50,036 bases of DNA from an uncultured Fidelibacterota bacterium (GTDB lineage: Bacteria; Fidelibacterota; Marinisomatia; Marinisomatales; UBA1611): positions 1 to 50,036 of the forward strand of contig CALCSS010000042.1 in assembly GCA_937893835.1 (NCBI GenBank). The letters are read 5' to 3'. Of the stretch, positions 1 through 50,036 are shown piece after piece. The translations under genes were made by a program, and so were the position numbers. Positions within the stretch are counted from its first letter, which is position 1; every line of letters begins with the position of its first letter. The notes beneath the pieces were generated by a model. It did no database searches and was not told where the DNA came from. It saw nothing but the letters and a program-made list of their open reading frames with translations.

Positions 1-1392
1 TCCCGCGGCTTTAAGGGCTAAAGCTTTAAAATAGTTGAAATATATATTGTTCTCATTCCCTTTTAAAAATTTTTTAATGGCTCCCTCGTAGTTGCCCTCC
101 ATAAGGTCTGCCATACCAGACAGACCATAAAAGCCGTACATTGCCGTGGGGTCTTTTATCTCTTCTTGGTTTTTTTTCAGCTGCTCCAGATTTTTTCTTG
201 CTAGGTCATATTTGCCAAACAATATATTTACCCAAGCGGTTTGAAAGTGTGAGTCGCTTTTTGCTTCTCTGAAAACATTGTCGTCTTTTATTAGTTTGGC
301 TCGGCTTTGATCTTGTTCAATACTATTGGCCAAAGACTCGTAGGCCTCTTCTTCCATTTGATTGTGGGCGTAGCAAATCATTTTGTGCCAACTGGTTTGG
401 GATTTTACTTGCAGGAGACCTGCCTTGTCAAAGTCTTTTGTTTCAAGCTGGTTCTCTACCCTTAACAGTCTGTCGATGGCGCCAATGTAGTCGTTGTCAA
501 AAATATACGAGTAGGTTAAATAGAGATTAAGGATAAACCATCTGCGTGGTACGTCTTTGTTTATCTCTATTGCGCTTTTATATCTTTCCCTTGCTGTTTT
601 TAAGTCTCCTGAGAACATATAGTTGTGTCCAGAAACAATATATGCTGTACCTTCTGAAGAAAGACCTTTTCTTTTTTCAATAGATTTTTCATATAAGGGT
701 TTTGCTTTTTCAAATTCTCCCAACTGTCTATAGCAGTTTGCCTGAAGATGATAGGGCAACCCATGATCTGGTCTTATTCTTATCAACTCTTCGCCATACC
801 TCATTCCAATATTAACGTCTCTCTTTTCCTCTGGTAGCATCACCTGTGTACCCGCTGCTATATGGTGCCCCATTAAAAGAGAATATGCATTATAACTATC
901 AGGATTTAGTTCTATTGCTTTTTTTAAGGTTTTAATTGCATCGTCAAGTTCATATCTGTCGCTTTGTACTTGACCAAGCCAAACATACGAAAGGTAAGAG
1001 TCTCCATGATTTTCAACAAGCCACTTTGCGCTTTTCAGTGCTTCATCCATGTCTCCGTTTCTATATGATTCGTTTATTGTTAATATCTTCCTCTCGGCCT
1101 CAGATGCATTAACCACACTTTTTCTTGCTAGTTCTTGATGTTCTTTTCTTATTAAGGGGTCTTGTGACATGTAAAATTCTAGTGCCAGAACGAAATTGGG
1201 ATCAAGGGCCAGGGCTGAGTCCAGATGTTTTTTTGTCTCCGGACCATCACCAACATCAAAAGAGAGCATTGCCTTTTTATAATGAACTAAGGCATCTGGA
1301 GACGTTGTTGTTATGGGAAGTTCTATTATTATATTTTTTTCACACCCGAAAAAAGTTACAATTATTAAAAGGAAGTATATTGTTCTATTCAT
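1..1392 (-). CDS. TPR-repeat lipoprotein (3' part runs off the window start)
   Basis: Minus-strand reading from ATG at 1392: MNRTIYFLLIIVTFFGCEKNIIIELPITTTSPDALVHYKKAMLSFDVGDG...; lipobox-like FFGC; repeated TPR-like helices; open to window edge. Absent from the ORF track because it has no stop in the window. Confidence 0.75.
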   Translation of the reverse strand, partial: MNRTIYFLLIIVTFFGCEKNIIIELPITTTSPDALVHYKKAMLSFDVGDGPETKKHLDSALALDPNFVLALEFYMSQDPLIRKEHQELARKSVVNASEAERKILTINESYRNGDMDEALKSAKWLVENHGDSYLSYVWLGQVQSDRYELDDAIKTLKKAIELNPDSYNAYSLLMGHHIAAGTQVMLPEEKRDVNIGMRYGEELIRIRPDHGLPYHLQANCYRQLGEFEKAKPLYEKSIEKRKGLSSEGTAYIVSGHNYMFSGDLKTARERYKSAIEINKDVPRRWFILNLYLTYSYIFDNDYIGAIDRLLRVENQLETKDFDKAGLLQVKSQTSWHKMICYAHNQMEEEAYESLANSIEQDQSRAKLIKDDNVFREAKSDSHFQTAWVNILFGKYDLARKNLEQLKKNQEEIKDPTAMYGFYGLSGMADLMEGNYEGAIKKFLKGNENNIYFNYFKALALKAAG

Positions 1393-1688
1393 TATTCTTA
1401 TCCGTTTTGTAATAAAAGATAGCATTGTTTAATTAAACACATATTATATTGGTAGTATTATAAAATTAACTTCTTTTATATACTATATTATTTATATAGT
1501 GTGTGAGTTTGTGGAAAATTATTCTATTGATATGGGTTTGTTTGTTATTATTTGAAAATAAAAAAGAATCTTAAACCCATGCTTTATGTGGAAAACAAAA
1601 ACAAAGTGTTAATAACCGGCGTTTTTTGAACAAAACAAACCAAAAACACAAAAACGCAAACCAGAGGTTTTTTTGTGTGGAAAAACCC

Positions 1689-2966
1689 CTACCCTTCCAT
1701 TATTTGTATAAAAAACCTATTCCTTGCTCTTTCAATCCAGTCCCTATACCAATCCATTTTCTTTTTGTTTAATGCCATCGCCTCTATGTCGGGCCAGTGG
1801 TCTGTTGTGTTAGGCCTCCCCCCTTTCTTAATCCCCTCAAACCACAACAAATGAAAACCGAGGGATGAGTTTATTGGCGCACTACAGGAGTCCATGCCTA
1901 TTATATTGATGGCTTGTCCTATTTCTGGAATAGAATAATTAGTGGGATCGATCCAGCCCAGGTCTCCACCTATCTTCCTTGTGGTCTCGTCAAAGGTATG
2001 TCTTTTAACGGCAATCTTAAAGTCTTCAACTGTCTTAATAGAGTCCTGTTTAAGTTTTGTTGCAAAATCAAAAGCCTTCTTGTTGTCGTCCATTGTTTTT
2101 TCAGGGATTGAGAGAATATGCCTAACTTTTATTTTCTCTCCTTGCTTTGCCATGGTTTCAAGAAGGTGAAAACCGAACGAGGTTTCAACAGGGCCAACAA
2201 CCTCTCCAATATCAGCGGTAAAGGCGGCCGTTTCAAAGCTTTTCACCAAAGAACCTCTTGTTACCCACCCGAGTGACCCTCCACTGTTTTTAGAACCAGG
2301 ATCTTGAGAGTGTTCACTGGCAAGAAGACCAAAATCCGCCCCACCCAAAACCTGTTCTTTTATTGAATCTAACAGAGAGACAGATTTGTTTTTGGAGCTT
2401 TCACTTGGAGATATGGGAATGAGAAGGTGTCGAACCTTGACCCTTGTTGGTATTGGTGGAAGACTGTCTCTATATGTTTTATAAAACTCAACGACATCAC
2501 CCCTTGTGACATTGATAGAGTTTAAGAGTTGTTGTTGGTATTTTTCTGATATTAGGCGATCTCTCATATCATACCAAAACTCTCGCCTAAAATCACTTAA
2601 AGACTGCCCCAGTATTTCAACGGCCCTTTTCTCGCTCCCAGCTTGGGCAACCAACATTTGAACCTGTTGTTCCAGGTTTTGATCAACCTCTTTTTCTTCA
2701 ACAAAGATTGAGTCAACCTCTGCCATTTCAAGTAAGATTTTTTGATCTACCATTGATTGCAACACAGATCCCTGAAGCCTCAAAAAAGACCCAGGGTCTT
2801 TGGAGGGGTCTAGTCCGTTTTGAACCGCGGTCATGTTGACCATCTGTGCAAGGTCGCTCTTTAGTACAATATGTTCCTCAATTACAGCAGCAACACCATC
2901 AATGTATTGAGGCTGTTCTTGTCCAACAAGAAAGGTCGTGAAAACGCAAAAAATAAATTTTTTCAT
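1689..2966 (-). CDS. surA: SurA-like periplasmic peptidyl-prolyl isomerase, two parvulin (PpiC) domains
   Basis: ORF 425 aa; signal peptide; YIDGVAAVIEEHIVLKSDL N-domain; RVKVRHLLIPIS...GGSLGWVTRG and KIKVRHILSIPE...GGDLGWID parvulin motifs. Confidence 0.85.
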   Translation of the reverse strand: MKKFIFCVFTTFLVGQEQPQYIDGVAAVIEEHIVLKSDLAQMVNMTAVQNGLDPSKDPGSFLRLQGSVLQSMVDQKILLEMAEVDSIFVEEKEVDQNLEQQVQMLVAQAGSEKRAVEILGQSLSDFRREFWYDMRDRLISEKYQQQLLNSINVTRGDVVEFYKTYRDSLPPIPTRVKVRHLLIPISPSESSKNKSVSLLDSIKEQVLGGADFGLLASEHSQDPGSKNSGGSLGWVTRGSLVKSFETAAFTADIGEVVGPVETSFGFHLLETMAKQGEKIKVRHILSIPEKTMDDNKKAFDFATKLKQDSIKTVEDFKIAVKRHTFDETTRKIGGDLGWIDPTNYSIPEIGQAINIIGMDSCSAPINSSLGFHLLWFEGIKKGGRPNTTDHWPDIEAMALNKKKMDWYRDWIERARNRFFIQIMEG

Positions 2967-2967
2967 A

Positions 2968-3708
2968 TTATTGATACTCTGGGTTTATAAAAATGTTCGT
3001 TGTTTTTTTAAGACTGTCTAGTAGTAGAAGGTGTTTTTTCGAGGCCTCAGTTTTATATATTCGTTGGTAGATCTCATCAAAAACTTCATCAAGTCCTTTT
3101 TGTGAACCCTTTGGATGTCTATTTAAAACCTTTAAAACAGAGATCTCACCACCCAAAACAATGGGGCCAACTGCGCGTTTTTTACCTAAAAAAAGTTCGT
3201 TGTCTATGTTTTTTGAAAAAACACCCCGCTCGACAATGTCAGACAACACCCTTATTACTGAAAAACCATTAATGTCCGGGTTTTTTTGAGACCTAAAAAT
3301 AGAGGCAATCCTTCTACCTTCTTTTTTGGTTGCTACTACATACTGCTCTATTCGCACCTCGTCCCGCACCCTTTTAAAATGGTCTTTGTTTTTTTCATAA
3401 TAAGACCTTATGTCTTCGTTTGAAATGTTTATTCCTAAAGATGCCTCACTTTCAAGAAAAGAAGAAATCAAAAGCTGGTCATAGTAGAGGTCTCTTTTTG
3501 TTAGTAGCTCCAGATCTTTTTCAAACCCTCTTTTCTTTGCCTCTAAAAGAAGAACGGTGTTGTTTACCCAGTCTTCAGTGCTTGTTTGGCGACGATCCTT
3601 TTCTTTAAGCTCAACCACGCCAACCCTAGCGTAGACACCGAGATTGCCGTCTTTATTTTTTGAACAAGACACCAGAACAAACAAAAGAAAATAAACAACG
3701 ATACGCAT
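2968..3708 (-). CDS. PPIase-like / SurA N-domain-like lipoprotein
   Basis: Track ORF starts at 3831 but internal ATG at 3708 gives MRIVVYFLLFVLVSCSKNK with a lipobox and avoids overlapping mfd; adjacent to surA. Confidence 0.6.
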   Translation of the reverse strand: MRIVVYFLLFVLVSCSKNKDGNLGVYARVGVVELKEKDRRQTSTEDWVNNTVLLLEAKKRGFEKDLELLTKRDLYYDQLLISSFLESEASLGINISNEDIRSYYEKNKDHFKRVRDEVRIEQYVVATKKEGRRIASIFRSQKNPDINGFSVIRVLSDIVERGVFSKNIDNELFLGKKRAVGPIVLGGEISVLKVLNRHPKGSQKGLDEVFDEIYQRIYKTEASKKHLLLLDSLKKTTNIFINPEYQ

Positions 3709-3724
3709 AAAAACAGACTGGAAG

Positions 3725-6700
3725 TTAGTCCTCGCTTGATGCAGTAAACAAACGAACAAAAGAAAATAACAAACCAAAAAGGTCCCCCTCTTTGACCAGG
3801 TGAAGAACAATTCGCAAGGCGCTTGAGTCAACTTCTTTGAATTGTATGTGGTCTAGGTTTTTGTCTTCATAGCGCCCAACAGAGGACAGAAAATCAAGCT
3901 CTTTTTGTTTGTCAACCTTTCCAACCAGAAACCCCACAGATGAGGACTGAATATCTAGCTCCAAGACAGGTGTCTCGGTGTATAAAATGCGAACCTTTGC
4001 TACATAGATCAGGTTTTTTGTTGGTTTTGGAATGGGTCCAAAAACATCGACAAGACTTTTTTCAATTTTAGACAATTCTTCTAATTTTATTGCGCGACCA
4101 ATTCTATAGTAATAGTCAACTCTCATAGACATATTTTCAACATACCCCTCCTCTATACTTATTGGTATCCTTGTGTTTATTTGCGGTTGAAAACAGGCTG
4201 TTTTCTCGGAGGATCTTTTTTTCTGTATTTCTACGTTTAACAGATCACAATATAGTTGAAACCCAACAGACGATATGTGCCCACTTTGTTTGTGACCAAA
4301 GAGGGCTCCAGACCCCCTAATTTCAAGGTCTTGCATTGATATGTTGTACCCAGACCCAAGGGCCGTATTTTGTTCTAGGGACCTTAGTCTTTTAAAAGCA
4401 TCTTTTTCAAGTTGTTTTTTTGGTATGAGAAGGTGGCAGTAGGCCTGCCTGTCGCCTCGTCCAACCCTGCCGCGTATTTGATATAATTGAGCAAGTCCAA
4501 GATTTTGGGCGTCTTTGATTATGATCGAGTTTGCGTTGGTTACATCAAGACCAGACTCTATTATTGTCGTACAAACAAGAATCTCAATTTTTCCCTTAAA
4601 AAAAGACAAAACAGTTTCCTCTAGCTCTTTTGACTTCATTTTTCCACTTGCACCAGCTACAACACTATTTGGGAATTTATTTCTTATTTTATCAACAGTC
4701 GACGGGATTGAGGCTATGTCGTTGTTCAATAAATATACCTGACCAGAACGAGAAAGCTCAAAACGTATTCTCGAAAAAACCAAAGACCAGTCAAAATACT
4801 TAACAGATGTCAAGATGGGCCTCCTTGTTTCTGGGGGCGACATCATAAGGCTTATATTCTTAAGGCCCACAAGCGATTGTTGCAGCGTTCTGGGAATGGG
4901 GGTAGCGGTCAGAGTTAGCACATCAACGCCCCCCCGAAGGTTTCTAATGGTTTCTTTGTGTTTAACCCCAAATCGATGTTCTTCATCGATGATCAAAAGT
5001 CCAAGGTTTGGCAGGTTGACATCGCTTGATAGAATTCGATGAGTACCAACAAGAATATCAACGTTGCTATTTTGTAGTTCCTTTATGGTTGAGCTTTGGT
5101 CTGCGCGACTCTTAAATCGAGATAAAAGACGAATCCTTACACCAAAAGCGCCCAAGCGCTCTTTACATGTTATATAGTGTTGGTCTGCAAGGATAGTTGT
5201 TGGGCAAAGAAAAACGGACAGGCGGTCCGATAGAAAGGCCTTGAACATTGCCCTGATTGCAACTTCTGTTTTTCCAAACCCCACATCACCACAAACAAGT
5301 CGATCCATCGGTTTGTCACCATTCATTTCACGGAACACCTCGTCAATGGTTGTTTTTTGGTCAGTGGTTTCTATAAAAGAAAAGGACCCTGAAAGAACAC
5401 CGTCAAGGTCGTTGTCTTCCAAATACCTAAACGGTCTTGTTTTGTTTTTATTTGAATATCCCATTAGAACATCCAGAGCCACACTTTCTGCGGCATCTTT
5501 TGCCTTTTTTACCTCAGATGCCCATTTTTTAGACCCCAGCCTAGAGACCCTTGGTTTTCTTCCAGAGCCAATGTATCGGTGGACAAGGGAGATTTGGTCA
5601 AGGGAAACATATACGAGGGTATTATTTTCGTATTCAATCTCAATGTTTTCTTTGTTGTTTTTTGTCCTTATCCCCTTATATATGCCAACACCAAAGGTCC
5701 TATGAACAACGTGGTCACCTACGCTTGTTTTGCTTATGGAAGCCCGGTCAAAAACGACCTGCTCTGCCCCGGTGCTCGGTGACCATTTTTTTATAGTGTT
5801 TCTAGTAGAAAAAATATCGTTTTCAGAAACAATAAGAATAGACACCTTGTCAGACACGAGGTTACTGTTGATCGAACCGTGTATAGTTGATGAGAAAAAG
5901 TCATTAGAAAACAGGCTCCTTACCCGGCCGCCATCCTTGGCGACGAGAATTGTCTTTTTTAATTCAAGACCAGCGTCAGTTAGCTTATTTGCTCTTTCCT
6001 TTGGTGTTTTACCCGAAAGAGAAACCTCTTTAAGGCCGAGGTGTATCACGCCACCACCCAAACCACTACAAAGAACAATCCCCCCAGGTTCCATTAAAAC
6101 CTTGATTCTTACAAGAGAGTTAAAACGGTTTATAATATCAATATTATCAACAACTTGTGGAGAGTCATTATAGTCGTCAAGATGTAGTTTTTTTGTGTTT
6201 TTTATCGAAAGCTGGGTGCTAGGGTCATAAAGCGCAATGTTTTCAATCTTGTCATAATCAAAAGATATCCTAAAGGGGTTTTTGAAGTGATGTGGATACA
6301 CATCAAGTACGTCACCTCTCAAGGAAAAAAACCCCGGTTCGGTTGCCATGTCGGATCTTTCATAGCCAATGGAAAGAAGGTTTTCTGATACGAGACCAAC
6401 ATCAACAAACTCCCCTCTCGTGAAGGTGTTTTTTTGAAACTCCTTGTTTATGTTTTTCGATAAAGATTTCTCTTTTAATGAGTGTGTTGACCCAACACAA
6501 CAATAGCCCGGACCCGAGCCTAGCCGAACCACGGCCTCTTTTCGAAACCTGATGTTATCAAGGCCAAACCCAGGTATTGCGCCCACCTCTTTTTGAGGAG
6601 GGTAAAATAAAAAAATGCGGTCATCGTGCTCAAGGCATGAATTATAAAAACTAAAAGACTCATTGTCGTTATCAAATTCTAAAAAAAAACTTTTATTTGT

Positions 6701-6838
6701 GAACAACAAATGTTCTTTTAAAAAAAGAACGGCTGAGTCCGTTGTCAGGCCACCAACCCCACCACCGTCACACAAAGAAAGATGTGCCTCATTGGTAAAA
6801 ACACACGAGAGGTCCCTATGTTGTTCCACGTGAAACAC
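3725..6838 (-). CDS. mfd: Transcription-repair coupling factor (Mfd)
   Basis: 1037 aa; CarD-like RNAP interaction domain (GDHVVHRTFGVGIYKGI), helicase motifs GDVGFGKTEVAIRAMFKA, DEEHRFGVKHKE, LTATPIPRTL, QIRGRVGRGDRQAYCHLL. GTG start lies in a parS-like palindrome. Confidence 0.93.
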   Translation of the reverse strand: MFHVEQHRDLSCVFTNEAHLSLCDGGGVGGLTTDSAVLFLKEHLLFTNKSFFLEFDNDNESFSFYNSCLEHDDRIFLFYPPQKEVGAIPGFGLDNIRFRKEAVVRLGSGPGYCCVGSTHSLKEKSLSKNINKEFQKNTFTRGEFVDVGLVSENLLSIGYERSDMATEPGFFSLRGDVLDVYPHHFKNPFRISFDYDKIENIALYDPSTQLSIKNTKKLHLDDYNDSPQVVDNIDIINRFNSLVRIKVLMEPGGIVLCSGLGGGVIHLGLKEVSLSGKTPKERANKLTDAGLELKKTILVAKDGGRVRSLFSNDFFSSTIHGSINSNLVSDKVSILIVSENDIFSTRNTIKKWSPSTGAEQVVFDRASISKTSVGDHVVHRTFGVGIYKGIRTKNNKENIEIEYENNTLVYVSLDQISLVHRYIGSGRKPRVSRLGSKKWASEVKKAKDAAESVALDVLMGYSNKNKTRPFRYLEDNDLDGVLSGSFSFIETTDQKTTIDEVFREMNGDKPMDRLVCGDVGFGKTEVAIRAMFKAFLSDRLSVFLCPTTILADQHYITCKERLGAFGVRIRLLSRFKSRADQSSTIKELQNSNVDILVGTHRILSSDVNLPNLGLLIIDEEHRFGVKHKETIRNLRGGVDVLTLTATPIPRTLQQSLVGLKNISLMMSPPETRRPILTSVKYFDWSLVFSRIRFELSRSGQVYLLNNDIASIPSTVDKIRNKFPNSVVAGASGKMKSKELEETVLSFFKGKIEILVCTTIIESGLDVTNANSIIIKDAQNLGLAQLYQIRGRVGRGDRQAYCHLLIPKKQLEKDAFKRLRSLEQNTALGSGYNISMQDLEIRGSGALFGHKQSGHISSVGFQLYCDLLNVEIQKKRSSEKTACFQPQINTRIPISIEEGYVENMSMRVDYYYRIGRAIKLEELSKIEKSLVDVFGPIPKPTKNLIYVAKVRILYTETPVLELDIQSSSVGFLVGKVDKQKELDFLSSVGRYEDKNLDHIQFKEVDSSALRIVLHLVKEGDLFGLLFSFVRLFTASSED

Positions 6839-8684
6839 TCTCCTTCACCGCGTGAATCGCAAGAACAGCCATGTCTGACGGTGTTATTCCAGAAACCCTC
6901 ATTGCCTGGCCCAGATTTTCAGGTTTTATGGTTGAGAGTTTTTCAATGGCCTCACTAGACAGACCCGGAATTGCGCCATAGTTTAAATCGTTTTGTAGTT
7001 TGATTTTTTCATTTTTACGCAATGAACGCATTTCAACGATACACCTTTTTATGTATCCCTCATATTTTATATCTGATTCAACGTCGTATATGGTGTCATT
7101 CACAAGCCAAGCTGGATGTTCTGGCGGATATTCTAAATATCTTTTTGGAAGGTCCCAGATTGAGACCTCGTTCCTTTTTAAAACATCCTTTGCTGGTGCT
7201 GAGTGTTTAAGGTGGGTTATTTTTTTAATCTCATCAGGCGCCATCGACCCCCCTAACCCCTCTCTCATGTTTTGTTTTTGCTTAATTACGCTCAAAAGAA
7301 GGTCTTCAAGGCTTTTTCTAATTGACCCACACTCTACAGCTTTTTCAAGTAACCTGTCTGGTGTGTTTGAATATCGAAGAGCCAATCGAAACTCAGCTCG
7401 TGAGGTGAACATTCTGTAGGGCTCAAGAGTGTCTTTGGTTATTAGATCATCAATCATAACCCCAATGTAAGAGGAGTCCCTAGTAAGAACAAGTTGCTCT
7501 TTACCTAAAACCTTTAATGAGGCATTTATTCCACAAACTAAGCCCTGTGCAGCGGCCTCTTCGTATCCCGAGGTACCGTTCATTTGACCCGCAAAAAAGA
7601 GACCGGAAACATCTTTCGTTTCTAGAGTGTTCTTCAGTTGCGATGGAGGGAAAAAATCATATTCTATCGCATAACCAGGTCTAAAAAAATCGACATTTTC
7701 AAGACCCGGAATAACCCTTAAAGACTCAATTTGTGTTTCTTCTGGTAGGCTCGTGGAAAAGCCATTGAGGTAAATTTGATCCGAGTTTGTCCACTCAGGC
7801 TCTAAGAATAAAAGATGGGAATCCCGGTCTGGAAATTTAAACACCTTGTCTTCTATCGACGGGCAATACCTTGGGCCCACCCCACCAATGTCACCAGAAA
7901 ACATTGGGGACCTGTCTCTGTTTTTTTTTATGATTTGATGTGATTCGTCGTTTGAATATAGGGTGTGGCAAGGTTCGTTTGTTGGGTTAAATGTTTTGGT
8001 TGAATATGAAAAAGGAACCGGGTTGGTGTCTCCAAGAGAAAGGTCTGCCTTGCTCCAGTTTATTGATTTTCTATTTAACCTGGGTGGGGTTCCTGTTTTT
8101 AGTCTACCCGATTTAAAACCAGCCGATTCGAGGTGTTGTGTAAGTCCCTCTGCTCTTTCCTCACCCATTCTACCCGCATTAATTTTTCTCTCTCCAATGT
8201 GGATCGTTCCTGATAGAAAGGTACCCGCCGTTAAGATGACGGTCTTTGAATAAATCTGCTCAAGACTCCTTAGCGTAACCCCAGCGACTCTATTCTTTTT
8301 ATATAACAGAGAAACTACCTCGCCAGTGATTATTTCAACGGAGCTTTTTTTAATCTTTTCAAGAACAAGTTTTTCGTAGCACCTCTTGTCTACCTGTGCC
8401 CTAGGAGACCAAACCGCCCTACCTTTTTTCTTGTTTAGAATTTTAAATTGTATTCCAGAGCTGTCAGTGGTTGCTGCCATTTGGCCACCTAAGACATCTA
8501 TCTCTCGAACCATTTGTCCCTTGGCCAGTCCGCCAATTGCGGGGTTACACGACATTCTTCCGATTGCGCTAGGGTCCATTGTTATAAGTAGGGTTTTGAT
8601 TTTATAGTGGTCACATATTAGCGCAGCCTCAACACCTGCGTGCCCACCACCAACAACAACAACATCAACCCTATGGTGTTTCAC
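6816..8684 (-). CDS. mnmG: tRNA uridine-5-carboxymethylaminomethyl(34) synthesis enzyme MnmG
   Basis: 622 aa; VVVGGGHAGVEAALI FAD motif, MSCNPAIGGLAKGQMVREIDVLGG, GLFFAGQMNGTSGYEEAAAQG; GTG start within a parS-like palindrome. Confidence 0.96.
   Translation of the reverse strand: MKHHRVDVVVVGGGHAGVEAALICDHYKIKTLLITMDPSAIGRMSCNPAIGGLAKGQMVREIDVLGGQMAATTDSSGIQFKILNKKKGRAVWSPRAQVDKRCYEKLVLEKIKKSSVEIITGEVVSLLYKKNRVAGVTLRSLEQIYSKTVILTAGTFLSGTIHIGERKINAGRMGEERAEGLTQHLESAGFKSGRLKTGTPPRLNRKSINWSKADLSLGDTNPVPFSYSTKTFNPTNEPCHTLYSNDESHQIIKKNRDRSPMFSGDIGGVGPRYCPSIEDKVFKFPDRDSHLLFLEPEWTNSDQIYLNGFSTSLPEETQIESLRVIPGLENVDFFRPGYAIEYDFFPPSQLKNTLETKDVSGLFFAGQMNGTSGYEEAAAQGLVCGINASLKVLGKEQLVLTRDSSYIGVMIDDLITKDTLEPYRMFTSRAEFRLALRYSNTPDRLLEKAVECGSIRKSLEDLLLSVIKQKQNMREGLGGSMAPDEIKKITHLKHSAPAKDVLKRNEVSIWDLPKRYLEYPPEHPAWLVNDTIYDVESDIKYEGYIKRCIVEMRSLRKNEKIKLQNDLNYGAIPGLSSEAIEKLSTIKPENLGQAMRVSGITPSDMAVLAIHAVKESVSRGTT
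6822..6837. promoter_or_regulatory. parS-like centromere site TGTTCCACGTGAAACA
   Basis: Exact 16-bp match, read by eye, to the B. subtilis-type parS consensus TGTTNCACGTGAAACA; origin-proximal. Confidence 0.88.
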
Positions 8685-8692
8685 GTGAAACT
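8677..8692. promoter_or_regulatory. parS-like centromere site TGTTTCACGTGAAACT
   Basis: 15/16 match to TGTTTCACGTGAAACA; core GTTTCACGTGAAAC is a perfect 14-bp palindrome. Confidence 0.85.
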
Positions 8693-10013
8693 ATTTCCCA
8701 ACACAGAAACTCGAGAAGACCTTGTTTAAAATGTCGTCTGTTGTTGTTTTCCCCAAAAAGGAGTCAAGAGAGCCAATTGCCGTTTTTATTTCATAAGCCA
8801 CTATCTCAACAACGGGGTTTTCTTTTTTTAATAGGGCCAACGATTTTAAGATGGATGATTCACACGACATAACGGATTGTTTTTGTCTTTCGGTGTTTAT
8901 AAACACATCACCACTAAACGAACCGACATCCAAAAGAGCGGCCATTAAGGCTTTGTTTAGTTTTTCCAGGCCCGTTCCATGAAGGGCAGAAATGCAAATA
9001 TCTGAACCTGAAAGCTTTTTGTTTTTGTGTAAATCAGCTTTATTATAGACGTTTATTTGTTTTTTAACATCAATATTATCAACCGGTTTGGTGTCGTGTG
9101 AATATAGGGATAAAACAATATCTGCCCTGCCCATCTCACAAGTGGTTCTTTGTACCCCCTCTGCCTCTATGTTGTCATATACCTCCCTGACCCCGGCCGT
9201 GTCAATCATGGTTATCGGGTACCCATCAATGATAAGGTCATGGGTTACGGTATCACGCGTTGTTCCGGCTGCGTCACTAACGATGCTTCTGTTCAGCCCA
9301 ACCAAGGCATTCATCAGTGTTGACTTGCCAACGTTGGGTCTGCCAATAATTACAACCCTAAAACCAGAGGAATACGCTACGCCAGCGTCAAAAGAGCTAA
9401 TCAAACTTCTGCATAGTAAGTTGTTGTTATTTAATATTTTAACTACATTAGATACGGTTTTGTGTAGAGTGTCTTCTTCTTCAGATATGTCTAACTCATA
9501 TTCTATGGCAGATAGCGCACTAATGAGCCCTTCTTTGATTGTGTTTATGCTTTCTGTGGATGCGCCCTCAATGTTCTTGTTGTTGTAATAGATTGCGTTC
9601 TTAGATTTTGATGCGATCAATGCCCCAACAGACTCTGCCTGTGACAAAGACATCTTACCATTTAAAAAGGCTCTTTTCGTGTATTCCCCCGGCTCAGCAA
9701 GTCGGGCTCCCAAAAATAAAGAGTGGTTCAGGATCATTTTTACAATAAGAGGATTTCCGTGACAAGAAATCTCAACGACATCCTCCCCAGTATATGACCT
9801 GGGGTTTTTAAAAAAAGTGAATATTCCAGAGTCTATTCTCTTTCCGCCCTCATCAAATATAGGTAAAAGCACAGACTCCAAGTGTTTCCTGGGTGTTGAT
9901 ATGTTTGCAAGGCCACTGGCGAACAAAAAAGCATGCTCGCCACTCAGTCTAATAACGGCAATACTGGAATACCCAAAGGGTGTAGCCTGGGAGACTATGG
10001 TCTGGTTTTCCAA
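8691..10013 (-). CDS. mnmE: tRNA modification GTPase MnmE
   Basis: 440 aa; GRPNVGKSTLMNALVG, DAAGTTRDTVTHDL, DTAGVRE, NKAD; C-terminal FCVGK. TTG start. Confidence 0.96.
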   Translation of the reverse strand: MENQTIVSQATPFGYSSIAVIRLSGEHAFLFASGLANISTPRKHLESVLLPIFDEGGKRIDSGIFTFFKNPRSYTGEDVVEISCHGNPLIVKMILNHSLFLGARLAEPGEYTKRAFLNGKMSLSQAESVGALIASKSKNAIYYNNKNIEGASTESINTIKEGLISALSAIEYELDISEEEDTLHKTVSNVVKILNNNNLLCRSLISSFDAGVAYSSGFRVVIIGRPNVGKSTLMNALVGLNRSIVSDAAGTTRDTVTHDLIIDGYPITMIDTAGVREVYDNIEAEGVQRTTCEMGRADIVLSLYSHDTKPVDNIDVKKQINVYNKADLHKNKKLSGSDICISALHGTGLEKLNKALMAALLDVGSFSGDVFINTERQKQSVMSCESSILKSLALLKKENPVVEIVAYEIKTAIGSLDSFLGKTTTDDILNKVFSSFCVGK

Positions 10014-10022
10014 ATTGTTTTA

Positions 10023-11669
10023 TTACGCGGTTTGCGTGTCTGGTGGAATTAGTTTTTGCTGGGCAATTGTAAGAACGTTAAAAAGTGTATAATAGAGATT
10101 TAGACCAGAAGGAAACCCGTTGAACATTAAAAAGAAAAAACCGGTCATAAAATACTGCATGGTCTTTTGTTGGGGTTGTTGCGCTGCGCCTGCCATCATT
10201 TTTTGTTGGACAAACATCGATATGACCATAAGTATGGGAAGAACGGCCACGTGGTTTCCATAAATTGGAACATTAAAGGGAAGGAGAAAAATAGTGTCTG
10301 GAGAAGACAGGTCGGTTATCCACCAGATAAAAGGCTCAGACCTCAGTTCAATTGTTGTTCTAAAAACTTGAAAAAGCGCGAATAACAACGGCATTTGTAA
10401 CAACATCGGCAGGCAGCCACCGAGGGGGTTTACACCCCTCGCCTTATAGAGCTCCATTGTGGCCTGGTTTAGTTTCTGTGGGTTAGACTTGTATTTCTCT
10501 TTCAGCGAGTTGATCTCTGGTGCAAGGGCCTGCATGGCCGACGTTGACTGGTAGCTTTTTTTAGTAAGAGGATAAACAATTAGTTTTACTAAAAAAGCAA
10601 AAACTATCAACACGAAACCATAGTTGGGGATAAACCCATGCATTTTCTTAAGTGCATATAAAACACCCTTAGATATGGGCCTAATGAACGACCAACCAAA
10701 ATCCATGATGGCCTCTAGTCCAACACCAAGGGATTTTATTCTATCATATTCAAGGGGCCCAACATACAGACGAAAGTCTGTTTTGTTTGTTGGGTCAAAG
10801 ACAAAAGAGGCACCATAGACCTCAACCGAGTCTCCACGACCAGAGAGGTTAGCACTCTCGATGTGGTCCGGTGTTTTTGGGATAATGGCCATTGCAAAAT
10901 ATTTTGTTCTAAGGGCGGCCCAATCGGCCTCACCGTTAAATCTTTTGTTTTCAGAGTCTCCGGTATCAACCTTAAGGTTTTCCAGCTCACCACCCTGGTA
11001 TACATAGGAGTTGAAATAATAAAGGTCATCGCTAAGGTTTTTCTCAGTGGGGGAGAGCCCACCACCCCAACCAAAAGAAACATCCCTATAAATATTGTTG
11101 GCAATCCCAGAGAGGTCTAGTCCAACATCGATAAGGTAGTTGTCTTGGTAAAACGATATGTTTTTATATATAAACTGACCGTCAAAGACCTCTTTTTTGT
11201 ATATGAGTTCTTGGGTATTGTTTGTACGATTTTTATTGTGGGTAATCAGCTCCCAGGGGCCTAAGAGGGAGAGGGGTTCACCATCAAGGTCTTTGCCGGC
11301 GAGAACAAGGTTGTTATTGTTGTTAATTAACTCAACGGCCTGACTGTCTGATGTAAAATATTTATTAAGCTTAAATGATTTAATGGTTCCGCCACCAGTG
11401 GACGACACCACCATACTGTAGAGGTCTGTAATGATCTCTGTTGATTTTTCTTCAGAATATGAGTTGTTTAAGGGGTTGGGCGCTTTGTTTATAATCTCAA
11501 TGGGAGCGACGTTTGTTTTGATAGCGGTCGGCGTGGCTGTTGTGTCAGGGGAGGGTTCGTTAATAGTGGAGACTCGGTCAGGGGTTGGAGATACGAGTTC
11601 AATATATTTAGGCGTAAGAACCAAAACTATAGAAATTAGAAAAAAAGCTAAAAGAGTGTTTCTATCCAT
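10023..11669 (-). CDS. yidC: Membrane protein insertase YidC
   Basis: 548 aa; N-terminal TM, periplasmic domain, C-terminal NYGFVLIVFAFLVKLIVYPLTKKSYQSTSAMQALAPEINSLKEKYK and GVNPLGGCLPMLLQMPLLFALFQV. Confidence 0.96.
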   Translation of the reverse strand: MDRNTLLAFFLISIVLVLTPKYIELVSPTPDRVSTINEPSPDTTATPTAIKTNVAPIEIINKAPNPLNNSYSEEKSTEIITDLYSMVVSSTGGGTIKSFKLNKYFTSDSQAVELINNNNNLVLAGKDLDGEPLSLLGPWELITHNKNRTNNTQELIYKKEVFDGQFIYKNISFYQDNYLIDVGLDLSGIANNIYRDVSFGWGGGLSPTEKNLSDDLYYFNSYVYQGGELENLKVDTGDSENKRFNGEADWAALRTKYFAMAIIPKTPDHIESANLSGRGDSVEVYGASFVFDPTNKTDFRLYVGPLEYDRIKSLGVGLEAIMDFGWSFIRPISKGVLYALKKMHGFIPNYGFVLIVFAFLVKLIVYPLTKKSYQSTSAMQALAPEINSLKEKYKSNPQKLNQATMELYKARGVNPLGGCLPMLLQMPLLFALFQVFRTTIELRSEPFIWWITDLSSPDTIFLLPFNVPIYGNHVAVLPILMVISMFVQQKMMAGAAQQPQQKTMQYFMTGFFFLMFNGFPSGLNLYYTLFNVLTIAQQKLIPPDTQTA

Positions 11670-11671
11670 GT

Positions 11672-11911
11672 TTAAATAACCGGGTCTTGCCCACCCTTAA
11701 ATAGTGGATTACACTTCAAAACTCTTACCACGATCAAGAAAACACCCATTGGAAGGGTTTTTTTTTCAAGAGCCTCGATAGCATAGTGTGAACACGTTGG
11801 GTGAAAACGGCAGACAGGCCCTAGTATGGGGGAAATGGTCATTTGATATGTCTTTATAAAAAATAAAAGTGATCTCCTGAGAATACACCCAAGAGATTGA
11901 AGTAAAAACAC
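11672..11911 (-). CDS. yidD: Membrane protein insertion efficiency factor YidD
   Basis: 79 aa; TYQMTISPILGPVCRFHPTCSHYAIEALE and CNPLFKGGQDPV; GTG start. Confidence 0.93.
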   Translation of the reverse strand: MFLLQSLGCILRRSLLFFIKTYQMTISPILGPVCRFHPTCSHYAIEALEKKTLPMGVFLIVVRVLKCNPLFKGGQDPVI

Positions 11912-11917
11912 TGGGTG

Positions 11918-12052
11918 TTACAGCGCCAGGCGTTTTCGTCCTTTTTTTCGACGACGCCTAAGGACAGAGCGACCACCGACACTTGCTTTTCTTGCTCGAA
12001 AGCCGTGCTTATTTCTTCTTTTTCTTTTACTGGGTTGATATGTTCGCTTCAT
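11918..12052 (-). CDS. rpmH: 50S ribosomal protein L34
   Basis: Read directly from the minus strand: [44 protein letters not shown], 44 aa; below the ORF track cutoff. Confidence 0.97.
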
Positions 12053-12207
12053 TGTTAAATATTATATTTCTTTTGTTGTACAGGGCGCAAAAATACAAAC
12101 ACAAACCACTCTTAACAAAAAATATAATCAATATTTTATTTGTACACACACAACTGTTTTCCTTAGTTTTTTTTATTGTTTTTTGTAATTTAAGGCCGGC
12201 GTTAGCT

Positions 12208-12216
12208 TGTGGATAA
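12208..12216 (-). promoter_or_regulatory. DnaA box (TTATCCACA on the minus strand)
   Basis: Plus strand TGTGGATAA, exact complement of the consensus TTATCCACA. Confidence 0.85.
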
Positions 12217-12218
12217 CT

Positions 12219-12227
12219 TGTGGATAA
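12219..12227 (-). promoter_or_regulatory. DnaA box (TTATCCACA on the minus strand)
   Basis: Second tandem TGTGGATAA, 11 bp from the first. Confidence 0.85.
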
Positions 12228-12235
12228 CTTATAAA

Positions 12236-13573
12236 ATGAACTATAAAGACATATGGAAGAGCGTATTTTGCGTTTTAGTTGAGTCACTTCCTAAGCACGC
12301 AATGGACGCTTGGTTTGAACCAATGAAGGCCATTGGAGTAACTGATGGAGAGGTATTGTTAGAGGTTCCAAATCAGTTTTTCTGTGAATGGATAGACTCA
12401 CATTATAAAAAAGAACTCGTGACCGCTATACGATCAGCTGACGATACGCTGACCGGTTACCGGTTTAGTATAGGTGCCGTATCCAAGGAGTTTGAAGAAA
12501 GTGGTCTAGTTCAAAAACAAACGAAAGTTCCCCAGGTCCACCAAAACAACCTAAACAGGCAATATTCCTTTGAAAATTTTATTGAAGGATCAAATAATGA
12601 ATTTGCCAAAAACGCAGCTAGGTCAGTCGCTGAACACCCGGGGGAAAACAACTTTAATCCATTGATAATATATGGAGGAGTTGGGCTTGGCAAGACTCAC
12701 CTGATGCACGCCACAGGCAATGCCGCAATTATAAAAAACCCAAACCTTAAAGTGGTTGTTGTTACAAGCGAAAAATTCACACTAGACTTTGTTAACAGCC
12801 TAAGAAAAAACAAAACAATCGAATTTGCCCAACAATATCGATCCGCAGATATTCTCTTAATAGACGACATTCAATTTTTTCGAGGCAAAGAACAAACACA
12901 AGAACAGTTTTTTCACACGTTCAACGTTTTACACCAGGCGGGCAAACAAATTGTAATGACCGCAGACAAATATCCAGGAGAAATGAAAGGGTTGCAAACC
13001 CGTTTATTATCGCGGTTTCAGTCAGGGCTTTCTGTTGATGTTCAGCCACCAAACTTTGAGGTAAGGGTTGCAATACTTTTAGAAAAGGCAGAACAAAACG
13101 GGGTCTCCCTTGATTATGATGTAATAGAGTTTGTCGCTAGACATATTAAAAACAACATCAGAGACCTAGAGGGCGCGATAATTAGAATTTTGGCCAAATC
13201 ATCTCTCTTAAATAAAGAAATTGATCACGCTCTGGTTCGGGATGTTATAAGAGAACGAATAGGCGGTCAATTAAAGACAGATATTACCATAGAAGAAATA
13301 GTGAAAAAAGTATCAGAGTATTCTACGGTCTCCGAAAAAGACATTGTTGGGAAAAGTAGAAAAATGGAGATAGCCGAAGCTAGACAGGTCTCAATGTTCT
13401 TGTGTCGCGAGATCATGGGAACCTCTCTGAGCGGCATTGGTCTGTTTTTTGGTGGAAGAGATCACACGACGGTCATGCACGCCATTAAATCAATCGGCAA
13501 AAAGTTTGAATCAAGCAACAACATAAAAAAATCAGTTACAACACTTAGAAAAGAATTGACCCAATCTCTTTAA
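12236..13573 (+). CDS. dnaA: Chromosomal replication initiator DnaA
   Basis: Walker A GGVGLGKTHLMHA, Walker B DILLIDDIQFF, C-terminal FFGGRDHTTVMHAI. Track start 12209 (GTG) lies inside a DnaA box; ATG at 12236 (MNYKDIWKSVF) is more likely. Confidence 0.97.
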   Translation: MNYKDIWKSVFCVLVESLPKHAMDAWFEPMKAIGVTDGEVLLEVPNQFFCEWIDSHYKKELVTAIRSADDTLTGYRFSIGAVSKEFEESGLVQKQTKVPQVHQNNLNRQYSFENFIEGSNNEFAKNAARSVAEHPGENNFNPLIIYGGVGLGKTHLMHATGNAAIIKNPNLKVVVVTSEKFTLDFVNSLRKNKTIEFAQQYRSADILLIDDIQFFRGKEQTQEQFFHTFNVLHQAGKQIVMTADKYPGEMKGLQTRLLSRFQSGLSVDVQPPNFEVRVAILLEKAEQNGVSLDYDVIEFVARHIKNNIRDLEGAIIRILAKSSLLNKEIDHALVRDVIRERIGGQLKTDITIEEIVKKVSEYSTVSEKDIVGKSRKMEIAEARQVSMFLCREIMGTSLSGIGLFFGGRDHTTVMHAIKSIGKKFESSNNIKKSVTTLRKELTQSL

Positions 13574-13685
13574 ATATTCCAACACAAACTACTTGCAGAA
13601 CAATCTGTTTTTTTACAAAATAAATGTACTCGGTTGATAGATAATCACACTTTACTTATAAAGATTAAAAATAGGGAGTTGCACT

Positions 13686-14096
13686 ATGCAAAAAAACAGC
13701 GTTAATAAAGTAATAATCGTCGGAAACCTTGGTCAAGACCCTGAAAGTAGGTTTACCCCACAGGGGACAGCGGTAACAAATCTAAGTGTCGCAACAAACG
13801 AATCCTGGAAAAACCAGAATGGTGAACTACAAGACAGGACAGAGTGGCACAAGGTCGTTATGTATGGAAAGATGGCAGAGACCGCAAACGAGTACATGAG
13901 AAAGGGGCAAATGGTTTATGTTGAAGGCAGGCTGCAAACCAACGAATGGGAAGACCAAAACAAAAACAAACGCAGAACAACAGAGATAAGATGTGACAAT
14001 TTTACCATGTTAGGAAGACGAACCGATGGTTCGCAAACCAACACAACCCCAAACCACGAAAAGACAGACGAGCAAGACGACGACCTACCGTTTTAA
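13686..14096 (+). CDS. ssb: Single-stranded DNA-binding protein
   Basis: 136 aa; VNKVIIVGNLGQDPESRFTPQGTAVTNLSVATNESW..., acidic C-terminal tail DEQDDDLPF. Confidence 0.96.
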   Translation: MQKNSVNKVIIVGNLGQDPESRFTPQGTAVTNLSVATNESWKNQNGELQDRTEWHKVVMYGKMAETANEYMRKGQMVYVEGRLQTNEWEDQNKNKRRTTEIRCDNFTMLGRRTDGSQTNTTPNHEKTDEQDDDLPF

Positions 14097-14120
14097 CCTC
14101 CTAACAACAAATAATATACC

Positions 14121-14885
14121 TTGAAAACCTTTGGTCCTGAGTTTCTGGGGTCGCTAACACCGCGTCCATACTATTGGAGGTATCTATTAACCTATGTTGC
14201 GCTCCTAATGGGCTCTACGTTGGCACGCATAAAAATTAAAGGTCGCCAAAACCTACCCCAAAGAGGGCCGTATGTTTTGGCGTGTAACCACTTTAGTGAT
14301 TATGACCCTCTTTTTTTGAGTTATGCAATTAGAAAACCTATAAGCTTTATTGCTGCAAGTGACCAAGAGGTCGAGTGGATGTTTGCTTGGGCCCCATACA
14401 TATACGGATGGATACCAGTTGATAGGAAAAGGCTTTCTCCATCTACCATTAAACGATCCCTGGCGGCTTTAAAGAGCGGACACGTTCTTGGAATCTTTCC
14501 TGATGGAGGTGTCAGCTACAATCTATTAAACAAACCAAAAAACGGAGCTGTGTTTTTATCAACCCTAGGCAATGCGCCAATTGTTCCAATATCTATATAC
14601 GGTGCTGAAAGAGCTTGGGAGGGAGCGTTCAGGGGTATACGGTCCCGTGTATGTATTAATATAGGTAAACCGTTTGGCCCACATAAGATAGCGAGTGATA
14701 AAAAAGGCAAAGAAGCTCAATTGGAAGTAATTGGCCATGAAATGATGTGTAGGATAGCATCTTTGTTACCAATAAACAGGCAAGGACATTTCAAAAACGA
14801 CAGAACCATAAGAGACCACCAAAAAAACAATAGACTCGTTCCAGACCACCACTATTTTTTTAAAAAAAGACCAGAACAGCCTTAG
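14121..14885 (+). CDS. 1-acyl-sn-glycerol-3-phosphate acyltransferase-like (PlsC family)
   Basis: NHFSDYDPLF (H-x4-D type motif), GIFPDGGVS; TTG start. Confidence 0.8.
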   Translation: MKTFGPEFLGSLTPRPYYWRYLLTYVALLMGSTLARIKIKGRQNLPQRGPYVLACNHFSDYDPLFLSYAIRKPISFIAASDQEVEWMFAWAPYIYGWIPVDRKRLSPSTIKRSLAALKSGHVLGIFPDGGVSYNLLNKPKNGAVFLSTLGNAPIVPISIYGAERAWEGAFRGIRSRVCINIGKPFGPHKIASDKKGKEAQLEVIGHEMMCRIASLLPINRQGHFKNDRTIRDHQKNNRLVPDHHYFFKKRPEQP

Positions 14886-15739
14886 TTTTTAACTGAGTTT
14901 TTGATAATTAGGGCGAGACCTACAAAGATAAAAGGCCCTCCATATATAGCCCCAGGAGGAACACTCTCTAAAAAAAGAAGATACCCCAAAATAGACGCAA
15001 TTATAGGTTCCCCCAGGGGGACCGAAGCAACAGCGGTTGGGGACAGGTATTTAATCGAATAGTTTAACATATTGTGCCCCAAAATAGACGGCACTACCCC
15101 CAAAAACAAAAACCAAGGAATATCAACCTTTTCAAAAGAGAGCAAAGCCCCATCAGAAATAAACACAATGATGGCTATTGTAATGGACGCAACCAAAAAG
15201 ACCGACCGCCCATAAATTGAATTGTCCGTGTTTTCTCGAACCTTGGATGCAAACATATAAGTGACAGCAATACAAAACCCGCTCAATAGAGACAAGATGT
15301 TTCCCCGCGTGCTGTCGTTTCCGTCTCCTACTTCTGAACCTTGAACAACAACCACACCAACAACCGCTATCACCAGACCAATAAAGACAGCCCGCGACAT
15401 CTTTTGCCCACTGAACCACGACAGGGTGGCAGTGAACAATGGCCCAGTGTTGGCAAGTAATGTTGCGCTTGCAACCGACGTGTTTCTAACGCCAATAAAG
15501 AAAAGAGCAAAGTGTAAACCAAGAAAAAATCCGGCAAAAACAATTCGCATGCGATTTTCTTTCTTGATAAGACCCTGTGGTTTTTTTGCACTAAAGACCC
15601 ACAAGATTACACCGGCGGTGAACATTCTCCAAAAGGCCAAGGTAAGAGCAGGGACAAGAGAGACGTGCCTTATAACAAGAGATGTTGAGCTTACAGACAC
15701 CAATGCCAAAAAAAGAACCAAATAGATCCTTGAGGGCAT
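14882..15739 (-). CDS. DMT superfamily transporter (EamA)
   Basis: 285 aa, about 10 hydrophobic segments, duplicated EamA-like pattern (PLGEPIIASILGYLLFLE). Confidence 0.85.
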   Translation of the reverse strand: MPSRIYLVLFLALVSVSSTSLVIRHVSLVPALTLAFWRMFTAGVILWVFSAKKPQGLIKKENRMRIVFAGFFLGLHFALFFIGVRNTSVASATLLANTGPLFTATLSWFSGQKMSRAVFIGLVIAVVGVVVVQGSEVGDGNDSTRGNILSLLSGFCIAVTYMFASKVRENTDNSIYGRSVFLVASITIAIIVFISDGALLSFEKVDIPWFLFLGVVPSILGHNMLNYSIKYLSPTAVASVPLGEPIIASILGYLLFLESVPPGAIYGGPFIFVGLALIIKNSVKN

Positions 15740-15741
15740 AA

Positions 15742-17142
15742 CTATTGAAAGTCGTTTATGATCGAGGCTATACAGCAGGTAAGTTTTTTTGCATAGGGTA
15801 TGTGTAAAAACTCATTAGGTCCATGTGCATTAGACCCGGGACCCAACACACCGGTTATTACGAATTGTGCATCGGGAAACCTCTCTCCCAACATTGCCAT
15901 GAAGGGAATTGTCCCTCCTTCACTCATTGAACAATCTTGTTCTTCAAAATAATCAAGAGACGCCTTGTTTATGGCCTTTACCAACCAGGCTGAGGTTTCT
16001 GGTGCGCTCCAACCAGAAGCAGCTTCCTCACACTCAACAACAACCGTAGCCTTATGTGGAACATTTTTTGATAGAGCTCTCACAACGACCTCTTGAGCAA
16101 GGTCTTGGTCAACCATTGGAGGTATTCTAATTGATAGTTGTAATTTTGTGTATGGCCTAAGAACATTACCAGCGTTTTCAGAAGGAGGGAGGCCATTCGC
16201 ACCCACAACAGATAGGGCAGGCCGCCACGTTCTGCGCAAAACACCCTCTACCAGGTCATCTGTGGATGGTTCCATATCGTCTTTCCAGGGAAACTCATCG
16301 ACAACCTCCCGACCAAGAATATCAACAAACCTTTCTGTCTCAGATACCCGATAGTCTGGAATGGTTGTGTGTAGTTCATTTAATTTTATTTCTCCCGACC
16401 TCTCATCTTCCAACCTGGAAAGAAGTAGCCTTGCAATTCGAAAAGAGGAAGGTACGTGCCCACTTGCACCCCCAGAATGAACACCTTCTTTTAAAACTCC
16501 AACCTCTAAGGAACAACCAATCAACCCCCTTAGTGAGGTTGTGGTCCAAAATCTTTTATAGTCTCCCGCACCAGAGTCTAGGCATATGACAAGCTCCGGT
16601 TTCCCAATCAAGTCTGAACAAAGTTCAATATAATGAGGCAGGTCAGGTGAACCACTTTCCTCACTAAACTCGATAAGTATCAAAATCCTTGGGGTGTTCA
16701 ATCCTTGATTAAGAAGAGCTTTAATTGCACACATTGATGCGAAGAGAGCATATCCGTCATCTGCGCCACCTCGACCATACAATTTTCCATCTTTTAATAC
16801 TGGGTCCCAAGGTCCAAGACCATTGTTCCAACCTTCCATCTCGGGTTGTTTATCTAGGTGTCCATACATTAAAATATTTCCATCTTTTGTTCCTGCTATG
16901 TCAATAAGTAACAAAGGGGTTTTTTCTGGTGACTCTTTTATTATTAACTCTGCGTTTTTCGGTAAGTGTTCCTCTGCCCATTTCTTTGCCATGTGCAAGA
17001 CCTTGTCCATGTGCCCGTTTTGTTTCCAGTTCACATCAAAGGAGGGAGACTTGTTTGGTATTTTTATATATTCAAACAATGTTGGGATAATGTGTTTTTC
17101 CCAAAAGACACCAACCTGATCAATCAATAGTTTATTATTCAT
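15742..17142 (-). CDS. M20 family metallopeptidase
   Basis: MYGHLDKQPE, GRGGADDGYALFA, EFSEESGSPDL, GPGSNAHGPNEFLHI. Confidence 0.9.
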   Translation of the reverse strand: MNNKLLIDQVGVFWEKHIIPTLFEYIKIPNKSPSFDVNWKQNGHMDKVLHMAKKWAEEHLPKNAELIIKESPEKTPLLLIDIAGTKDGNILMYGHLDKQPEMEGWNNGLGPWDPVLKDGKLYGRGGADDGYALFASMCAIKALLNQGLNTPRILILIEFSEESGSPDLPHYIELCSDLIGKPELVICLDSGAGDYKRFWTTTSLRGLIGCSLEVGVLKEGVHSGGASGHVPSSFRIARLLLSRLEDERSGEIKLNELHTTIPDYRVSETERFVDILGREVVDEFPWKDDMEPSTDDLVEGVLRRTWRPALSVVGANGLPPSENAGNVLRPYTKLQLSIRIPPMVDQDLAQEVVVRALSKNVPHKATVVVECEEAASGWSAPETSAWLVKAINKASLDYFEEQDCSMSEGGTIPFMAMLGERFPDAQFVITGVLGPGSNAHGPNEFLHIPYAKKLTCCIASIINDFQ

Positions 17143-17183
17143 TCAAAAAATCCCTTAGTAAAGTTTTTAATCTACCACTGTGG

Positions 17184-17987
17184 TTATTTTAATTTTAGAG
17201 CAGCGCTCTTATAGATCAGTTTTCCAGATAAAAAGGCATCGTTAACACTACCGCCTTTTATACCGGCATAAGACTCGAAAACACCACGAAACAAACTAGG
17301 CACATATGTATTGATCTGATTTTTTCTTTGTGGTGTCAAGATATTTAATGCGCGCATTATGTTTGGGGTGATATCCTTTTCTTTTTCAATAAAAAACCCT
17401 GCAGATGAAAACGCCTGGAACAACTTCTCCATTTCACTAACTGTCCTAAAATCACACCAAAGAAAGGAGCCCGTTCTTTTTAATACACGAACCACCTCAA
17501 AAAGAAATATATCAATGTTTCCATAGCAGTGAGACGATTCGACATTCAGGACCACATCAAAAACATTGTCTTCAAAAGGGAGGTTTTCAGAATCACCCCG
17601 TACAAATGATAGACCAGGCTCATCAAAAGATGCCACACATAGATCGACAGCATCCGACGAAACGTCTAAACCGGTAACTGTTTTAGTGTTTAAACAAGTT
17701 TGAATATATGAAGCGCCGCCACCGCGGCCAGACCCAACTTCTAATAGGTTTGCATTAGAAAGACCAACCTGGGTTGCCGTATGGTGATATAGTTGAACAG
17801 AGTACCTCTCGTTATCATATGCTTCTGACATCGCCGGGTGGAATCCATCCTCATCATAACCATAATTCATAAACCTGAAGCTGTGTTGGTGGGATTTTCG
17901 TGCAAAAACATTATACCAAAACCGCCAAAACCATTTTTTTGAAGATGGGGAAAACTGTATAAACCATACAATTATCTTTTGTATCAT
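17184..17987 (-). CDS. Class I SAM-dependent methyltransferase
   Basis: NLLEVGSGRGGGASYI, VTGLDVSSDAVDLC, FVRGDSENLPFEDNVFDVVLNVESSHCY. Confidence 0.85.
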   Translation of the reverse strand: MIQKIIVWFIQFSPSSKKWFWRFWYNVFARKSHQHSFRFMNYGYDEDGFHPAMSEAYDNERYSVQLYHHTATQVGLSNANLLEVGSGRGGGASYIQTCLNTKTVTGLDVSSDAVDLCVASFDEPGLSFVRGDSENLPFEDNVFDVVLNVESSHCYGNIDIFLFEVVRVLKRTGSFLWCDFRTVSEMEKLFQAFSSAGFFIEKEKDITPNIMRALNILTPQRKNQINTYVPSLFRGVFESYAGIKGGSVNDAFLSGKLIYKSAALKLK

Positions 17988-17988
17988 T

Positions 17989-18792
17989 TTACCTTGGTTT
18001 TTCTACGACCTGGTCAGCCCTAAACTCCAAATACCATCGCCAAAAGGCTTTAAAAAAAGGTATTAGTCGTAGTTTTAGTGGAATATATGTCGTTCTCCAA
18101 TCCCTTTCGATTGCATATAAGATTTTTTGAACACATCTATCAAGACCCATAGACTCCTTACTGTGTTGTTTTGGTGGTTTTTTGTGTACTTTTCCATCTG
18201 GACCGAATGCATTTCCGCGAAGGTTTGTATCCTTGATCCAGCCCAAGATGGCCTCTAAGACTGTTATTTCTTTTTTATTTTCAATCGCCAAAGTGGATAT
18301 AAAACCATGAAGTGCGTGTTTTGAAGCCGCATAACCAGAATGCCTTGGAAAACCCATAAGGGCTTGACCCGTAGAGCAACTAATGATTTTTCCGCGAGTT
18401 TCTTTTAAGTGAGGCAAGGCAGCATGAACACAGTTCACGGCACCTAAATAATTCACATTTATTAGATCTTTAAAAAAATCAAGGTCAGTTATTTCATCAA
18501 AGCGAGCCCACATGCTTACCCCCGCATTTAACACCAACCCATCAACGCGACCAAAGGCCTCGATAGTTCTGTTTACCATGTGTTGACACTGCTCTAGGAC
18601 CGTTATATCTGTTTGTACAGGAACAGCCTTTCCACCAGAGTCTGTGATATGATTGCAAACCCTTTCGATCTCATCAAGCCTTCGTGCGGCACAGACAACC
18701 ATAGAGCCAGCAACAGATAACTGCCTACAAAGCTCTTCACCGATACCAGAAGAGCCACCCGTTATAATAAAGACCTTGTTTTTTAGAATCAT
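17989..18792 (-). CDS. SDR oxidoreductase, DHRS7B/11beta-HSD-like (candidate acyl/alkyl-DHAP reductase)
   Basis: TGGSSGIG, NAG, YAASKHA active site; ILGWIKDTNLRGNAFGPDGK resembles the DHRS7 group; adjacent to AGPS homolog. Confidence 0.8.
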   Translation of the reverse strand: MILKNKVFIITGGSSGIGEELCRQLSVAGSMVVCAARRLDEIERVCNHITDSGGKAVPVQTDITVLEQCQHMVNRTIEAFGRVDGLVLNAGVSMWARFDEITDLDFFKDLINVNYLGAVNCVHAALPHLKETRGKIISCSTGQALMGFPRHSGYAASKHALHGFISTLAIENKKEITVLEAILGWIKDTNLRGNAFGPDGKVHKKPPKQHSKESMGLDRCVQKILYAIERDWRTTYIPLKLRLIPFFKAFWRWYLEFRADQVVEKPR

Positions 18793-18814
18793 AAAGAAAG
18801 ACCCGGGAAATAAT

Positions 18815-20572
18815 TCAATCTAGCACTATATTGTTTTTTACCCCAAAAATATTATCGGGGTCTTGTGATTTTTTTATTCCCCTAACCATATCTATACTGC
18901 CCTCCGAGATGGTGTCAGACATAAAATCCTTTCTCAATTTTCCCACGCCGTGGTGGTGTGATATTGAGCCCCCGTTCTTTATAAAGTTTTCTCTCATTTT
19001 GTGCTCAATCTTTGTGAATACATCCTCCGGATTTTCAATACCATCAAAACTCATGGCTATGGTGTTATACATACAAACACCAGTGTGATATATTTTTGAT
19101 ATCCGTGATGTAAAAAAAGGTTTTCCCGGCAGACCGTTTTCTTTGTGAAGTTGATTTACTAGTTTAAAGGCCTCTCCTTTAACCTGGTTTATCTTTGACC
19201 AAGGAACCGCTGTTTCCATTGTTTCTCCAAGAATGTTTTGGGTGAATATCAGCTCCCTTATATAGGCTATTACCATTGTTGCAAGATATCCACTTTCTCC
19301 GGTGCTTTCACCCGCAAGGATACCACCATGTTTTTTTGCAAGTATAGTGAGATTGTCTCGTTGGTTTTTTACCTCAGACAGAGACCCCTCTATTTTAAAA
19401 ACAGCTGCTGTAAACCTTTCGGGGTCAACACCTTTTATATTAAAAAGGATGTATTTTTTTAACCGATCCAATGCCCCAGAAAGGCCTTCTTTCTCTTCTT
19501 TTAAGGCGTTTCCAAGTCGAATCTGTAGATTGTCTGCCAGCCTAGCACTTGCCGGAACCATATTGGAATGAAAAAGGTCATACATAAACCGGACCCCCGT
19601 TTCCCAATCGTTGAATATTATAGACTCATAGGCAGAAGACTCTGGTAGTCGATGTATTTTTAGGGTGGCCTTTGTTATAATACCAAGGTTTCCTTCGGAC
19701 CCAAACAATATGTTTTGTGCCTTGATCCCAAAAGAGGACCTTGTGAGTGGTTTTATCTGATTTATTGTACCAACAGGTGTGATCATGGTCAGGTTCTGAA
19801 CGATGTCTTCAATATTTCCATATCGATGTTTTTTCATACCTGCAGCATTGGTGGATATCCACCCACCCACGGTCGAGAATTCATAACTATCAGGTTCGTG
19901 CCCAACGGTAAAGCCTTCTTTGTTTAGCGCCTCTTCTAATGCCTTTCCTGTTATACCAGCCTGAACGGTTGCCATAAGGTTTTCTTCATCTATGGATTCA
20001 ACAGCGTCCATTCTTCTAGTATCAACAGAAACGACCATTCGGCCTTCCTGTTTGGGTGGCCTAAGGGCGTTGGTGACGTTTGTTCCGCCGCCATAAGGAA
20101 TTAGGCAGACGTTGTGTTTTTTTGCAAGTAGGATCAATTTGGTCGTATCGTCCTCACTCTCAATATAGAAAACGAGGTCGGCAAAGGTTTCTAGTTTGTT
20201 ATACAGAACCTTATACACCTCATCGGTAGAGTGTTGTCCGTGGCTGTGTAGTACCCTCTCTTTTTCTTCGTTAGTAAATCGGTCCTTATCAAACACTTCT
20301 TTCAATTCTGCCATAAAGGGCTCATTGATTTTTGGTTTGACAATATGTTTTTTGTCTAATTCTTTAATTTTTGGTTCTAGTTTAAAATCCACCCCAAGTA
20401 TTCCTTCGACAAATGGAATGAAATTAGGAAGCCTCTTTCCGCAAATAGGATATCTGTTTCCTGAGAAAGATACAGACATGTCCTTGTTTATAATGAAACC
20501 TGAATCCCTGTAGCCCCACTTATGGCCCCAGTTAGAGTCGTTGATGCCAAAAAACTTTTCTTTCTTACCCAT
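18815..20572 (-). CDS. FAD-binding alkylglycerone-phosphate synthase-like protein (AGPS)
   Basis: Recalled similarity to human AGPS along its length: IPYGGGTNVTNAL, GHEPDSYEFSTVGGWISTNAAGMKKHRYGNIEDIV, GSEGNLGIITKATLKI, SISHHHGVGKLRKDF. ATG at 20572 preferred over 20584. Confidence 0.92.
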   Translation of the reverse strand: MGKKEKFFGINDSNWGHKWGYRDSGFIINKDMSVSFSGNRYPICGKRLPNFIPFVEGILGVDFKLEPKIKELDKKHIVKPKINEPFMAELKEVFDKDRFTNEEKERVLHSHGQHSTDEVYKVLYNKLETFADLVFYIESEDDTTKLILLAKKHNVCLIPYGGGTNVTNALRPPKQEGRMVVSVDTRRMDAVESIDEENLMATVQAGITGKALEEALNKEGFTVGHEPDSYEFSTVGGWISTNAAGMKKHRYGNIEDIVQNLTMITPVGTINQIKPLTRSSFGIKAQNILFGSEGNLGIITKATLKIHRLPESSAYESIIFNDWETGVRFMYDLFHSNMVPASARLADNLQIRLGNALKEEKEGLSGALDRLKKYILFNIKGVDPERFTAAVFKIEGSLSEVKNQRDNLTILAKKHGGILAGESTGESGYLATMVIAYIRELIFTQNILGETMETAVPWSKINQVKGEAFKLVNQLHKENGLPGKPFFTSRISKIYHTGVCMYNTIAMSFDGIENPEDVFTKIEHKMRENFIKNGGSISHHHGVGKLRKDFMSDTISEGSIDMVRGIKKSQDPDNIFGVKNNIVLD

Positions 20573-21296
20573 ATAGGGTCTCAACCTTTTCTTTTATGCT
20601 TTGTTCAAGCGTTGTGGTCATGTTTTTTATAGCCTCTGCAGCCTCAGTGTCAGAACCGCTGGAGTCTTTCAAAAAGGACCGGGGATAAATTGGTTCAAGA
20701 ATGTAAACATTTATTCTGGTTGGTAGACCAAAAAAAACTCTACCTCGTGGCCAAATTTTATGGGAACCATGAATTACAGCTGGAAGAATAGGCTTGTTCA
20801 GGTTTAAGGAAAAGGTAGCTGCCCCTTTTTTAAAAGGGAGCATTTTACCAGGTTCCCCACGAGTTCCCTCTGGAAACAAAATAAGATTTCGCTGACCATA
20901 GTCCATAAACGCATTACAAAGAGCCTCCGAATCCTGTATTGATAATTTTTTATTTTCATTGGACTGTCGATCAACAGGTATAAGGTTCATAATTGTATTT
21001 ACAGCGCCTCTTTTGATCCAGTTTTCAAACCAATAATCTCGGGCCGCCAACATTCCAAAATGATTGAAACTCTTTTTTGATGCAACAGCAAGAAGAGCAA
21101 CGTCCATATGGCTATTATGGTTACTACAAAAAATAAACGATGAGTCTGGAATATTGTCTCTGCCAAACACCCTTAGGGGGGCGTAGGTTTTAAAAACAAA
21201 TTTTGAATAACAATAAAATAAAGTTTTGAATATCTTATAAAAAAGGGGCTGCTTCCCCAAAAGATATGAATATTTGGGGTTTTGGAGCACGTCCAT
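20565..21296 (-). CDS. PlsC-family glycerol-phosphate/DHAP acyltransferase
   Basis: SNHNSHMDVALL and LILFPEGTRGEPGKMLPFKKGA acyltransferase motifs. Confidence 0.85.
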   Translation of the reverse strand: MDVLQNPKYSYLLGKQPLFYKIFKTLFYCYSKFVFKTYAPLRVFGRDNIPDSSFIFCSNHNSHMDVALLAVASKKSFNHFGMLAARDYWFENWIKRGAVNTIMNLIPVDRQSNENKKLSIQDSEALCNAFMDYGQRNLILFPEGTRGEPGKMLPFKKGAATFSLNLNKPILPAVIHGSHKIWPRGRVFFGLPTRINVYILEPIYPRSFLKDSSGSDTEAAEAIKNMTTTLEQSIKEKVETLYG

Positions 21297-21304
21297 GGTT
21301 TTTT

Positions 21305-22465
21305 TTATTTTCTACCATATTTCATATGAGCATCGGTAAAGGTGTGGGAACCAATGGCACAGACAAGGGAGATATCTAGGGCCAGTGTTGCGCCCGCAAT
21401 TATTTCTGCAAGCTTTCTAGATGAATGTTCACCCTCAGCACACTCCAAGAGTTCTAGGTTCTTTTTTTGCATTTTAAGCCTTGTTCCACCGCCGACCGTT
21501 CCAACCGTAAGAGAGGGGAGTGTAAGTTTGAACTTTAGCGCATCTTCTTTTTTTTCTATTGCAAAATGAGCAATGCTATTTTCTGATGCGCAAGCAGCAT
21601 CTTGACCTGTTGCTAAATAAATAGCGGTAAGAGCATTAGACTCGTGAATTCCGTTACCATGAATTCCAGCCATGCTTGAAATGGTTGGGTAGTACGGCCA
21701 CGCCTCAAAAAGAATGTCCGGGTCCACCTTCAAAACCTTCTTCATAACGCTGTTTTTTATTGTGGTTTCAGCTGCGACTCCATGACCCCGACCCAAGAGC
21801 ATATTTCTAACAGATGGTTTTTTATCGCTGTTTATGTTTGATTCAAGAAAATAATTATATCCAGTTTCTTTACGAATTAACTCACAAGCAACCTTTGCCG
21901 CCAATGTGACCATGTTTTGACCAGCGGCGTTTCCGGTATCCATGACAATATCCAAAACAACATAACCCTGAACAGCATATTGGTCTATTCTTAACACCTT
22001 GCCATAGTTGGTAGTGCTTTCAGCTGCGTCAACAATGGCCTCTTTGTTTTTATTTACCCAGGTTTGAAACTTTGCGCTTTCGTCTAAGTCGTCAAAAATA
22101 AAAACAGGCGCCCTAGAGAGTTCCTGTCTAAAGTGCCTTACCTTTGTTCCACCGCTTAGATAGGAGGCCAACATGCCCCTGTTCATCGACATTGCCAACG
22201 TTCCCTCTAATGTACAAACAGGAACACAATACTCACCCTTGGCGTAAAGACCATCAAGAAGCACTGGGCCAACGACGGCCATTGGAACCTTCATGAACCC
22301 AACATGGTTCTCAATTATGCCTCGTAGTTCTTCTGGGCTATCTTCTGAGGTGTCGCCTAGGTCAATATCGGCATAGCTTTTGACCCACTCAACTCGAGCA
22401 GCCGAGTCTTCAGGTTTAAACCCCCTAGGAATAGAAGAGCTTTTCCCGTTTTTTTCTTCAGTCAT
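21305..22465 (-). CDS. Hydroxymethylglutaryl-CoA reductase-like protein
   Basis: IIENHVGFMKVPMAVVGPVLLDG, TLEGTLAMSMNRG, SDKKPSVRNMLLGRGHGVAAE, ATGQDAACASENS, GGTRLKMQ, C-terminal DAHMKYGR. Confidence 0.85.
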   Translation of the reverse strand: MTEEKNGKSSSIPRGFKPEDSAARVEWVKSYADIDLGDTSEDSPEELRGIIENHVGFMKVPMAVVGPVLLDGLYAKGEYCVPVCTLEGTLAMSMNRGMLASYLSGGTKVRHFRQELSRAPVFIFDDLDESAKFQTWVNKNKEAIVDAAESTTNYGKVLRIDQYAVQGYVVLDIVMDTGNAAGQNMVTLAAKVACELIRKETGYNYFLESNINSDKKPSVRNMLLGRGHGVAAETTIKNSVMKKVLKVDPDILFEAWPYYPTISSMAGIHGNGIHESNALTAIYLATGQDAACASENSIAHFAIEKKEDALKFKLTLPSLTVGTVGGGTRLKMQKKNLELLECAEGEHSSRKLAEIIAGATLALDISLVCAIGSHTFTDAHMKYGRK

Positions 22466-22665
22466 TAATGATCTTTTATTGTGTGTTTTTGGTTATTCGG
22501 TATCGGGGATGGACCCGAGCCATATATTTAATGTCGGTATATCATTGAAATACACGGGAAGGTACAAAGCGTTTTAAATAAAAACACTTAAAAAAAAACA
22601 AATAAAAACCTAATGTTTAAACTCGCATTTAAACACTATATTATCTAATTAGTAATATAAAAAAC

Positions 22666-23190
22666 ATGATACTAAATAAAACAATTGCCCTTGTTCTTTT
22701 TATTGGTCTTGCATATCCGCAGTTTAAACCAAGCTTTGTCAAAAACCCTGAAAAAGAATCAATTTATGAAGCTGATGATGAAAACGATCAGGAAGAAACT
22801 GATGGTAGGTTCAACCATAGGCAAATGTTTTCTGCGATGTTCTCGATACATAAAGGGGCCCCTGTTACCATGTATTCATATACAAACATCTTCAGTTATG
22901 ATGTTCGAGAAGACCTCGTTGCTGACGTTAAAGTACATGGGCGATTTTTAAATAGTGCATACCACGATACCTGGGGAGGGGGCATTTATGGCCAACCTCA
23001 CCTGGCGATGGATGCGGGAATAAAATATTCACCAATGAACAATGGATTATTTGATATTCAGGCAAGAACCTTTCATGATGAGTGGTGGAGCGGACAATCT
23101 ATCTATCTCTCCTTTTTAGGCATACCGATCAAGAGATTATATAAATCAAAATCTTTTGACCATTATTTTGGACCAAACCTTTGGGACTAG
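22666..23190 (+). CDS. Secreted/outer-membrane-associated protein of unknown function
   Basis: 174 aa with N-terminal signal peptide (MILNKTIALVLFIGLAYPQ); no family recognised. Confidence 0.6.
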   Translation: MILNKTIALVLFIGLAYPQFKPSFVKNPEKESIYEADDENDQEETDGRFNHRQMFSAMFSIHKGAPVTMYSYTNIFSYDVREDLVADVKVHGRFLNSAYHDTWGGGIYGQPHLAMDAGIKYSPMNNGLFDIQARTFHDEWWSGQSIYLSFLGIPIKRLYKSKSFDHYFGPNLWD

Positions 23191-23230
23191 TCCAGAAAAA
23201 ACACCCCCGACCAACCAAGGCAAGACCAAA

Positions 23231-24286
23231 ATGAAACGAAGAGAAATGCCACAATCGTTGCTTGTGCTGTTTGTTTTTTCAGCAGCGCTGGCCACAGAAA
23301 GCAAAGTTTCCCTAATAGAAAAAAAAGAAACAAGATTTCTGAACATTCGACAGCTAACCTTTGCCGGTGAGAACGCTGAAGCGTATTTCTCTTTAGATGG
23401 AAAAAACTTGATATTTCAAGCACACGAGGGTGATTCTCTATGTGACCAGATATATACAATGGAGCTTTCAACAGGAGAGACCAAGAGGGTTTCAACTGGT
23501 AACGGTGTAACCACATGTGGTTATTTTGAATATCCCGACTGTAAAAACATCCTCTATGCCTCCACACACCTTGGTGGAACGGATTGCCCTCCAAAACCAG
23601 ACCATGCTCAGGGTTATGTCTGGAAACTATACCCAGACTATGATATCTTTCACTCAACCAAAGAGGGTGAGAAGATAAAGAGATTGACAGATTCTCCCGG
23701 CTATGATGCCGAGGCCACAGTTGCATTCGATGGAAGCAGGGTGCTTTATACCTCGATGGTGAGCGGCGACCTAGATATATGGTCAATGAATATTGATGGT
23801 TCAAATAAGACCCAACTAACCGACCGCATGGGTTATGACGGAGGAGCTTTTTTCAATTCACAGGCAACAAGGATCGTCTGGCGAGTTTACCATCCAAAAA
23901 CACAGAAAGAGGTTGCGGAATATAAGAGTCTATTGTCAGAAAACACAATTCGCCCAATGGCTCTTCAATTATGGACAATGAACACAGATGGAACAAACAA
24001 ACAACAGGTTACAAATAACGATGCTGCAAATTTTGGTCCTTATTTTTTTCCTGATGGAAATAAAATTATTTTTTCATCAAATTTACATGACCCAAGCGGT
24101 AGAGATTTTGATCTTTACGCCATTGGAGTTGAGGGTACAAACCTAGAGAGAATCACCTTTTTCAATGGATTTGATGGCTTTCCGATGTTTAGTCCAAACG
24201 GAAAGTTTTTAGTTTTTGCCTCTAATCGAAATCAGGCAAAAAGAGGAGACACAAACTTGTTTATTACAGAATGGAACTATAGATGA
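23231..24286 (+). CDS. TolB-like WD40/PD40 beta-propeller protein
   Basis: Repeats AYFSLDGKNLIFQAHE, ATVAFDGSRVLYTSMVSGDLDIWSMNIDGSNKTQLT, PYFFPDGNKIIFSSN, PMFSPNGKFLVFASNRN. Track start 23156; ATG at 23231 precedes the signal peptide. Confidence 0.85.
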   Translation: MKRREMPQSLLVLFVFSAALATESKVSLIEKKETRFLNIRQLTFAGENAEAYFSLDGKNLIFQAHEGDSLCDQIYTMELSTGETKRVSTGNGVTTCGYFEYPDCKNILYASTHLGGTDCPPKPDHAQGYVWKLYPDYDIFHSTKEGEKIKRLTDSPGYDAEATVAFDGSRVLYTSMVSGDLDIWSMNIDGSNKTQLTDRMGYDGGAFFNSQATRIVWRVYHPKTQKEVAEYKSLLSENTIRPMALQLWTMNTDGTNKQQVTNNDAANFGPYFFPDGNKIIFSSNLHDPSGRDFDLYAIGVEGTNLERITFFNGFDGFPMFSPNGKFLVFASNRNQAKRGDTNLFITEWNYR

Positions 24287-25083
24287 AAGACCTTATTAAG
24301 ATTTTATTTTTAACTATTTTTGTTTTTGCTCAAAAGGTTGATGATGACCTAGCCTATCGACTTGTGATAGAAAAGCTTGATGGCGCAATACCTGAGGCGT
24401 TTGTCAGAGAGGCCTTTTCTAGTGGAGAGGTCAAGATACACAAGGAAATTGCCGATAGATTTGCAAAGCCCTATGAAAAAAAACCCTGGTCAGACTACAG
24501 AAAGATATTTGTAAAGGAGTCACGCGTATCTGCCGGCTCAAGGTTCTACAAGGACAACCTAAATTTAATTACCTCAGTAGCTGAAAAATATGGAGTTGAT
24601 CCGTTCATAGTTGTGACCATTGCAGGGGTTGAGAGTAATTACGGTGTTCACCATTCGCAGTTTTCTGTTTTTAATTCATTGTATTCTCAGATTCACGATA
24701 TTCCACGAAGGTCAAAGTGGGCAACCAAGGAATTGGCAGAGTTTTTAAAGTATTGTTACAACGATCAACTAGACCCACAAGAAACAGGGGGATCTTATGC
24801 TGGAGCTTTTGGATATGGACAGTTTATTCCATCCAGCTTTACCAGATACTCGGTTGATTTCAACAAAAATGGTGTCCGCGAGCCATACAGTTGGCCAGAC
24901 GTTTTAGGAAGTATCGCGAACTATCTTCGGTTAAATGGATATTTATCAAATAGCAAGGACTACGGCAAGGGTGGCGATATATATAAATCTATCTACGCCT
25001 ACAATCACGCAGATAATTATGTAATGGCGGTTTTAGAGCTTACAGAAAAGATACGTGAGCGCGTTGGTGACAATAAACAATAA
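24283..25083 (+). CDS. Lytic murein transglycosylase, MltB-like
   Basis: YGVDPFIVVTIAGVESNYGVH, SYAGAFGYGQFIPSSFTRYSVDFNKNG, DVLGSIANYLRLNGY. Confidence 0.9.
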   Translation: MKDLIKILFLTIFVFAQKVDDDLAYRLVIEKLDGAIPEAFVREAFSSGEVKIHKEIADRFAKPYEKKPWSDYRKIFVKESRVSAGSRFYKDNLNLITSVAEKYGVDPFIVVTIAGVESNYGVHHSQFSVFNSLYSQIHDIPRRSKWATKELAEFLKYCYNDQLDPQETGGSYAGAFGYGQFIPSSFTRYSVDFNKNGVREPYSWPDVLGSIANYLRLNGYLSNSKDYGKGGDIYKSIYAYNHADNYVMAVLELTEKIRERVGDNKQ

Positions 25084-25086
25084 CCA

Positions 25087-26883
25087 CTAGAAAGAGACAT
25101 CAAGGGTCATTTCTTCCCCGTCTCTTTCTATGGAGACAGATACGGTCATACCCCTTTTTAGGTCACCTAGCCTATCCATGTATTCATAGATGTCCTTTAT
25201 TGGTTTTCCATCAATCGATTTGATAATATCGCCTTTTTTTATACCAGCTCTTGAAGCAGGGCCATCCATTTTTGAAATTGCATCAACCTCAACACCCACC
25301 TCAATGCTTCCGTAAGACGGCATAATACCGAAAGTGACCTTGAACCTTCTGCCTGTTGCGGTTCCTGCTTGTTTTGGTCCAGCCTCAGAAAAAACGGGCG
25401 CGCGCGTTACCCGCGTTAAATGATATGCCACATCATACACTAGATTGACAATGTCTGTTGTTCCTTGAAGGTTTATATGTTTCCAAGTGTCATCCGGGGT
25501 GTGATATTCATTGTGAAACCCTGAAAAGAAAAACAAAACAGGAACATCGTCAGAATAAAAAGCTGCATGATCACTAGGGCCAAGGCCTGGTTTTGACATT
25601 GAAAGGTTAAAACCGCGACCAGACCTTAAACTATCTAGAAGTGGCTCAAAAACAGAAGAGGTTCCAACACCACCCACAGTTACGGTTGAATCCTTCATTC
25701 TTCCGATCATGTCCATATTGATCATTGTAATGATCTTATCGATTTCCACCGTCGGGTTTTTGACAAAGTTCTTTGCGCCAAGGAGCCCCTTTTCTTCAGC
25801 GTCAAAACCAATCAATAACACACTGCGTTTTAATTTACTCTTCTGGGTTGCTAGTTTTTGTGCGATCTCCAAAAGACCCGCGGTGCCAGATGCGTTATCA
25901 TCTGCACCCGGATGAATGGCATCCTGGTCTGGTTTTCTAGAGCCCGATCCCGGACCCCCCTTTCCAACGTGGTCGAAGTGTGCCCCAACAACAACATATT
26001 CGTCTCTATATTCCCTGTTTCCACTTCTAATTTCACCGATTACATTTGCTGCACGTGTTTTTATATGTTTTAGCCCGATGTTTGTTTTTAGTGTTTTACC
26101 CCTAATATCAAAATTTATTGATTCAAGAGACCTGTTCATTGTTTCTTGTAGGCTTTGTCGTGACCATCCAAAACCACCAAGTAGCTTGTCGGCAACCTTA
26201 TTAGATAGGTGTATTGCCGGTATTCCAACGTTATTATATCCCGCCACATAGTTTAGTGGATAAAGACTCGAGTCCTCTATTTGTGATATGAAGACTATTC
26301 CTATTGCGCCCTTGTCCCTTGCCACTAGCATTTTTTTATGTAGAGGGGAGTACGATGAGTACGGTGAGTGATTGTTTCCCCTTTCGGGACTGTGTCGCAT
26401 CACCACAGCCCATTTTCCATTAACATCCAACCCATCATAGTCATTCCACCTAAGGCTCTCTTCATCAATATTAAATCCATAACCAGCAAAGACAAGACCC
26501 CCCACTGTTTCTCCGTTTGATGAAAAAGAAAGGGGAATATATTCTTGCTCTATTTCAAGAGAGTCTTCATCGATGAGTGCATAGTTATCACCACCCAACC
26601 CTATTCCAGTGGTTATGTCAAATGGTTGTATGAAAGAGTTGTTTGCTCCAGGGCGCACTCCATAGGATTTCAACTGCTTGATTAGGTACGCAATGACGTC
26701 CCTCGACCCCCTTGTTCCAGGGTGTCTACCGGACCTGTTCTCATGGGATAAATATCGAATATGACCCATGATCTCATTGTTGGTTATTTCTGAAGAAGGG
26801 CCCGTCTTTTTGGTTTGAACAAGCAATCCGCCAAGCGCGATAATAAATGCAAAAAGGTATAACGCTCGATTGTTGTCATTCAT
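25087..26883 (-). CDS. M28 family zinc aminopeptidase with PA insert and C-terminal PDZ domain
   Basis: VVVGAHFDHVG, HPGADDNASGTAGLLEIA, GFDAEEKGLLGAK, SDHAAFYSDDVPVLFFFSGFHNEYHTPDDT; PDZ RAGIKKGDIIKSIDGKPI. Confidence 0.9.
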   Translation of the reverse strand: MNDNNRALYLFAFIIALGGLLVQTKKTGPSSEITNNEIMGHIRYLSHENRSGRHPGTRGSRDVIAYLIKQLKSYGVRPGANNSFIQPFDITTGIGLGGDNYALIDEDSLEIEQEYIPLSFSSNGETVGGLVFAGYGFNIDEESLRWNDYDGLDVNGKWAVVMRHSPERGNNHSPYSSYSPLHKKMLVARDKGAIGIVFISQIEDSSLYPLNYVAGYNNVGIPAIHLSNKVADKLLGGFGWSRQSLQETMNRSLESINFDIRGKTLKTNIGLKHIKTRAANVIGEIRSGNREYRDEYVVVGAHFDHVGKGGPGSGSRKPDQDAIHPGADDNASGTAGLLEIAQKLATQKSKLKRSVLLIGFDAEEKGLLGAKNFVKNPTVEIDKIITMINMDMIGRMKDSTVTVGGVGTSSVFEPLLDSLRSGRGFNLSMSKPGLGPSDHAAFYSDDVPVLFFFSGFHNEYHTPDDTWKHINLQGTTDIVNLVYDVAYHLTRVTRAPVFSEAGPKQAGTATGRRFKVTFGIMPSYGSIEVGVEVDAISKMDGPASRAGIKKGDIIKSIDGKPIKDIYEYMDRLGDLKRGMTVSVSIERDGEEMTLDVSF

Positions 26884-26945
26884 ATTGAATGAAAATTTAT
26901 ATGGAATAAATCGTATGGCAAAGATAAAGGAATTAATATTATATC

Positions 26946-27317
26946 GTGCATAAGCAAATTCTTATTACCGTTGACTCGCACTATGTGCCCGATCGCTCCA
27001 GTCCGACCCAGTCTTATTTTCTTTTTTCATATTCTATTCGCATACACAATGATTCCAAGAGTCCGATAATATTAATAGGTCGGTATTGGCACATTACAGA
27101 TGGGTCTGGTATCAGTGAGGATGTATATGGCCCAGGCGTGGTCGGGAAAAAACCAACCATAGAACCAAACAGTTTTTTTGAATACACAAGCTTTTGTCCT
27201 CTTAGAACCCCCGTGGGCTTTATGGAGGGTTCTTACAGGGTTCTAAATAAAGAAGGCAAAGAGTTTAGTGTTAAAATAAAAAAATTTCGCCTACTGGCCA
27301 GTCAGGTTTTAAATTGA
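26946..27317 (+). CDS. apaG: ApaG/DUF525 domain protein
   Basis: 123 aa; YSIRIHNDSKSPIILIGRYWHITDGSG, GPGVVGKKPTIEPNSFFEYTSFCPLRTPVGFMEGSY. Confidence 0.92.
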   Translation: MHKQILITVDSHYVPDRSSPTQSYFLFSYSIRIHNDSKSPIILIGRYWHITDGSGISEDVYGPGVVGKKPTIEPNSFFEYTSFCPLRTPVGFMEGSYRVLNKEGKEFSVKIKKFRLLASQVLN

Positions 27318-27359
27318 ATTGATTCAGTGAATTGATTTTATATAGTCCTAATTTTTATT

Positions 27360-28766
27360 ATGAATAAAACCAAAATAATAGCCACCATTGGCCCAGGATG
27401 CGATGATGAATCCACACTACAAGAACTCGTTGATCTAGGTGTGTGTTGTTTTCGTATCAATCTTTCACATGGGTCAAAAGATCAAAAAAACAGGTATTTT
27501 GACCTCATAAGGTCGTTAAGGACCCCGCTTGGTTTACGACCAACTATTCTAGCAGACTTAGCGGGTCCAAAAATTAGAGTAAGAAACCTGGAAAAACCCC
27601 TACGCATAAAACAAGGTGACTCTATTGTCATTAGCAATGATCAAGTAGGCCCAGGAAAGATCTCAGTGACCAGTGGCGTCAGGTTTGAAAAGATCAACCC
27701 CGGGGCTCAAATTCTTATTGATGATGGTAGGGTTTCCCTAGAGGTCAAAGACCTTTTATCAGACCAGGCCCTTGAGTGCGTCGCTCTGGAAGATGGAGTC
27801 ATTGAAAACAGAAAAGGGGTTAACTTTCCAGGAATAGCACTAAATGTTCCAGTTTTAACAGAACAGGATGAGGTAGACCTTCAAACCTCCCTGTCTAAAG
27901 AAGCGGATTGGATAGCGTTGTCTTTTGTTCGGTCCCCATCCGACTATGACCTGGTCAGGGCCAAGGTCAGAGATGCGGGATACACAACTCCAATAATGGG
28001 AAAGATAGAGAAGTGGGAGGCTGTCCAAAATCTTGATGGTATCATTGATTCATTTGATGCGGTTATGGTTGCTAGGGGAGACCTTGGTGTAGAAACACCC
28101 ATAGAAAAAGTTCCCCTAGTTCAAAAAGAGGTTATAGAAAAGGCAAACCAAGCAGGTAAACCCGTTGTCATAGCCACTCAGATCCTTGATTCAATGGTTG
28201 ACAGGCCGGTACCGACCAGGGCCGAAGTAAGCGACATTGCAAATGCCATACTAGACGGAGCAGATTCTTTAATGGTAACAGGTGAGACAGCAATTGGGAA
28301 ACATCCAAAAAAGGTCATAGGGGTATTGTCACGAGTTATTGAAGAAACCGAATCGTCAATTGACTATGAAAAGTATTCAAACGAGCCTATGGATAAAAAA
28401 ATCAACACAGCAAACGCCATCAGTCATGCAGCGTGTTCTGTTTCTGGAGACCAGGGGATTGATATATTGGTTACAATGACGCACAGTGGAAGCACTGCTC
28501 GTATGGCTGCCAGATATAGACCAGCTGCGAAAATAATTGCAATGACCCCCTTTAAAGAAACATGTAGAAGGCTGGCCATCGTGTGGGGCGTAAACCCATT
28601 TTTGGTTGATAGTTACAAATCTGCCGATGAGATTCCGGAGATTGCAAATAAGGTTCTTGGCAAGATGGGGTTAATTGAGGAGGGTGAAAGATTTGTTGTT
28701 ACGGGAGGAGTACCCGTTGGGGTTCCTGGAACAACAAACTACCTATCTGTATTAAAGGGAAACTAG
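27360..28766 (+). CDS. pyk: Pyruvate kinase
   Basis: TKIIATIGPGCDDESTLQELVDLGVCCFRINLSHG, ARGDLGVETPIEKVPLVQKEVI, ATQILDSMVDRPVPTRAEVSDIANAILDGADSLMVTGETAIG. Confidence 0.97.
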   Translation: MNKTKIIATIGPGCDDESTLQELVDLGVCCFRINLSHGSKDQKNRYFDLIRSLRTPLGLRPTILADLAGPKIRVRNLEKPLRIKQGDSIVISNDQVGPGKISVTSGVRFEKINPGAQILIDDGRVSLEVKDLLSDQALECVALEDGVIENRKGVNFPGIALNVPVLTEQDEVDLQTSLSKEADWIALSFVRSPSDYDLVRAKVRDAGYTTPIMGKIEKWEAVQNLDGIIDSFDAVMVARGDLGVETPIEKVPLVQKEVIEKANQAGKPVVIATQILDSMVDRPVPTRAEVSDIANAILDGADSLMVTGETAIGKHPKKVIGVLSRVIEETESSIDYEKYSNEPMDKKINTANAISHAACSVSGDQGIDILVTMTHSGSTARMAARYRPAAKIIAMTPFKETCRRLAIVWGVNPFLVDSYKSADEIPEIANKVLGKMGLIEEGERFVVTGGVPVGVPGTTNYLSVLKGN

Positions 28767-29302
28767 GAGCTTTTTGATTCTTTGAGTCGTCCTAGTTTTT
28801 CACAGACATAAGGGACGCCCCTGCGGTCAGGGGGGTGGGCATCCTTACACTCGTCATTACAGACATAATATGTTTCTTCTAGGTTCTTTTTACCATTTAT
28901 ATCATAATAGTTCCAATTGCCACTCTGGAAACCCAGCTCATAGCTTCCTTCATATTTCTTTTTCCCATTTATATGAAAACCTGTCCATTTTCCATGGGCC
29001 TTTCCCTTTTTATATTCTCCAACGAATTTTTTATTTCCTTCTTTGTCCCAACCCGTCCAGGCCCCAGACCTGAATCCATTTTTTAGGTTGCCCTGTTCTC
29101 TTTTTTCACCGCTTCTAAAACGAATGAACCCTGGTCCGTTGTATACCTTTTGATTATAGAAAAAACCAATAAAAGAGGTGTTGTAATTGTCTCCTGTGAT
29201 ATATTGTCCAGATCGGTCATAAAGAACCCCTTTCATATCTACAGGTTCTTTAGATGAACACGCCATTACAGCCAATAAAAGGATAAGTGATAATTTTTTC
29301 AT
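28763..29302 (-). CDS. MORN/YwqK-type repeat lipoprotein
   Basis: Lipobox LAVMACSSK; repeats FRSGAWTGWDKEGNKKFVGEYKKGKAHGKWTGFHINGKKKYEGSYELGFQSGNWNYYDINGKK. Confidence 0.8.
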   Translation of the reverse strand: MKKLSLILLLAVMACSSKEPVDMKGVLYDRSGQYITGDNYNTSFIGFFYNQKVYNGPGFIRFRSGEKREQGNLKNGFRSGAWTGWDKEGNKKFVGEYKKGKAHGKWTGFHINGKKKYEGSYELGFQSGNWNYYDINGKKNLEETYYVCNDECKDAHPPDRRGVPYVCEKLGRLKESKSS

Positions 29303-29394
29303 TAAAGTCTCAATATCTTTGTTAAAATCTAATAATCACCAAGGAGATTAACAAAAATCACCTTTTTAGCATTAGAAGGTTTTTGCAACCGTGG

Positions 29395-31722
29395 TCACTC
29401 TATTACAATCTCATCTGAGAATATCCACGTCTTTCCACCAGCGCCGGGATGCCAATCTGGACAAACACCTCGATTCACGGCCTCTACTCTTATAAATCTA
29501 GCAGAAAGGTTTAGGTCCTGACTTTCCAGTTCAATTCTGTTTGCCGAACCGCTCCGTATACCATCGTCAATTTTTATTTCTACTTTTTGGTTGAACGACT
29601 CACCGTCATTTGAGAAAGAAACAATGGCAAGCGTTGGTAGGAAGATCCAGGACCCATGCGATTCAAGAAATCCAATGGATACCTTTGATATTTTTTCGAT
29701 ATTTAACAGGTCAATGGTGACATCCATGTTCTCTTTTTGCCACCCTTGCCAGTAATTATCGTTGTGTGCTATTGAACCGGTAAGCCCATCGACCAAGGTT
29801 AGAGGACCAGAGCCAGAATACCTCGCCTTGTAGATGGTGTTATATTTTACCCTCTTTCCGATTGCCTTGCTAAAGTGAACGATTTTCTCAGATGTTTTCC
29901 CTTTTTGCTCATTGTTGATGAAAAGAGCTGCCTTGATCATCGTTCTACCATTAATGACTATAGGGGAACCATAAAGTTTAGACTCATTGGTTGGCTCAGA
30001 CCCATCCAGGGTAAACCTTATGGTTTCGCCGGGTTTTTCAGATGACAGGGTTATTCTGTGTTCTTGATTGTTGCTGCTGGGATCAACATTTATTGATACA
30101 ATGTATGAGCCGGGTGCGTAGTTCCAACCTAGAACATCGAACCTATCTTCAAGACTGTTCAACCTATGATAAAAATCATCATATGTGTTACTTCCTGGCC
30201 CAGACCACAAGACCTCCGATAGAGCAGACATTCTAGGTAAGACCCTATATTGTGCTCGTTTTGGAGTTTGGACATATTCTGTCCAGAGATTACCTTGTCC
30301 ACCCAGTATGTGTTTTTTCTCTGGGTCTGAAAGTTCATTTGGGATAGGGTTGAACGAGTAGACCTTTTTTAGCGTGGTGTATCCCCCAAACGCCGCCGGT
30401 GACGTTTCGGGATTTGCCTGGTAGTAGTCAAAATAACAGTGCGATGTTGGACACATTATAACGTCGTGCCCTGCCTTTGCAGATTCGATTCCTCCCTTCA
30501 TTCCTCTCCAGCTCATTACGGTCGCGGTTTTTGCGAGACCCCCCTCAAGTATCTCATCCCACCCCAAGAGTTTTTTGTCATTTGAAATAATGAATTTCTC
30601 AATTCTTTTTATAAACCAACTTTGTAATTCGTGTTCATCTGCTAGCCCCTCATTCTGTATTCTTTTTTGGCACTTTTGGCAAGTCCTCCAATGTAGCTTG
30701 TCAGCCTCATCTCCACCGATGTGAATGTAGGGCCCAGGGAACAATTCCATGACCTCATCAAGAACGTTCTCGAGAAACTCAAAGACCTCATCCTTACCAG
30801 CACAAAAAATATCAACATTGGGCCAATAAGAACCTGGGTTTACAGGTATGAGACTCCCTTTGCACGAGAGCTCTGGATAGGCTGCAAAAACCTCTGATGT
30901 GTGACCAGGCATCTCGATTTCAGGTATAACCACAATATTTTTACTGGCGGCATATTCCACCACCTCTCGTATTTCCTCTTTGGTATAGTAACCACCATAT
31001 GTGGCCTTTTCCTTGCCATTGACCGGTGATTGTTCTTTCCATGGTTCATTGGTTCGGTCAACTCGCCACGCGGATCTTTCAGCAAGTAAGGGGTATCTGT
31101 CTATTTCTATCCTCCATCCGTTGTCATCTGTCAGATGCCAATGGAAAACATTCATTTTGTGCAAAGCTATCATATCAATATATGTCTTTATAAAATCGAT
31201 ATCAAAAAAATGCCGGGACACGTCCAAATGCATTCCTCTATATCCAAATGTTGGTGCATCTAGGATGTCGACATTTGGTATAAAGGATGTTTTGGGGATG
31301 TTGCCAATCTCAAGTTCAGGCCCACACAATTGCCGTAGTGATTGATATCCATAAAAAAGGCCCGAATAAGATGAAGCCCTTAGCTCTATTGTGTTTCCAT
31401 CGCCAATGGCAAGAGAGTAGCCCTCATTTGTCAGGCCGCTTTCATCGTTGAGAACAACAAAGATAGAGTTGGGTGTCTTGGATTGTGACATTTCAATGGA
31501 TAGATCTTTGACTGGAGACAATAATTTTTGGATCATCCTTGCTATTTTAATCTCAGATTCATCATTGGTTGACACTAAGATCTTTTCAATTAAAGCCACA
31601 TCGGTATTACCGATTCCGGGCACCATTTTTGTAGGTTTTGGAACTATGCTTGTATTGTTCATGTTCATATTTGAGCTATTGTTGTTAATGGTACAGTTTA
31701 AAGATAGGCAAAAAACCAACAC
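29395..31722 (-). CDS. Beta-N-acetylhexosaminidase, GH20 family (lipoprotein)
   Basis: YRGMHLDVSRHFF, FHWHLTDDNGWRIEI, HIGGDEADK, WDEILEGGL, GGQGNLWTEYV; lipobox LSLNC; C-terminal chitobiase-like and F5/8-like segments. Confidence 0.93.
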   Translation of the reverse strand: MLVFCLSLNCTINNNSSNMNMNNTSIVPKPTKMVPGIGNTDVALIEKILVSTNDESEIKIARMIQKLLSPVKDLSIEMSQSKTPNSIFVVLNDESGLTNEGYSLAIGDGNTIELRASSYSGLFYGYQSLRQLCGPELEIGNIPKTSFIPNVDILDAPTFGYRGMHLDVSRHFFDIDFIKTYIDMIALHKMNVFHWHLTDDNGWRIEIDRYPLLAERSAWRVDRTNEPWKEQSPVNGKEKATYGGYYTKEEIREVVEYAASKNIVVIPEIEMPGHTSEVFAAYPELSCKGSLIPVNPGSYWPNVDIFCAGKDEVFEFLENVLDEVMELFPGPYIHIGGDEADKLHWRTCQKCQKRIQNEGLADEHELQSWFIKRIEKFIISNDKKLLGWDEILEGGLAKTATVMSWRGMKGGIESAKAGHDVIMCPTSHCYFDYYQANPETSPAAFGGYTTLKKVYSFNPIPNELSDPEKKHILGGQGNLWTEYVQTPKRAQYRVLPRMSALSEVLWSGPGSNTYDDFYHRLNSLEDRFDVLGWNYAPGSYIVSINVDPSSNNQEHRITLSSEKPGETIRFTLDGSEPTNESKLYGSPIVINGRTMIKAALFINNEQKGKTSEKIVHFSKAIGKRVKYNTIYKARYSGSGPLTLVDGLTGSIAHNDNYWQGWQKENMDVTIDLLNIEKISKVSIGFLESHGSWIFLPTLAIVSFSNDGESFNQKVEIKIDDGIRSGSANRIELESQDLNLSARFIRVEAVNRGVCPDWHPGAGGKTWIFSDEIVIE

Positions 31723-31778
31723 CCAATAAAAAGAAGAAAAATAAAGTGAATTATTTAAATTGATTGTTCCAGCCTCTT

Positions 31779-33215
31779 TTATTTGAGAAAGACAGTTTTT
31801 TTGGATTTAGATATGCCACCAGACGATATGGAGAAGAGGTAAACACCCGATGGACATGTTTCACCAAGATCATTTTTCCCATCCCAGGAGAAATAATGCG
31901 TACCGGCGGCTTTTCTCACTGTGTTGTTTTTTATGATCTTTCTTCCAAAAAGGTCTACCAATTCAAGTTCGACAGTAGCATCGTTTTTTAATTCATACCC
32001 TATAACAACAGTAGAGTTAAAGGGGTTTGGGAATGCGCTGCTCAAACTTACAACTTCAGGGATTTGAAAATTTGTACTCTCTGTATGAATTTCGGATGTG
32101 AGGTTTGGATCAACCTTGATAGCATCAAAAATCACGTTCGAGCCACTTGCATCATTGGTAACAAGGTCTCTCAATATGATCCCAAGGCTCTCTCCCTCAT
32201 TCAGTGTAATTGTTTCTATGAACTTGAAGTCCCCTCGTACCGCGCTCTGGTCTACGATCACATCTGACCTCGTACTTACGCCGTCCTCGTTTTTTACATA
32301 TAGTTCATATATGGCCCCGGTCGTACCAGATACTCCATCAGGAATAAAAGCCTCGACGTTGTATTCACCCACACCCTCAATACTTGGAACCCAAATAGCG
32401 TAGTGTCGACTTTCCTCGGGGTCTGTTGTTGTCGGTGAGATCCAACAATCGTTGTTATATCCCTGGTCAAGGTAGACCCAGTCGGGACCATGGAATCTTT
32501 GAAAACCGTTGTCTCCATCATCAACCAAGCTGTCTGATATCCAAAGCCAATCACTTCGATTACCACGCAATTCTTCAACCGGGTCAAGAAAGCCACCCCA
32601 CCAACCAAAGGGATTCACTGCATACGGTTCAACAGAGTCAAAGAACCAGTTTCCTCTACGAACCTCAAAGTGCAGATGGGTATTTGTTGTGCATCCGGTA
32701 TTACCCGCAAAGCCCAAAGTGTCTCCTGTTTCAACATTGTCTCCCACGGTAACATTGAGTGGCGGTGTCATGTGGAGGTATACGGTGAAATACTCATTTC
32801 CATGTGCAACTATGATGGTTCCCTGGTCTCCGTTGGGTTCTATTCCTCCGGGACAAGGGTCTGCTGGTGGCGAGAAAGAGGCCCAAAGAACATAGCCACC
32901 TGCAGGCGCAAGGATTGGGGTGTTGAAGGGCATATTGTAGTCAACACCGGCATGCCCATCGTAACAAGAATGACCAGACCTACAGTCTGGATAGACAACC
33001 TCATCAACCAATTCAATACCATCAAATCTTAATAAAAGAGAATCAATGACATTGGAACAGGGGCACTGGTGGTCTACGTGTGCCGATACAGGATACTGTT
33101 CAAATCCAGGTGGCTCAAAGGGTCTTAATTCTAAAAATGGTTCTTGACCCACTAACGCCACAGAACTAAAAACAATAAACATATTTATAAACGACATGAT
33201 GGATAATTTTTTCAT
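31779..33215 (-). CDS. Secreted M23 (LytM) peptidase domain protein with C-terminal T9SS/FlgD-like sorting domain
   Basis: GHAGVDYNMPFNTPILAPAGGYVLWA, TNTHLHFEVRRG; C-terminal SAFPNPFNSTVVIGYEL...GVYLFSISSGGISKSKKTVFLK. ATG at 33215 gives a signal peptide; track start 33461 overlaps the divergent gene. Confidence 0.87.
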   Translation of the reverse strand: MKKLSIMSFINMFIVFSSVALVGQEPFLELRPFEPPGFEQYPVSAHVDHQCPCSNVIDSLLLRFDGIELVDEVVYPDCRSGHSCYDGHAGVDYNMPFNTPILAPAGGYVLWASFSPPADPCPGGIEPNGDQGTIIVAHGNEYFTVYLHMTPPLNVTVGDNVETGDTLGFAGNTGCTTNTHLHFEVRRGNWFFDSVEPYAVNPFGWWGGFLDPVEELRGNRSDWLWISDSLVDDGDNGFQRFHGPDWVYLDQGYNNDCWISPTTTDPEESRHYAIWVPSIEGVGEYNVEAFIPDGVSGTTGAIYELYVKNEDGVSTRSDVIVDQSAVRGDFKFIETITLNEGESLGIILRDLVTNDASGSNVIFDAIKVDPNLTSEIHTESTNFQIPEVVSLSSAFPNPFNSTVVIGYELKNDATVELELVDLFGRKIIKNNTVRKAAGTHYFSWDGKNDLGETCPSGVYLFSISSGGISKSKKTVFLK

Positions 33216-33285
33216 AGGGGTATAACTTCCACACAAATATACAATCATCATCTTAATGAATCGAAGCCTAATAAAGGATACAACC

Positions 33286-34968
33286 ATGTTAAAGAAAGAA
33301 GGTTTATTCATATTCATTTTATTTATAATGTTTTCGGTTGTTTCAGCAACAGAGGTGGACACCGCCTTTTCTGTGAAGTGGCACAACGAACCCTGGGGTG
33401 CAGGGGGGCTCATACCCGCAGGTCCCCCGTGGAACATGGTTGGGCCATTTGACTTCGACAACGATGGTTTTGGAGATTTTGTTGTCTCCAGTGCCTATGC
33501 AGGTGAATTCTGCAATGGTGTATATCACTACGAAGCCGCGAGCAATGACTCCATAGCATTAAAGTGGGTCTATACATTTTATGATCTTAGTTGTTCGTAC
33601 GATGCCTATTCCAGCGTTGCCGTGGGCGACATTGATGGAGACAACAATCAAGAAATACTATCTTTAGTTGACACAAGCCCTGGCGCTTCGGGTCAAAGGG
33701 GGCTCCAGGTTTTTGAGTGGGACCCAGATTCGATGTCCTTTTTGTCTCAACCAACGTTCACCTGGGATATGGGCCTTGACAGTGTTTGGGAAGCCGGTCA
33801 GATACATGTCGAAGATCTGGATGGTGACTCACAACAAGAGATCATCGTATCTGTGATGGATGGACCCTGGTCTGAGCTAGGGACCGGAGGCACGAGCCGC
33901 CTTATGATATTTGAACTTGATACAGTAATAAATGACTCTGCCATCTTTAACATAGAGTATCAAGACGAGGTCTGGTCAAACTGGAGCGGCTACAACATTT
34001 CAGTGGGAGATTTGGACAACGATGGGGCAAAGGAAATATATACTGTGGGCTACGAATATTTTCACCTTATTGTCCATGAAAATACCGGCGAAGACCAGTA
34101 CGAATACCAAACAGATTTTTTTATTTCTTCAGAGCTTTATCAAAGAGCCAACCAAGGTATTCTAATTTCAGACATTGACAACAATGGGGCAAATGAGATG
34201 ATTTGTTTGACGTCTGGTGTCAATTCTTTATCTGGAGACCTTGTAACACCTGGAAGTTTTTTTGTGGTAGATGGCGTTGATGATGTTAGCAGCCTATCAT
34301 ACTCTAATTTCAATTTGTTTTCAACCTATGCTGGTGGTCTTAGACAGGTCAGCCTAGGCGACGCAGATGGTGATGGCAATCTCAATATTTATCTTGCAGG
34401 TCACTATGATGAGGCCGTTTATGATTGGGAGTATGGTGGAGGTGACCCGACAAGTCCCGGTAGCTACGTAGAAAGAGTTATTTTTATGGATGACACAACG
34501 GACAATTTCACACCTGGAAACGACCAAGGTAAGGTGAGAGTAGCAAAACTATTTTCAGGAGACATAGATAATGATGGCGATGGTGATATTGTTTTTTCAT
34601 CTGCTAGTTTTGCTTCTGACAAGCCACATCTATATATGATAGAGCACAATGGAACACTTGGAACTGGAAACGACCAAGACCTTAACCCACAAAGGATCTC
34701 CATTGGACAAAATTATCCCAACCCCTTCAATCCTGAAACAAGGTTTCAGTACACCACCCACCAACCTGAGCATGTTTCATTAAAAGTATATGATATTTTA
34801 GGTAAGGAGATACGAACCGTGTTTGATGGGCACCGGGCACCGGGCACACATATTGAAAAATGGAAAGGGGTAGACAAGAGAGGCCAGGTGGTTTCAAGTG
34901 GTGTTTATTTTTATCAGCTAAAAACTGGACAGGAACGAATCACCAAAAAAATGGTTTTTGGAAAATAA
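33286..34968 (+). CDS. Secreted FG-GAP/VCBS-repeat protein with C-terminal T9SS-like sorting domain
   Basis: Repeats FDFDNDGFGDFVV, VGDIDGDNNQEIL, VEDLDGDSQQEIIV, VGDLDNDGAKEIY, SGDIDNDGDGDIVFSS; C-terminus IGQNYPNPFNPETRFQY...GVYFYQLKTGQERITKKMVFGK. Confidence 0.85.
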   Translation: MLKKEGLFIFILFIMFSVVSATEVDTAFSVKWHNEPWGAGGLIPAGPPWNMVGPFDFDNDGFGDFVVSSAYAGEFCNGVYHYEAASNDSIALKWVYTFYDLSCSYDAYSSVAVGDIDGDNNQEILSLVDTSPGASGQRGLQVFEWDPDSMSFLSQPTFTWDMGLDSVWEAGQIHVEDLDGDSQQEIIVSVMDGPWSELGTGGTSRLMIFELDTVINDSAIFNIEYQDEVWSNWSGYNISVGDLDNDGAKEIYTVGYEYFHLIVHENTGEDQYEYQTDFFISSELYQRANQGILISDIDNNGANEMICLTSGVNSLSGDLVTPGSFFVVDGVDDVSSLSYSNFNLFSTYAGGLRQVSLGDADGDGNLNIYLAGHYDEAVYDWEYGGGDPTSPGSYVERVIFMDDTTDNFTPGNDQGKVRVAKLFSGDIDNDGDGDIVFSSASFASDKPHLYMIEHNGTLGTGNDQDLNPQRISIGQNYPNPFNPETRFQYTTHQPEHVSLKVYDILGKEIRTVFDGHRAPGTHIEKWKGVDKRGQVVSSGVYFYQLKTGQERITKKMVFGK

Positions 34969-35041
34969 ACGATCAAAGAATGTGTTTAGAGATCATTTTA
35001 TTTATGCTAGACACTTAATCTTGACTCAGATCAAAAAGGCA

Positions 35042-36589
35042 ATGCAGGGTAAGAAGGTGAACCTTTTTCTGTTGTTTGTCCTGTTTGTTGTTTCTTGTGT
35101 TGATCAGGTCAGAGATGACAACTCGTTCATCATTGCAACCTACGATGATGTAAAAGACTGGGACCCGGCCACGGCTTTTTCATTGGAGGTATTCCCAATG
35201 TCAAATATTTATGAGCCATTATTGTGGCACGACGCTGGTACCGCTCCGGGTCGATTCTTGCCGGGTCTTGCAACAACCTACACAAGTTCATCCGATGGTC
35301 TGACCTGGGAATTCATACTTCGAAAGGGGGTCACTTTTCACGATGGAAGAGCGTTCGACTCTGAATCGGTAAGGTATGTCATCGAAAGAAACAAGCGGAT
35401 GAATGGAGGTGGAAGCTATATTTGGGACTCTGTTGACCAGGTTATTACCGATGGTCCCCACAAGGTGATCTTCAAACTCTCGTCGCCCGTTCCCCTGGAC
35501 AAGATAGTTAGCTCTCAATACGGAGCGTGGATGTATTCACCTGAAATATCAGAGCTTTCTAAGGATTCTTTACAAAGTGGATATGGTAGTGGCACGGGGC
35601 CATATCAATTTAAAAAATGGACCAAAAATAAACATATCAAACTTCAAAGGTATGATGATTATTGGGCCGGATGGAACAGAGAGGATCACTTTGACTCAAT
35701 TATCATAAAGGTCGTATCAGAATCGTCAACTCGCCTACAGATGATAGAGGGCGGATTGGTTGACTATGCCCTATTAATCCCCGTACAGCTACTAGAAAGG
35801 TTGGACAACAACCCCTCCATAAGTGTATCATATCGCCCATCTTGGATCAATCATTTCTACTTACTAAACACCAAAAAACCACCCACTGATAATATTTGGG
35901 TTCGTCGAGCCATTGCCGCGATAATGGATCGAAAGACCATAGCTGACCATGTCTACCTTGAGGCTGGTAAAGAGGCAAGGGGCCTCATACCTGACAATAT
36001 GCCACTATTTGAGGCACCTGACAGCCTTGTTCCTTTCAGTCTGGATATGGGTAAGAGATTTCTTGATAGGTCGGGGATTACAACAAAAAACATCAGTGCC
36101 GACATCTCTTATGTTTCGACATCTGAAGAATATAGACTAACATCTTTTCTTTTGATGGACAACCTTAGAAAAATTGGACTGGACCTTGATCTAAAGCCCG
36201 GTCTTTGGTCGTCGAACTGGGACAAGGCCAGAAGGCTCGAAACCGCTTCCAATATAATTTCCATGGCATGGTGGCCAACACTATCGTCTCCATCTGATTG
36301 GTTTTTCGGGTTGTATAAGACAGAGGAGAGTCCACTTTTTAATCTTTCATACTACAGCAACCCCATTGTGGACTCACTTATCAACACAGCATGGAAAAAC
36401 GAATCAATATATCCTGAAAGGTCTAGGAATCTATACAAGGAAATACAAGAGAAACTCATCAATGATTGTGTTGTCATACCAGTAGTTGACATAAACGTTC
36501 AATCAGTGCACAAGAAAAACATAACAGGTCTAAGAAATAACCCAGCATATTCAACGCTTTTGATCTATCATCTTGGAAGGGGACAGTGA
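35042..36589 (+). CDS. ABC transporter substrate-binding lipoprotein (SBP_bac_5, peptide/nickel type)
   Basis: MQGKKVNLFLLFVLFVVSCVDQ lipobox; NIYEPLLWHD, LTWEFILRKGVTFHDGRAFDSESVRYVIER, GTGPYQFKKW. Track start 34958. Confidence 0.92.
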   Translation: MQGKKVNLFLLFVLFVVSCVDQVRDDNSFIIATYDDVKDWDPATAFSLEVFPMSNIYEPLLWHDAGTAPGRFLPGLATTYTSSSDGLTWEFILRKGVTFHDGRAFDSESVRYVIERNKRMNGGGSYIWDSVDQVITDGPHKVIFKLSSPVPLDKIVSSQYGAWMYSPEISELSKDSLQSGYGSGTGPYQFKKWTKNKHIKLQRYDDYWAGWNREDHFDSIIIKVVSESSTRLQMIEGGLVDYALLIPVQLLERLDNNPSISVSYRPSWINHFYLLNTKKPPTDNIWVRRAIAAIMDRKTIADHVYLEAGKEARGLIPDNMPLFEAPDSLVPFSLDMGKRFLDRSGITTKNISADISYVSTSEEYRLTSFLLMDNLRKIGLDLDLKPGLWSSNWDKARRLETASNIISMAWWPTLSSPSDWFFGLYKTEESPLFNLSYYSNPIVDSLINTAWKNESIYPERSRNLYKEIQEKLINDCVVIPVVDINVQSVHKKNITGLRNNPAYSTLLIYHLGRGQ

Positions 36590-37599
36590 TAGCATACTGC
36601 ACAAGGCGACTGATCTCAACGGTATTCGTTTTGATCATTGTGAGCACGATAACATTTTTTCTTTCTCATTCTCTACCGGGCGATCCGGCATCATTGTGGG
36701 TTGGTGACCACCCCACCAAAGAGCAACTAGAGACGGCAAAAAACAAACTGGGCTTTGACAGGCCCCTGATTGAACAATATGTCTCCTTTTTACAAAATGT
36801 AATTACACTTGATCTTGGTGTTTCACTAAGGACGCGCCAACCAGTGCTGACCGAACTGGGTCGTCGATTTTCTGCTACGTTTGAACTGGTCTTTTTTTCT
36901 ATGTTACTAGCTCTGTCTTTCGGTTTTTTTTTAGGGCTTAAAACGGCAATAGCTTCAAATACGAGACCCGATCAAATCATCAGAGGGGTTGGATATTTAG
37001 GATTGTCCTTCCCTGTTTTTTGGTTGGGTATGATCTTACAATTGTTGTTTTTTGGTATTTTACAATGGTTCCCCCTTCAAGGTCGGCACTCTGGTTTTAG
37101 TACGCTTGATATTGACCTATCTATTAATAGTGGTCTGTTTTTGTTTGACACCCTTGCCTCAGGAGAGTGGGAGTTGTTTTGCGATGGACTCACCCATATT
37201 TTTCTGCCAATGATGACACTGGCATTCGGGGTTTTTGGTCTCATACTTCGAACTACGCGCTCAGCAATGATGGAGACCATGTCAGAGCCCTTTTTTAAAA
37301 CATATCTGGCATATGGGTTTGAACCTGCAGAGGCAATTCAGCGATCAGCCTATAAGAACACGCTTGTTCCAGTGTCAACCGTTTCTGGGCTTAGTTTTGG
37401 TCTGATGTTGGGAGGAACCTTTCTCGTAGAATCAATTTTTGATTGGCCGGGACTTGGTCAGTTTAGTGTGCTCTCGATCTTGACGAATGATTTTCCTGCA
37501 ATTATGGGTGTCACCTTATTTTATACCCTAACATATGTTATAATAAACTTTTTTATTGATCTTTTATATCCGATGATCGATCCTAGAATTGGAAGATAG
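36586..37599 (+). CDS. ABC transporter permease (DppB type)
   Basis: 337 aa; FFLSHSLPGDPASLWVGD, YLGLSFPVFWLGMILQL, VESIFDWPGLGQFSV. Confidence 0.93.
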   Translation: MIAYCTRRLISTVFVLIIVSTITFFLSHSLPGDPASLWVGDHPTKEQLETAKNKLGFDRPLIEQYVSFLQNVITLDLGVSLRTRQPVLTELGRRFSATFELVFFSMLLALSFGFFLGLKTAIASNTRPDQIIRGVGYLGLSFPVFWLGMILQLLFFGILQWFPLQGRHSGFSTLDIDLSINSGLFLFDTLASGEWELFCDGLTHIFLPMMTLAFGVFGLILRTTRSAMMETMSEPFFKTYLAYGFEPAEAIQRSAYKNTLVPVSTVSGLSFGLMLGGTFLVESIFDWPGLGQFSVLSILTNDFPAIMGVTLFYTLTYVIINFFIDLLYPMIDPRIGR

Positions 37600-38446
37600 A
37601 CCAGTGATTAGTTTGGCCAACCTATTAAGAAAAAGATCCTCTCGCATCGCTCTGTCGTTTATAATTTTATTGATCGTCTCATCTGCGGTGGTACCTTTTC
37701 TTTCTCCATACGAAGAGGATCTTTCGGGAGCAGTTCATTTCGATATTGGGGGCCAGCCCCCTTCTTTGCGGCACTGGTTTGGAACTGATACTGCGGGGCG
37801 CGACCTATTCACATTGACGATTCATGCGGGACTATCTTCGCTGAAGGTGGCCTTTGGTGTTGTCTTTTTATCAATTTTCATCGGTGCCCCCATCGGTATG
37901 TTTTCAGGAATTTCAAGTAAGAGAACCGATGAGGTCTTTATGCGTATAACAGATGGCTTTCTTGCTTTTCCACCATTGATATTGCCGCTTGTGATAACAT
38001 CGGCACTGGGTCCATCATTAAACAATGTCATCATTGGAATATCAATTTCTTGGTTTCCTTGGTATGTTCGAATTGTTCGTTCACAGACACTGATAATATC
38101 CTCAATGGGCTACGTTTCAATGTCCAAGAGTATGGGAGCGGGGAAATTACATATTATGAAAAAACATATTCTTCCCAACAGCATTGGTCCTGTTCTTGTT
38201 CAGGGGACGATAGACGCCGGTTATGCGATCCTTACTGCCGCAGGGCTTTCATTCATAGGTCTTGGCGCGCAACACCCAGAGACAGAGTGGGGCCTACTTC
38301 TCACCCAATCACGTGCGCAGTTCATAAATCATTGGTGGGAGGTGTTCTTCCCTGGCTTGTTTATTGTCCTTACGGTCATTTCGTTCAATGTTCTTGGCGA
38401 TGATCTAAGAGGCTCTATTAATTCCAAGGGGCATAAAAAACAATGA
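37589..38446 (+). CDS. ABC transporter permease (DppC type)
   Basis: 285 aa; HWFGTDTAGRDLFTLTIHAGLSSLKVAF, LPNSIGPVLVQGTIDAGYAILTAAGLSFIGLGAQHPETEWGLLL. Confidence 0.93.
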   Translation: MEDRPVISLANLLRKRSSRIALSFIILLIVSSAVVPFLSPYEEDLSGAVHFDIGGQPPSLRHWFGTDTAGRDLFTLTIHAGLSSLKVAFGVVFLSIFIGAPIGMFSGISSKRTDEVFMRITDGFLAFPPLILPLVITSALGPSLNNVIIGISISWFPWYVRIVRSQTLIISSMGYVSMSKSMGAGKLHIMKKHILPNSIGPVLVQGTIDAGYAILTAAGLSFIGLGAQHPETEWGLLLTQSRAQFINHWWEVFFPGLFIVLTVISFNVLGDDLRGSINSKGHKKQ

Positions 38447-40020
38447 GAGAGGTACTCTTGAAGATCTCTGATCTCAGCGTAACCAGCAACAAAGAGAACG
38501 AGACAACAACCATTCTAAACAACATTGACCTTACGATCCACAAAAACGAGACGGTTGGTCTAATAGGAGAGACCGGTTGTGGCAAGAGCATGTTGGGGTG
38601 GGCGCTTATGGATCTTTTACCAGACGGGTGTGTTTTATCAGGTGGAAACATAACATATGACACCACGCCCATATATGAGATGACCAGCCTAAGAGGCTCA
38701 AGGGTCACAATGATATTTCAAGAACCAATGCAGTCACTAAACCCAACACAGACCATTGGAAAACAAATGACAACCATAGTGGAGAAAAGAGGTCTCAATA
38801 TAGAGACATCGACAAAAGCATATGTAAAAAAATGGTTAGCAAGGGTTCAACTAGATTCTGTTTTCGATATAGGCTCCCGATATCCACATCAACTTTCAGG
38901 GGGGCAAATGCAAAGAGTGATGATAGCTCTGGCAATGTCCATGAGGCCAAAGTTTATCATAGCGGACGAGATAACAACGGGTCTGGATGCAAATATTAAA
39001 CTAGAGATGATGGACCTTTTGTTTTCACTACAAGACGAGTTGGGTGTCGCGGTACTGCTTATCTCACACGACCTTGCTACCATTAGGCGTTATTGTGATC
39101 GCGTGGCCGTTATGAGGTCTGGGGAGGTTCTTGTGGAAGGCAGAACGGACGAGGTCTTTCTCCATCAAAAAGACAAATATATAAGGACATTTATAGATGG
39201 CCAAGAAAGATCAAACAGAAAAATCAAAACGGATAACACAGAGGACCGTGATCATGCGATACTATCCATAAGAGGACTTCATAAATCATATGGAGACAAT
39301 AAAAGCAGACAGTCCGTGGTTAATAATGTATCAATGAACCTATATCGCGGTAAGACCTTGGGTCTCATAGGTGAGTCGGGTAGCGGGAAGAGCACAATTG
39401 CAAGAATGATACTGAACATATTGGAACGCGATTCGGGTAAGATGAAATTATCAATAGACGGGAGCACTACGAAAAACCTGACCTCTCCAAACAAGAAGAT
39501 CGGAGCGGTCTTGCAAGACAGTACGGGGTCGTTGAACCCTAAAATGAATATACAAAATATTCTATCAGAGCCGTTGGAGTTGGTTGGTGTTTCTAATGAA
39601 CGTAAAATAAGGTCTAAGATAAATAAAATGATCAAGAGTGTAGGGCTAAACGAAGATCTCTTAACTCGTTACCCATATTCACTTTCTGGAGGACAAAGAC
39701 AGAGAGTGTCCCTAGCCAGGGCGATGATGATCGACCCTAGAATCATTGTTTTGGACGAACCAACGTCGGCCCTGGATGTCAAGGTTCAGAAAAACATATT
39801 GGAGTTACTCAAATCACTACAAAAGCAGAAAAATTTATCATATCTTTTCATATCCCATGACCTGCCGGTTATATCAGAAATAGCAGATGATGTCGCAGTG
39901 TTGTATGGCGGGGAGATAGTTGAAGTTGGGACGGTCGAGAAGATTTTGAATAACCCAGAACAAGACTATACAAAAAAATTAATAAAGGCCTCCACATGGA
40001 CAGGCCCCCTCAATGCATAA
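38443..40020 (+). CDS. Fused dual-ATPase oligopeptide ABC transporter (DppD-DppF fusion)
   Basis: Two Walker A motifs (GETGCGKS, GESGSGKS), two signature motifs (LSGGQMQRV, LSGGQRQRV). Confidence 0.95.
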   Translation: MREVLLKISDLSVTSNKENETTTILNNIDLTIHKNETVGLIGETGCGKSMLGWALMDLLPDGCVLSGGNITYDTTPIYEMTSLRGSRVTMIFQEPMQSLNPTQTIGKQMTTIVEKRGLNIETSTKAYVKKWLARVQLDSVFDIGSRYPHQLSGGQMQRVMIALAMSMRPKFIIADEITTGLDANIKLEMMDLLFSLQDELGVAVLLISHDLATIRRYCDRVAVMRSGEVLVEGRTDEVFLHQKDKYIRTFIDGQERSNRKIKTDNTEDRDHAILSIRGLHKSYGDNKSRQSVVNNVSMNLYRGKTLGLIGESGSGKSTIARMILNILERDSGKMKLSIDGSTTKNLTSPNKKIGAVLQDSTGSLNPKMNIQNILSEPLELVGVSNERKIRSKINKMIKSVGLNEDLLTRYPYSLSGGQRQRVSLARAMMIDPRIIVLDEPTSALDVKVQKNILELLKSLQKQKNLSYLFISHDLPVISEIADDVAVLYGGEIVEVGTVEKILNNPEQDYTKKLIKASTWTGPLNA

Positions 40021-40855
40021 AGAAGAGAGTTTTATGAAAGAACAAATGACAGTTGCCTCGATCCAAATGTTTTCCCAGGGGGACAAAGAGAAGAACCTAA
40101 ACACCATAGAAAAACACCTTACTCACATAAATAAAACATTTTCAGATATCAAAATGGTGGTTTTTCCCGAGCTTGCGGCTCACGGTATAGTTACCGATGT
40201 GTCAAGCGAAGCAGAGGGGATACCGGGTGAACTGACCACCATTTTTTCCAAGATGGCAAAAAAATATGGTCTGTGGTTGATTCCGGGAAGCATCTATGAA
40301 CTATCAAGGGGGGAGGTATTTAACACTACCCCCGTGTTTTCACCCAAAGGCGAACTGGTTGGAAAATATCGCAAGAGATACCCCTGGTGTCCGTATGAAA
40401 AAACAACACCCGGCAAAGATCCCTTTGTGTTTCACATTGAAGGATTTGGGTCCGTTGGGGTCATGATTTGCTACGATATGTGGTTTCCAGAGGTTGCCAG
40501 AGACCTGGTTGGTCAAGGGGCAGAACTTATTATTGTTCCGACCATGACAACAACGGGAGACAGAACACAAGAGAAGGTCTTGGCAAGGTCGACCGCAATA
40601 ACGCAACAGTGTTATGTGGTCTCATGTAACGGTGTAGGCCTTGGTCGCGTAGGGGGGTCACTGATCGTTGACCCTGAGGGAGTCGTTTTACAAGAAAGTG
40701 GTGAGGGTCCATATATGCAAACCGCTGTCATTGATTTTAACAGAATACGTCTTATTAGGGAAATGGGAACCGCAGGGGTTACTACGCCCATAAAGGATTT
40801 TAAACAAAACAAACAAATCTTCTCAATATATAATGAACGAGAAGGCAAAGAATAG
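40013..40855 (+). CDS. Carbon-nitrogen hydrolase (nitrilase/amidase superfamily)
   Basis: VVFPELAAHG (Glu), KYRKRYPW (Lys), VGVMICYDMWFPEVARDL (Cys) catalytic triad contexts. Confidence 0.93.
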   Translation: MHKEESFMKEQMTVASIQMFSQGDKEKNLNTIEKHLTHINKTFSDIKMVVFPELAAHGIVTDVSSEAEGIPGELTTIFSKMAKKYGLWLIPGSIYELSRGEVFNTTPVFSPKGELVGKYRKRYPWCPYEKTTPGKDPFVFHIEGFGSVGVMICYDMWFPEVARDLVGQGAELIIVPTMTTTGDRTQEKVLARSTAITQQCYVVSCNGVGLGRVGGSLIVDPEGVVLQESGEGPYMQTAVIDFNRIRLIREMGTAGVTTPIKDFKQNKQIFSIYNEREGKE

Positions 40856-40863
40856 GATTTACC

Positions 40864-41931
40864 ATGTCTGATCTCAAAGAATATTATGACCTGACCGCAT
40901 CCAACCCCGCACTAAGGGGTTTGGTTTTGGTCTTTGCATCCATCATTACAGCAAAACTAGTAGACATGATGTTTACATTTATATTTAAACGCATGGTCAA
41001 AACCACAAAGACAACCCTGGACGATCGTATCCTTCAGCTACTTCACAAGCCCATATTTTACTCCATCCTTTTTATTGGATTTGTCCTATCAATAAAAACC
41101 GTAGCGCTTCCGGACCACATTGAATTTGCCCTGACCGGCACCCTTAAGACCATCACGATCATCATATGGTTATTTGTTATTTCAAAGATATTGGTGATGT
41201 CCATGGATTGGGCGTCAAGACAAACCGCATCAAACAAGATATTGCAAAAGAACACACTACCGCTATTCAACAATTTAGGTAAGATAGCAATTGGTATCTT
41301 TGGCACCTATCTCATATTTCTTAGTTGGAACATCAATATAAATGGTATTCTGGCCTCCGCCGGTGTTTTGGGTGTCGTTTTGGGTCTGGCGGCAAAAGAT
41401 ACGGTGTCTAATTTTTTTGCGGGAATATTTCTTATGGCCGATGCACCCTTCAAAGAGGGTGACTACATTCTTTTAGACACGGGTGAAAGGGGCTATGTCA
41501 AAAAGATGGGACTAAGGTCTACTAGGTTCATGACCCGGGACGACATTGAGATCACCATACCAAATTCAGTGATAGCCGCATCAAAAATAGTAAACGAGAG
41601 TGGGGGGCCGGGCGAGATTGAAAGAGTGCGCATCACCCTTATGGTTGCCTATGACTCTGACCTGGACGATGTAAGGAGTCTGTTGATAGATATTGCAAAG
41701 AAAGAAAACAACGTAATGACAGAGCCTGAGCCAAGGGTCCGGTTTAGAGAGTTTGCAGACCACGGATTAAAACTTCAGCTCCTTTTTTGGATTCACAACC
41801 CAGAGATTCGAGGAAGAACCATTGACGCTGTGAACACAGAAGTATATAAACAAATATCTAAAAGCAAGATCTCGATACCATATCCAACAATGAACGTCCA
41901 CCTATCAAGCGGAACAAATAACGACGAGTGA
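40864..41931 (+). CDS. Mechanosensitive ion channel, MscS family
   Basis: 355 aa; NINGILASAGVLGVVLGLAAKDTVSNFFAGIFLMADAPFKEGDYI, GYVKKMGLRSTRFMTRDDIEITIPNS. Confidence 0.93.
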   Translation: MSDLKEYYDLTASNPALRGLVLVFASIITAKLVDMMFTFIFKRMVKTTKTTLDDRILQLLHKPIFYSILFIGFVLSIKTVALPDHIEFALTGTLKTITIIIWLFVISKILVMSMDWASRQTASNKILQKNTLPLFNNLGKIAIGIFGTYLIFLSWNININGILASAGVLGVVLGLAAKDTVSNFFAGIFLMADAPFKEGDYILLDTGERGYVKKMGLRSTRFMTRDDIEITIPNSVIAASKIVNESGGPGEIERVRITLMVAYDSDLDDVRSLLIDIAKKENNVMTEPEPRVRFREFADHGLKLQLLFWIHNPEIRGRTIDAVNTEVYKQISKSKISIPYPTMNVHLSSGTNNDE

Positions 41932-43400
41932 CCTTAAAGCTAGTTGTTCTAGTTGTCTATTTTAGCATTCTTCTTGGCATAGGCTACTTCGCCTCAAAGA
42001 AGGTGTCTAACCTTACTGACTATTATGTTGGTGGGAAGAAACTTGGGTACTGGATAGCCGCACTATCAGCAAGAGCAACAGGAGAGTCTGGTTGGCTCTT
42101 GATCGGGGTCACGGGCATGGGTGCGGTCATGGGTGTCAGCGCACTATGGATCGTTGTGGGAGAGGTTCTGGGTGTTTGGGTGTCATGGCAGTTCATGGCT
42201 GTAAAGTTCAAGAGGCTTACCGACCGATACGATTCCATCACGATCTCTGATTTTCTCGTAAGTCACTTTCAATCTACGACACACCTAATGAGGATTGTTT
42301 CTGCAACGGCGCTCTCCTTGTTTGTCGTGATATATGTCAGTGCCCAGATCGACATAACAGGAAAGACCTTTGAGTCCTTTCTTGGTCTGAATTATTATAC
42401 AGGCATTGGTCTAGGATTTGGCATAGTTGTTTTGTATATATTTTTAGGAGGCTTTTTAGCGGTCGCATGGTCAGATCTGTTTCAAGGATCATTGATGTTT
42501 GTGGGGCTTATAGTATTACCTATTGCAACCTATTTAAGTCTTTCAGACCATGCTTCGATCATTGAAAATTTAAAAGACATAGACCCCTCTCTGTTAAGTT
42601 TTTGGGGGAGCGGTGGAGCTACACTGATGAACCTTATGGCAATCATTGGACTCATTTCAATAGGAATTGGGTTTATGGGGTCCCCCCAGGTTTATGTCAG
42701 ATTCATTGCCATAAAAAATGATTCAGAGATCAAAAAAGGAAAATGGGTAGCAATAGCATATACCCTATTGACAGATACTGCAGCGGTTATGATCGGCATT
42801 TTGGGTAGGGTTGTTCTTACAAAGGCGGGAGATTCCCCCGAATTGATCCTGGGAAACATGGGTGAGGATGTCTTGGCCCTGGTTTTGGCCCAGGTCATGC
42901 CCCCAGTAATTATAGGGATATATATCACAGCTGTTCTATCTGCTGTTATGTCAACAGTTGACTCATTGCTTGTTGTTGCATCAAGTGCGGTAACTAGAGA
43001 TTTTTACCAACAGATATTCAATCCAAAAATAGACGAACGATTGCTGGTGTCCTTATCAAAAAAGGTAACACTTCTTTTGGCAGTTCTTGCGCTAGGCGTT
43101 GCCTTAATTGTTTCGTTATTGTCTCCAACAAGGACGGTGTTTTGGTTTGTGATATTTGGATGGTCTGGAATAGCCGCAACCTTTTGTCCCGTTATCATCC
43201 TGTCCCTTTTTTATGAAAAATTTTCAGAAAAGGGAGCAATTACATCGATGGTCACAGGTTTCCTCTGTGTGCCTTTTTTCAAATTTATTGTGCCAAGGCT
43301 TGATGGCATTGGTCCATATATTGACAAACTTGATGTGATGTTTCCATCTGTTGCCCTTGCCATGTTTTGCGGTTGGTTGGTAAGTGCCTACTTGGAATAG
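41928..43400 (+). CDS. Sodium:solute symporter (SSS/PutP-like)
   Basis: 490 aa; DYYVGGKKLGYWIAALSARATGESGWLLIG, SAVMSTVDSLLVVASSAVTRDFY. GTG start. Confidence 0.92.
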   Translation: MTLKLVVLVVYFSILLGIGYFASKKVSNLTDYYVGGKKLGYWIAALSARATGESGWLLIGVTGMGAVMGVSALWIVVGEVLGVWVSWQFMAVKFKRLTDRYDSITISDFLVSHFQSTTHLMRIVSATALSLFVVIYVSAQIDITGKTFESFLGLNYYTGIGLGFGIVVLYIFLGGFLAVAWSDLFQGSLMFVGLIVLPIATYLSLSDHASIIENLKDIDPSLLSFWGSGGATLMNLMAIIGLISIGIGFMGSPQVYVRFIAIKNDSEIKKGKWVAIAYTLLTDTAAVMIGILGRVVLTKAGDSPELILGNMGEDVLALVLAQVMPPVIIGIYITAVLSAVMSTVDSLLVVASSAVTRDFYQQIFNPKIDERLLVSLSKKVTLLLAVLALGVALIVSLLSPTRTVFWFVIFGWSGIAATFCPVIILSLFYEKFSEKGAITSMVTGFLCVPFFKFIVPRLDGIGPYIDKLDVMFPSVALAMFCGWLVSAYLE

Positions 43401-43517
43401 GGCACATCATAAAAAAAGCCCCCGGTTTCACTGGTCTTTATTTTCTTGAAGAAAACCTATCTATTGTTTATACTCATATTAACCGAAGTCTTTGAATAAT
43501 AACGCCTTGAGGTAAAT

Positions 43518-44711
43518 ATGAAGAAAACAAATTTAAAAACCCCGTTAACAATCATAATTTATTTTTCTTTTGTAGTGATCTCTTTTGCTCAGCGGCTTGA
43601 CCCACAACAAACCCCCTACGAAGAATTACGATCCATTGTTGAAACGGCATCACGTTCTCAGCAAAAAGTTTGGGTAGAGGACTTTACAGGCCTCAACTGA
43701 CCATACTGTCCATCTGCGAGTTTCGCACTAGACACGCTTTTAAGAGAGTTTCCAAACACACTATTCACTACAGAGATACACAGCCCAAGCTATACCCCAG
43801 ACGATAGTGACTTCGACATTCCATCTGCCTGGGAAACCAGAACAGAACTCTACAGCGTTGGTGGAATTCCCCACACCGAGTGGAATGGTCTCCTTTCTCA
43901 GGTCGGAGGATCTAGTGGTGGAAACTGGGAATCTATTTACCCCGGCTATTCTGAACTAGTTCAGACCATGGCCATTAATGAATCTCCCTGGTCTATTGGT
44001 ATTTCTGGTGGCTATGAACCTGGTCAAGATGTCAATTTTGACATAGAGATATTGATCGATGACATAGACTCAACGGTAAACACCTCAGACCTATACCTGG
44101 AAGTGTTTGTTGTGGAGGACAGTATCTACTCTTACTGGGGATCGGTAGACCAGTGGCACAACGCGCGCTACGTACTACGGACATACCTTACGAAATCTGA
44201 AAGCAATAAATATCCAATAAGTATTAGCAATGCCAATGAGTCGGAACTCTTTACTGGTACCTTTTCTCCTTCTGATGCCTGGGTAAGCGACAATCTTAGT
44301 ATCATTGCATTTATACAGAGGTTAGACGGGTGTTGTGAAGAACCTGTATATCAGGTCAACAGATCAAGAATAACCGACCTGCACCCCGACCCAGATGGTG
44401 ATGGTCTAACATACCTATATGACAACTGTACCTATGACTACAACCCCGACCAAGAAGACTCTGATGGAGACGGACTTGGAAATGTTTGCGACGGGTGTAA
44501 TGGATTGGTAAACATTGTGGGTAATATCAACCTAGACGCTGAAGGAGACGATTTTACACCGATCATTGGCGTTGAAGATGTTCTCGCCTTTTCGGATCTA
44601 CTAGAAAACAATGACCTGATCAATGACTGTCACTCTATTGATATGCTCGAGGATGGTGAAATCAATCAGTGGGACCTAATTGTTTTAGTTGATCTGGTCA
44701 TGGCAGACTAA
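43518..44711 (+). CDS. Candidate selenoprotein: secreted Omp28/thioredoxin-like protein with UxxC motif and C-terminal thrombospondin type 3-like plus dockerin-like segments
   Basis: Track ORFs 43518..43700 and 43968..44711 are in the same frame, separated by one TGA (codon 61) and no other stop: MKKTNLKTPLTIIIYFSFVVISFAQ...KVWVEDFTGLN-U-PYCPSASFALDTLLREFPNTLFTTEIHSPSY...GGIPHTEWNGLL...; good SD (gaggtaaatATG). Confidence 0.83.
43707..43734 (+). promoter_or_regulatory. Candidate bacterial SECIS (bSECIS) stem-loop
   Basis: TGTC-CATC-TGCGA-GTT-TCGCA-CTA-GACA: 5-bp upper and 4-bp lower stem around an internal loop; apical loop begins with G, 20th nt after the TGA. Confidence 0.75.
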
Positions 44712-44736
44712 GACCTGGAAGAGGCTGCCTAGAAGG

Positions 44737-45516
44737 CTAGCCCTTTATACCATCTAGATTGTTTCTAGATGCATGATAGTTCCACCCCCTAAGGGTAAGC
44801 TGTAGGTTGGTGTGTGGAGACTCTTCTGTTTCATCTTTTCCTGAATATAGTTGAATCAAAACGGTTTTTCTTGGTTTCTCTGATCTATTTGCATTGGAGC
44901 CGTGTATTGTGCAACAGTGAAAGAAAAGTACGTCACCCCTTTTTGCATTTATTGCAGTGGCAGAGTCCAGACTGTGTTTTCCATGAATTTTCTCTAATGA
45001 TGAATGACCATCGGATCCTTGTATCTTACCCGTTTTGTGTGACCCCTTGACAACTCTAATTCTTCCCATCCCCACACCCGCATCAGATAGATGAACAACC
45101 GCAGCTATCATAGAATTATTCTTGGTAGGAAAGTATGACCAGTCTTGGTGTAGTGGAAATGCAGAACCCCTCAGCGGAGGTTTTAAAAAGAGCTTTGTAT
45201 GGTGTAAGACAATGTTGTTTCCAATGATCGATTCTGTGGTATCTAGCAGTTGTTTGTCTTGCACCATCTTTAACATTTCATAGGAGTAGCTCTGTACATT
45301 GTGAGTGTGTAACACCGTAGAGTTTGGGTCTTCAATACCAGCCGTTAGATTACTGCCCCAACGGGCGTTTATGTCTTCACCACTATTTTTAATTTGATCA
45401 ATGATCCTGTCAAATTCTTTTTCTAAAAGTAGAATCCTTTTTTCATCAAACAATCCTCTTGCAACGTAGTATCCATTGTTGTTAAAACTGGGTTGAGGGT
45501 CTTGGCTCATACTCAC
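44737..45516 (-). CDS. Phytanoyl-CoA dioxygenase (PhyH) family protein
   Basis: 259 aa; FPLHQDWSYFP (HxD), MGRIRVVKGSHKTGK, HCCTIHGSNANRSEKPRKTVLIQLY. Confidence 0.88.
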   Translation of the reverse strand: MSMSQDPQPSFNNNGYYVARGLFDEKRILLLEKEFDRIIDQIKNSGEDINARWGSNLTAGIEDPNSTVLHTHNVQSYSYEMLKMVQDKQLLDTTESIIGNNIVLHHTKLFLKPPLRGSAFPLHQDWSYFPTKNNSMIAAVVHLSDAGVGMGRIRVVKGSHKTGKIQGSDGHSSLEKIHGKHSLDSATAINAKRGDVLFFHCCTIHGSNANRSEKPRKTVLIQLYSGKDETEESPHTNLQLTLRGWNYHASRNNLDGIKG

Positions 45517-46298
45517 TCCCTATATATAATAGGTGTTATGGATGGGTCTTTTAGTTGGTCAAGGTAGTGTTCGTTGTCGCCCTTGATGACAATTCTTTCT
45601 GCGCTATCTGTACAAAAGTGAACCACCATGCCAACACGTGGTTTTTTGTCGAGATTGGCCTGAGATGAGTGATAGGTCAGAGATGAGTGTATACTAACTT
45701 CGCCTATTTTTAGGTTACCACTGACGATCTCTGCCCCCCCATGATGTTTTTCTAAGATCTTATCTTGACCGACAAGGTCCTTGTCAAAAAAATCAAGACC
45801 CTCCAACGCGCCCCAGTGATTAGACCCTGGAACAAACCTAACGGGGCCAGAGCTCAAAGACACATTAGACAAGGCTATCCAAGCGGTGAACAGGCCATCT
45901 TCTCCCCAAAATGGCCAATACTGTGCGTCCCTGTGCCATCCTGCATTACCACTGTTTCCTATGCTTTGAGGTTTCCAAACCACCTGAGAGTGCCACACCT
46001 GTATCTTTTTTGCGCGCGTTGCCTCAGCAAGAGCCCTGCCAAAATTATTATTTGTAACAAGACTCCACACCGCATCATTGCATAGGTGAGGTTTGTCTAT
46101 TTTTATGATTTTTCTTGGGTCGTCTCCAGTCTCCCAAAATCTTCTTTCTGGTTGTCTACCGGTAGCGTATTCACCATTTATAATATTCCACAGACCACTA
46201 CGCGCGGACTCTGAATCCTCTTTTGAAAAAATAGTTGGAAGAAAACAAAAACCATCATTGTCCAGATCATAGTTTTTCTCAGGGCCTGACATGCGCAT
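45513..46298 (-). CDS. Phytanoyl-CoA dioxygenase (PhyH) family protein
   Basis: 261 aa; AGWHRDAQYWPFWGEDGLFTAWIALS, GPVRFVPGSNHWG, SSLTYHSSQANLDKKPRVGMVVHF. Confidence 0.88.
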   Translation of the reverse strand: MRMSGPEKNYDLDNDGFCFLPTIFSKEDSESARSGLWNIINGEYATGRQPERRFWETGDDPRKIIKIDKPHLCNDAVWSLVTNNNFGRALAEATRAKKIQVWHSQVVWKPQSIGNSGNAGWHRDAQYWPFWGEDGLFTAWIALSNVSLSSGPVRFVPGSNHWGALEGLDFFDKDLVGQDKILEKHHGGAEIVSGNLKIGEVSIHSSLTYHSSQANLDKKPRVGMVVHFCTDSAERIVIKGDNEHYLDQLKDPSITPIIYRE

Positions 46299-46302
46299 GT
46301 CT

Positions 46303-47277
46303 CTATTGAAGGTTTTGTGGTTTATACAAGGACATTACCCAGGAGCTATCCTCTTCACTCATTAGGTTGCCAAGCGAAGCTGCAACTTCAACCTGCCTGG
46401 TGTTTCTCTGGCCAAGAAGCACACAACCAGATGACACACCATTAAAAAGAGCATCAACGATTCCATGCATCGTAGGGTTACTGTGGTTTGCAAACCTTTG
46501 GTCCAAGAGAGCTTTGTTTTGTTTCATTTTATGAACTATTGTTTGGCTTGCAAAATCCTTTATCCCGGATCTGTGGTCTCCACTTTCAAAACTTGTTGGT
46601 TTATCATACTTACCCGTTAGAAGACCATGTTTTAGTGGAGAGAAAAAGCAAACTCCTATATTGTTTATGTTAACATATGACGAAAGACCCGACTCAATAT
46701 AGTTGTCATCCATTACGTTTCTGTATGGTTGTATAACATCAGGGTCACACCTTTCAATATATTTTAAAATGTTATCACTAGACCAATCTGATAGACCAAT
46801 GAACCTTGTCTTTCCTTGATCTTTGAATTTTCTAATAACCTCTAACGCACCATCAAAATACTCCCCATTTTTACCAAAGTTACAATGATGGAGATAGACA
46901 AGGTCCACGCAGTCTGTTTTTAGGTTATTCAATGAGCGATCCAAATTATGTAACATATGTTTCGGGTCATACCAGTGAGAGTGTGGCCCCCTATCCCAAC
47001 CAACCTTTGTTGCTAAAAAAATATCTTTTCTTGGGACCTTGTCCCACATGTTCCCTATTATGGTCTCCGACCTTCCCTCACCATAAACATCTGCTGTATC
47101 CCAGTGGTTAATGCCGTGTTGCCACGCGCTTAGTAAGGCCTTTCTTGAGTCTTCGTCACTCTGACCAGCCCAACCCACTGAAAACTTGCCAACCGTGTTT
47201 GCGCCACCATAGGCCCATGTTCCAAGGCTTATGGCAGACACCTTAACATTAGTGCGACCCAAAACTACTTTTCTCAT
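46303..47277 (-). CDS. Aldo/keto reductase
   Basis: LGTWAYGG, NHWDTADVYGEGRSETIIG, DLVYLHHCN, FIGLSDWSSDNI. Confidence 0.92.
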   Translation of the reverse strand: MRKVVLGRTNVKVSAISLGTWAYGGANTVGKFSVGWAGQSDEDSRKALLSAWQHGINHWDTADVYGEGRSETIIGNMWDKVPRKDIFLATKVGWDRGPHSHWYDPKHMLHNLDRSLNNLKTDCVDLVYLHHCNFGKNGEYFDGALEVIRKFKDQGKTRFIGLSDWSSDNILKYIERCDPDVIQPYRNVMDDNYIESGLSSYVNINNIGVCFFSPLKHGLLTGKYDKPTSFESGDHRSGIKDFASQTIVHKMKQNKALLDQRFANHSNPTMHGIVDALFNGVSSGCVLLGQRNTRQVEVAASLGNLMSEEDSSWVMSLYKPQNLQ

Positions 47278-47335
47278 TAAGTTCCTTATAATTGGATTAT
47301 AAAGTTAAAAAAAGGGACTAACTTTCCCCAACACT

Positions 47336-47671
47336 ATGAAGAATCAAAAATTAAAGGTCGTGGACATTGGTCACTCAAAATTAAATATAGAGAGCGCAAG
47401 GTCGTTACTTGAGACCACAGTTAGTCAAACGCTATATGAGGGAAGAACACGAGCGGTCAAGGTTATTACGGGCCACGGTTCTGGTCGTTTGCGTGGTTCA
47501 GTGCGAGAGTGGTGCAGGGAACAAGAGGGACGCTTTCAGGCAGTAATATATGGCGAGGATTATCATATGTTTAACAAAATTGCTGCAGATATGAGAGCAG
47601 ACTGCAACATTAACCATGATTCAGATTTTGGACGACAAAATAGTGCGGTCACCTATATTTGGCTGTGGTAG
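47336..47671 (+). CDS. Small Smr-domain protein
   Basis: 111 aa; VVDIGHSKLNIESARSLLETTV, VKVITGHGSGRLRGSVREW. Confidence 0.82.
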   Translation: MKNQKLKVVDIGHSKLNIESARSLLETTVSQTLYEGRTRAVKVITGHGSGRLRGSVREWCREQEGRFQAVIYGEDYHMFNKIAADMRADCNINHDSDFGRQNSAVTYIWLW

Positions 47672-47679
47672 GGGGCTGG

Positions 47680-48492
47680 TCAGATATTATTAATAAAGGT
47701 AAAAACTCCATCATAGTATGCAGGAAAAGACTCAAATGAAGACATTCTATGCTTTCCTTGAATTTCTATCAGGGTCTTATTTTGTCTTTTTAGATTACTA
47801 TAAAAATTAAAAACCTGGGGAAACGGGATGACGTTGTCCTCTCTGCTATGGATTAAAAGTAGAGGCGAAGCGGAGTCGTTAATATGGTCTTCAATATCAA
47901 AATCAAACTTGTTTATTATTGAAAAGGGCAAGAGCGGATGAAGTGTTTTTGCCAATTTATTTACGCTTATAACAGGCGACTCTAGAACTAGCCCAAGAAT
48001 GTTTTTTCCGCTGGCCAATTCTGTTGCGATTGGAGCACCCAATGAATAACCCCAAAAGATCATGGAGTCTGGTGGTATGCCCAAACTGTCTACCATGTAA
48101 TTGTATGCTACGGCACTACTTTCAAAGAAGCTTTCCTTCGACTTTATAGAGCCCGTGCTTAACCCATACCCCTTATAATCAAACATCACCGCATTTATTC
48201 CCAGTTGATTAAAAACATCCACATGAAATAATCTGTGAGATATATTAAATGCATTGCCACTAAAATATAAAATCGTCTTTTTATTTTTATTATTAGTTAT
48301 TTGCCAAGCGTGAAGACTGTCATTGGCGTTGAAGGGGATATGTTTTTGAACAATATTGAACGACCTTGGAGGGGGGTGATAGTGAGGAGATGGAGACAAA
48401 ACAATATTATGTTGGTTTAGGTACACGTATCCGACAACAATTAGATATGTTGAAACAACTACAGCCAATGTCCAAGACGCAGCCTTATTCAC
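47680..48492 (-). CDS. Alpha/beta hydrolase (membrane-anchored, BEM46/ABHD-like)
   Basis: MFDYKGYGLSTGS, MIFWGYSLGAPIATELA, LLLIHSREDNVIPF, QGKHRMSSF. Confidence 0.88.
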   Translation of the reverse strand: MNKAASWTLAVVVSTYLIVVGYVYLNQHNIVLSPSPHYHPPPRSFNIVQKHIPFNANDSLHAWQITNNKNKKTILYFSGNAFNISHRLFHVDVFNQLGINAVMFDYKGYGLSTGSIKSKESFFESSAVAYNYMVDSLGIPPDSMIFWGYSLGAPIATELASGKNILGLVLESPVISVNKLAKTLHPLLPFSIINKFDFDIEDHINDSASPLLLIHSREDNVIPFPQVFNFYSNLKRQNKTLIEIQGKHRMSSFESFPAYYDGVFTFINNI

Positions 48493-48507
48493 TTATTATC
48501 CCCAAAA

Positions 48508-50036
48508 TCAAGAAACTACGCTCTGAATTTTTTTATGTATTACTATATTGTTTAAAAATAGAGTCCGATCCTCATCTGCTAACATATCAGCAATCCTATT
48601 CATTTCAGTCGCGGCCCTTTTAATGTAGGCCCTTGACCGATCACTCTCTCCAAGCGCGCTATAGGCCATCCCTATGTTGTATAAGATTTCCACAGAACTT
48701 TCATAAAACAACCTGGGTTGTGTTTTTATCTCGGTTTCTATTGAGCGAATAATATCTAATGATTCTATCTTATTGTCTAGTCTAGCATGGGTCAATGCCA
48801 ACAACGATTTTCCGGCCATCCTTTTTCCTGTGACCACCCAATGGTGAAATTCATTATCAGATTTTTCTTCAACAATATTATTAAAAAGGGTATTAAACGA
48901 TTCTAGGTGTGCGATGGCCTTATTATTCTGGTCCAAACCAGCGTGTGCCAGCGCAAGTAAATAATGATAACTTGAACCAATGTCCAAACCAGTTTTTGTA
49001 ACAGATTTATAATCATCCTTTACTTCATTGAGAATATCCACGCCCACTTTGGCCTCACCCATTTGGATGTAGTTACTTGCGATCAACATTTTTGATAACA
49101 AAAGCATTCTGGGTGTTTTGATTTGATTGTGCAATTTTTCATACTTAAAAGCATAATCAATAGAAGATTCATAATTACCAATTAGTTGTAAGACCATAGC
49201 GTGACTGAAGTATGCCCTTGAAAGTCTTTCGTACTGCTTGTCTTTCAAGTTTATTTTTTCTAGTTCACCATAATACCGGATTGAAGAAGAGTAGTCTGAA
49301 TAGGTTTGTTGAAAATAGGCCAAGTTGTTTAAGCCCTCTTCATATATGTTTTTTATCATTGGGTCAGAAATATTGTTCTTTATCGCGTTTCGTGTTTGCT
49401 CTATGGACAAAGAAAGATATTTTACTGCTAATTCATAGTCAGAATCGCTAGAAATCGCAGCCATCCTGGCTTTTAGCCTATGATAGATTCCCTTTACAAA
49501 ATTTGACATAAAATCATCTGGATATTTTTCTCTAAACTCATTTACCTCCACAAGCGCTTTCCTAGCGGTAAATATTTTTGAGGTAGCAGAGGGAAGGGTC
49601 CAGAGAGAAACAAGATGTGCAACTGGGAGGAAGGCTAAACCCATCCTATTGTTTGGGTCATGTTTCAAGGATGTTTCAAGGTCGAGAAGACAATTGTTTA
49701 ATATGTTTTTTCCTGTGTCTGAATCAGATTTCATCCAATAACCCTGATACCAAAATTTTAGAAAAAGGTAAAATCCTCTCGTACTCAGTGCGTCTGCGTA
49801 TGTTGTGTCTTCAGCAACAATTTCATTAAGGGTGGCAATCATGTTATCGATACCACCATCAGAGGTCCTTAGATTATATGCCTGAGCCTTCGCCTTTGTT
49901 AGTCTATCATAAACACCGGCATTCGAAGAGGGGTCCATTATGACAGATTCCCTATCAGAGGAAGAGATCTTTATGTCCAGGTTGTTTACAATGTTTAGGG
50001 CAACCTCGTCCTGTACAGAGAAAATATCTGTGACGT
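48508..50036 (-). CDS. TPR-repeat protein, C-terminal part of a TolB/FlgO-TPR-type regulator (5' end beyond the window)
   Basis: Frame stays open upstream of the track start 49938: ...VTDIFSVQDEVALNIVNNLDIKISSSDRESVIMDPSSNAGVYDRLTKAK...; DIFxVQDEVA is typical of this class. Confidence 0.75.
   Translation of the reverse strand, partial: VTDIFSVQDEVALNIVNNLDIKISSSDRESVIMDPSSNAGVYDRLTKAKAQAYNLRTSDGGIDNMIATLNEIVAEDTTYADALSTRGFYLFLKFWYQGYWMKSDSDTGKNILNNCLLDLETSLKHDPNNRMGLAFLPVAHLVSLWTLPSATSKIFTARKALVEVNEFREKYPDDFMSNFVKGIYHRLKARMAAISSDSDYELAVKYLSLSIEQTRNAIKNNISDPMIKNIYEEGLNNLAYFQQTYSDYSSSIRYYGELEKINLKDKQYERLSRAYFSHAMVLQLIGNYESSIDYAFKYEKLHNQIKTPRMLLLSKMLIASNYIQMGEAKVGVDILNEVKDDYKSVTKTGLDIGSSYHYLLALAHAGLDQNNKAIAHLESFNTLFNNIVEEKSDNEFHHWVVTGKRMAGKSLLALTHARLDNKIESLDIIRSIETEIKTQPRLFYESSVEILYNIGMAYSALGESDRSRAYIKRAATEMNRIADMLADEDRTLFLNNIVIHKKIQSVVS

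Follow-up and report, generated by a model that had tools for sequence, protein, structure and literature searches.

Two described systems are among the closest to the locus reported herein. In Myxococcus xanthus, the MXAN_1676-1674 operon encodes an alkylglycerone-phosphate synthase (AGPS), a fusion of FAR1-like and GNPAT-like proteins and an epimerase/dehydratase, and ElbD is also present (PMC9131029). The deletion of the AGPS gene in this organism lowered ether lipids only slightly (PMC9131029), a result that we count against the pathway proposed below. The second system is FcrA, an alcohol-forming fatty acyl-CoA reductase derived from HMG-CoA reductase (HMGR), which was described in 2025 by Grossi et al. 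and is set apart from HMGR by three residue positions (PMC11948995). A Lad domain is found only in certain FcrA proteins and thus does not define the family; the assayed FcrA carries it at the N-terminus (PMC11948995). The same authors suggested that some FcrA proteins feed ether lipids, and an AGPS gene lies nine genes from Pb-FcrA (PMC11948995). In the present study, a locus was analysed in a stretch of 50,036 nucleotides, hereafter the window, from an uncultured marine Fidelibacterota bacterium of SAR406 type (GCA_937893835.1, contig CALCSS010000042.1). A preliminary description of this DNA emphasized a eukaryote-like pathway in a bacterium, a reading that is correct in outline but not new in itself, as M. 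xanthus has an AGPS operon (PMC9131029). The Myxococcus operon and the suggested link between FcrA and ether lipids are already known; the operon variant in the window is new.

Results

Five co-directional ORFs were observed on the minus strand from 22465 to 17184, in the order HMGR homologue, PlsC acyltransferase, AGPS, classical SDR and SAM methyltransferase (Table 1), confirming the gene run given in the preliminary description. The Pfam matches were HMG-CoA_red PF00368 (317 bits), Acyltransferase PF01553 (69 bits), FAD_binding_4 and FAD-oxidase_C (121 and 95 bits, both in AGPS), adh_short (156 bits) and Methyltransf_11 (62 bits), respectively. The five genes are tightly packed, with gaps of 8, -20, 22 and 1 bp calculated from the ORF coordinates. 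The M20 peptidase and EamA transporter genes downstream are possibly co-transcribed with the operon; they are linked to the four-gene block in close relatives only and lie outside the ether-lipid pathway. The scans for transcription signals were uninformative: no sigma-70-like site was found on the minus strand in the region upstream of fcrA, and no terminator-like site was found within 16900-22800, including the junction of the methyltransferase and M20 genes.

Table 1. Features of the locus and its flanks (window positions)
Feature	Position	Strand	Remarks
fcrA: HMG-CoA-reductase homologue, proposed alcohol-forming fatty acyl-CoA reductase	21305..22465	-	386 aa, short form without N-terminal Lad domain
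plsC-like acyltransferase, proposed DHAP acyltransferase	20565..21296	-	243 aa; PF01553
agps: alkylglycerone-phosphate (alkyl-DHAP) synthase	18815..20584	-	589 aa, TTG start
Classical SDR, proposed alkyl-DHAP reductase (DHRS7B/PexRAP role)	17989..18792	-	adh_short
SAM methyltransferase, mycobacterial lipid O-methyltransferase type, accessory	17184..17987	-	Nearest NCBIfam models
Intergenic region upstream of fcrA, divergent genes either side; presumed promoter region	22466..22665	-	Gene layout
M20 peptidase and EamA transporter genes, co-directional, downstream	14882..17142	-	Gaps 41 and 2 bp

The third gene is, from its sequence, a bona fide AGPS. Both motifs reported earlier, GHEPDSxEFSTVGGW and SHHHGVGKLRK, are present, and the protein matched guinea-pig AGPS (4bby) with 455 bits over residues 19-584 and Dictyostelium AGPS with 275 bits, compared with at most 89 bits for lactate dehydrogenases (LctD, DLD) or glycolate oxidase. 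The window protein has R419, R515, Y578 and HHH 615-617 (guinea-pig numbering), and 138-141 of 141 homologues retain these catalytic residues; R352, Y508 and R447 were the subject of mutagenesis in the Dictyostelium enzyme (quoted in PMC3509576). In the tree, the window AGPS grouped with animal AGPS at 99/98. The AGPS phylogeny that had been called for in the preliminary description gave no grouping with lactate or glycolate oxidases, and an oxidase of this type is ruled out by bit scores and tree.

The HMGR-like protein is almost certainly FcrA, judging from its residues and phylogeny, and the operon would therefore probably supply its own fatty alcohol. In the HMGR type of enzyme, the active site sits between subunits. 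The window protein keeps all four catalytic residues (E559, K691, D767 and H866, human numbering) and carries the FcrA substitutions S684 to E, K735 to Y and L862 to F; because these HMG-binding residues are replaced, a canonical HMG-CoA reductase was rejected. The three diagnostic positions are FcrA-type in 30/30 operon proteins, with the catalytic residues kept throughout, whereas HMGR of human, plant and archaeal origin and a Planctomycetota control HMGR have the canonical residues there. Position 735, printed as Lys795 in PMC11948995, is Tyr, or Phe in some operon members, whereas its replacement is generally small according to Grossi et al. (PMC11948995). Operon FcrA split from canonical class-I HMGR at 100/99 in a tree with a small HMGR reference set and two long-branch rows unplaced. 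The Lad domain (PF25653) is absent from the window protein (386 aa) and present in Promineifilum (L140). This absence and the large residue at position 735 are counted against the proposed pathway. The preliminary description had recognized the HMGR family correctly and missed this probable role in fatty alcohol supply, to which residues and tree point.

The conservation of the operon was analysed in 199 genomes of Neomarinimicrobiota/Fidelibacterota. The first four genes stay together in different families and on both sides of a class boundary, whereas their neighbours differ, so the arrangement is far from chance, and the unit is FcrA-PlsC-AGPS-SDR. FcrA was observed in 38/199 genomes and operon-type AGPS in 39/199, both being present and adjacent in all 38 FcrA genomes (Fisher 4e-40, uncorrected for phylogeny). 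The HMGR homologue occurs solely beside AGPS, PlsC always lies between the two, and the SDR is downstream of AGPS in nearly all loci. Four weak AGPS-like genes of the phylum (30% identity) were left out of the operon-type count; these adjoin GlpD-like genes, in most cases carry HQH in place of HHH, and group with Dictyostelium AGPS. In the sole genome with operon-type AGPS and no FcrA (G108), a canonical FAR (PF07993, 219 bits, and PF03015; 257 bits to the FAR structure 7eoz) occupies precisely the position of FcrA. No other clear FAR was found in the 199 genomes, none of the others exceeding 107 bits for PF07993. In sequence terms, FcrA has been naturally replaced by FAR in this genome. Among 39 AGPS genomes of other phyla, FcrA was observed in 14 and FAR in 12, with overlap in one (p 0.017). 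In addition, the same gene order, with FAR followed by a protein of ~650 aa that bears an HX4D-like motif, then AGPS and SDR, was observed in Latescibacterota and in a contig labelled Gemmatimonadota. Together, the linkage and the FAR swap are the strongest genomic evidence found that FcrA may feed ether lipids.

These results bear on two other explanations of the HMGR-like gene. If it were a true HMG-CoA reductase making mevalonate, its neighbours would form a separate lipid unit and the cluster would connect isoprenoid with glycerolipid synthesis, e.g. for archaeal-like ether lipids. The annotation-level likeness to HMGR and the kept catalytic residues agree with this explanation; however, every operon member has substitutions at the three HMG-binding positions, which a bona fide bacterial HMGR keeps unchanged, the homologue is found in the 199 genomes only beside AGPS and is replaced by FAR in one of them, and ispG of the MEP pathway is present, so that no HMGR would be needed for isoprenoids. 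In addition, AGPS of this type uses fatty alcohols, not prenyl diphosphates. With residues, tree, ispG and linkage all against it, the mevalonate role was rejected as extremely improbable, and the Promineifilum FcrA has been reported not to reduce HMG-CoA (PMC11948995). Alternatively, FcrA might deliver its fatty alcohol to wax esters or another sink, with AGPS and SDR serving a different reaction. Despite the wax-ester role of the characterised FcrA (PMC11948995), this seems very improbable, as the gene order ties FcrA to AGPS, which takes a fatty alcohol as its second substrate, and no wax synthase was found within the conserved block.

The operon PlsC, which contains the HX4D (NHNSHMD) and FPEGTR motifs and matched PlsC 5kym with 56 bits, is a plausible DHAP acyltransferase. 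It might instead be an sn-2 acyltransferase acting on 1-alkyl-G3P, with acyl-DHAP coming from another enzyme, a possibility that we consider doubtful but take seriously. The protein is small and of PlsC/LPAAT rather than GNPAT type, and a GPAT_C protein was found neither in the window genome nor in its family; PlsY was also not found in this genome, which is 71% complete. However, the genome has four further PF01553 acyltransferases that could perform the sn-2 step, the operon PlsC occurs in strict association with AGPS, DHAP has to be acylated before AGPS can act, and the HX4D-like-motif protein of Latescibacterota likewise lies between FAR and AGPS. Comparing the operon PlsC with the acyltransferase portions of multidomain proteins that contain FAR revealed no signal on its substrate. 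The SDR, which scored above the cut-off for NCBIfam PRK06181, is a plausible alkyl-DHAP reductase in the DHRS7B/PexRAP role; its best PDB matches were unspecific SDRs in a comparison without a DHRS7B reference. The nearest NCBIfam models of the methyltransferase were phthiotriol and Mtf2 fatty-acid O-methyltransferases, both below cut-offs; it may O-methylate a lipid hydroxyl. A literature search for O-methylated ether lipids gave nothing useful. The methyltransferase had been listed earlier as a pathway member, but it is operon-linked only among close relatives (G000, G157, G140 and G148) and is a genus-level add-on outside the conserved block.

Discussion

Herein, we propose that the operon very probably represents a self-contained, oxygen-independent route from DHAP and acyl-CoA to 1-O-alkyl-glycerol-3-phosphate. 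First, FcrA would convert long-chain acyl-CoA and 2 NADPH to a fatty alcohol. Second, the PlsC-family enzyme would acylate DHAP. Third, AGPS, via an N5 adduct of oxidised FAD, would exchange the acyl group for the fatty alcohol to give alkyl-DHAP. Finally, the SDR would reduce the ketone to 1-alkyl-G3P, which would enter ordinary phospholipid synthesis. The sequences show the family of each protein, its catalytic and specificity residues, the conserved linkage and the natural FcrA-to-FAR replacement, whereas the substrates of PlsC, SDR and methyltransferase and the production of ether lipids are inferred. Of the GNPAT-, AGPS- and DHRS7B-like series under one promoter that had been suggested previously, the AGPS step is well supported, and those of PlsC and SDR are plausible.

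The end product in the window organism would be a saturated alkyl-acyl (plasmanyl) membrane lipid of animal type. Plasmalogens (vinyl ethers), as implied by the earlier term "plasmalogen-type", are very unlikely. In animals and myxobacteria, plasmalogens are made downstream of AGPS-type pathways, and the genome with the FAR swap, which belongs to the class of the window organism, encodes a strong CarF/PEDS1 homologue (152 bits). However, a search for this desaturase (PF10520) found none in the window genome, in its family f1 or in family f4, which also carries the operon, and family f21 gave weak matches only (47-60 bits); the window genome is 71% complete, yet the absence is family-wide.

The published guess that FcrA may feed ether lipids thus becomes a specific, testable claim with a natural gene swap as evidence. 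The operon is a candidate for a complete bacterial route from DHAP to alkyl-G3P in one small unit, which could be expressed in E. coli for ether lipids. A further implication is that SAR406, an uncultured marine phylum of wide distribution, would produce alkyl ether lipids, which could then serve as biomarkers; for the Fidelibacter isolate, the published lipid data are of fatty acids only (PMC11652737). Bacterial "HMG-CoA reductase" annotations beside AGPS should be taken to mean fatty alcohol synthesis. A more far-reaching hypothesis, speculative and rather unlikely as a whole, is that the four genes form a transferable, self-sufficient oxygen-independent cassette in which an HMGR-derived reductase replaces FAR, that FcrA early on served the synthesis of ether lipids instead of wax esters, and that the methyltransferase of the window genus makes O-methylated ether lipids, an undescribed class of bacterial lipids.

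Compared with known systems, the mammalian peroxisomal pathway (FAR1/2, GNPAT, AGPS and DHRS7B/PexRAP) comprises the same four proposed reactions, and its AGPS is a clear homologue with the catalytic residues kept; however, an unrelated HMGR-derived FcrA stands here for FAR and a PlsC-type for a GNPAT-type enzyme, the genes form a single operon, and neither the window genome nor its family yielded PEDS1. The M. xanthus operon likewise brings together a fatty acyl reductase, an acyltransferase and AGPS (PMC9131029), but there the first two are fused and the other reductase is of epimerase type, whereas FcrA, a separate PlsC and a classical SDR are observed here. The FcrA proteins of Natronomonas and Ca. 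Promineifilum breve (PMC11948995) are HMGR homologues with the same substrate-pocket substitutions and catalytic residues; in contrast, the window protein is short and without the Lad domain, and its linkage to AGPS is direct, conserved and accompanied by FAR replacement. The PlsA/PlsR plasmalogen reductase and GeR routes of anaerobes are also oxygen-independent means of bacterial ether-lipid formation. According to the literature, these reduce the ester in a finished diacyl lipid, whereas the window route would start from DHAP and a fatty alcohol.

Results

The five minus-strand genes of the preliminary description were confirmed at their positions, in the order HMGR-like protein, PlsC, AGPS, SDR and methyltransferase, with intergenic gaps of 8, -20, 22 and 1 bp, and their broad labels were supported by Pfam and NCBIfam alike. 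The host genome is 71% complete in 250 contigs; among named organisms, those closest to it are Candidatus Neomarinimicrobiota/Marinimicrobia (SAR406; NCBI phylum Fidelibacterota).

The key correction to that description concerns the HMGR-like gene, which we read from its sequence as FcrA. FcrA is an HMGR homologue shown to convert long-chain acyl-CoA to fatty alcohol and not to reduce HMG-CoA (Grossi et al. 2025, PMC11948995), and it differs from HMGR at S684, one conserved lysine and L862 (PMC11948995). The paper numbers this lysine of human HMGR as "Lys795", apparently a misprint for Lys735, since counting residues in the human protein puts the conserved lysine that binds HMG at position 735. 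The 30 operon proteins examined all have E or D at 684 and F or W at 862, none has K at 735, and E559, K691, D767 and H866 are retained; S, K and L are kept at the three positions in human, plant and archaeal HMGR and in one Planctomycetota HMGR from the same search. The operon proteins and Chloroflexota FcrA, including that of Promineifilum, were separated from canonical HMGR (support 100/99, with a small HMGR reference set). The window FcrA has 386 aa, without the N-terminal domain of Promineifilum FcrA. The window genome carries ispG, and isoprenoids are therefore possible via the MEP route. At the binding positions, an HMGR homologue of Acidobacteria bacterium PL23a_bin.88 (L221) matched neither FcrA nor canonical HMGR (I590, F684, E690, R692, T735, F862).

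The assignment of the third gene as a real AGPS, catalysing the alkyl-DHAP synthase step, is strongly supported by sequence comparison. The residues R419, R515, Y578 and HHH 615-617, known from AGPS mutants and mechanism (summarized in PMC3509576), are kept in 138 to 141 of 141 bacterial AGPS homologues. The window protein fell in a bacterial group with guinea-pig AGPS (99/98), outside which lay both a separate family linked to GlpD and the AGPS of Dictyostelium. Because the single outgroup row of this tree has a very long branch, the case against a lactate or glycolate oxidase was made on bit scores, and that identity was ruled out by 455 bits to guinea-pig AGPS, near full length, versus at most 89 bits to lactate dehydrogenase and glycolate oxidase chains. 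The separate AGPS-like family (L075-L078, in G133, G189, G067 and G002; 30% identity) immediately precedes a gene for a GlpD-like FAD dehydrogenase, has HQH for HHH in three of its four members, and perhaps serves glycerol metabolism rather than ether lipids.

Among 199 genomes of the phylum, themselves incomplete, FcrA was detected in 38 and AGPS at ≥48% identity in 39, with only weak 30%-identity homologues in 4 more. AGPS adjoins FcrA in all 38 FcrA genomes, with PlsC in between where sequence allows (Fisher's test for co-occurrence, 4e-40, uncorrected for shared ancestry). The block FcrA-PlsC-AGPS-SDR is constant in families f1, f4, f18 and f21, while in f5 the first three genes are visible before the contig ends; the flanking genes vary by lineage. 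Two contigs of G148 (L081 and L082) encode AGPS N-termini that are 90% identical (164/183), reflecting either two operon copies or a strain mixture. The methyltransferase, proposed as a pathway member, did not hold that place: it is accessory, being linked to the block only in G000, G157, G140 and G148; another 30 genomes carry it without such linkage, and 11 of these lack AGPS. The models closest to it are those of mycobacterial lipid O-methyltransferases, but its scores fall below their cut-offs, so that lipid O-methylation is only a guess.

The sole genome with operon-type AGPS but without FcrA, TS1B10-1 (G108), has a 563-aa canonical FAR in the exact FcrA slot (PF07993, 219 bits; PF03015, 54 bits; FAR structure 7eoz, 257 bits), which we interpret as a natural gene swap. 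No PF07993 gene in the remaining genomes exceeded 107 bits, and most score like ordinary epimerases. Outside the phylum, 39 AGPS genomes included 14 with FcrA and 12 with FAR, overlapping in one (p 0.017, uncorrected for phylogeny); by the residue test 12 of the 14 were clear FcrA, the others being one Planctomycetota canonical HMGR and L221. The 14 with neither gene possibly use other alcohol sources or miss contigs. Latescibacterota and a Gemmatimonadota-labelled contig carry FAR, a ~650-aa protein, AGPS and SDR in the same order, and Planktothrix carries PlsC-AGPS-SDR. The ~650-aa protein may be a divergent DHAP acyltransferase, since its HQSLFD stretch resembles the acyltransferase HX4D motif. 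Short contigs of Anaerolineae MT_MAG13 (L138, L222) carry an AGPS that is nearly the one of Marinimicrobia class f18, and in Gemmatimonadota RHO2_bin_15 (L176) the AGPS is nearly that of Latescibacterota; these contigs are likely mis-binned or mislabelled.

Coordinates of features outside the window
Feature	Coordinates	Source	Match
~650-aa protein between FAR and AGPS	L173:5694-7730, L176:2098-4038	Latescibacterota	no clear Pfam or PDB match
CarF/PEDS1 homologue (L188), sole strong one of the phylum sample	G108:C17:124702-125223	TS1B10-1	152 bits

Discussion

Herein, we propose a pathway in which FcrA, whose sequence strongly supports this role, would reduce acyl-CoA to fatty alcohol. PlsC would acylate DHAP, which its position and the need of the pathway make fairly probable, and AGPS would exchange the acyl group of acyl-DHAP for the alcohol, giving alkyl-DHAP. 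The SDR would then reduce alkyl-DHAP to alkyl-G3P, a role that its position and the mammalian precedent of DHRS7B (PMC7517302) make highly probable.

The product had been described as plasmalogen-type, a view that the search for CarF/PEDS1 does not favor. No copy of this desaturase was detected in families f1 and f4 or in the genome of the window organism, at its 71% completeness, so a saturated alkyl ether is more likely for this bacterium. By known mechanism, none of the four enzymes requires oxygen, unlike PEDS1. The CarF/PEDS1 homologue is strong only in G108, which may thus make true plasmalogens, and weak in f21.

The FcrA of class f18 and G052 group with those of Marinimicrobia, but their AGPS fall outside the main AGPS group of that lineage; in G052 (locus L089) the AGPS groups with Latescibacterota while FcrA is Marinimicrobia-type. 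Because the two trees disagree, operon pieces were probably exchanged while gene order was conserved.

No published description of this operon was found in a search of open-access journal articles. A Black Sea survey counted AGPS homologues of Marinisomatota (49 of 134 MAGs; PMC11868695), and Grossi et al. suggested ether lipids as a possible FcrA outlet and pointed to an AGPS gene of Promineifilum that lies nine genes from FcrA (PMC11948995). New here, at the level of gene content, are a complete and strictly conserved operon and the replacement of FcrA by FAR. An AGPS operon also occurs in M. xanthus, where FAR and acyltransferase are fused, and disrupting it lowered ether lipids only slightly (PMC9131029).
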